Assembly: GCA_026394715.1 (NCBI GenBank)
Contig: JAPKXR010000175.1
Location: 1-38,254, forward strand
Direction: 5' to 3'
From: Methanomicrobiales archaeon
Lineage (GTDB): Archaea > Halobacteriota > Methanomicrobia > Methanomicrobiales > Methanospirillaceae
Length of the DNA: 38,254 nt
The notes beneath the pieces are model-generated. The model saw only the letters and a list, made by a program, of their open reading frames with translations. It did not search any database and was not told the origin of the DNA. Position numbers and translations under genes: made by a program. This document shows positions 1-38,254 of this stretch, one piece after another; positions within the stretch are counted from its first letter, which is position 1; each line of letters begins with the position of its first letter.

Positions 1-837
1 TGCGTTCTCCCCGTATTGGACGGGTGCATACTTGGACCCGAAATGCGGGAGTCCCTTGAACCGCACGAGCCACGATCCGTTGATCTGCCCGGCAATCTGG
101 ACCGTAACATTCTGTGGAGTCAGTACGTCCGCGGTGCCCACCACAAGCATGACCGTCTTATTGATTCCTGAAAGATGGTCCCAGGACCCGCTCCAATTGA
201 GGTTTGCCTGGGACTCCTGGTGAACGCCCTGGGTCTGGTTGGGGTTGTTACCCTCCGTTACAATGAGAATGTACAGCAGTCTGGTCTCCGGTATCCGGAT
301 GTCGTAGGTCACAGAATCCAGTACCAGTTTTCGTACGCGTTCAGGGTGATCGATAACCAGTTGCTGGGAGACCGATGAACCCATCGAGACCCCGTATACA
401 TTCATGCTGTCATAGCCAAGTGCAGGAATCAGTTTTGCGGCATCATCTGCATAGAGTGCAATAGTGGGTGACCCGTTATATGCGCTGCTGTAGCCCATTC
501 CACGGTGATCATAGGTATATACATGGTATTTCGAGGCGAGGATGCCAATGAACGTCTCATTCCAGTCATCAATGGTGTCCCCGAATCCCTGGGCCATCAG
601 GAGTGGTTCACCTGCTCCGAATTCCCGGTATCCCAGCGTAACTCCGTTGACTTTTGCATACTGGACAGGGGTTGCGTTGAACGATACAGGCTGAGGTGCC
701 CTGACTACCGGAGTTACGGGTTGGCTGGTGACGGTACCGGGTGTCCCGGGGGTACCGGGGGAACTGGTGCAGCCTGCCGTCACGAGGAGGCAGATCATTA
801 CGGCGATTACCAGGGTTGAAATATGTGTTTTGTCCAT
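1..837 (-). CDS. alpha/beta-hydrolase lipoprotein (3' end outside window)
   Basis: Reading the minus strand from an ATG at 837 gives 279 codons with no stop before the window edge, so the C-terminus is missing. Residues 1-23 are a signal peptide ending in a lipobox (VTAGC, Cys23), so the protein is probably exported and lipid-anchored outside the membrane. A Gly/Thr/Pro-rich linker follows, then an alpha/beta-hydrolase fold. The nucleophile elbow GVSMGS puts the serine at residue 151. VGTADVLTP gives Asp237 and GLPHFGS gives His265, which completes a plausible catalytic triad. The oxyanion region (AQGFGDTIDDW) and the DHRGMGYS strand also fit the fold. A GAGGAT Shine-Dalgarno lies 5 bases before the ATG. 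The substrate cannot be read from the sequence; esterase, haloalkane-dehalogenase-like and peptidase relatives share this fold. Confidence 0.85.
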   Translation of the reverse strand, partial: MDKTHISTLVIAVMICLLVTAGCTSSPGTPGTPGTVTSQPVTPVVRAPQPVSFNATPVQYAKVNGVTLGYREFGAGEPLLMAQGFGDTIDDWNETFIGILASKYHVYTYDHRGMGYSSAYNGSPTIALYADDAAKLIPALGYDSMNVYGVSMGSSVSQQLVIDHPERVRKLVLDSVTYDIRIPETRLLYILIVTEGNNPNQTQGVHQESQANLNWSGSWDHLSGINKTVMLVVGTADVLTPQNVTVQIAGQINGSWLVRFKGLPHFGSKYAPVQYGENA

Positions 838-880
838 AAACGATCCTCTTAACCGATGAAGTGTGAATTAACTTGTATAA

Positions 881-900
881 CTATTAAAATTTAAAATTTC
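881..900 (-). promoter_or_regulatory. candidate archaeal TATA region for the hydrolase gene
   Basis: An A/T-only stretch reads TTTTAAATTTTAATAG on the minus strand, about 45-60 bases upstream of the ATG at 837. This matches the character of an archaeal TATA element with a short leader. It is inferred from composition and position only. Confidence 0.3.
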
Positions 901-1102
901 GGTTATTTTTTTATATTTTTGTTATCCCGGTGAAGGGTGTAATAGGTTAAAAAACTCAAAAAAACGATAAGAAAATTAGTATGAAAAAAGGATACAAAAA
1001 GCGAACACAGGCGTTCGTTGTGCGTACATCGGGACATATTTTGATTTATTGCGATACATCCCTTTCGGCACCACAATCTTGAACGGGCTCATTTGCCGGG
1101 TA

Positions 1103-1118
1103 CTATTTTTTAAAATAG
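1103..1118 (-). terminator. AT-rich hairpin just downstream of the HXXEE gene
   Basis: CTATTTT (1103-1109) and AAAATAG (1112-1118) form a perfect 7-bp inverted repeat 8 bases past the stop of the gene at 1126-1785. The stem carries its own T-run when read on the minus strand, which would suit archaeal termination. The two-base loop means the innermost pair probably opens. Confidence 0.35.
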
Positions 1119-1125
1119 ATGAGTT

Positions 1126-1785
1126 CTATTGTTTTGCGGGGGTCACCCGGGGCTTCATCCTCGAATGCGTGATTGTCAGTAATACCCCCAGAATTACTCC
1201 AAATAGAATGAAGCTTAAAACCCAGTCTGTACCGGTCATGACGTTATGCGCTATCACGTACCACGCCACAACAACACAATAGGGTATGAGGAGTAGCATC
1301 GTGGTGAACAACCCGGGATTGTACCCTCTGTTTTTTAGCTGGAATGTAATTACATGCTGCAGGTTGTTAATTGCGAACTGGAATAGAATTGCCGCGAAAC
1401 CTATCCACGGTATCGCATAGAATACGGCCCCTATAATTACCCATGGCCATATCAATAGCGGGTTCACAAGAAATATATAGGGTTCATTGAGTGGTACATC
1501 CTCCCGGTTATCACCGGTCGCAAGAATGGTTTTTGTATTGATGAAATGTTTGAATCCTCCGGGTGCAGTATATTCCTCGAATTCATGGATCATAATCACT
1601 GGCAGGTGCAGCCAGAGAAGCCATTGATACATGTTCAGTGCGGGGGAAGTGAAGAACAGGATAGCCAACAGCGTAAATAAAACCGGGGCTGTGAAGGCGC
1701 CGATTAACTGCCACGCTGTGTTGAGTTTCGTAAAAATACGGTCTATCTTGCCAGGATCGTATTTAGTATCAGTCAATGGTACCAC
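1126..1785 (-). CDS. HXXEE-family integral membrane protein
   Basis: A 219-residue hydrophobic protein with about five to six predicted membrane segments. The diagnostic motif HEFEEY lies near residues 67-72, in a segment between hydrophobic helices. It matches the HxxEE signature of the HXXEE family (Pfam PF13787), whose function is unknown. The conserved His and acidic residues suggest metal binding or hydrolysis within the membrane (family-level speculation). A later NNLQHV motif would supply another histidine. The start is a GTG at 1785. An AAGGA lies about 9 bases upstream and a strong TATA box 25-37 bases upstream, so the leader is very short. It appears monocistronic. Confidence 0.75.
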   Translation of the reverse strand: MVPLTDTKYDPGKIDRIFTKLNTAWQLIGAFTAPVLFTLLAILFFTSPALNMYQWLLWLHLPVIMIHEFEEYTAPGGFKHFINTKTILATGDNREDVPLNEPYIFLVNPLLIWPWVIIGAVFYAIPWIGFAAILFQFAINNLQHVITFQLKNRGYNPGLFTTMLLLIPYCVVVAWYVIAHNVMTGTDWVLSFILFGVILGVLLTITHSRMKPRVTPAKQ

Positions 1786-1808
1786 GGATATATTTCCTTA
1801 TTACTTGG

Positions 1809-1822
1809 TTTTATATAATAAA
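1809..1822 (-). promoter_or_regulatory. TATA box of the HXXEE gene
   Basis: On the minus strand the sequence reads TTATTATATAAAACC, close to the archaeal TATA consensus. It sits 25-37 bases upstream of the GTG start at 1785. Transcription would begin roughly at 1788-1792, giving a leader of only a few bases. Confidence 0.5.
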
Positions 1823-2021
1823 TTCTATTCCGTGGGTTTCCTGTTTCCCGGATAGTTCAGGAATGTCAGATGATGTTGATCGCGTTTGCGATGTATCATT
1901 AAAAAAAGTCAAAATGCGTCGGTGCACCCCGCTGCAAGCATCGGGTCATGATTCGCACCTCCGCCTTATTGTTCTGTCGCCTCTATAGGTCATGGTTCAT
2001 CTTAGCACTAGATCGCCTTCC

Positions 2022-2056
2022 TTATCCCCGCAGCAAGCTGCGGGGTATTCGGATAA
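2022..2056. repeat. long palindromic hairpin, REP/mobile-element-like
   Basis: CCCCGCAGC (2026-2034) and GCTGCGGGG (2037-2045) are perfect complements around an AA centre. An outer pair TTATCC (2022-2027) and GGATAA (2051-2056) can extend the stem at the cost of a bulge (GGTATTC). The compact GC-rich stem with a bulge, outside any gene, resembles REP-type or IS200/IS605-end hairpins. It could equally be an RNA terminator. No second copy exists in this window. Confidence 0.45.
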
Positions 2057-2343
2057 AATAAAAGACGGGAAGAAGAATTAGTCGAAGTAGTGGTAACGAT
2101 AGCCTGAGATCACAGGACGGATGCAGATAACGAATGTTATTCACCTGAACTCGTTGAAGGTAAATAAAAGGCAATTTCTAAAATATGGCGACTGAAGGCA
2201 TATTGGCAAGAATAAGAGGACTTAAAAGGAGATTGAATAACAAATAGCCCCTGTCTCCAAATGATGCTTCCGGATACGAGAATAAGATTAAAGCAAGACA
2301 ATTTCGTCATGTTTAATACGTCCTTCATACAGGGTCTTGTCAT

Positions 2344-2769
2344 ATGAGGACTACCTTTCTGATCATTGTGATTATCCTTGCAGTACTAGCTGGCGGGTGC
2401 ACGATCCCGTCGCCCACAGCAGGAACAACTACAGCAATACACGATGTTATCGGTATTTGGACAGGTATGACATACGGGGATAGTCAGACCGAAGGATTCC
2501 GGCAACATGATAAATCGAGATATAACATCTCAAACCAGAAGGGTTACGCTTTTTCTGGTTCGAAGGAGTACATTCGTGGGGATGGAACAACCCATTACGA
2601 GAATTTCTCAGGAATTGTATCAGGTAGTGGAGAGATATCTATGGCCGATAATCCAAAAGGCTATAGTTTCGGTAAATTAACCGGACCTGATACGATGGAA
2701 CTTCATTATGTTGAAGATGGCCCCGAAGCGAAAGCCTACCTTTCACTGCTCACCCGGCAGAAGAGGTGA
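2344..2769 (+). CDS. small predicted lipoprotein, function unknown
   Basis: 141 residues. The N-terminus is a signal peptide with a hydrophobic core and a lipobox LAGGC near residue 19. A Pro/Thr/Ser-rich spacer follows, then about 115 residues likely to form a small beta-barrel or sandwich: GIWTGMTYGD, repeated aromatic/Gly motifs, and a KLTGPDTMELHYVEDG hairpin. This layout (signal, linker, GIWTG start, GxLTGPDTMELHY end) recurs in methanogen secreted proteins of unknown role. There is no clear Shine-Dalgarno before the ATG, and a TATA-like TTTAATA about 28 bases upstream suggests a leaderless message. The product is probably anchored on the outer face of the membrane. Confidence 0.7.
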   Translation: MRTTFLIIVIILAVLAGGCTIPSPTAGTTTAIHDVIGIWTGMTYGDSQTEGFRQHDKSRYNISNQKGYAFSGSKEYIRGDGTTHYENFSGIVSGSGEISMADNPKGYSFGKLTGPDTMELHYVEDGPEAKAYLSLLTRQKR

Positions 2770-3602
2770 ATCGTCATTCTTTTTTGTATGAAAACGGTCA
2801 TGATGCCGAAAGACCACAAGCCTCCAGGATGAAAATGTCTGGGGGGTAACATTTTCATATTAGATCACGATCCCGGAGAGGAGGAAGATAAATAATCACC
2901 CATTCCCGGGATCAGGTCCGTTTCATGCCAAAATCTTGAAACGATAAATAGAAAACCAGTATAAAAAAATATCATGCAAAAAAAGTTCACGGGACATTCG
3001 TTTTGCGTTGATAGCTGTTCGCTAATTAAACCTGCACACTCATAAATCTGCTTTTAATGGGTTTTGTCCTTTTTCCGGCACTTTTCTTTATTTCTGCTTC
3101 ATCTCCTGAATTTTTGTATCAACCACCGGTAAGCTGTGATATGCGAAAAATATAGTAACCCCAATTTTGCCAGCCTGATCCATAACATTCAAAAGATGCT
3201 ACCTATCGGCACCAATTTTTTGTCAGGAAAATGAATTTGACAGTTCAGCAAATCATCACGTATTCCCGGATGAAATCCCTCCAATTTAACCTCATAATCA
3301 TTGAGTTAATGGCATCGGAGTTGGAGTAGACATACTTTTGGCCTTGCGTTCCCACGAATCCACAATGACGGTCAAATTCGAATGAGATTTTTTGATGAAT
3401 TTCGTGGAAATATGCTTGAAGTAAAAACTCTCTATCTCGTTAGAGAGATGAACAATTCAAAAGATATTCTTATTAAGGTCTTTTTTTTGGCACAATTACA
3501 GAGCCTCAAAACAAGTCAAATTCTTATCCAATTTTAAGCAAAAAAACCAAAATGGCAACGTTGGGTAGTACAGTCCTGGACCTTACATCAAAGTAACGCA
3601 AA
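2770..3602. other. AT-rich gene-free region with possible decayed coding sequence
   Basis: About 830 bases, visibly richer in A/T than both flanks and with no open gene of convincing length. Short protein-like readings exist on both strands between about 3170 and 3535. One is a stop-free plus-strand run of about 75 codons ending near 3536, lacking an early start. Another is minus-strand pieces that shift frame near 3310. They conflict with each other, and none matches a family I recognise. The composition suggests a decayed or acquired segment. Confidence 0.4.
2829..2858. terminator. 10-bp perfect inverted repeat after the small lipoprotein
   Basis: ATGAAAATGT (2829-2838) and ACATTTTCAT (2849-2858) pair perfectly around a 10-base G-rich loop. 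It lies 60 bases past the stop at 2769. It could be a transcription terminator or a protein-binding dyad. Confidence 0.4.
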
Positions 3603-4358
3603 TCAGGTCTGTTTTACCGCAGCAATGATGTAGTATGTCTTGCCTGGTGCGAATCTCCGGTACAAAGGCTGTCGTGGTTTCTGCATCTCCTGGATATACA
3701 TTAAATCGCGGTAGGAGATGACAGCGAATCCCGCGTGCTCCAGGTCAGATACCATTGCTTCCTTTGGTACACCCCCATCGTAGGGCAGCTCGCTCCTGAG
3801 TTTTTCATCATAATGGCCACCATGGGTATGACCGAAGATTTTTGCCAGCCCGTCACTCACTATCCGTTTCACCCTGATTGAAACGCTATTATCCTTCCAG
3901 ATACCCTCAATGATAAGAACAACACCTCCTTTTTTTAAGACACGGTTCCATTCATCCAGGGCAATCTCCGGATGAGGGAGTGTCCAGACGAGGTGCCGGT
4001 TGACAACCACGTCAAAAGATGCGTCATTGAACGGAAGGTGTTCGGCATCCCCAGCCATCAGATCAATCGAAAGTTTTTGTGCATCAGCCTTTTCGCGCGC
4101 TTTTGCCATCATTGCTTCCGAAAGATCAATCCCGGTAACCTCGTGTCCCATCTCAGCTAGCAGAAGGCCCATAACGCCAGTTCCGCACCCAACATCGAGC
4201 ACCTTTTCTGGTGATTCGGGTAGGATACGGGCCAGTTCCTGTTTCCATGCGACGTTCTCTTCCCCGGTCCCGATCCCGTGGCCGGGACAGCCATCATACT
4301 TAACTGACGAGTCGTCCCAGCTCTTCCGGACAGCATCCTTGATCTCATGGTCATCCAT
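3603..4358 (-). CDS. class I SAM-dependent methyltransferase (Methyltransf_11 type)
   Basis: 251 residues. Motif I, VLDVGCGTG, lies near residues 53-61 and binds S-adenosylmethionine. The acidic end of strand 2 is GIDLS, motif II is the AEHLPFNDASFDVVV region, and LKKGGVVLIIEG is the post-II strand typical of small-molecule methyltransferases such as UbiE/Methyltransf_11. The N-terminal WDDSSVKYD and the C-terminal YRRFAPGKTYYIIAAVK resemble archaeal members annotated only as class I methyltransferases. The substrate is unknown. It is probably cytoplasmic and monocistronic. The AAGG in its leader is a weak ribosome site. Confidence 0.85.
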   Translation of the reverse strand: MDDHEIKDAVRKSWDDSSVKYDGCPGHGIGTGEENVAWKQELARILPESPEKVLDVGCGTGVMGLLLAEMGHEVTGIDLSEAMMAKAREKADAQKLSIDLMAGDAEHLPFNDASFDVVVNRHLVWTLPHPEIALDEWNRVLKKGGVVLIIEGIWKDNSVSIRVKRIVSDGLAKIFGHTHGGHYDEKLRSELPYDGGVPKEAMVSDLEHAGFAVISYRDLMYIQEMQKPRQPLYRRFAPGKTYYIIAAVKQT

Positions 4359-4513
4359 ATGAAACCTTACGGGAATATCGTTAATGCTGGATACTTTATC
4401 AGGGGTTTTAGATAAACTTTTCAGATGTCCATTCGTCAGTACCGCGTCCGGAGCATCCCTGACGGAAATGTAATCCTCTTTTCTTCGCTTTCTAATGCTG
4501 CATTAACTCCGGA

Positions 4514-4529
4514 CGAAGCGGACGCTTCG
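4514..4529. repeat. short GC-rich palindrome
   Basis: CGAAGC (4514-4519) and GCTTCG (4524-4529) form a perfect 6-bp stem with a GGAC loop, in the spacer between the divergent methyltransferase and cutA genes. It may be a small terminator or REP-like hairpin. It also falls within a 39-codon reading frame (4425-4544) that I do not call a gene. Confidence 0.3.
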
Positions 4530-4706
4530 CATTCTTATTACTGAATCGTACACAGATTATACGTTAAAGGCCCATTAATCTACCACTGATTGGATTTTTC
4601 ATTTTTTCCGGCTCACGTCAGGTAGTATGGATCCTGCGGTTGAGCGGTCGGAAACATGGCGTCGGGTTCATATCCAGTGCAGATCATAAAGGAAAATGAC
4701 AGAACT

Positions 4707-5048
4707 ATGAACCAGACATCTGACGTCCCGGTTATTATCCTCTCCACTGCCTCACCTGACAATGCAAAGACTATTGCAAGAGCACTCGTCGGGGAAAGAA
4801 TTGCTGCCTGTGTGAACATGACCAGTGTTTCGTCATATTATCACTGGAAAGAGGAATTCTGTGAAGATGCCGAGACCCTCCTGATCATCAAGACAATGGA
4901 TTCGAAAAAAAGCGAAGTGATGGATGCCATCCAGCGCCTCCACACGTATGAACTTCCTGAAATGATTGTCATTCCCATCACAGGGGGATTTCCACCCTAC
5001 CTCTCCTGGCTGAAAGAGGAAATTGTAACGGGGGGTCCGCCTGGCTGA
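4707..5048 (+). CDS. cutA: CutA-family divalent cation tolerance protein
   Basis: 113 residues from the preferred start; CutA proteins are usually 100-115. Family marks in order: VIILSTASPDNAKTIARALVGERIAACVN across strand 1, helix 1 and the conserved Ala-Cys-Val-Asn; YHWKEEFCEDAETLLIIKT for the central hairpin; TYELPEMIVIPI; and the C-terminal YLSWLKEE. CutA forms very stable trimers in the cytoplasm. Its link to copper or other divalent cations comes from bacterial genetics and its biochemical role is not settled. An upstream in-frame ATG at 4656 would add 17 residues that do not belong to the family, so I chose 4707. AAGGA lies about 15 bases upstream of it. Confidence 0.9.
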   Translation: MNQTSDVPVIILSTASPDNAKTIARALVGERIAACVNMTSVSSYYHWKEEFCEDAETLLIIKTMDSKKSEVMDAIQRLHTYELPEMIVIPITGGFPPYLSWLKEEIVTGGPPG

Positions 5049-5194
5049 GGGCCGGGCAGGATTGATCGTGCCACCATGTCGCTTGCCTATCGTCACGGTA
5101 TACCACATGAACAGGCTAAATAACCAGCCTGTCCGGGGATAACTCGCACTATTGAAATAGACGGAGCCCGCTAATTTAGGTCAGGTAGATCAAA

Positions 5195-5674
5195 TTGCCG
5201 GATACGAAAACAGAACCGCAGGACGCACTCATTCTCCTCGGGTGCCCGCAGGTACCGATACAGACGAGTGTCGCATTATACCTCGCCAGTAAGCTCCGCA
5301 AGAAGGGAATTACTACGGTGATCACCGGGAACCGGGCGGCAAGAACGAATATCGAAGTTGCTGATCCTGACCGCCACTATATCGGTGAGGTGATCGATAT
5401 CGACCGGTGTGTTGCCCTGCTCGCAGAAAAGAAACGGGATTTTCATTTCTGTTTTTCGTTTATTCATAATGATGCCGGGCTTACCTACGCTGCAACAGTG
5501 AAAGCGATCTCCCCGGCAGCCCAAATCCTGATCATCTTTGGTGAGCATTATCAGGAAGTGGCATCATCGGTGGATTTTCCTGCCGAAATAATTGCAGTAA
5601 ATGCAGTGCATAACCCGATGCCGTTAAAGGCCAAAATAGATGAGGTGTTCCCATGGGTTGTCTCGAATCTATGA
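5195..5674 (+). CDS. DUF1890 family protein (methanogen-specific)
   Basis: 159 residues starting at TTG 5195, with AGGT about 10 bases upstream. The N-terminal half (ALILLGCPQVPIQTSVALYLASKLRKKG, then TVITGNRAARTNIEVADP) has the beta-alpha-beta pattern of a Rossmann-like fold. This matches DUF1890 (PF09001), a family found essentially in methanogens. Later marks are HYIGEVIDIDRCVALLAEK and FIHNDAGLTYAATVKAI. No enzymatic role is established. The stop at 5672-5674 overlaps the DUF1894 gene, and the two families commonly occur together, so they are probably co-translated and may act as a pair. Confidence 0.8.
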   Translation: MPDTKTEPQDALILLGCPQVPIQTSVALYLASKLRKKGITTVITGNRAARTNIEVADPDRHYIGEVIDIDRCVALLAEKKRDFHFCFSFIHNDAGLTYAATVKAISPAAQILIIFGEHYQEVASSVDFPAEIIAVNAVHNPMPLKAKIDEVFPWVVSNL

Positions 5675-5931
5675 AGCATGAAATTATTTTAAGGGATGCG
5701 AGTTTCAGGGAATGCAGGGAATACATTCTTTCACACTTTCCTGAACATTTCGAGGTACTGCCCGGGTACAAGATCTTTGAAAAGTATCTTATCGGCGTCC
5801 CCCCGCTCTACATCGCCGTTGACGGGGACGACGTAATTATACCCTATACGAAGCCCTGTTACGGGACGTTCCTTATCCGGGTCCCGGACCCGGAAATGGT
5901 CACTGAATTACGGCAGAAGAAACCAAAATAA
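5653..5931 (+). CDS. DUF1894 family protein (methanogen-specific)
   Basis: 92 residues, matching DUF1894 (PF08979) in length and pattern: FRECREYI near the N-terminus, FEVLPGYKIFEKYLIGVPPLYIAVDGDDVIIPYTKPCYGTFLIRV through the centre. It is a small predicted cytoplasmic alpha/beta protein of unknown function. Two starts compete. ATG 5653 has GAGGTG 5 bases upstream and overlaps DUF1890 by 22 bases. ATG 5671 gives a 4-base ATGA overlap. The stronger Shine-Dalgarno favours 5653. A T6 tract right after the stop (about 5934-5939) may end the transcript. Confidence 0.8.
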   Translation: MGCLESMKHEIILRDASFRECREYILSHFPEHFEVLPGYKIFEKYLIGVPPLYIAVDGDDVIIPYTKPCYGTFLIRVPDPEMVTELRQKKPK

Positions 5932-6084
5932 CTTTTTTCCGGGTTTGGGAAAGCTTAACCCCGGTATAACTAATGCAATTCTCTCCCCCGTGTCCCAATA
6001 CTGCAGGGATGTTCGAATGGTCCCTTGCGAAAATTATCGCACCGTGAAGTTGCCATTCCCCCCGTGATCAGAAAAATCCAGGGA

Positions 6085-6142
6085 GAATGATACCTGTTTC
6101 CCGGGACCAGGGGAACCTATAATGTCTCGCAGGGTATCATTC
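6085..6142 (+). promoter_or_regulatory. inverted repeat in the leader of the 2-oxoacid oxidoreductase operon
   Basis: GAATGATACC (6085-6094) and GGTATCATTC (6133-6142) are perfect 10-bp complements separated by 38 bases. The enclosed segment can itself fold weakly (GTTTCCC near 6096 with GGGGAAC near 6109). The right arm ends 25 bases before the TTG start at 6167, and the GGAGGAGG ribosome site lies just after it. It may be an RNA stem-loop in the leader or a two-site operator. No known riboswitch class is recognisable. Confidence 0.45.
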
Positions 6143-6166
6143 GTATAATCAGGGGGAGGAGGAACG

Positions 6167-7831
6167 TTGAACGATATATCAGTCCTGATCGGAGGAAAAG
6201 CCGGAGACGGGATCAACAGTGCGGGCCTTACGATTGCCCACCTGTTCAACCATCTCGGCTACCGGGTGTACATTTATTTTGATTATCCCTCACTCATCAA
6301 GGGAGGGCACAATTTTGCCATTGTGAGGGCATCTGACCAAAAGATCGGAGCGCATCGTGAGACTGCGGACTTTCTTCTCGCATTGAATAATGATACTATT
6401 GACGTTCATACCGGTATGATACGGCCGGACACTGAGATCATATTCGATGCGGGCAATGCGACCAGGGCAACCGGGACCCCCGTTCCTGTCAGCGAGATCC
6501 TTACCGCGGAAAATGCCCCGCCGATCATGGGTAATTCGGCACTCATCGGCGCTTTTGCAAAAACAGCAGGTATTCAGTGGGACGTGATCACAGAGGTCTT
6601 CCGGAGGCACCTGCCGAAGGATGCCGTAAAAAATCTTTCTGTGGCACGAAAGGCCTATGATGCAGCACAGATAAAACGGACTGTCCCTGTTATCGGGCCC
6701 GGCCGTCTGCCCATCATCACCGGCAACGAGGCAATGGGCCTCGGTCTCATTCATGGTGGCATGGACGCCTACATCTCCTACCCCATGACACCGACATCCA
6801 ATATCCTCCACTTCCTTGCAGAACAGGCACCGCATCTGCCGATTACCGTGGTCCACCCCGAAAATGAGATCGGAGTGATTATCATGGCGCTCGGATGTGC
6901 GTATGCAGGGAAAAAAACCGCCGTGGGGACTTCGGGTGGTGGCTTCTGCCTGATGACCGAAGGACTTTCGTTTGCGGGGCAGTCTGAGATCCCGGTAGTC
7001 ATTGTAGTCGGGCAGCGGACGGGACCGGGCACCGGTCTTCCGACGTATACCGGGCAGTCCGATCTCCATTTCGTCCTGCACGCGGGGCAGGGGGAATTTT
7101 GTCGGCTCGTTGTTGCGCCCGGGGATGCAGAGGAATCATACGGGTGGTCCTCTCTCGCCGTCCAACTCGCATGGAAATACCAGGTCCCTGCCATTATTCT
7201 CGGTGATAAGACGTTACATGAAGGCACCTACAGTTTTGATAGAAAAGAAGTCGAAGGATATCATGTGGACCCTGGAATCCCTGGCGAAGAACTGGTTACC
7301 GGCCAGGATTACCGGCGCTACCGGCTGACGGGATCCGGGGTCTCCCCATGTGCTTTTCCCGGTACCCCCGATACGGTTGTCAAGATAACCAGTTACACCC
7401 ATGATGAGAACGGCATCTCTACCGAAGATGCAAAAATTTCCAGGGTCATGGCAGAAAAAAGGAAGAAAAAAGGTGCCAGGTTATTGGAAGAGATCGACCG
7501 TCTTCTGGCAGTGATGACGTATGGTGACCGCAGCAGCCCGGTGGCATTGCTGGCGTGGGGCTCAAATAAGGGTGTTGCCTGCGATGTTGCAGGGTTGCTT
7601 GGACTTCGCGTTATTCAGCCGGTAGTACTCTCCCCGTTCCCGTTACGCCAGATGAAAGAGGCACTTTCCGGTGTAACACGGCTGGTATCAGTCGAGGATA
7701 ACATGGAAGGACAAATGGGGACCCTCCTTCGAGGCCATGGTATTACCGTGGACGACCAGGTGCTGAAATATGATGGAAGACCGTTTTTCGTCGATGAACT
7801 TTATAGAAAGGTGATGGAGGTGTTGAAATGA
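6167..7831 (+). CDS. korA: 2-oxoacid:ferredoxin oxidoreductase, fused gamma-alpha subunit
   Basis: 554 residues from a TTG start preceded by a strong GGAGGAGG. The N-terminal part (about 1-175) is the POR gamma domain: ISVLIGGKAGDGINSAG, then YPSLIKGGHNFAIV. Residues about 190-420 are the alpha pyrimidine-binding domain: TGNEAMGLGLIHGGMDAYISYPMTP, with the YPxTP substrate-loop motif at about 205-209, then HPENEIGVIIMALGCAYAGKKTAVGTSGGG. The C-terminal PFOR_II region runs to 554. Fused gamma-alpha subunits pair with a separate TPP-binding beta subunit to make CoA-dependent 2-oxoacid oxidoreductases. 2-Oxoglutarate is the likeliest substrate in a methanogen with a reductive partial TCA route, but the substrate cannot be fixed from sequence. 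Its last codons overlap korB by 4 bases. Confidence 0.85.
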   Translation: MNDISVLIGGKAGDGINSAGLTIAHLFNHLGYRVYIYFDYPSLIKGGHNFAIVRASDQKIGAHRETADFLLALNNDTIDVHTGMIRPDTEIIFDAGNATRATGTPVPVSEILTAENAPPIMGNSALIGAFAKTAGIQWDVITEVFRRHLPKDAVKNLSVARKAYDAAQIKRTVPVIGPGRLPIITGNEAMGLGLIHGGMDAYISYPMTPTSNILHFLAEQAPHLPITVVHPENEIGVIIMALGCAYAGKKTAVGTSGGGFCLMTEGLSFAGQSEIPVVIVVGQRTGPGTGLPTYTGQSDLHFVLHAGQGEFCRLVVAPGDAEESYGWSSLAVQLAWKYQVPAIILGDKTLHEGTYSFDRKEVEGYHVDPGIPGEELVTGQDYRRYRLTGSGVSPCAFPGTPDTVVKITSYTHDENGISTEDAKISRVMAEKRKKKGARLLEEIDRLLAVMTYGDRSSPVALLAWGSNKGVACDVAGLLGLRVIQPVVLSPFPLRQMKEALSGVTRLVSVEDNMEGQMGTLLRGHGITVDDQVLKYDGRPFFVDELYRKVMEVLK

Positions 7832-8679
7832 CCGGGCGTAACCTTATCACCCCCGCACAGAATACCTGGTGCCCGGGATGTGGCAACTTCTCAATCCAGT
7901 TTGCATTGAAGTCCGTGCTCGGGGAGCTCGTCCAGTCCGGCACGTCCCTTGATGATGTCGTCCTTGTGACCGGGATTGGCTGCCATGCGAAGATGGCCGA
8001 CTACCTGAACATAAACAGTTTTTATTCCCTCCACGGGCGGACGGTCCCGGCTGCAATCGGGATCAAACTGGCAAACCCACAACTAACGGTCATATGCTGT
8101 GCCGGGGACGGGGACTGCTATGCAGAAGGCCTTGACCACCTCATCTTTGCAGCAAAACGGAATGTCGATATCACGATGATTATCCATAATAACCGTGTTT
8201 ACGGGCTTACAACGGGCCAGTATACCCCAACCTCCCCCCTGGGGTTCCGGGGGCGTTCAACACCCGGCGGAACAACAGAACTCCCGATTAACCCTCTCGA
8301 ACTGATGCTCGCAAGTGGTGCGACTTTCGTTGCCCGTGGTTACACGAGGAACATGGAACAGTTACGTTCCCTGGTTATGCAGGGGTTGTTGCACCGTGGT
8401 TTTTCTTTTATTGACGTACTCCAGGTCTGTGCGACGTACAATAATATGACCGGTTATTACCATGAGCACGTCTACGACCTGGAGGACCAGGATATATCTT
8501 CGTTCGGGGCGGCATTCTGGAAGGCCCGGGAATGGGACTATAACGCCGATGCCAGGATTGCACTCGGACTATTCTATCAACAGGTGATGCCCACCTTCGA
8601 GGACCGGGTTTTTGCCCACCCGCCGGATAACACCGACCGTCAGAAGAGAATAGAGGAGATCCTGCAGGAAAAGATGTGA
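7828..8679 (+). CDS. korB: 2-oxoacid:ferredoxin oxidoreductase, beta (TPP-binding) subunit
   Basis: 283 residues. WCPGCGN (Cys15, Cys18) begins the beta domain and supplies cysteines for the [4Fe-4S] cluster. GIGCHAKMADYL adds Cys52. The thiamine-diphosphate motif starts at GDGD (93-96) and ends at NN (121-122), then VYGLTTGQ. GGTTELPINPLEL and FIDVLQVCATYNN are typical of Kor/Por beta subunits. It forms the catalytic unit with the fused gamma-alpha protein just upstream (ATGA overlap) and passes electrons to or from ferredoxin. No delta (2[4Fe-4S] ferredoxin-like) subunit gene is adjacent, as in other two-subunit enzymes of this kind. A T6 tract follows the gene. Confidence 0.88.
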   Translation: MTGRNLITPAQNTWCPGCGNFSIQFALKSVLGELVQSGTSLDDVVLVTGIGCHAKMADYLNINSFYSLHGRTVPAAIGIKLANPQLTVICCAGDGDCYAEGLDHLIFAAKRNVDITMIIHNNRVYGLTTGQYTPTSPLGFRGRSTPGGTTELPINPLELMLASGATFVARGYTRNMEQLRSLVMQGLLHRGFSFIDVLQVCATYNNMTGYYHEHVYDLEDQDISSFGAAFWKAREWDYNADARIALGLFYQQVMPTFEDRVFAHPPDNTDRQKRIEEILQEKM

Positions 8680-8694
8680 ATCGCAGGTCTTTAT

Positions 8695-8710
8695 GAGGAC
8701 CCTCTTTTTT
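8695..8710 (+). terminator. T-tract terminator after korB
   Basis: A weak GAG/CTC stem (8695-8704) runs directly into six Ts (8705-8710), 16 bases past the korB stop. Archaeal termination depends mainly on T-tracts, so this is a fair candidate. Confidence 0.35.
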
Positions 8711-8895
8711 CAGATTTCTCCGGTAACAATAACCCGGTTACGGCACACCTGGGGCCCCCCTGATAATTACGCAGTTTACGGGGTGCCCTGCCGAATAAAC
8801 ATAACTTTCCAGCACCCGTGTGCCGGAGGTTAAGGTACTGCAGTTATAGATGCACACGCAATTACTACTCAGGATATAAACGGTGAAAACCTGGA

Positions 8896-9495
8896 ATGGC
8901 CGACGCTCTAACACTCACTCCCTTTTTCGCATGGGTCATACTCCCCCTGCTGATTTTTTTCGCCCGGATATGTGACGTAACGCTCGGCACAATCCGGGTT
9001 ATTTTCATTTCAAAAGGGTTCAAATACATCGCCCCGGTGATCGGGTTTTTCGAGGTGATCATCTGGCTCCTCGCCATCGGACAGGTGATGAATAATGTTA
9101 CGAATGTCGCTTCGTATCTTGCCTATGGGGCCGGATTTGCAACCGGAACTTTTGTCGGAATGGCAATTGAGGAAAAATTGTCACTTGGTACCGTCATTGT
9201 CAGGGTAATTACGAACCAGGAGGCAAATGAGATGGTTGAATATCTACGTGGCCATGATTACGGTGTAACGGTAATTGGTGCAACGGGCTCCACCGGCCCG
9301 GTGCAAGTTCTCTTCATGGTGATCAAAAGGCAGGACCTTGGACGGGTAACCGCTATAATCAGGCAGTTCCAGCCGAATGCGTTTTATTCAATCGAAGACG
9401 TAAAATCCGCAGCTGAAGGGGTATTCCCGGAAAAAAGATCTAAATATCTTATGGGCCACGGGGAAATGCTGAAATTTTTACGGAAGGACAAGTAA
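8896..9495 (+). CDS. UPF0316 membrane protein (DUF5698-DUF2179)
   Basis: 199 residues. Three hydrophobic segments fill residues about 10-95: FFAWVILPLLIFFARICDVTLGTIRVIF carries the family signature with the DVTLGTIR motif, then APVIGFFEVIIWLLAIGQV, then a Gly-rich third helix with GFATGTFVGMAIEE. The cytoplasmic C-terminal half (about 105-180) is a DUF2179 domain: VRVITNQEANEMVEYLRGHDYGVT...GPVQVLFMVIKR. Bacterial UPF0316 proteins have the same layout and length; DUF2179 may sense a small ligand (inference). A GGTGA about 10 bases before the ATG supports this start. It is probably monocistronic. Confidence 0.85.
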   Translation: MADALTLTPFFAWVILPLLIFFARICDVTLGTIRVIFISKGFKYIAPVIGFFEVIIWLLAIGQVMNNVTNVASYLAYGAGFATGTFVGMAIEEKLSLGTVIVRVITNQEANEMVEYLRGHDYGVTVIGATGSTGPVQVLFMVIKRQDLGRVTAIIRQFQPNAFYSIEDVKSAAEGVFPEKRSKYLMGHGEMLKFLRKDK

Positions 9496-10070
9496 ATTTC
9501 GCGCAAGCCCCAGGGAAAATCACAGGTTTTTCTGACCAGTCCCACCCTCCAATGTGTTAAGACAGGTCCCCCTGCACCATGGTACCGTATGGTATGGCAA
9601 TGAGCGCAGTAAAGGATGCAATCCGGGTCTAATCCTGCTCCCCGACAACAAAGAGTAGATTATCGGGGAGCACCTGATCCCCTGCCGTTTGAACCCCTTT
9701 TTTTTCTGTTCCAACCGTTACATGAGTTTGGGGTCCAGGGGCCCAGGCACCAGTCATTCACACCACCAGCATGGCAGGCAATTGGTCAGGCCCACCGTTT
9801 GCAGGGCTGAAGGAACAGCAGGTCCTAACATTGGGTCTTCCGGCAGGATCCCAACGGTAAGGCCGAAATCCGCATGGCTTCTCAATGGTTGTCTGCACGG
9901 ACATGAAGACGTCAATTTCTCCAGCCGGGGATAAAAACATCCGTAACCATGGAAAAAATTCATCCATGGTGGCATTTGGTTGTTTTTTAGGTATCATGCC
10001 GTTTCCGATTAATTACTCTATGGTGTAACAAGGTTGGAGGGGAGACCTTTCGTTTTCTATTTTTGAGTTA
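9496..10070. other. 575-base gap with hairpins, possible ncRNA or termination region
   Basis: No convincing protein gene; the short reading frames here overlap each other on both strands. Two inverted repeats stand out. TGCTCCCCGA (9636-9645) pairs perfectly with TCGGGGAGCA (9663-9672) around a 17-base loop, with an eight-T run about 25 bases further on. ACCATGGA (9946-9953) pairs with TCCATGGT (9963-9970) around 9 bases. The first could belong to a small RNA or act as a terminator. Confidence 0.4.
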
Positions 10071-10772
10071 TCAAAAGAGGGGATAGAGCAGCCGGGGAAG
10101 GTCAGAAATCGTATTCAGTATGTAATCTGCGGGGACTTCCCCGCGGGTGTCCGCTAACCGATCGCCATAACGTGCATAAAAGGTCTGCATCCCTACTTCG
10201 CGGGCGGGTACGATGTCACGGTGCGGGCTGTCCCCGACCATTGCAGTCACAGAACTTGCGCTGCCAAGTTTCCTGAGTGCGAGCAGGAACGGGGCAGTAT
10301 CAGGTTTTTTCCGACCGGTCATTTCGTAGGTGACGATGTGATCAAATGCCTCGGAAAGCCCGGCTTTCTCCAGACGGCGTTTTGCATGGTACATATCCGC
10401 ATCCGTGACAAGTCCGAGGGGAATTTCTTTTTGCCGGATTTCAAGAATTATCTGGGTGACCCCGGGGTATGCGGTAATATGGTCCAGTTTCTCCTGCTCG
10501 TACAGGTTGCAGACCTCAAAATAACGTGGTATGGTAAAAAGGTCCCGGTCAAGGAGGTAATCCCTGATGTTTCTCCAGTCCTCAAATCCCCAGTCAGGCC
10601 TGAGAAAGTAGTCAAAAAAGTCCTGGCCGTCATCCCTTCCCAGGTACTCTGAAGCGGTATTAGATGCGGCCATCTTTGCACCTATAAGGTCAAAAAGGGT
10701 ATTGTCCATGTCAAATATTACCGCTCTGACCCCGTCCCGCATCCTTTTACCAGGCGTACTATCATCTGCCAT
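10071..10772 (-). CDS. HAD-superfamily hydrolase (subfamily IA)
   Basis: About 233 residues with all four HAD motifs. Motif I is DMDNTLFD (nucleophile Asp21, acid/base Asp23). A helical cap follows (about 30-100). Motif II is the Thr of GLVTDAD, motif III the Lys in GRKKPDTAPF, and motif IV is GDSPHRDIVPAREVG. The order and cap type fit phosphatases of the phosphoglycolate phosphatase/haloacid dehalogenase group. The substrate is a small phosphorylated metabolite that cannot be named from sequence. Of two ATGs six bases apart (10778, 10772), the inner one sits at proper spacing from the AAGGAT ribosome site, so I prefer it. Confidence 0.85.
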   Translation of the reverse strand: MADDSTPGKRMRDGVRAVIFDMDNTLFDLIGAKMAASNTASEYLGRDDGQDFFDYFLRPDWGFEDWRNIRDYLLDRDLFTIPRYFEVCNLYEQEKLDHITAYPGVTQIILEIRQKEIPLGLVTDADMYHAKRRLEKAGLSEAFDHIVTYEMTGRKKPDTAPFLLALRKLGSASSVTAMVGDSPHRDIVPAREVGMQTFYARYGDRLADTRGEVPADYILNTISDLPRLLYPLF

Positions 10773-10844
10773 CTGCATATCCTTACTTACGATATCCTCT
10801 TAACCAATGTAATTGATTCCATGTTCCAAAAATTGCGGGCGAAG

Positions 10845-10866
10845 AAAAAAAGGGTCGTACGAGACC
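10845..10866 (-). terminator. hairpin plus T-run terminator of the lipoprotein gene
   Basis: Read on the minus strand, GGTC and GACC (10863-10866 and 10853-10856) pair around a six-base loop, followed after a C by seven Ts (10851-10845). It lies about 30 bases beyond the stop of the gene at 10897-11469. Confidence 0.5.
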
Positions 10867-10896
10867 ACATAACTCTCCCGAAAAAGTGAGTATTGT

Positions 10897-11469
10897 TCAG
10901 GGCTTGATGAGATTTTTCATCCGGACAATATTGACCGGAAGGCCCCACTGCGCAATTGTTACCGCATCAGGTTTCCCCTTCGCAGTGAACGATACAACAA
11001 TCCCGTCCTGTGAAAACTCTTTGTCGAGGTCCAGCGGTAAGTACTGTACTGCCCCAGATTCTCCCCCGGTATTAACAACAATCCCATAAAAACCTCCTTC
11101 AATGGCGATATAGGTGACGTTTCCTACACCATAGATATACCCGGAATTGCCAGGGATTTGCCGCATAAGGACAATCTCAATCGGAATTCCTGCCTGGACC
11201 GGGTAATAGGGGTCAGAAATCGTGTACCCTGAAAATGCAACCCGGTCACCGTTCTTGAAGTGGTCATGCGGGAACGGGGACGGGAGATAAATAAGCCCGT
11301 CATCGCCGGTGATCTTCAATGATGACCCGAACACATCGGGGAGATTCAAGACACCGGTACCGCCCAGGGAGGTCCGTTCCGTCACCACCGTATTCGTACA
11401 GCCTGCAACGATGCTAAAAATCGTAAGAATAACAACAAGCAGGAGAATATGTTCGTAGTCCTTTATCAT
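10897..11469 (-). CDS. predicted lipoprotein with a beta-rich domain, function unknown
   Basis: 190 residues. Residues 1-24 form a signal peptide with a lipobox (IVAGC, Cys24). After a short Thr-rich linker, the rest is beta-rich with Gly turns: VLNLPDVFGSSLKITGDDG, GDRVAFSGYTISDPYYPVQAG, PIEIVLMRQIPGNSGYIYGVGN. The last part (SGAVQYLPLDLDKEFSQDGIVVSFTAKGKPDAVTIAQWGLPVNIVRM) has the form of a short OB-like or SH3-like barrel giving a target residue environment around a dominant strand. I do not recognise a named family. The product is presumably anchored outside the cell membrane. It stands alone, with its own terminator downstream. Confidence 0.65.
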   Translation of the reverse strand: MIKDYEHILLLVVILTIFSIVAGCTNTVVTERTSLGGTGVLNLPDVFGSSLKITGDDGLIYLPSPFPHDHFKNGDRVAFSGYTISDPYYPVQAGIPIEIVLMRQIPGNSGYIYGVGNVTYIAIEGGFYGIVVNTGGESGAVQYLPLDLDKEFSQDGIVVSFTAKGKPDAVTIAQWGLPVNIVRMKNLIKP

Positions 11470-11631
11470 ATCCTGGACTTTTCATCAGATTAAAATAAGT
11501 AACTTTCTGCCTGCCATGGCCGTGATGAATTGCCGGGTACCGGAGTAATGAGATGGCTCCCTGCCTGAATGGAAGGTAGTGTCCACAACCATTATACCCG
11601 CTAATCCCAGAGGGTAAAAGAGGTCAAATGG

Positions 11632-13005
11632 ATGATACTACGACAGCTCACTTCGGAAGGACTCGCCCACCACTCTTACTACATCGGGTCCGGCAGGACA
11701 GCAGCAGTTATTGACCCACGCAGGGACTGTGATGTGTACCTTGAGATCGCACGGGGGCTCGATCAGCAGATCACCTGTATTTTTGAGACACACCGGAACG
11801 AAGACTACGTAACCGGTTCATGTGAACTTGCAAAACGCTCGGGGGCTCCAATTTATCACGGTCCCGTAACCGCCTTTTCCTACGGTACAAGGGTTGAAGA
11901 AGGAGCGGTCTTTTGGGTTGGCGACCTCGAAATCTCCGTGCTCGAGACCCCCGGTCATACTCCTGACAGCATATCGCTGGTAGTCAGGGATAAGAAAGTT
12001 TCCGGTGGTCCATACCTGGTATTTACCGGGGACGCACTGTTCTCCGGTGATGTGGGCCGTACCGATTTATTCGGCAGGGGCAGAGAAAAAGAGGCTGCCG
12101 GCATGCTCTACGATAGTATATGGAACAAGGTCCTCCCCCTTGGAGACACGGTCCTGCTGTACCCGGCCCATGGAGCGGGGTCGGTCTGCGGGGGTGAGAT
12201 TGTTGACCATCCGGTGACCACAACCGGGTATGAGAAAAAAAACAACCCCCTTCTCCAGAAGGACCGCCGGGCTTTTATCGATTATAAAACAAGGGAACAC
12301 CATTATGTCCCGCCATATTTTCAGCAGATGGAAGTTGTCAACCTGAACGGTCCGTCGCTGATCGGAAACCTCCCGGACCTTATCCCTTATACCAACCACC
12401 AGGTGAAAGAACTGGCAGGTACGGGGGCCCAGCTCCTGGATATCAGGGCACCCGGCAGTTTCGGGTCAGGGCATATCGACGGGAGCCTCTCTGTCTGGCG
12501 TGAAGGCCTGCCAGCATACATGGGCTGGTTCCTTAATTACGAATCGCCAATAATCCTCGTTGATGATTTCAACCTTGAACTGGAGCAGGTCACACGACAT
12601 TGTGTCCGGCTCGGGTACGATAACCTGAAAGGTTACCTTGCCGGGGGGTTCCCGGGGTGGTATAAAGCAGGTGAACGTTTCAACAGGCACCGGGTATGGT
12701 CTGTGTATGACCTTCAATCTGCAATGGAGTCTGCCACCGAAGAATTGCATCTCCTCGATGTCCGCGATATTCGTAACCGGGAAAAAGCCGGTCATATCAC
12801 CGGTGATCACCATCGGTATGTCGGGGACCTCCCGAAAAACCTCAGCGATGTGCCGCAGAATGCAAACATTGTCGTCTATTGTGATGCGGGGTACAAGGGG
12901 TGCCTCGCCGCAAGTTTCCTCTCAATGCACGGTTACCCGCATGTGACAAATATCCTTGGTGGGATGGCCGGCTGGTCCGCGGCAGGTCTTCCCGTGGAAA
13001 AATAA
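11632..13005 (+). CDS. MBL-fold persulfide-dioxygenase-like protein with two rhodanese domains
   Basis: 457 residues. Residues 1-220 are a glyoxalase-II/ETHE1-type metallo-beta-lactamase domain: THRNEDYVTGS (His54, Asp58), ETPGHTPDS (His109), FTGDALFSGDVGRTDL (Asp134), PAHGAGSVCGG. The ligands used by ETHE1 for its single iron (His, His, Asp) match His54, His109 and Asp134. The second His of HxHxDH is Asn56 and the last is Tyr59, so a second metal is unlikely. Residues about 250-345 are a rhodanese domain without the active-site cysteine. Residues about 355-457 are a second one with CDAGYKG (Cys417). The likely role is persulfide or polysulfide handling in the cytoplasm. AGAGGT 7 bases before the ATG fixes the start. 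Confidence 0.85.
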   Translation: MILRQLTSEGLAHHSYYIGSGRTAAVIDPRRDCDVYLEIARGLDQQITCIFETHRNEDYVTGSCELAKRSGAPIYHGPVTAFSYGTRVEEGAVFWVGDLEISVLETPGHTPDSISLVVRDKKVSGGPYLVFTGDALFSGDVGRTDLFGRGREKEAAGMLYDSIWNKVLPLGDTVLLYPAHGAGSVCGGEIVDHPVTTTGYEKKNNPLLQKDRRAFIDYKTREHHYVPPYFQQMEVVNLNGPSLIGNLPDLIPYTNHQVKELAGTGAQLLDIRAPGSFGSGHIDGSLSVWREGLPAYMGWFLNYESPIILVDDFNLELEQVTRHCVRLGYDNLKGYLAGGFPGWYKAGERFNRHRVWSVYDLQSAMESATEELHLLDVRDIRNREKAGHITGDHHRYVGDLPKNLSDVPQNANIVVYCDAGYKGCLAASFLSMHGYPHVTNILGGMAGWSAAGLPVEK

Positions 13006-13222
13006 CCGACCGGTAGAAGTATTTATCAGAAGAAACGTCAGGATTGAGCATCCGGATGATCGGGGATGATTACCCGGCGTTCCCGGCCAGACTCACGATT
13101 GGTCAATCGAATCTACCAGGTAATCAATCTGGTGTCTTCGTGGTATGGTCTCCCTGAGGTCACCCACGCCTGGAAATAAAATTACAAATCTTTATCACTA
13201 CCACGCCGGATATTCACATAGG

Positions 13223-13705
13223 ATGGACATGGAGATTGTAAAGATCCCACGGATGGAGAAAGAGGAATACGACCGCCTGATAGAAGAAGGATATATCAGC
13301 CGTATTGCGTTCCAGGGCGAGAAATATCCCTATATTGCCCCATTCCTCTATGTTTTTGACGGCCAGTTCATTTACTTCATCTCAACAAAATATGGGAAGA
13401 AGATCGAATACTTCAGGAAAAGTCCCTATGTCTCGGTGGAGGTGGAAAAATATACAAAAGACCTCTCCTGTTACACGTTCGTTACCATGCAGGGGTACCT
13501 TGAAGAGGTGCATGATTCAATCGAGAAAAAACTGATCCGCCAGCGCTTTATTGATTTGATCAAGGAAAAGCACCTCTCTATGAACATCCTCGCCGCGCTT
13601 GGTCATTCCCCGCTTGACCCGCCTGAGGCGATTGCAAAAGAAGAACGGTCCCTTGTCTGGAAACTTACCGGTGTGAAAGACCTTGTAGCGCTGAAGAATC
13701 TCTAA
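13223..13705 (+). CDS. pyridoxamine 5'-phosphate oxidase-fold flavin-binding protein
   Basis: About 160 residues. The sequence [63 protein letters not shown] and [11 protein letters not shown] follows the split-barrel layout of FMN-binding PNPOx-like proteins (PF12900/PF01243). These include NimA-type nitroreductases and many uncharacterised FMN, F420 or heme proteins. The substrate is unknown. An in-frame ATG at 13145 would add 26 poorly conserved residues. I prefer 13223 (13229 is possible) because an AGGA lies just upstream. Its stop overlaps by 4 bases the 3' end of the convergent gene on the other strand. Confidence 0.8.
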
Positions 13706-15867
13706 CCATTTTTTGTGGATGCCGGGTGCCCGGGTCTTTCCGTTGTTTTTTCAAGTTCTGCGATCATCGCGTCCGGACCATTGACCGGGTAGGAACATGC
13801 ATGGTTTTTACAGACATAGGCCGTCGCCTTTCCGTTGATTTCTCTCATCTCTCCCGTAAAGCCTGATATCCGGTCGATATCGAACGGCCCCTCCCCACCA
13901 GGCCTCCCGATTACCACCATCGACGGGAAAAACCGGGAATTAATTGCCGCGGTCATGGCAACCGTGTCGGCAGCCCCGGCATCCCCGACGATGACCACGC
14001 TGGTTGCTGGTCCACGTGCAAACCCAAGGGATGAAAGAAATTCTGTATACCCTGCGGGTGAACGTTCAACAAGTGTAGAAAAATTCCCTGCAATGTCCCA
14101 TGCCCGTGCGTGGTAATCAGCATTGGTAGTCATCAGCCCAAGCCGCACAAGATTTTTCATGGCGATAGAGTTTACCGAAGGGAGCGCACCGTCATAGATG
14201 TCTTTCTGCCGGACAAGGAGGTCCGCATCGTCCTCGTGGGAGGTGAAATATCCCCCGTCCCTGCTGTCGAGGAAATGGCGCGTGAAATATGCCTCGGTCC
14301 TGATCGCGGCCTCCAGGTATCCAGGCGCAAAGGTCAGTTCATACAGGTCAAGGAGGCCTGCACAAAAGTACGCGTAGTCAGATGCTACCCCGCGGATGCC
14401 CGGCTTTCCATCCCTGTAGCGGTGAAAGAGTTCCCCGGTGCCTGACTGCATGGTACCGAGGATGAAATCCGCGGCACCGGTTGCCGCTTCGAGGTACCGG
14501 TCATCCCCGAATGCGCGGGCAGCACGTGAAAAGGCTGAGATGACAAGGCCGTTCCAGTCAGTCAGTACCTTGTCATCTTTTTTAGGCGGGACGCGGCCCT
14601 TACGCCTGGTGAACAGGCGTTCCCGCGCAGATGAAAACCTCGCAGTACATTCCTCTTCCGGCTCCCGGGCAATTGATGCCAGATGTCCCGGTGGGACCGT
14701 GAGGTGCAGGATATTTTCCCCTGAAGGTTGCCCGGTCTCCTGCGTGGGGAAATTCCCTGCCGACTTTACGTGGTAGGCATTGATAAACGCGGGGGCCTCA
14801 TCACCAAGCACTTCCTCGATCTCGTTCTTCTTCCAGAGATAGAATTTCCCTTCAACTCCTTCGCTATCGGCGTCTTCAGCCGAATAGAATCCACCATTGG
14901 GGTCACGCATATCGCGGAGCAGATACGTGAGACATCCCTCTGCCGTGTTACGGAACGACCTGTTTCCGGTGGCAAGGTACGCTTCTGTAAGGGCGGTCAC
15001 AAGCAATGCCTGGTCGTAGAGCATTTTCTCAAAATGTGGCACGAGCCACCCCGAATCTGTTGAATAGCGGTGGAACCCGTACCCGAGATGGTCGTAAATT
15101 CCACCGTTTGAGATCGCGTGAAGTGTTTTTTCAGCCATCGCGAGTGCGTTTTCTTTACCCGTCCTCTTCCAGTACCGGAGAAGAAACGATATGGTGTGGG
15201 GCGTCGGGAATTTCGGTGCACGGGAAAATCCACCGTTGATCGCATCGAACCGCAATGCGAGGTCACTGATTGCTGCATGAAGGAGCATTTCGTTACCAGG
15301 TGGACTTGTCCCCGTTCTCTGCCCGTGGTGAAGGGCACGGATAACCTGTTCCGCCGTTTCCCGGACATCCCCACGCCGGGATTTCCAGAAGGTTTCGATC
15401 GCCGGTACGAGGTCAAGAAGACCATTCGACCCGAACCTGCTCTCCTTCGGGATATAGGTCGCCGCAAAGAAAGGCTCCCTGTCGGGTGTCATGATGATAG
15501 TGAGTGGCCAGCCCCCCGAACCCGTGAGCACCTGGGCCACCGTCATGTAGAGTGCATCGATATCAGGACGCTCTTCCCTGTCCACCTTGATACAGATAAA
15601 CGCCCGGTTCAGCAGGGCGGCCACTTCGTCGTCCTCAAACGATTCGTGTGCCATCACGTGACACCAGTGGCAGGTCGAGTACCCGATCGAGAGGAAAACA
15701 GGCCGGTCCCGGACCCTTGCCAGCTGGAATGCCTCCTCACCCCACGGGTACCACTCAACCGGGTTGAATGCATGCTGGAGCAGGTAGGGGCTGCTTTCCG
15801 CGGAGAGCCGGTTCGGGGTTTCTGGCCCTTTCTTCCCTGCAGGACCCCCATCTTCATGGAACTGCAT
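13702..15867 (-). CDS. YyaL/DUF255 thioredoxin-domain protein with six-hairpin glycosidase-like domain
   Basis: 721 residues, full length for the family (about 650-750). Residues about 20-180 are the DUF255/Thioredox_DsbH domain: [29 protein letters not shown] and the CHWC redox motif at 66-69 in [14 protein letters not shown], then [12 protein letters not shown] and [12 protein letters not shown]. Residues about 210-640 form the alpha-helical (alpha/alpha) toroid: [67 protein letters not shown]. The C-terminus carries [12 protein letters not shown] with two more cysteines. Relatives are bacterial YyaL and animal SPATA20. The activity is unproven; a thiol-redox or sugar-related role is likely. 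It is cytoplasmic with no signal peptide. Confidence 0.92.
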
Positions 15868-16041
15868 ACCCGTCCATTGGTCATATGGTTATTTGTGTAT
15901 TTCCCCGGCGACTGATGGGCTGAAAAAAAATCCGACCGTTGGGTAGGTCCCTGCCACCAGGTATCGTACCACTTGCGCATACGACTAAAACAGTACCAAA
16001 TGGAGCACCAGGACCTGTATATGAAAGCCCGGTCCAACGGT

Positions 16042-16058
16042 ATGAAAAAAATTAAAAG
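16042..16058 (-). terminator. T-rich tract after the cyclophilin gene
   Basis: On the minus strand, the sequence just past the stop at 16064 reads TTTCTTTTAATTTTTTTC. This is a T-rich stretch of the type that ends archaeal transcripts. There is no strong stem. Confidence 0.35.
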
Positions 16059-16063
16059 AAATC

Positions 16064-16534
16064 TTACTGCATTGTCGCCTTAATGATTTTTACCGGAGTT
16101 TTAGGCTTGTCACTGCCATCCTTTGGAACTTTAGCGAGTTTGTCCACCACATCCATCCCGGATGTGACCTTTCCGAATGCCGGGTGACGCCCATCAAGGA
16201 AATTGTTGTTTACCAGGTTGATGAAAAACTGGCTCCCCCCCGTGTTTGGCCCGGAATTCGCCATCGAGATGGTGCCCCGGTTGTTTTTGCTGGGGGGTGT
16301 AAACTCATCAGGGATTGCATACCCCGGCCCTCCGCACCCGGTACCGGTCGGGTCACCGCCCTGGATCATAAAGCCGTCGATGATACGGTGAAAGATGACC
16401 CCGTCATAATATCCCCGTTTTACGAGTTTTTCAAAATTCCCTGCAGTGATTGGCATATTGTTGTCGAGTTCTATCGAGATAGTTCCCATCGTGGTCTCAA
16501 GAACCGCAATGCATGGTTTTCCACCATCAGTCAT
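16064..16534 (-). CDS. cyclophilin-type peptidyl-prolyl cis-trans isomerase
   Basis: 156 residues, a single cyclophilin domain of prokaryotic short type. The catalytic arginine is in FHRIIDGFMIQGGDPTGTGCGGPGY. The substrate groove contains ISMANSGPNTGGSQFFIN and LDGRHPAFGKVTSGMDVV, in which histidine (DGRHPAFG) replaces the tryptophan of cyclosporin-sensitive eukaryotic forms. There is no signal peptide, so it acts in the cytoplasm on prolyl bonds during folding. It is divergent from mutS, sharing a 145-base intergenic region. No Shine-Dalgarno is visible before its ATG. Confidence 0.93.
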   Translation of the reverse strand: MTDGGKPCIAVLETTMGTISIELDNNMPITAGNFEKLVKRGYYDGVIFHRIIDGFMIQGGDPTGTGCGGPGYAIPDEFTPPSKNNRGTISMANSGPNTGGSQFFINLVNNNFLDGRHPAFGKVTSGMDVVDKLAKVPKDGSDKPKTPVKIIKATMQ

Positions 16535-16679
16535 GTATATACAATCGTTTCGTGACGGCTATTAACCTTCCATTCTTACTGGTGGCACGGGTGCCCTTAC
16601 GATGAATCCCAAAAACAAACCAGGGTTGCATTGTCATACCGCGAGATATTTCTGATCGGTTTTCCTAGTTGTATACACC

Positions 16680-19469
16680 ATGCCGCAGGAGACCGGAGCT
16701 GGGAATGAAGGCAGTGGAAAACGCCTGACTCCCGTAATGGAGCAATATCATACGCTCAAGAAAGAATGCGGCGAGTCGATACTCTTTTTCCAGATCGGCG
16801 ATTTTTACGAGACATTCTGGACCGATGCAGAAGTGGTCTCGCGGGAGCTCGATATCGTCCTGACTTCCCGTTCAAAAGGTTCTAATGGGGAAAAGATCCC
16901 GCTGGCAGGTGTCCCGTGCCATGCGTTCGATGCGTACATCGCGCGTCTTGTCAGGAAGGGGTACCGGGTGGCAGTCGTCGACCAGGTGGGCGACCCGAAA
17001 GAGTCAAAAGGGATCGTTAAACGGCAGCTCACCCGTGTCATCACACCCGGGACCGTGATCGATCCCTCGATGGTCCCCTCGACTGCTGCCGCATATCTCA
17101 TGGCCGTTGCAGAAGACAGTACTGCAGGGGTCGTATCAGCGGCATTTCTTGATATTACCACCGGGGAGTTTTTTTACTCTGTCTGCCCGAAGGAGAACCG
17201 TTTCCAGTCACTTGATGCGGAAATTGCAAAGTATCACCCGGGGGAATGCATTGTTTCACCAGGGCTTGACCCCCTGGTGATCACCCTTCTAAAGGACCGT
17301 GCGGTCCCCGTGACACAATGGAAGCAGGAAGTCTTCGGTCTTGAAAGGGCAAAAGAAGTGTTGATGTTGCATTTTCATGTTGCATCACTGGATGGGTTCG
17401 GCCTCGTATCCCGGGGATCTGCGGTCAGGGCTCTTGGCGGAGCGTTATTGTACGCAAAGGAGACACAGGGGAAAGAACTGCCGCATATCACCAGTATTTC
17501 TGACCGCACGGTCACCGGTACCATGGTGCTTGACGCAGTAACGCTTCGGAACCTCGAGGTGCTCAACAATATCCGTGACGGGGGGGAGGACGGGACCCTG
17601 AAAAAGACCCTTGACCAGACAAAGACCCCGATGGGGAGCCGGCTCCTCGTCCGGTGCCTTACGAACCCGCTCCTTGACCATGAAGAGATCAATGCACGCC
17701 TTGACGCGGTTGCGTATTTTGCCTCGCATGCACCACTCCGTGCCGCTCTCCGTGACCTGTTATCCCGGTGCAGCGATATTTCCCGAATTGCCGGGAGGGT
17801 CTCCTATGGGAATGCGGGCCCCCGTGACCTCTTCACCCTGTCATGGTCGCTCCGGGCGATCCCGGAGATCAGGTCACTGATTGAGGCGGGGACGGATGAT
17901 CTGCCCCTGGCGATACGAAATGCAACGTCGTCCCTGATGGACCACCATGCGACCATTGACCTCATTTCGCGGGCAATCGTGGAAGACCCCCCGGCAACGA
18001 TAAAGAATGGCATGGTGATCAGGGAAGGGTATGATACCGATCTTGATGACCTGAGGGGTGTATCCGGGTCAGGAAAAGACTGGATTGTACAACTGCAACA
18101 GGAAGAACGGGCCACAACCGGGATCAAGTCCCTGAAGGTGGCCTATAATTCTGTATTCGGGTATTACATCGAGATAACGAAGCCAAACCTCCACCTGGTC
18201 CCGCCATCCTACGAGAGGAAACAGACGACGTCGACGGGTGAACGGTTCACCATTCCGTCCCTCCGCGAGAAGGAGGCCAGTATTGCCAATGCGGACGAAC
18301 GACTGCTTGCACGGGAGAATGTCCTCTACTCCGCACTGCTCCGCAAACTGCAGGAGGTGGTGCCGGCAATCCAGTCCTCCGCGGAGGGTATCGGGCACCT
18401 CGACCTGTTCTCGGCCCTTGCTGAATCCGCCCGAAAATATCAGTATGTTCGGCCGGCCGTCGATCCCGGGACCCGGCACCTTATCCGTGAAGGACGGCAT
18501 CCTGTTGTTGAGCGCCGATTGACCGGTGGTTTCGTGCCGAATGATGTGATGATTGATGCAGCCGGTGAACAGGTACTGATCATCACCGGGGCAAACATGG
18601 CCGGGAAATCAACCTACATGCGCTCCGTTGCCCTGATCACTATCATGGCCCAGATGGGGAGTTTTGTCCCCGCATCGTATGCTGATATTGGCGTTGTTGA
18701 CAGGATTTTCACCCGGGTCGGGGCCTTTGACGACCTTGCCTCCGGCCAGTCGACCTTCATGGTCGAGATGATAGAACTTGCGAATATCTTAAACAATGTG
18801 ACAAAAAAAAGCCTGGTGATCCTCGATGAGATCGGGAGAGGTACCTCCACGCTCGACGGGTTCTGTATTGCAAAGGCCGTGCTGGAATTTCTCCACGGGA
18901 AAGGAGGAGCCGGCCCGAGAACACTTTTTGCCACGCATTTCCACGAGATCGTCGGGATAGAATCCGACCTCCCGCGGATAAGGAATTATCATTTCGCCGT
19001 ACGGGATACGGGAAAAGAAGTAGTATTCCTGAGAAAGATCATCCCTGGTGCGACCGATAAAAGTTACGGGATCCATGTTGCACAGATTGCAGGGGTGCCG
19101 AGAAAAGTGATTGACCGTGCGAACACGATCATGAACGAAGTCGACGACAGGATTACAAACCCCGGTGGAAAAGTCAGGAGGTATACGCAGATGCTCCTCG
19201 TTGATGCACCGGTAGTCCCGAGAGACCCCGTATTGCAGGAGATAGAGGGGCTTTCGGTCGATACCATGACCCCCCTTGAAGCCCTCACGTGGCTGAACGG
19301 ACTCCAGAAACGGGTAAAGCAGGGGGATTCCATGAATCAGGACAAGTCCCGGCATGTGGAAAATACCAATAAGCCCGGACATTCTCCCGTCATCGGGCAG
19401 GATGATACGTCAGCCGGGGACCGTGATAGTACCGGAGAGGAGGGCCAGGTAAATGGCAGAGCACCATAG
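16680..19469 (+). CDS. mutS: DNA mismatch repair protein MutS
   Basis: 929 residues; MutS proteins are usually about 850-880, and the excess lies mostly in a hydrophilic tail (last 45 or so residues). The mismatch-reading Phe-x-Glu motif is FYE at 42-44 within FFQIGDFYETF. The connector, lever and clamp domains follow in order. The ATPase has Walker A GANMAGKS (637-644), Walker B with Asp716-Glu717 in LVILDEIGRGTSTLDG, and FATHFHEI as the switch histidine. The helix-turn-helix AQIAGVPRKVIDRA and a late MTPLEALTWLNGL segment complete the dimer end. It binds mismatches and recruits MutL. The mutL start lies 17 bases before its stop, so the two are co-translated. Confidence 0.97.
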   Translation: MPQETGAGNEGSGKRLTPVMEQYHTLKKECGESILFFQIGDFYETFWTDAEVVSRELDIVLTSRSKGSNGEKIPLAGVPCHAFDAYIARLVRKGYRVAVVDQVGDPKESKGIVKRQLTRVITPGTVIDPSMVPSTAAAYLMAVAEDSTAGVVSAAFLDITTGEFFYSVCPKENRFQSLDAEIAKYHPGECIVSPGLDPLVITLLKDRAVPVTQWKQEVFGLERAKEVLMLHFHVASLDGFGLVSRGSAVRALGGALLYAKETQGKELPHITSISDRTVTGTMVLDAVTLRNLEVLNNIRDGGEDGTLKKTLDQTKTPMGSRLLVRCLTNPLLDHEEINARLDAVAYFASHAPLRAALRDLLSRCSDISRIAGRVSYGNAGPRDLFTLSWSLRAIPEIRSLIEAGTDDLPLAIRNATSSLMDHHATIDLISRAIVEDPPATIKNGMVIREGYDTDLDDLRGVSGSGKDWIVQLQQEERATTGIKSLKVAYNSVFGYYIEITKPNLHLVPPSYERKQTTSTGERFTIPSLREKEASIANADERLLARENVLYSALLRKLQEVVPAIQSSAEGIGHLDLFSALAESARKYQYVRPAVDPGTRHLIREGRHPVVERRLTGGFVPNDVMIDAAGEQVLIITGANMAGKSTYMRSVALITIMAQMGSFVPASYADIGVVDRIFTRVGAFDDLASGQSTFMVEMIELANILNNVTKKSLVILDEIGRGTSTLDGFCIAKAVLEFLHGKGGAGPRTLFATHFHEIVGIESDLPRIRNYHFAVRDTGKEVVFLRKIIPGATDKSYGIHVAQIAGVPRKVIDRANTIMNEVDDRITNPGGKVRRYTQMLLVDAPVVPRDPVLQEIEGLSVDTMTPLEALTWLNGLQKRVKQGDSMNQDKSRHVENTNKPGHSPVIGQDDTSAGDRDSTGEEGQVNGRAP

Positions 19470-21237
19470 AAACCGGATCCGGCTCCTTGACCAGGCCACG
19501 GTAAACCAGATTGCCGCAGGCGAGGTAGTGGAGCGCCCGGCCTCTGTCGTCAAGGAGCTGGTGGAGAACTCCATCGATGCCGGTGCGACCCGGATCATTG
19601 TGCAGCTTGAGTCCGGCCGGGAAGGGATCACTTCTGCCCGGGTCACGGATAACGGGTGCGGTATGGGGGCCGAAGACGCCAGATTTGCGTTTACCCCGCA
19701 TGCAACGAGCAAGATCGCACGTATCGGTGACCTGGACCGCTGCCGGACTCTCGGGTTCCGCGGGGAAGCCCTGGCGAGTATTGCAGCCGTTTCCCACGTT
19801 ACCCTGGTCACCATGGAACGGGATGGCGGGCAGAGTGCGACGGAAGTAATAATCCGGGGTGGGGACCTCGAAAAAGTCGCCGAAACGGGGGCCCCGACCG
19901 GAACTACCATCACAGTCAGCGACCTTTTTTTCAACACTCCTGCAAGAAAAAAGTTCCAGAAATCAGTTGGCTCCGAGGTTGCCGCAATTACACGGACCAT
20001 GGAGGCATTTGCAATTACGAACCCCGGGATCGCATTTTTGTTTATCAATAACGGCAACGAACGGGTTTCGACTGAAGGGAGCGGAGACCTGTTCGATACC
20101 ATTGTTGCCCTCTACGGGAGCGGGGTGGCGGATGAACTCATCCCGGTATCCATCGCTGAGGGGCCACTCAGCCTGGGCGGTTATGTATCAAAACCATCAC
20201 TGTCACGCCCGAACATCTACCAGGTCTTCGTCGGCATCAACAACCGGCAGGTATATGCCCGGGCTGTTGTCGATGCAGTCAGGGCAGGATATGGCACCCT
20301 GCTCCCTGATAACCGCTATCCCGTGGCGTTCCTTTCTCTCATGCTCGACCCTGCCTACCTCGATGTGAATGTCCACCCGGCAAAACGCATCGTACACATC
20401 TCCCGTGAGCGGGACATCTGCGCAATGGTGACAGGTGCCGTGTCCCGGGCATTGAAAGGGGCCGACCTTGTACCGCGGGTACCTGGCGGGTTTCATACCC
20501 TGCAAAAGTCAGACCCGACGGGCAACGTATCACGGGGGTACGATCACCAGGTGAGGCCCGGACCCGGTGTCGCCGAGGCCGGACATGGGTCGTTCCTCCT
20601 GTCAGACCGGAGACTGCGGCAGTCCGAATTATCCGGAGGTACAGCAGGTAGCGACGACGGAGTCCCCGAATTCATCTATCTCGGCCAGTATAACGGGGCG
20701 TATATCCTGGCACAGGCACCGGTCGGGGACCTCCTCCTGGTTGACCAGCACGCGGCACATGAGCGGGTCCTGTACGAACAGGTAACAGCATCCCGGGACC
20801 TGGGCCAGGAAGCCCAGGAACTGCTCATCCCTACGATACTTACCCTCTCTCCTGCAGAGTCGGGGGTCCTGCGGGAATACCTCCCGCACCTCCAGGAAAA
20901 GGGGTTCTCTCTTGAAGAGTTTGGTAAGGATACCTACGCGGTCCGCATGGTCCCGGTAATCCTTGGAAAACCAGGTGACGGCGAGATGGTCCGGGACATC
21001 GTCGGAGACCTCATCTCGTTGCCACGCAAACACGGGACCGACTCCGGTGAACAACTTGCACGGACTATTGCGTGCCATGGAGCGGTCAAGGCAGGAACCG
21101 TGCTGACCTCCGGCCAGTGCCAGCGACTTCTCAACCAGCTCTCCCGCACGAACGAACCCTGGACCTGCCCGCACGGGAGGCCCGTGATGGTCTCATTCAC
21201 ACGGGACCGGCTTGACCTCCTTTTCGGACGGAAATAG
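19453..21237 (+). CDS. mutL: DNA mismatch repair protein MutL (endonuclease type)
   Basis: 594 residues. The GHKL ATPase begins with VNQIAAGEVVERPASVVKELVENSIDAG, where Glu35 and Asn39 correspond to E. coli Glu29 and Asn33. DNGCGMG and TLGFRGEALASI follow. A linker of about 80 residues (about 335-405) separates the dimerisation domain. Unlike E. coli MutL, that domain carries the nicking-endonuclease motifs: DQHAAHERVLYE at 431-442 (DQHAx2Ex4E), ACHGAVKAG from 540, and CPHGRP at 572-577. It should therefore nick DNA in a MutS-directed way, as in organisms lacking MutH. It overlaps mutS by 17 bases and is followed by a hairpin-T11 terminator. Confidence 0.97.
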   Translation: MAEHHRNRIRLLDQATVNQIAAGEVVERPASVVKELVENSIDAGATRIIVQLESGREGITSARVTDNGCGMGAEDARFAFTPHATSKIARIGDLDRCRTLGFRGEALASIAAVSHVTLVTMERDGGQSATEVIIRGGDLEKVAETGAPTGTTITVSDLFFNTPARKKFQKSVGSEVAAITRTMEAFAITNPGIAFLFINNGNERVSTEGSGDLFDTIVALYGSGVADELIPVSIAEGPLSLGGYVSKPSLSRPNIYQVFVGINNRQVYARAVVDAVRAGYGTLLPDNRYPVAFLSLMLDPAYLDVNVHPAKRIVHISRERDICAMVTGAVSRALKGADLVPRVPGGFHTLQKSDPTGNVSRGYDHQVRPGPGVAEAGHGSFLLSDRRLRQSELSGGTAGSDDGVPEFIYLGQYNGAYILAQAPVGDLLLVDQHAAHERVLYEQVTASRDLGQEAQELLIPTILTLSPAESGVLREYLPHLQEKGFSLEEFGKDTYAVRMVPVILGKPGDGEMVRDIVGDLISLPRKHGTDSGEQLARTIACHGAVKAGTVLTSGQCQRLLNQLSRTNEPWTCPHGRPVMVSFTRDRLDLLFGRK

Positions 21238-21293
21238 GTAGAGAACCGCCTTTCACCGGGTTTTCCCTCCGGATGGAGCCGTATTTTTTGAGT

Positions 21294-21319
21294 CCTGGAG
21301 GGACCAGGTTTTTTTTTTT
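21294..21319 (+). terminator. hairpin with eleven Ts after mutL
   Basis: CCTGG (21294-21298) pairs with CCAGG (21304-21308) around AGGGA, followed directly by eleven Ts (21309-21319). It lies 57 bases past the mutL stop and separates the mutSL unit from the lipoprotein gene. Confidence 0.7.
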
Positions 21320-21402
21320 GGCCGGACCGATATTTTCAATTAATACCCTGTCATAGTACTACGACTGCAAAAGCTTGGGGAAAAACAGGAGATAGCGGAA
21401 AG

Positions 21403-21882
21403 ATGAATAAAAAGGTACATGGCGTCCCGGTTCTGGTTATCCTGGTTTTAATTGCGGTTTATTCCGCCGGTTGCATCGGGTCTGCGGTGATACAGGGCAG
21501 TCCATTCCCGGACAGGGCACAGGGGGCCAGTGAAAAAGACCTGCCCCCGTTATTCAATTACCCGTTATCCGGGCAGGTGCAGGTCGATGACGGGGTCCCG
21601 GGCATTTATATCCCGGGAGATATCATCCAGCCCCCGGCCGACTCCCCCCTGTATGACCCGGATATTGCCGTAGTGGTCATCCGCGATACCGGCGACGGCA
21701 GGTACGAGATCAGTGGTATTGTGAATTCAAAAGGCACGTGGTTCCGGCTGCCGGGTTCTATCCCGGGTATGGTGGACCATGTGTACATTGAACGAATGTT
21801 TTCCGTGCGAAGCGGGCACGTGGACTATAACAGCCTGACAATACTCGATAACTGGCGGCCAGAGGATAATACCCGGACGTGA
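21403..21882 (+). CDS. predicted lipoprotein, function unknown
   Basis: 159 residues. The signal peptide has a hydrophobic core (PVLVILVLIAVYSAGC) with the lipidated Cys at about residue 24. The mature part starts with a Ser/Gly/Pro-rich linker. It then has a compact beta-rich domain with GQVQVDDGVPGIYIPGDIIQPP, DPDIAVVVIRDTGDGRYEISGIV and FRLPGSIPGMVDHVYIERMFSVRSGHVDY. The last strand ends near the C-terminus (LTILDNW). No named family is evident. Its position between mutL and the glycosylase gene seems coincidental, because terminators bound it on both sides. The ribosome site is probably GGAGAT about 10 bases before the ATG. Confidence 0.65.
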   Translation: MNKKVHGVPVLVILVLIAVYSAGCIGSAVIQGSPFPDRAQGASEKDLPPLFNYPLSGQVQVDDGVPGIYIPGDIIQPPADSPLYDPDIAVVVIRDTGDGRYEISGIVNSKGTWFRLPGSIPGMVDHVYIERMFSVRSGHVDYNSLTILDNWRPEDNTRT

Positions 21883-21889
21883 TTCACCC

Positions 21890-21919
21890 TTTTTGTTAGA
21901 CCACTCATGCCGTTTTTTT
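21890..21919 (+). terminator. paired T-tracts after the lipoprotein gene
   Basis: T5 (21890-21894) and T7 (21913-21919) follow the stop at 21882. Each is followed by the direct repeat GTTAGACC (21895-21902 and 21921-21928). The T-tracts suit archaeal termination. Confidence 0.4.
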
Positions 21920-21986
21920 CGTTAGACCTGAAAAGGACCCGGGACGGGTGTACTCACCTGCAGTAACTGCGATAAAAGGGGCCGCT

Positions 21987-22835
21987 ATGCCAGGAACTGA
22001 CAAAAAGAACAATTTTCCGGACGAACGGGATACTTCCCGCTTTCAGGAAAAGGTCCTGGACTTCTACCGTAGAAACGGCCGGCATGACCTTCTGTGGCGA
22101 AAAACAACCGATCCATACCATATTCTCGTATCTGAAATCATGCTCCAGCAGACCCAGGTGCCGCGGGTGACAATCAAATATCCCCGGTTTATCTCTGCGT
22201 TTCCGGATGTACACTCGCTCGCTGAGGCTTCGTTGTCTGAAGTCCTCGGTGCATGGAAAGGGATGGGGTATAACCGGAGGGCAATTGCGCTCCGGGAAAT
22301 TGCAGTACTGGTCGTCTCAGAGTTTTTGGGGGTGGTCCCTGATGACGAGACGGTTCTTTCCGGGTTTCCTGGTATTGGAAAGGCTACGGCCGGTTCAATT
22401 GCGGCATTTGCGTATAATTGCCCAACGGTATTTATTGAGACCAATATCAGGAGAGTGTTTATTCACTGCTTTTTTGGTGACCAGGTCCCTGTTTCAGACC
22501 GCGAAATCCGGCCCCTGGTTGCAAGAACGCTCGACAGCGAACACCCGCGTGAGTGGTATTACGCATTAATGGACTATGGCGCAGTACTTGGACGGCGTAT
22601 CCCGAACCCGAACCGCAGGAGTACCCATTACCACCGGCAGCCGGCATTTGAAGGGTCTGACCGCCAATTACGGGGGCGGATCCTTGAACTGCTGTTACGG
22701 GAAGGTGCAATTATTCAAAATGACCTTGTTACCTGTATCGGTGAAAAGCCTGAACGGACCGTGGACATCCTGCGGGCACTCGCCAGGGAGGGATTTGTTA
22801 CCGTCGTTCATGATACCGTCAGGCTGCATAACTGA
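21987..22835 (+). CDS. MutY-like HhH-GPD DNA glycosylase lacking the Fe-S cluster
   Basis: 282 residues from the ATG at 21987 (AAGGGG just upstream; an in-frame GTG at 21948 is the alternative). The N-terminal catalytic region WRKTTDPYHILVSEIMLQQTQV has the MutY-type Glu50. The helix-hairpin-helix is FPGIGKATAGSIAAFA (127-142). The position of the catalytic aspartate of MutY (LDGNV-like) reads IETNIRRV here, giving Glu151. After MDYGAVLGRRIPNPNRR there is no C-x6-C-x2-C-x5-C cluster. The last 60 residues resemble a winged helix (RGRILELLLREGAIIQNDLV...) rather than MutY's NUDIX-like oxoguanine-reading domain. It probably excises a mispaired base (A:oxoG or T:G), with the specificity unknown. 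Confidence 0.8.
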   Translation: MPGTDKKNNFPDERDTSRFQEKVLDFYRRNGRHDLLWRKTTDPYHILVSEIMLQQTQVPRVTIKYPRFISAFPDVHSLAEASLSEVLGAWKGMGYNRRAIALREIAVLVVSEFLGVVPDDETVLSGFPGIGKATAGSIAAFAYNCPTVFIETNIRRVFIHCFFGDQVPVSDREIRPLVARTLDSEHPREWYYALMDYGAVLGRRIPNPNRRSTHYHRQPAFEGSDRQLRGRILELLLREGAIIQNDLVTCIGEKPERTVDILRALAREGFVTVVHDTVRLHN

Positions 22836-22949
22836 AATACCCGCAATTGATTTTTCCACAATAATTTTCCCTCGCTTTCTGCGAAGACCGGCAACTGTAT
22901 TTTAATTACCCGTTCACTTAGTACAAGAAATTTCGGGGAGAACGATTGT

Positions 22950-23633
22950 ATGGCGGCACCAGTTGATCACAAGGATAAAAAACTCCTAATCGTGCTAATT
23001 TTTGCTGGCATTCTCAGCTTTGGGCTTATTGTATTTGCAGTGATGACATACGCCGGCAGCCCCGGACCTGGGAAATCCAGCTCGGCTACAACAGGGATAC
23101 CGGTAAACCCGGTATCGACACAACCGTTGGATTTTGTTACGACCAGTAGCGCGAATACGGCAGTCCCGGTACTGATTGCCACCACGATACCGGCCGGTAC
23201 CCCTGCCCGTACGGTAACAGCTGAACATAACCCCACCGTGTCCCCCGTTACATCCGCACAGCCGATTGTTACCGTTCTCCCGGTGATGTTTACATCCGGG
23301 GATTCATCTGGTCCTGTCGCCCCGGAACCATTTTTCCTCTCGGTGAGTCCGGCATCGGCCAGCGGAAAACCTGGTGAGACCATTTCCTATACCCTCCGGA
23401 TTGAGGGCGGAGAAAGGCAGACGGAGCCGATCCACTTTGCGTTAACCGCAAGTGCGCTCATTTTTTCCCAGACATACGACATTGGTGACGAACAACCCCC
23501 GTTCCCGAAGACTTCCGTCTACCAGTTCATAGTCCCCGGAAATATCCCGCCGGGAATCACGATAAACGGGGTCATTACGGCAACCGGGGCCGGGCAGACA
23601 AGAGTGCAACCGGTTACACTAAAGGTGCTGTAA
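22950..23633 (+). CDS. membrane-anchored secreted protein with Ig-like domain
   Basis: 227 residues. A single N-terminal membrane segment (about residues 12-34, LLIVLIFAGILSFGLIVFAVMTY) has a short charged cytoplasmic head. It is followed by a long Thr/Ser/Pro/Val-rich stalk (about 38-110) typical of archaeal exported proteins. The C-terminal 100 residues (FFLSVSPASASGKPGETISYTLRIEGGERQ...GNIPPGITINGVITATGAGQTRVQPVTLKVL) have the seven-strand Ig/CARDB-like pattern. They probably face the cell surface. No enzymatic motif is visible. A GGGGAG about 10 bases before the ATG supports the start. A T8 tract ends the unit. Confidence 0.65.
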   Translation: MAAPVDHKDKKLLIVLIFAGILSFGLIVFAVMTYAGSPGPGKSSSATTGIPVNPVSTQPLDFVTTSSANTAVPVLIATTIPAGTPARTVTAEHNPTVSPVTSAQPIVTVLPVMFTSGDSSGPVAPEPFFLSVSPASASGKPGETISYTLRIEGGERQTEPIHFALTASALIFSQTYDIGDEQPPFPKTSVYQFIVPGNIPPGITINGVITATGAGQTRVQPVTLKVL

Positions 23634-23645
23634 CAATAGCCCATC

Positions 23646-23653
23646 TTTTTTTT
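23646..23653 (+). terminator. T8 tract after the stalk protein
   Basis: Eight Ts follow the stop at 23633 by 12 bases, flanked by CCCAT and CGGG. This is a plausible archaeal terminator. Confidence 0.4.
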
Positions 23654-23742
23654 CGGGATGAGTTCCCGGTCCCTGGATAAAAAACGCTTCTCCTTACCCC
23701 CGGTCTTTTAAAAAAGGTGTACCCGGGATAACTATCATACAA

Positions 23743-23922
23743 TTATCCTCTCAAATAATACCCGATCAGGATCAGCAGGAGCCCGGAATAGAACATCATC
23801 GCCCAGGGCCACGCAAAGCCGAGCTGGATCGTGGAAAGTCCCTTTAAGTCCTGTAGAAGTACCAGTATAAATCCAACGATGAAACAAATGAGGCTGACAT
23901 CACTTTTTATCTTTTTATCCAT
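23743..23922 (-). CDS. 59-residue two-helix membrane protein, function unknown
   Basis: ATG at 23922 preceded by a near-perfect GGAGGT five bases upstream on the minus strand, and a stop at 23743-23745. The product begins MDKKIKSDVSL. It has a first hydrophobic segment (LICFIVGFILVLLQDL), a short loop (KGLSTIQLGFAWPWAM) and a second segment (MFYSGLLLILIGYYLRG). This is the layout of a small bitopic or hairpin membrane protein. The strong ribosome site and clean hydrophobic pattern make it a real gene despite its length. It lies alone between the stalk protein and cbiE on the operon's strand, but 190 bases beyond cbiE's stop. Confidence 0.65.
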   Translation of the reverse strand: MDKKIKSDVSLICFIVGFILVLLQDLKGLSTIQLGFAWPWAMMFYSGLLLILIGYYLRG

Positions 23923-24111
23923 TCATTACCTCCGGATTGAATATTAGATATTTACCCTGCCCCCTATATGTATTTCCCCCTCGAATAGGGGATGCATGGC
24001 TCCTGCCCTAAATGCCCGCCTCCTGTAATCCAAACCGACTAATATCCCGGGATATCTTTAGAGAGAGGGTTACTTGCCCTGGCAGGAACAGTACACAGTA
24101 TGTAATGTGGG

Positions 24112-24693
24112 TCAGAGGTCTCCGATTACCAGGGAGAACAGGCATGATGCCGGCCGTGGCGGATTGTCAGGTGTACCCATCAGGATACGTTCATCCGGGT
24201 ACCCGAGATTTTCGAGGACGACCATGGTAATCGCCGGGTAACCGGGCACGAGAGCTTTTGCAAGGTCAGGTACGCTGAATTTAGGGTCTGGAACAAGAAA
24301 AACCACTTTCCTTTGTGAAAGTTCGAGAAGAGTCTTTTCGGTCGCATGCGTGTGGTCACGACCGTGGGCCAGGACGACGGATACGTGTGCAAGGGAGAGA
24401 TGGAGTCGTGCGGCAGCGAGCTGAAGTGAAGAGATCCCGGGGATAACTTCGCCTGGCAGGTAACCAAGCCCTGCAAGCATCGGGTCACCGGTGGACAGGA
24501 TGACCGCATGGTCCGGGAGTGAACCAAGGCCCCGGTAATCCCCGATCTCCCGGACCGTGCACCCTTCATGGATATGACTTCTGACCGTTTCAATAGCCCG
24601 TTTTGAACCATAAATGAGGTCAGCCCCTGATATAACCCCGATTGCCATTTCGGTAAGCATGCCCGGGCCACAACCGACCCCTACAATTTTCAT
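24112..24693 (-). CDS. cbiE: cobalt-precorrin-7 (C5)-methyltransferase CbiE
   Basis: 194 residues from the ATG at 24693, where AGGTGAT lies 8 bases upstream. A longer in-frame start (24813) would add 40 non-family residues. The SAM-binding start GVGCGPGMLT is the tetrapyrrole methylase signature. It is followed by GADLIYGSKRAIE, the LSTGDPMLAGLG loop and GEVIPGISSLQLAAARL. CbiE methylates C5 of the corrin ring late in the anaerobic pathway. In many organisms it is fused or paired with CbiT, which adds the C15 methyl and decarboxylates; here cbiT is at the opposite end of the operon. It is the last gene of the cbi operon, 132 bases after cbiD. Confidence 0.9.
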   Translation of the reverse strand: MKIVGVGCGPGMLTEMAIGVISGADLIYGSKRAIETVRSHIHEGCTVREIGDYRGLGSLPDHAVILSTGDPMLAGLGYLPGEVIPGISSLQLAAARLHLSLAHVSVVLAHGRDHTHATEKTLLELSQRKVVFLVPDPKFSVPDLAKALVPGYPAITMVVLENLGYPDERILMGTPDNPPRPASCLFSLVIGDL

Positions 24694-24825
24694 GACCTGG
24701 ATCACCTGGAGATTAATTATGTTAGTAATTGGATTATTGCATGAACAACGTAACGGAACTGTCCCCTGGGATTTTATTCCTGTATCCCCGGGGGATATGC
24801 ATAATTCCCGCATTTTTCTGCGAAT

Positions 24826-25878
24826 TCACACAAAAATATGCGCTGTATCATGGGTCAATATCCCGTCCCGGCTGATCAGCACGATACGAAGGTCTGGGTA
24901 CTCTGCCTTGTATTGATCGAGAGCGCTTCTGATTCGTGGATTATATTGTTGCCTCGTTGTGAGTTCTTCTACCGTCCTGCAACCTGAACCTTCGAGGATT
25001 CCAGGATTGATAAAACGCAGGACCAGGCCCGGGAGCCCGAACAGGGTTACTTCCCCAGTGGCCGCTGCGAGTGCAGCCCCGATTTTACTGCCGACCAGGA
25101 CCACCTCGTGGTCCGGGAAAAACAACCGTGCATACCTGAGCCCTGTGCGGCCAGTCGTGAGCACCACCCTTGGCGCATTCCGTACCCTTGAGAGAACGGT
25201 CTCCTCCAGGTGGTCGTCCCACGGCTCAACAAGGCCGGTGGTACCGAGCACCGAAATGCCACCAATAATACCCAGGCGTGGATTGAGCGTTTTCTTTGCG
25301 ACCTGTTCACCTTCCGGTACCAATAATTCAACCAGGGTTCCGGGTAGTCCCGTGATGGAAAGGGCTTCCTGTACAGAACAGGTGATACAGGCCATCGAAG
25401 GACCACCGATAGCAGGTTCACCCTTCGCGTAGCGGGGTGTATCGTATGAAAACCGCCCGATCCCCTTTCCGGCATGGACCGTGATCCCTTCGGGGGCCGG
25501 TGCTGCAACAGCCCTGAAGAGAATTCCTGCGGTGACATCGTCCGGGTAATCACCGGCATATTTCCTGCATTCTGCAGACCCTTTCCCGGTAACATCCACC
25601 GGAATCTCCACCACGATGCTACTGGGGGTCGTTATAGTAACTGAAGCGACAGGGGACTGCAGCGAAAGGACCGCTGCCTTGCATGCGGCAGCCGCCGTAG
25701 TACCCGTTGTATATCCCCTCATGAGCACCGTGCCATCCGAGGTAAGGATGGCGAGTCCCCGGACAACCAGTGGCAGCAGCTCCGGCTTCTGACACCCCGT
25801 TACCCAGTCCTGCGGATATACGTAACCACTGACCGGGTCCTTTAATGCCTGCCCTGAATTGCCGGTTGAATATTCCAT
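24826..25878 (-). CDS. cbiD: cobalt-precorrin-5B C1-methyltransferase CbiD
   Basis: 350 residues. CbiD is not a member of the tetrapyrrole methylase superfamily. Its marks here are the N-terminal DPVSGYVYPQDWV and GLAILTSDGTVLMRGYTTGTTAAAACKAAV (the RG[YF]TTGT signature, about 54-60), and the ITVHAGKGIGRFSYDTPRYAKGEPAI and NPRLGIIGGISVLGTTGLVEPW blocks. It transfers a methyl from SAM to C1 of cobalt-precorrin-5B. The start gives the N-terminal extension usual in methanogen CbiD. It sits between cbiC (30-base gap) and cbiE. Confidence 0.93.
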   Translation of the reverse strand: MEYSTGNSGQALKDPVSGYVYPQDWVTGCQKPELLPLVVRGLAILTSDGTVLMRGYTTGTTAAAACKAAVLSLQSPVASVTITTPSSIVVEIPVDVTGKGSAECRKYAGDYPDDVTAGILFRAVAAPAPEGITVHAGKGIGRFSYDTPRYAKGEPAIGGPSMACITCSVQEALSITGLPGTLVELLVPEGEQVAKKTLNPRLGIIGGISVLGTTGLVEPWDDHLEETVLSRVRNAPRVVLTTGRTGLRYARLFFPDHEVVLVGSKIGAALAAATGEVTLFGLPGLVLRFINPGILEGSGCRTVEELTTRQQYNPRIRSALDQYKAEYPDLRIVLISRDGILTHDTAHIFV

Positions 25879-25908
25879 ACCAGACCAAAAAGACTATCCC
25901 GATAAGGA

Positions 25909-26580
25909 TCAGAATTTTTTCCTGTCCTGCTGCTCCGCATACATGGTAATAATCTCGTTCATTGCCGCGACGGCTACCGGGGTCCCCCCCCGCGTCCCCT
26001 CGGTTGAAATAGACGGAATATCGATTGTCCGAAGCAGTTCCTTAGATTCAGCGGCGTTCACAAACCCGACCGGTGTCCCGATGACGAGCGATGGCATATG
26101 CCCCTCCCCGATCATCCGGCAAACGGTCAGGAGCGCAGACGGGGCATTGCCGATGACAATTACTGCACCATTGACCGTATCCCCGAGGTTTTGAAACCCC
26201 TTCGAGGTCCTTGTTATCCCTTGTTCTGTTGCACCCTCGTCGAAGTCAAGTGCACAGGACACCTCGCTCTGGTGCCCTTTCTTCTGTATGCCCACCTGGA
26301 CCATCCGGATATCAGTGATAACCGGTGCACCGGCAGCCAATGCAGCGAGACCGGCCTGTACCGGGCCTGACTGAAAACAAATCAGGTCAGCCATCGAAAA
26401 ATCCCCCACCGCAACAGAACACCGCTGCCGTATACGGTCTTCCGGTGTGGTATTCCCAATGGTAGCCCGTGCAAGCTTCCTGCTCTTTTCTGAGATCTCG
26501 AAGGCCTCTTTTGTTGTTGCCCCAAGGTCAGTATACGTATTTTCTATGGTATCCCCGTGGTGTAATGATTCCTTTGACAT
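25909..26580 (-). CDS. cbiC: cobalt-precorrin-8 methylmutase CbiC
   Basis: 223 residues from the ATG at 26580 (GGAGG about 10 bases upstream). It overlaps the end of cbiH by 53 bases; no later start exists in frame. CbiC/CobH moves the C11 methyl to C12 to form cobyrinic acid. The family blocks are TPEDRIRQRCSVAVGDFSMADLICF, VITDIRMVQVGIQKKG, GAVIVIGNAPSALLTVCRMI, LVIGTPVGFVNAAESKE and STEGTRGGTPVAVAAMNEI. In the CobH family a histidine two to three residues before the conserved Gly-Asp is catalytic. Here the sequence RCSVAVGD has Val56 at that position. The rest of the active-site frame is intact. Confidence 0.88.
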   Translation of the reverse strand: MSKESLHHGDTIENTYTDLGATTKEAFEISEKSRKLARATIGNTTPEDRIRQRCSVAVGDFSMADLICFQSGPVQAGLAALAAGAPVITDIRMVQVGIQKKGHQSEVSCALDFDEGATEQGITRTSKGFQNLGDTVNGAVIVIGNAPSALLTVCRMIGEGHMPSLVIGTPVGFVNAAESKELLRTIDIPSISTEGTRGGTPVAVAAMNEIITMYAEQQDRKKF

Positions 26581-27307
26581 GGTCGCCCATCCTCCAGAGC
26601 CTGCTCTCACTGCCACCGATAAGAACGGTGGAGTGCATATCCACTAGATCTTCCTTTCCTGGCGCTTCACCAAGCGTTGTAAGAATTACTTCTTCACCGT
26701 CCCGGTATGCATTTTTTACAATCGCTACCGGAGTGTCTGGCGCATGATGTTCCTGGGCAATTCCAAGCGCCAATGACAGGTTATGGGGCCTTCCGCGGCT
26801 TTTCGGGTTGTAAAGGACCACGGGAACGCCCATTGAGAATGCGGCCCTCAGCCGCTGTTCGATGACCGGCAGCGGCGTTAAGAGATCGGAGAGACTGATC
26901 ACGCAGAAATCACCGGAAAGCGGGGAGCCAACCAGCGATGCCGCTGCATTTGCTGCCGTCACTCCCGGGATAATCCTCACGTCCACCTCGCTCCCGCTCC
27001 GTTCAAGCACTTCAAGGACAATGCTTGCCATCCCGTACACGCCCGGGTCTCCACCGCTCACCATCGCGACCACGTGATCGCGGGCGAGGTCGACGGCCTG
27101 CTGCGCACGTTCAACCTCTTTACCCATGGAACTCCGGATGACCTCTTTCCCTTCAAGAAACGGCGCAAGGGCCAGGAGGTACGATGAATTTCCGATGATA
27201 TATTCAGACGATTCGATGGCAGCTATCGCATCGCGGGTCATCTGGCCCGGGGACCCAGGTCCCGTCCCCACAATATACAATGCCCCCCGCTCAGCGTGCG
27301 ATGGCAA
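26528..27307 (-). CDS. cbiH: cobalt-precorrin-3 C17-methyltransferase CbiH
   Basis: 259 residues from a TTG at 27307, with GGAGGG about 7 bases upstream inside the end of cbiG (17-base overlap). Tetrapyrrole methylase fold: SAM loop GTGPGSPGQMT, SGGDPGVYGMASIVLEVLE as the substrate-binding Gly-Asp loop, IPGVTAANAAASLVGSPLSGDFCVISLSDLLTP as the characteristic CbiH/CobJ stretch, and VVLYNPKSRGRP. It methylates C17 and drives ring contraction in the cobalt-first pathway. Its 3' end overlaps cbiC by 53 bases. Confidence 0.93.
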   Translation of the reverse strand: MPSHAERGALYIVGTGPGSPGQMTRDAIAAIESSEYIIGNSSYLLALAPFLEGKEVIRSSMGKEVERAQQAVDLARDHVVAMVSGGDPGVYGMASIVLEVLERSGSEVDVRIIPGVTAANAAASLVGSPLSGDFCVISLSDLLTPLPVIEQRLRAAFSMGVPVVLYNPKSRGRPHNLSLALGIAQEHHAPDTPVAIVKNAYRDGEEVILTTLGEAPGKEDLVDMHSTVLIGGSESRLWRMGDHVKGIITPRGYHRKYVY

Positions 27308-28163
27308 TGGTAACCCTCCCCGACACTCGTTTTTTCATGACTAACTCCCGTTTCCTCGAGACTGCCAGAGCCGCAGGTTCTGCGACCCCCGGCAGACCAA
27401 TCCGACCGGCCGCAGAGGGTGATTCCAGAACCTGTGCCTTCATTGTCTCATCGTCGAGGAATATGAGGCATCCCCCAAGCATTTCAACCGCCTGGACGAG
27501 CCCGGTTTCTCCGATCTTCTTCTCTGTCGTGGCATATATCATCACCTCATCCGGCAAAATACCGGAATCATCGAGTGCCTGGCGTACTGCAGCAACGACT
27601 TCATCACGGGTCACTCCCAGCCGGCAGCCGAGACCGACGGTGTAAATCCCCGGGCGGGACAGGAATGAAACCCCGGGACCCGCCAGCACAACAGCCGGTC
27701 CCTGCACCGTATATACCCGTGTCCGGCTGTCAAGGATCCCTGCATTTACTTCACGGGTCGTATCCCTGTTCACCACGTGACGCCCAAACCGGGTAGCAAT
27801 TCCTTCAACCGATTCAAGGCCCTGTGTCTCGGTTGCCGTTGTGATAACCGGCTGGATACCCAGTGCAGCCAGCTCGCGTGCAAGGTCGTTTGCGCCGTGA
27901 TGTCCTCCGACAAGAGGTATGGCATATGCCATGTCAGGGCTTACCACCACGACTGCCGGATCAGTCCACTTGTCGATTAACAGGGGTGCAACTTTCCTCA
28001 TAACGATCCCGATCGACATGACGGCAACAATTCTCCTGTATTGGGCAAATGCGATGCTGAAGGCATCTGGTTCGTACCCAAGGAGATCGGCGTCCAGTTT
28101 ATAGGCGATCCGCTCGGCAAGGTGTCCGAACCGTGCGAGTGAAATGACTACCGTGTCGCTCAT
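27291..28163 (-). CDS. cbiG: cobalt-precorrin-5A hydrolase CbiG
   Basis: 290 residues from the ATG at 28163, giving the 4-base ATGA overlap with cbiF; an upstream in-frame start (28184) is less likely. The N-terminal domain contains AVMSIGIVMRKVAPLLIDKWTDPAVVVVSPDMAYAIPLVGGHHGANDLA, the typical CbiG_N block. The C-terminal domain has YTVGLGCRLGVTRDEVVAAVRQAL and IYATTEKKIGETGLVQA. CbiG opens the delta-lactone and releases the C20 carbon as acetaldehyde. Its length is below that of CbiG proteins carrying a longer middle domain, which is common in archaea. Confidence 0.9.
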   Translation of the reverse strand: MSDTVVISLARFGHLAERIAYKLDADLLGYEPDAFSIAFAQYRRIVAVMSIGIVMRKVAPLLIDKWTDPAVVVVSPDMAYAIPLVGGHHGANDLARELAALGIQPVITTATETQGLESVEGIATRFGRHVVNRDTTREVNAGILDSRTRVYTVQGPAVVLAGPGVSFLSRPGIYTVGLGCRLGVTRDEVVAAVRQALDDSGILPDEVMIYATTEKKIGETGLVQAVEMLGGCLIFLDDETMKAQVLESPSAAGRIGLPGVAEPAALAVSRKRELVMKKRVSGRVTIAIAR

Positions 28164-28882
28164 GAATAGAGAATTGACCTCCATTCACCCCGGGTCCCCG
28201 GGTCTATTACGCCACCTATGTAGAGGAGTGCGGAACGTTCGATCCCCTCCGCCCGGGCCTTTACGGCAATATCAGCCACCGTCCCCCTGACAATCTTCTG
28301 GTCGGGCCATGTTGCATGGTATACTACCGCTGCCGGTGTCCCGGGTGGATGGGAGACTTTTGCGAGTACCTCCTCAAGTTGCTCCGTCCCAAGGAAGATG
28401 ACCATGGTAGTCAGGTGGGAAGAGAGCTCACGTATCTGGTCATGTTCCAGGGTTTTTCCGGCGGGCCTCGTAATAATTACACTCTCTGATACCCCTTTCA
28501 AGGTCAGCTGGGCCTGTAATGCAGCCGCACCGCCGAACAGCGAAGAGACACCCGGGACGACAGGCGTTGCGACCCCTTCGTGGTGAAGCAGTTCCATCTG
28601 TTCAACAATTGCGCCGTAGAGGGAGGGGTCACCTGAATGCAGCCTGACGACAAGCTGGCCTGCTTTCGCCGGAATAACCATGGCAGGGACCAGCTGTTCG
28701 AGCGACATCCCCCAGCTGTCAAGTTTTACCGGCGCCGGGGAGACTGCTACGAGGGCCGGGTTCACAAGCGAGCCTGCGTAGATGAGGACATCGGCACTTA
28801 AAAGCAGGTTCTGCCCCTTTACCGTGATCAGCTCCGGGTCCCCGGGCCCCGCACCGACAAAGTACACCGCGGGAATATCCAT
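28160..28882 (-). CDS. cbiF: cobalt-precorrin-4 C11-methyltransferase CbiF
   Basis: 240 residues. The SAM loop is GAGPGDPELITVKG. ADVLIYAGSLVNPALV, VVRLHSGDPSLYGAIVEQMELL, PVVPGVSSLFGGAAALQAQLTLKGVSESVIITR and TMVIFLGTEQLEEV are typical of CbiF/CobM. It methylates C11 of cobalt-precorrin-4. The gene starts 3 bases after cbiL stops and ends in a 4-base overlap with cbiG. Confidence 0.94.
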   Translation of the reverse strand: MDIPAVYFVGAGPGDPELITVKGQNLLLSADVLIYAGSLVNPALVAVSPAPVKLDSWGMSLEQLVPAMVIPAKAGQLVVRLHSGDPSLYGAIVEQMELLHHEGVATPVVPGVSSLFGGAAALQAQLTLKGVSESVIITRPAGKTLEHDQIRELSSHLTTMVIFLGTEQLEEVLAKVSHPPGTPAAVVYHATWPDQKIVRGTVADIAVKARAEGIERSALLYIGGVIDPGTRGEWRSILYS

Positions 28883-28885
28883 TCC

Positions 28886-29491
28886 TCACCGCCCTGCATA
28901 CAGGATGCTTAAGTAGTCACTCTTTTCCGGGATTTCATCCCCACGGCAGACCCGCATATCAGGCAGAAACATCCGCTCGACAAGGACAAATTCACTGTAT
29001 CCTTCGCACATCAGGGTTTTTACCATCTCTCTTGGTCGTTTCACTTTCAGGAGAATCCGGCAGTCCGGTTCGCCACCATCGGTGACGAGAAATCCTCCCG
29101 AGAGTGATACCCCCGATACCGATGCAAATGCCGTAATTGCACTGACACCGGGTTCACTCGTGCAGACAACACCGGGGTGCCGCTCCTGCATGGTCCGGCA
29201 AAGCCTTGAATAGGTGGAGAAAAAATTCGGGTCGCCGAGGATACCGAGGACTGCAAGCCCCTCCTCCGCGACAGGTGCGATAATATCCGCGTTCCGTACC
29301 ATGCACCTGCTAATCTCCACCTCATCATCGGTCATCGGAAATTCGAGCACACGGGCATCCCGGTACGGGGCTACGAGCTCCTTTGCGATTGATCCCGGGA
29401 CATATACTTCACTGGCATCCCTGAGCAGTCGTACTGCTTTCAGCGTGAGGAGTTCGGGATCGCCGGGCCCGAGTCCAAGGCCTACAAGCAT
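28886..29491 (-). CDS. cbiL: cobalt-precorrin-2 C20-methyltransferase CbiL
   Basis: 201 residues, a little short for CbiL (about 210-240). The SAM loop GLGLGPGDPELLTLKAV is at the very N-terminus. ASEVYVPGSIAKELV is the CbiL-specific block. ADIIAPVAEEGLAVLGILGDPNFFSTYSRL and SEPGVSAITAFASVSGVSLSGG follow in family order. It adds the C20 methyl that is later lost with the ring carbon. It overlaps cbiT by 10 bases, so translation of the two is coupled. Confidence 0.92.
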   Translation of the reverse strand: MLVGLGLGPGDPELLTLKAVRLLRDASEVYVPGSIAKELVAPYRDARVLEFPMTDDEVEISRCMVRNADIIAPVAEEGLAVLGILGDPNFFSTYSRLCRTMQERHPGVVCTSEPGVSAITAFASVSGVSLSGGFLVTDGGEPDCRILLKVKRPREMVKTLMCEGYSEFVLVERMFLPDMRVCRGDEIPEKSDYLSILYAGR

Positions 29492-30015
29492 GCCGGGATA
29501 CCTCCGACGATGATATAGACCGGGTCAATTGGTTTGAACATGGTCCCACCGGCAAGTGGTGAGGAACGGGAGACCTGGACATGGACCGCTTCCTTAAAAA
29601 TTCCCAGTTGCTCCATGGTGGTAATTGCCTGATGCAATGTCTCAATTTTCACCGCATTCACCACAATTGAACGCGTGCCAAGCGTGTGAAGTATCCGCAG
29701 GACCCGTTCAAGGTTGCCCGAACCGCCAATAAACGCACAGTCCAGCTGGTCAATGGTCGGAAGAAAATCAACAGCTTCCCCGTGGAAGAACCGGATATTC
29801 TCTACACCGGTCCTTTCTGCCTTTCCCCGGGCGAGATCAACTGCCTCTTTCCGCCGGTCTATGGCATAGATTTTCGAGGCCCGGTGTGCGACCGCGAGGG
29901 AAATCTTACCCGTCCCACACCCGATATCGGCAAAAATATCACCCTCGAGAAGCCCGAGTTTGAACAGCGAAATCGCCATCACTTCGTCCTTTGTCGGTCC
30001 GCCGGAAAGTTCCAT
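29482..30015 (-). CDS. cbiT: cobalt-precorrin-6B C15-methyltransferase (decarboxylating) CbiT
   Basis: 177 residues, first gene of the operon. It is a Rossmann-type class I methyltransferase: GGPTKDEVMAISLFKLGLLEGDIFADIGCGTG with SAM motif I (ADIGCGTGKIS), IYAIDRRKEAVDLA, then DCAFIGGSGNLERVL, the CbiT-specific GGSG block, and RSIVVNAVKIETLHQA. It methylates C15 and removes the C12 acetate carboxyl. No Shine-Dalgarno precedes the ATG. A TTATTTTAG and a GCATTAATACC about 20-38 bases upstream could hold the promoter of a leaderless message for the whole operon. Confidence 0.92.
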   Translation of the reverse strand: MELSGGPTKDEVMAISLFKLGLLEGDIFADIGCGTGKISLAVAHRASKIYAIDRRKEAVDLARGKAERTGVENIRFFHGEAVDFLPTIDQLDCAFIGGSGNLERVLRILHTLGTRSIVVNAVKIETLHQAITTMEQLGIFKEAVHVQVSRSSPLAGGTMFKPIDPVYIIVGGIPACL

Positions 30016-30456
30016 GGTATTGTACTAAAATAAGGTTGCATTAGGGTATTAATGCTTGTTTTGCGATGGGAATCGTATTAAGGGCCCTTCAGAAAGGGAG
30101 GATTGTCCGGCAGGTCTGCCGTTCTTTTCTGCAAGGGTGCCGGAGGACCAGGGGACCCCGGTGACACAAATATCATTCCCTGGCGACAATGTGGGAAATT
30201 TTGTGAGGATCCCACGTTACGTTCCGATTATGGAGGCTGGTTTTTTTCATCTACCGGGAATAGCAACATTCTCCACACCACCCTGTACAACAGGAACGTG
30301 GCAAATTTTGACGAAATGGGATCAATTTGGACCGATGCTTCCTGATATGCTGGGATCGAAAGGTACCGGCGAATACATTTATACCCCAAGAACCGGTCCA
30401 ATAGCAATTGTAATCCCTCCCAAAAAGTTAAACGGTCATACGATGATAGCCCACAT
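30016..30456. other. divergent intergenic region between the cbi operon and the PKD protein gene
   Basis: 440 bases that should hold the promoters of both the cbi operon (leftward) and the PKD gene (rightward). No cobalamin riboswitch pattern is visible. Two overlapping plus-strand open frames exist (a TTG-started one of 134 codons at 30056-30460, and an 80-codon one at 30103-30345). They have no ribosome site and no recognisable family, so I leave them uncalled. Confidence 0.45.
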
Positions 30457-32733
30457 ATGAGATCCGGCTCCCTGATCCCCACCCTGGTAATCATGTTCGT
30501 TTTTATCATTCCCTTTGTAAGTGGAACGGACCTCGTCATCACACAACCGAGCGTGAACGAAACTCACCTGGCAGAGATGCGTGATTTTTACGTGTACGGG
30601 ATATATCCAAAAATGGTCGCATACCCAGGAAACATTAAGATCGAGGTGTTTTCCGGGGATTCCGCCACCGGCACACCGGTCCGGGTAGTCCAAAGTATGG
30701 TCGACCCGGCCACCGGCATCACCAACGAAAGCGTGATCGATAGCACCTACGTGAATGGCACCCGGAAAAACAATGTGATGGTCCCGGATTTAGTGAAGGC
30801 TCCCGGGGGTATCCTGGACCCCTCCAACAAGCTGGTGGTGACGAACAACTACTATCTTGGGCTCGTCCTCGGCGGTGTCACAAAAGATTTTGATACCCGT
30901 TACACTGACAGCCATGGGGACCCGCTCACCGACCTGGCAGCAGGTAACTATACGATCAGGGTAACCGGGCTCTCCGGGGACTTCGCCGGAACGGTTACAG
31001 AAAAGACCGTGACGTTCGGCATCACTGACGCAGTCCTTGGATCGGTCCGGGCCATTCCGAATAAAAATGCCATCATCCAGTATGCGATCACCCATAACCG
31101 CCGTGCCTATTTCGACTGGTTCCCGGGGTACTTCACAGACCCAATCGACAGCAGCAAGTGGTACGAAGCACCTGGCCGGTGGAAACCAAACAATGGGATT
31201 GAGGTCGTGAACGACCGCCCGGGTCCCCTCATCGACACACCTCTCGTCGCGAACAACACGATGTTTGTCTATAATATAAACAACGGCAGCGCGACGTACA
31301 AGATTGAACTTGCTGCTATTCTTCGGTTCAACCTCGAGGACAGCACTGGTACAACCTTCCTCTCCTATGACATCGGTGAGCCCTCCATTACCTACAACGA
31401 TGCAGGTTGCGGCAGCGTGCGGACTGTTTCCGGGACGCCTCTTCCCTTCCCCCCTTCATCCCGGTTGAATGTCGCCCGGGTGGAAATTATCAACCAGACC
31501 ACTATGCGCTACGAAAACCTCTTTGACCCAAATGATGCAACGACACCAAAAAACCTGGACTTTGACTCATCCGACGGGATCACCTTCCCATCAGGGAAGG
31601 AGTTCATCATCTATGGGGCAACAAAGCCGATCGCATCTCAAGTGACTCCATTGTCCACACGGTACGAATTCTCCATCAACAACCGGATCACCCGTGTCAG
31701 TTGCATGATCACTGATTCAGGGGGGCAGGTCGTTTCCACGACCCTGCACGATGTGAACCTGTCCCGGCTGTATACACCCGGGAGCCCGGCACGGTTCAAC
31801 TCGCTCTGGGAGTTCGGTATTGAAGTTACGGGACTGACAAAACCCGGCAATTATACGGTTAATCTTATAGGTTCCGATTCATCGGGCACTGTCGTTCCCG
31901 GGACCAGCGCAATGTTCACCGTCACCGTTCTTCCCGTCGCAGATTTCACCGGCACCCCGGTGACCGGGAACGCTCCATTTTCTGTCCAGTTCACAGACCT
32001 TTCCACGGGACCTGTCACCTCGTACGCATGGGACTTCACCGGTAGCGGGAGAACCGACAGCACGCTGCAGAACCCGAACGTTACCTACACCAATGCCGGA
32101 ACGTACCCGGTGAGACTGAATATCACGGGACCCGGGGGGTCCGCTACCCGGGTCAGGACTAATTACATCACCGTAAATCCAGCTCCAAAACCAACGTTCT
32201 TCGCAGGCTTCACCGTCTCACCCGTGAGCGGGACTGCTCCCCTGACGGTGAAATGTACCGACAAATCTATCGGAGACCCGACCTGGTCAGTTTACGATTT
32301 CGGGGACGGAACGAATGTGACGGGGCCGAATCCTTCACATACCTACCGGTTCCCGGGCGTTTACACGATTACCCTGTCCATTATGAAATATAACACCACG
32401 ACCTGTTCCATCATGGGCAGCACCGCAACAAACCCGAATGCCATTACGGTGAACAGTGTACCCGTGGTCCCCGTGGTTGCGAAATTCACTGCATCACCAG
32501 TCAGCGGGACTGCTCCCCTGGCGGTTTCCTTCACTGATCAGTCAACGGGAGACCCCACATTCTTAAATTATGATTTCGGGGACGGGATCAATGCAACCGG
32601 TAAGGACCTGGTACATATGTACCGGTTCCCGGGGGTCTACAATGTGACCCTTTCAATTTTTAAATTTGATCGCACTAGCGGCTCGATGCTCAGTGATGCA
32701 TCTGTCCAAAGGAGTCTTATCGTGGTCAAGTGA
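30457..32733 (+). CDS. secreted surface protein with three C-terminal PKD domains
   Basis: 758 residues. Residues 1-24 are a signal peptide (SLIPTLVIMFVFIIPFVSG). Residues about 25-480 form a beta-rich region of unknown family, with MTEN-like Asn/Thr-rich stretches, GNYTIRVTGLSGDFAGTV and GNYTVNLIGSDSSGTVVPG repeats that look Ig-like. PKD domains begin at about 491, 581 and 673. Each opens with F(T/V)xxPVxGxAPxxVxFTDxSxG and holds the YDFGDG or YAWDF signature and the FPGVYxxTLSI strand. The second and third are close duplicates. PKD modules mediate protein or polysaccharide contact on archaeal surfaces. There is no C-terminal membrane anchor, so it may be released or bound non-covalently. 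No Shine-Dalgarno precedes the ATG. Confidence 0.85.
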   Translation: MRSGSLIPTLVIMFVFIIPFVSGTDLVITQPSVNETHLAEMRDFYVYGIYPKMVAYPGNIKIEVFSGDSATGTPVRVVQSMVDPATGITNESVIDSTYVNGTRKNNVMVPDLVKAPGGILDPSNKLVVTNNYYLGLVLGGVTKDFDTRYTDSHGDPLTDLAAGNYTIRVTGLSGDFAGTVTEKTVTFGITDAVLGSVRAIPNKNAIIQYAITHNRRAYFDWFPGYFTDPIDSSKWYEAPGRWKPNNGIEVVNDRPGPLIDTPLVANNTMFVYNINNGSATYKIELAAILRFNLEDSTGTTFLSYDIGEPSITYNDAGCGSVRTVSGTPLPFPPSSRLNVARVEIINQTTMRYENLFDPNDATTPKNLDFDSSDGITFPSGKEFIIYGATKPIASQVTPLSTRYEFSINNRITRVSCMITDSGGQVVSTTLHDVNLSRLYTPGSPARFNSLWEFGIEVTGLTKPGNYTVNLIGSDSSGTVVPGTSAMFTVTVLPVADFTGTPVTGNAPFSVQFTDLSTGPVTSYAWDFTGSGRTDSTLQNPNVTYTNAGTYPVRLNITGPGGSATRVRTNYITVNPAPKPTFFAGFTVSPVSGTAPLTVKCTDKSIGDPTWSVYDFGDGTNVTGPNPSHTYRFPGVYTITLSIMKYNTTTCSIMGSTATNPNAITVNSVPVVPVVAKFTASPVSGTAPLAVSFTDQSTGDPTFLNYDFGDGINATGKDLVHMYRFPGVYNVTLSIFKFDRTSGSMLSDASVQRSLIVVK

Positions 32734-32854
32734 TTATAAATCTATAACGATCTTTTTTCTCAGCGGCGACACCTGCCCCGTGCAACGAATTTTAACCTGT
32801 TATAAACGCGTCCTGTCCATTTCGGTGGAGGGTAGTAAAAAAGCCTGTATTTAA

Positions 32855-33073
32855 CTACCCCTTCCTCTTCAACTTCTCAACTAATCTCATCACCCGCTCC
32901 TTCGCTTCATCGGTTGCGATGGCATCCTTCGTAATCGTAATGTTGACAATATCCCCGTCAATAATCCCCGCCAGAAAAATTGCCGGCAAATTGAATTTTA
33001 CTTTCTCATCCCCACGTAAAAGAAGAACCGCCAATTCTCCTTCAATCCTATCCACGGTCGCTGTAATTTTCAT
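32855..33073 (-). CDS. DUF3006 family small protein
   Basis: 72 residues: MKITATVDRIEGELAVLLL, then KVKFNLPAIFLAGIIDGDIVNITITKD, and a C-terminal helix ERVMRLVEKLKRK. This matches DUF3006 (PF11213), a short beta-barrel-like domain with a VDRIE(G/D)xxAVLLL opening and a GDxV turn, usual length about 70. Its function is unknown. In bacteria it often accompanies MBL hydrolases, but no such partner lies next to it here. It is convergent with the PKD gene. Confidence 0.8.
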   Translation of the reverse strand: MKITATVDRIEGELAVLLLRGDEKVKFNLPAIFLAGIIDGDIVNITITKDAIATDEAKERVMRLVEKLKRKG

Positions 33074-33217
33074 CGTTATCCCTCACATGCACTACCATTC
33101 TTATCTCCATCCTACTGATGAATGTCACTCTGGCCTGACGATATGCAATAGTCATAGCGGGCCTGGGCCGCAGCATCCCAGGAGATCAATAACTCAATCC
33201 TACAGACTTTTTCTGAA

Positions 33218-33506
33218 ATGAAGACAAAAACAGAACGCATGAGTTCGGACAATACGATCCTGACGATCACGTTCATCTCGATGATCATTGTTATTGTCGT
33301 CACCTTTGTCTTTGCCATGAGTCTCTCCAGGCCGATCAGACGGCTGACGGGAATCGCAGATACGGTAAGCATGGGCAAACTGGATGAGGAGACCGAACGT
33401 CCATACAACGATTGAGATCAACGACCTTGCAGAGTCGTTCACGCGTATGATCAACGCCTTTAAGATCATGGTCTCGCAACAGGACGGGGAGGAGGAAATG
33501 AAATGA
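33218..33506 (+). pseudogene. HAMP-domain membrane protein gene, frameshifted
   Basis: The intact frame from ATG 33218 (or 33239) gives a membrane helix (TILTITFISMIIVIVVTFVFAM), then the HAMP start SLSRPIRRLTGIADTVSMGKLDEE, and stops at 33415. Moving one base near 33391-33396 restores the rest of the HAMP domain: TNVHTTIEINDLAESFTRM, then INAFKIMVSQQDGEEEMK, ending at TGA 33504-33506. The frame is also open upstream to 33158 with a coiled-coil-like stretch (SQEINNSILQTFSEM), which suggests a lost N-terminal sensor domain. It could be a true pseudogene or a base-calling error. The next gene starts with a 4-base overlap (ATGA). Confidence 0.7.
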
Positions 33507-33727
33507 CACTCGGACAGGACTTCGTAGCTGCCCCTGGCAAAGGACCTCGGGCCCTCCGCACCCCTGTTCCTGAAACGCCAATATGAGGCCCACCTGAAGA
33601 AATCCCCCTCAAGCTCACAAAAGCCGACCTGGATGAACTGGCAAAATGGTGCTTTAACGGTGTTAATATCTCACGGGGAGAACAGACAGCGGATAAAGTA
33701 AAAGATAATATTATCCGGTTGAAATAA
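33503..33727 (+). pseudogene. small gene downstream of the HAMP protein, two frameshifts
   Basis: Reading ATG 33503 in its own frame gives MTLGQDFVAAP and then stops. Shifting at the C-run near 33531 gives LAKDLGPSAPLFLKRQYEAHLKKSP. Shifting again at the C5 run (33604-33608) gives LKLTKADLDELAKWCFNGVN, then ISRGEQTADKVKDNIIRLK, ending at TAA 33725-33727. The rejoined product of about 75 residues is continuous and protein-like. It is helical, with a conserved-looking KWCFNG motif. I do not recognise the family. The ATGA overlap with the HAMP gene indicates the two formed an operon. Confidence 0.65.
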
Positions 33728-34038
33728 CCGGGCACTTATTTTTTAAGGCGAAAAAAACCTCATAATTTATGGCTCATTCCCCAGGTTTGGTCCTCCGGAT
33801 CCTTCCCGTGACGAAAAAGAGCTCGATGGAAAAATGTTCGTCCCCGAAAAAAAATTCCACTACCTGGGATAATATCGGTTTCCGTTTCTGAACACCATTC
33901 ACCACCTGGCGAGTGGGGACCTGTTGGTGCCCGGCTGTCTTGGCTGCCAGGGTATCACCATCTGTTGGGTGAAGCCCTATACTCCCGCTTCAGGGGACAC
34001 GGGATATCCTGCTCATTGGTCGTGTGACGTAATGCCCC
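33728..34038. other. intergenic stretch with possible CheW-like fragment
   Basis: About 310 bases between the broken small gene and the true end of the chemoreceptor. On the minus strand a stop-free run from about 33990 down to 33774 includes VVEFFFGDEHFSIELF, which resembles the opening strand of CheW. It has no start, the continuation does not match CheW, and an A8 run falls inside it. No gene is called. Confidence 0.3.
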
Positions 34039-34088
34039 TCATACCTTGAACTTGGCGATCTCTTTTGAGACATTGTTCACAATCTTGT

Positions 34089-36431
34089 TCACACCACCCA
34101 TGACCTCCGTGATCTGGTCAATGGACGCGGAAGTGCAATATCCTTGAATGACCGGAGTGTCTGACTGAGTGCCTCGCTTCCGGCTTTCACTTCACGGTTG
34201 GATGATGCGACGGCTTCACCAGCCGCGATGGACTTCTTCTGGAGCGTTGCGATCATGTCTGCAATATTCTCAGCAGATGCACGGGACTCCTGTGCCAGCG
34301 ATTTCACTTCTGTTGCGACCACCGCAAAGCCCCTGCCTGCTTCTCCTGCCCGGGCAGCTTCAATTGCAGCATTAAGGGCGAGCAGGTTCGTCTGGTTCGC
34401 AAGATCGCGGATCAGGCCGACGATTTTACCGATCTTGTCCATTTCTGCCTTGATTTCGACAATGATCTTCTCTACTTCGGCTGATGAGGTAGTGATGCTC
34501 TGCATACCCCGCTCTGCCTGCTCAGCAAGGCCAGTACCTTTCACGCTCAGCGTATTTGCGTCCTCGGTGAGTTGTGATACCTTTTCAGCCTTCTGGGCAA
34601 CATCGGTCACTGTCCGGTTAAGGTCTTCCATTGCCCGTAATACCTGGCCTATCCCGTCACTTCCTCTCGCAGCATTCGTGCTGACACCTGCCGCATTCTT
34701 TGCGATCTGTTCTGCACCTGAAGATACTTCTTCAATACTGGCATTTGCTTCCTCTGCACTTGATGCGAGTTCCACAACCTGCTGGTTGATCATGACCATT
34801 GCCTTGGAGACCTCAATACCGGTATTGTTGAGTGCATCTTTTAACTTGACGAAATCACCTTCTACGTGAAGTTTTTCATCAACCCGGGCAGAAAAATTAC
34901 ATTTTGCAAATTGACCGGCCGTCCGCATCACTTCGTAGACCGGGTAGTAAACCTCTTCCAGAGTCTCATTCATTCCCTCAACGATCTTCTTGTAATCGCC
35001 CTGGTGTTTTATCGCATCCGCCCGGACTTTGAGTTTTCCTTCCATGGCAGCCTTTGCCAGCATATTTGCATCGGTGATCATGCTGGTGAGGGCACCCCGG
35101 ACATCCGCCAGGTTATTATTGATCCCGGCAAAATTGGTGTACGCATTTTTTGTATTTTCGGTTGGGAGTGCAAGGGTAAGGTCGAATGCGAGATTCCCCG
35201 TCGCAAGCTTCCTGAGGTTCGATGAGAGGGTAGCGAGATAGATATCGGTGAAATCTGCCAGGTCTTTTTTTGCCTGTTCTACTTTTCGTTTTCCGGTGTT
35301 GTCCAGGTATGTCGCCATCAAGCTGACGATCTCCCCTTCTTTATTAAGGAGAGGGATGGTATGCTGTTCAAGGAACTTAACCCCTGTCGGAAACTCGACA
35401 ACTACATCCCCGGTAACACCTTTCTTTGTCTGTACCGCTTCCCTGATCCCATGGCCACTTTTCTCGAGCACCTTGAACTCTTTTAAGCTCATCTTCCGGA
35501 GCCGTTCACTGGAATACCCGCTCAGGGTGAGGAATGCCTCATTGGCAAGTTCGAGGTCCAGTTTCGTCGACATGATCAGGAGTGGTATGGGATTTTGCAT
35601 GATCATGGAATGCATCAGTTGTTTCTGATTTTCCGCGTCTGAGGCCGCCGTCTTTAAGTCCTCCGCCGCAACGGTACGGGCGGTGATATCGTTATACACG
35701 GATAAGAGGTTCACCATCTCCTGCTTCCCGTTAAAGAGCGGGATTGTATACCGCTCCCACACCATGTCACCGTTTGGGAACCGAAATGTTGCTTCTCCCG
35801 TTACCGGGCGCCTGTCCCGGATACTCTCGTCGATACCCTCCCCTTTTTTATCGAGGTAAACAAAGTCCTTCAGATGGGAGCCAAGAGTTTTCTCACGGCT
35901 CCAGCCTGTCTTTTCGATAAATGCCTCGTTTGTTTCGATAACATTCTTCTCCATGTCCCATAAGAGGATGGGAGTAGGCAGTTTCTGTAATAGTTGGGCG
36001 GTCGTTTCCTGGAGACTGCGGGCCTCTTCCACTTGCCTGCGCTGCTCGGTAACATCGGAATAGAGCGAGATGACGCGATAAATTTCACCTGTATCATCGA
36101 AGAGCGGGATTGTGTCGTGGACGAAGAGGATATCCCCTTTTGGGACACGAAATGTTGCCTCTCCACTGACTACCCGTTTCTCCCGCAGGCATTCTGCGAG
36201 GCCTTCCCCTTTTTCATGGGACGTAATAAAACCTGCAAGTTGTTTACCGATTACCTGCTCCCGGGTATACCCGGTTGCTTCAATAAAAGCTGCATTGGTT
36301 TCAATTACCCGCCTGCCAGGGTCAAATACCAGGATTGGAAGGGGATTTAAACTGATAAATCCTTCCATTGCCCCTTTTAAACGTCGTAATTCGTTAAGCT
36401 CTGCGTTATCCACTTCAATGTTTTCAGCCAT
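34089..36431 (-). CDS. cytoplasmic methyl-accepting chemotaxis protein with three PAS domains; C-terminus frameshifted
   Basis: 780 residues as read. Three PAS domains open with [22 protein letters not shown] (about 28-130), [21 protein letters not shown] (about 150-260) and [21 protein letters not shown] (about 280-385). A HAMP-like segment follows (about 440-540). The MCP signalling coiled coil (about 550-770) has the hairpin tip [46 protein letters not shown]. There are no membrane helices, so it senses inside the cell, perhaps redox or ligands through PAS. The last 14 residues as read (from LPRPLTR) are out of frame. Shifting one base near 34127-34143 gives [20 protein letters not shown], then VSKEIAKFKV, ending at 34039, the normal MCP end. 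CheW/CheA partners are not nearby. Confidence 0.9.
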
Positions 36432-36977
36432 GTTTTCCTTCCCGTTTTCCCTGGTGTAAGGTCCCCGGCCCCTCCCTGGAATGCGATTGCCTGAAAAAAT
36501 TATTCAGGTAAGAGGGCTGTTTTGTGAGAAACTATCCTGATGTATACTACTACAAAATATGGCTCAATAAAGCTTTGTCTTCTCTCTTTTGTCCGGGCAG
36601 AGTTACCTGGGTCAAACCCGGCTTCCGGGAATGATTGTTCCCGATCACGTTGATGAGGACCGCAAAAGAGCTAGGCCGTTGTCAGGTATGCAATCATTAA
36701 GCTGTTTCGGTACTCACAGATACAGGGATGCGGAAAGGACGGAGATCTGGCCGGCAGTGTTATGAACACTTGGCATGGGACTGGGTGAAAAGTTCCATGT
36801 GTAGTGGGAATTTCAGCATGGGGGTCCCATAAAAATTACTCAGGAAATAATTAACAAATAATCCGGCGCCGGTATACCGGATGCCCAGGCACGGGTTAAT
36901 CGTATCTCAGGGTGGGCATTCAAGTGACCATGGACAATTTTTGGAAGTGGTAAATCCTGCGATTAAGGAGGTCTTTT
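36432..36977. other. upstream region of the chemoreceptor gene, no gene seen
   Basis: About 545 bases. It must contain the promoter of the chemoreceptor (minus strand); AT-rich candidates are CCATATTTTG and CTTTATTGAG around 36555-36575. A weak inverted repeat CCTGAA/TTCAGG lies at 36490-36508. I see no coding sequence. Confidence 0.4.
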
Positions 36978-37209
36978 ATGGGACTTTGGAAAAGGCTACA
37001 ACCCAATAAAGGCCAGATTTAGGTTGGATTAGGGATAAATCGCTCATTTTAGCCTTATTCATCATCTAGTCCAATCGGAGCCAAATGCGGGCGATTTAAA
37101 CGAACGAGAATGGATTTTACGGGTTGGGGTGGGGTGTGTATACCTCGTTAGTGGTATCGTTTCGATAATTCGGGCGCAAAGTAGAGGAATTTTCCTTCTT
37201 TTGGAGTAA
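36978..37209 (+). pseudogene. small membrane-protein gene broken by two frameshifts
   Basis: A perfect AAGGAGGT (36965-36972) sits five bases before ATG 36978, but the frame stops after 14 codons (MGLWKRLQPNKGQI). A second frame continues as DLGWIRDKSLILALFII (37016-37066). A third continues as VQSEPNAGDLNEREWILRVG, then VGCVYLVSGIVSIIRAQSRG and a short end, to TAA 37207-37209. Joined, this is a protein of about 75-80 residues with two membrane helices. The strong ribosome site and the protein-like pieces in three frames indicate a real gene that is decayed or carries base-calling errors. I do not recognise the family. Confidence 0.5.
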
Positions 37210-37265
37210 CGTAGGTGAGCCAGGGGTACCTGCAGGCGTTGTTGGATGACTAGCCAGATCTGGAC

Positions 37266-37442
37266 ATGCCTGATTCGTTTAGATTTGTAGCTATTGGGTC
37301 AGGGTCTGGTTTTGGATCGATGAGCTTCAGTGCGAGGAGTCCGACGGGAATTGATAATATTACTGAACTCGGGTATGTGAACTCAATCGGTAAGGACCCG
37401 ATGGCCAGCGGTCGGTTTAGCATCGGTGAGGACGTGCGGTGA
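37266..37442 (+). CDS. doubtful 58-residue open frame, possible remnant
   Basis: ATG 37266 to TGA 37440-37442 encodes a soluble Gly/Ser-rich peptide (FRFVAIGSGSGFGSMSFSAR, then SPTGIDNITELGYVN). The frame is also open upstream from GTG 37215 except for one TAG at 37251-37253. There is no good ribosome site. Given the broken gene just upstream, it may be part of a decayed secreted protein. It may also be chance. Confidence 0.2.
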   Translation: MPDSFRFVAIGSGSGFGSMSFSARSPTGIDNITELGYVNSIGKDPMASGRFSIGEDVR

Positions 37443-37627
37443 ACGTCGTTTGCGAAGACCTTTGATGTGGTGGGATAAGGGGCGGGTCCACAATATCAGG
37501 GGCCAGTACCCGGTTAAACCCGGTTTATGATTATTATTTAAGAGGGTCTTGAAATAACTCCATTGCAATGTAACCATACTCTTAATTCCCGTTAATTCCT
37601 AATACCAGATCATAGCAGGGACTAGGG

Positions 37628-37951
37628 ATGCCAGTACAGGTTGCTTCACACCGGCGAAAAAATCCAACGTTCGACCAGCTGAAAGCGGTGTTTCCAGCAG
37701 TCCGTGACATGTATGGAGTGAAACGGATTGGTATATTTGGCTCGTTTGCACGCGGCGAGCAGACACGGAAGAGTGATGTCGATGTAATCGTTGAATTTAT
37801 TCCAGGGCATGAAACGTTTAAAAATTTCATACATCTCGTGGATTTCCTCGAAGCACTCTTTCACCGGAATGTAGACTTATTGACCGAGCCCTCACTTTCC
37901 GAACTCATCCGCCCCTATATCGAAAAGGACGTGATCTGGATTGAAGGATGA
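37628..37951 (+). CDS. mntA: MNT-domain nucleotidyltransferase antitoxin MntA
   Basis: 107 residues. The nucleotidyltransferase signature GSFARGE followed by DVD fits the minimal GSx10DxD pattern exactly. It comes after the KRIGIFG strand, and VDLLTEPSLSELIRPYIEKDV closes the fold. In MntA-HepT systems the MNT protein neutralises its HEPN partner by AMPylating a tyrosine near the HEPN active site. The gene overlaps hepT by 11 bases. TTATTATTTAAG near 37531-37542 is a candidate TATA box, and an AGGG lies right before the ATG. Confidence 0.88.
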   Translation: MPVQVASHRRKNPTFDQLKAVFPAVRDMYGVKRIGIFGSFARGEQTRKSDVDVIVEFIPGHETFKNFIHLVDFLEALFHRNVDLLTEPSLSELIRPYIEKDVIWIEG

Positions 37952-38254
37952 TCGCGTCCTTTTGACACATATCCTAAAGGAAATGGCGTTTCTGAAGAAG
38001 ATCTGCCGGGGCCGCAGTTCTGATGATCTCCTACAGGATGATTATTTTTCCCATGCGGCGATCCGTGCTATTGAAGTTATTGGCGAGGCCTCTAAATCCA
38101 TTTCACCAGCATTAAAGGCCAGACATCCGGAAATTGACTGGCGGGAAATGGCAGGGATGCGGGATTACGTCATTCACAGGTATTTTGAGATAAACTGGAA
38201 TATTGTCTGGGATGTTATCAGTAACGAAATTCCTGTCCTTGAACCAAAGATAGC
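37941..38254 (+). CDS. hepT: HEPN (DUF86) toxin HepT, cut by window end
   Basis: From a TTG at 37941, 104 codons are visible before the window ends; HepT is usually about 110-120 residues, so little is missing. The start reads KDDRVLLTHILKEMAFLKK. SHAAIRAIEVIGEASKSISPALK and HPEIDWREMAGMRDYVIHRYFEINWNIVWDVI are characteristic of DUF86. The RNase motif RX4HXY is present as RDYVIHRY, including the tyrosine that MntA AMPylates. It overlaps mntA by 11 bases. It is likely a stable RNase toxin controlled by the upstream antitoxin. Confidence 0.85.
   Translation, partial: MKDDRVLLTHILKEMAFLKKICRGRSSDDLLQDDYFSHAAIRAIEVIGEASKSISPALKARHPEIDWREMAGMRDYVIHRYFEINWNIVWDVISNEIPVLEPKI

Follow-up and report, generated by a model that had tools for sequence, protein, structure and literature searches.

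A probable remnant of a duplicated Af1503-like receptor and its stand-alone STAC partner in a Methanomicrobiales genome

Genes and lesions at the locus

The window, a stretch of 38,254 nucleotides of DNA from a Methanomicrobiales archaeon, contains near its right end a frame with HAMP similarity that is open from position 33158 and is closed by a TGA stop at 33413-33415. A second frame extends from 33384 to 33506, and its terminal ATGA (33503-33506) is at the same time the start of a small frame of 27 residues, which ends with a TGA at 33584-33586. These are the two open frames with an ATGA overlap described in the original prediction, found again at 33158-33586.

A search for an intact adjacent pair was successful both in other genomes and in the same assembly, where contig C87 contains an intact 323-amino acid receptor, composed of a sensor, transmembrane (TM) helices and a HAMP domain, and an intact 74-amino acid partner, whose genes share an ATGA overlap. 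On C87 this pair faces the gene of a PAS-HAMP-MCP chemoreceptor, also intact, of 851 amino acids. Within the stretch 33100-33800, the window and C87 copies share 91% identity across about 610 bases, and for this reason a chance open frame was excluded. Alignment to C87 showed that the receptor pseudogene (33170..33506, forward strand) retains only the last 111 or so of 323 codons, encoding the second TM helix and the HAMP domain, whereas the first 212 or so are gone, with a breakpoint at 33170-33183; it is a broken member of the Af1503-like receptors. The pseudogene of the small STAC-like partner, aligned to the intact 74-amino acid gene, occupies 33503..33727 on the same strand.

All three predicted frameshifts are present with respect to the intact copy: the receptor remnant contains one extra base near 33396, and the STAC remnant contains an extra base at 33531 and lacks a base near 33613. 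The last of these had been placed near 33604. The CCCCC run found there does not differ in length between the copies, and the base was lost about 9 bases further on; hence, of the two shifts that had been attributed to C-runs, the one at 33531 does fall in a longer C-run and the third does not. The mismatches clustered at about 33408-33412 may represent a further compensating pair of shifts. In the STAC remnant the second shift restores the frame that the first one changed, as might happen if full proteins were made by programmed frameshifting. This explanation is hardly conceivable, since it would involve three shifts across two genes, the start of the receptor is missing anyway, and the matches listed in the family and phylum searches, with the exception of the window copy, have no internal stop.

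The damage at the locus is far larger than three shifts. Tail to tail with the pair, on the reverse strand, lies a second copy of the chemoreceptor gene (34089..36431), which encodes 780 amino acids as compared to the 851 of the intact protein and has lost the end of the signalling domain. At 34124-34133 it contains 10 bases in place of the 173 present in C87, with a net loss of 163 bases, and the MCP signalling domain is matched up to position 134 of 172, as compared to 170 in the intact copy. The whole duplicated block spans 33170..37481 and is inverted relative to C87, where it corresponds to 1333-5815; the two copies are 89.2% identical over 3365 columns and 89.1% identical over 958 columns (blastn). 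To the left of 33170 the window does not match C87, and on the right flank (37201-38254) no match to C87 was found beyond 37482. When the genomes of the genus were searched with the DNA, the block was found in one of four, its own (of the remaining three, one has a completeness of 65%).

In C87 the block has a repeat on either side (locus L010, 1281-1564 and 6798-7082). The same repeat is present in the window at 37257-37482, where it marks the right end of the block. The repeat overlaps a gene of 240 residues without a Pfam match. The two adjacent genes at 37628-38252 resemble a nucleotidyltransferase-HEPN toxin-antitoxin pair.

The left end of the block is joined to part of a multi-copy unit (32854..33183, reverse strand), consisting of a DUF3006 gene, open at 32855-33073 (DUF3006 match, E 2e-13), and of the broken end of the adjoining gene. 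The junction was mapped by BLAST of positions 32701-33300 against stretches of six contigs, and stretches of the DUF3006 unit, 79-87% identical, were found on contigs C318, C296, C342, C176 and C368. The homologies to the C87 receptor and to the DUF3006 unit of C318 share the 14 bases at 33170..33183, suggesting that recombination took place where the sequences were briefly similar. The DUF3006 family is unrelated to the receptor pair and serves here only as a marker of the breakpoint. The end of the neighbouring gene is common to the copies of this unit, some of which look broken.

Decay of the window copy

The original prediction offered two readings of the locus: decay, or intact genes broken by indel errors of the assembly. 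The comparison between the receptor remnant and C87 gave a dN/dS of 0.72, with 6, 13 and 12 differences at the three codon positions. For the two copies of the chemoreceptor, dN/dS was 0.17, with 35, 27 and 113 differences. Comparisons between intact genes of relatives gave 0.08 for the receptors of genomes G083 and G076 and 0.08 for the proteins with two TM helices and a HAMP domain (2TM-HAMP) of G252 and G344, and the four comparisons between intact STAC genes gave 0.11, 0.45 (G252/G344), 0.08 and 0.08, the last two with dS above 1. Judged by its substitutions, the receptor remnant shows relaxed selection. The value of 0.32 obtained for the STAC remnant derives from 72 codons and is by itself no sign of decay; one of the intact STAC comparisons gives 0.45.

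Taken together, the 5' truncation, the second large deletion and the relaxed selection go beyond what single-base assembly errors can produce, and they support decay. Indel errors of the assembly in genes that the organism keeps intact are a very unlikely explanation. The draft genome is indeed fragmented and one of the three shifts falls in a C-run, but errors of this kind cannot remove 212 codons and fuse the remainder to a DUF3006 unit, nor can they delete a net 163 bases of the neighbouring chemoreceptor gene. Moreover, the other two shifts lie outside longer runs, and no indel was observed among the 765 aligned codons of the chemoreceptor (MAFFT alignment). The long frames located elsewhere in the window, of 929, 758, 721, 594 and 554 amino acids, are open.

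It might also be supposed that the fragment was kept as a short new gene, for example as a 65-residue TM-HAMP peptide interfering with other receptors. The 65-residue frame is open and has a partial HAMP match, and short 2TM-HAMP proteins do adjoin STAC genes in relatives. This alternative is nevertheless extremely unlikely, given that the substitutions are spread over all codon positions with the dN/dS reported above, that the HAMP match stops at position 28 of 53 of the model, below the cut-off, and that the intact gene has ATT in place of the ATG at 33218.

The assembly is a draft of 402 contigs, with an estimated completeness of 98.18% and contamination of 0.89%, and therefore C87 could stem from a related strain binned with the genome, in which case the window would contain the organism's own decayed copy and not a paralogue. 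The difference of about 11% between the copies would be in line with this possibility, which we consider unlikely: the contamination is low, the GC contents are close (0.511 vs. 0.518) and the flanks of the two copies differ, with no match on either side of the block.

The intact pair and its relation to Af1503 and Af1502

The intact C87 receptor has an extracellular sensor, TM helices (the helices as read from the sequence) and a HAMP domain at residues 260-307 of 323 (E 3e-12), which is its sole cytosolic part and is followed by no curated domain. In a phmmer comparison it matched the Archaeoglobus fulgidus Af1503 construct 4cq4 over residues 48-315, nearly the full length, with an E-value of 7.2e-9; on the basis of this similarity, the receptor is a homologue of Af1503. 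It gave no match to Pfam dCache_1, which is matched by 7 of the 40 upstream proteins scanned in the collected loci. The AlphaFold2 (AF2) model of the receptor was of low confidence (mean pLDDT 69.8), and the model and its Foldseek matches, among the best 50 of which Af1503 was absent, were too weak to be used.

The intact partner consists of 74 amino acids, with an LGPSA motif at positions 15-19. The glycine and proline of the LGP motif are invariant in the 27 members chosen for A2; of the unchosen ones, L053 has GK and L028 has SP. When profiles built from 27, 13 and 35 members were searched against the PDB, Af1502 (5a1q) came first in all three cases, with E-values of 0.01, 0.085 and 0.0082 and with matches confined to the LGP half, and an unrelated thermosome chain was the runner-up each time (E 0.021, 0.17 and 0.15). 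The AF2 model of the partner (pLDDT 87.6) has three helices, as compared to the four of the Af1502 crystal structure described in PMC4834066. In a second look at the fold with VIA, Af1502 was the top match (Z 8.1, rmsd 2.3 Å over 67 residues, next row 5.6), with the caveat that Z values below about 13 may reflect an arrangement common among helical bundles. In Foldseek, Af1502 ranked sixth and third by E-value (about 1), behind PH0832, with TM-scores (0.70 and 0.64) that were the highest among the matches listed.

These results point with modest strength to Af1502, a published stand-alone STAC protein, as the protein that the partner most resembles. Neither the profile relation nor the fold is sufficient alone for STAC membership; the evidence for it is receptor homology, gene order, size and motif taken together, to which profile and fold add modest support. 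No match above a curated cut-off was found when six intact small proteins were scanned against Pfam and four against NCBIfam; weak similarities in NCBIfam to a VapB antitoxin model (E 0.003 and 0.03; 18 and 15 bits vs. a cut-off of 60) were rejected. A possible resemblance to DUF8082 was set aside once Af1502 emerged. The primary STAC paper is reportedly that of Korycinski et al. (2015, J Mol Biol).

The partner had been proposed to be undescribed, and this is most likely wrong: the pair fits the Af1503-like receptors with a stand-alone STAC protein, in print since 2015 (PMC4834066). There, Af1503-like receptors are described as having HAMP as their sole cytosolic part and as being often coupled to proteins of 60-90 residues such as Af1502, which is translationally coupled and bears the motif LGPx(x)A; Af1502 is described as a relative of the CbrA STAC domain that is too diverged for ordinary sequence searches to connect it with its kin (PMC4834066). 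The likeness of the C87 pair to Af1503/Af1502 consists in a receptor that ends in HAMP without an effector, a small helical partner encoded directly downstream by an overlapping gene, the LGPxA motif and the sequence match of the receptors reported above. The window copy differs in being truncated and frameshifted. The gene context also differs, because the operon Af1505-Af1502 starts with an MgtE-like transporter (PMC4834066), whereas the C87 pair faces a chemoreceptor gene. A related small helical domain is present, according to the profile searches published there, in the SLC5/STAC histidine kinases CbrA, CrbS and RpuS (PMC4834066); in these proteins STAC is fused between transporter and kinase, whereas the C87 STAC is a separate gene beside a HAMP receptor.

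Distribution and neighbourhood of the pairs

Of 108 genomes of the family, 11 encode homologues of the 74-amino acid protein, and a profile search detected homologues in 21 of 392 genomes sampled from the phylum (own genome included in both counts). They also occur in three records titled Chloroflexi or Dehalococcoidia, which are draft metagenome bins, so that misbinning is possible. One of these homologues is L068; in a sample of 400 genomes from its phylum, eight were positive, one being the L068 genome itself and the other seven containing fusions.

A HAMP protein is encoded directly upstream in 38 of 45 STAC-like loci, the window's own copy being excluded. Forty upstream proteins were scanned for HAMP, and the domain was absent from two of them (L028 and L053, read from the sequences); five loci (L050, L051, L052, L058 and L059) were kept outside the scan and counted as misses, because no HAMP-like frame lies upstream. 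In L050 the upstream frame is reductase-like, and in the other four there is none of use. The two genes overlap by four bases in 10 of the 38 pairs and are 3 to 27 bases apart in the remaining 28. Together with the intact C87 pair, for which we infer translational coupling from the ATGA overlap, this arrangement strongly supports the prediction that the small protein truly belongs with a HAMP membrane protein.

Some of the exceptions may be broken pairs. The same reductase-like gene precedes both L050 and L038; L038 retains receptor and STAC, whereas in L050 the receptor and the beginning of STAC are apparently gone, through independent decay. In L028 (G093:C241), a STAC-like frame lies behind a 76-residue frame without a recognisable HAMP, and this looks like another decayed pair. 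A different architecture was observed in L051, L052 and L058, where the domain is at the C-terminus of proteins of 299-358 residues with no HAMP upstream.

Directly behind HAMP receptors, STAC also forms the N-terminal part of long proteins, both in the phylum of L068 (L073-L079) and in an archaeal locus (L024). TPR matches were above the Pfam cut-off in L024 and below it in L073-L077 and L079, the six that were scanned of the seven L068-phylum fusions. In the proteins encoded directly downstream of STAC, Roadblock was matched above the Pfam cut-off in two of seven scanned (L044 and L046) and below it in three, with no match in the other two. Receiver proteins are encoded downstream in three loci, and two of these proteins have a HATPase match. 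The gene order in L044-L049 and L057 is a short 2TM-HAMP protein, STAC, a Roadblock-like protein and a further protein, whose Roadblock match in L046 is below the cut-off. In L022 and L023, STAC is followed by a PAS protein (scanned in L022) with two HAMP stretches, the ends of which are similar to those of the receptor.

Origin of the window copy and proposed working of the intact pair

The alignments show a truncated, frameshifted copy in the window and, on another contig of the assembly, an intact one. Very probably, the locus represents the 3' end left over from a duplicated unit made up of an Af1503-like receptor and a stand-alone STAC protein, placed tail to tail with a duplicated and damaged chemoreceptor gene. 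Recombination at the short similar stretch 33170-33183 would have fused the 3' part of the receptor gene to a remnant of the DUF3006 unit; once the normal start was gone, along with the sensor and the first TM helix, selection on the pair would have ceased and single-base shifts would have accumulated. The locus is a decaying duplicate of an already known kind of signalling pair, and recognising it as such guards against annotating dead DNA as an operon with frameshifts or mistaking it for a sequencing error.

As for the intact pair, a receptor dimer might sense an external ligand and change the packing of its HAMP helices; STAC, made in step with the receptor by virtue of the overlapping genes, might stand in for the absent effector domain, in that it would bind the output helices of HAMP and relay the signal to other proteins. 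We regard this scheme as evenly poised between right and wrong. The TPR fusions and the Roadblock and receiver neighbours provide supporting context for STAC as a signal carrier. According to a preprint, STAC in CbrA is packed against the transporter's base (PMC13022988), and two papers call the role of STAC unknown or elusive (PMC9100948, PMC7918813). Deletion of the STAC domain of CbrA is described as having no visible phenotype in Pseudomonas fluorescens and as lowering target expression in P. putida (PMC7918813); the deletion results are thus mixed, and the lack of a phenotype in P. fluorescens counts against the proposed scheme.

More tentatively, and with rather less than even confidence, we propose that in archaea and Chloroflexota the HAMP receptors that lack an effector may generally use stand-alone STAC proteins as their output module in trans, an adaptor connecting one kind of receptor to different downstream machines: TPR-like scaffolds (by fusion), Roadblock/LC7 platforms or receiver-kinase proteins. 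No title among the literature matches listed concerned STAC with TPR fusions or Roadblock neighbours, and novelty in print is not claimed. HAMP signalling is often studied in Af1503, which has no recognizable effector, and the intact pairs collected here, with their TPR-like fusions and Roadblock or receiver-kinase neighbours, are concrete candidates in which the path of the signal could be tested. The assembly that contains the window also encodes a second, different intact receptor-STAC pair, of the LERQT type (L034/L055; G000:C164:9682-9906).
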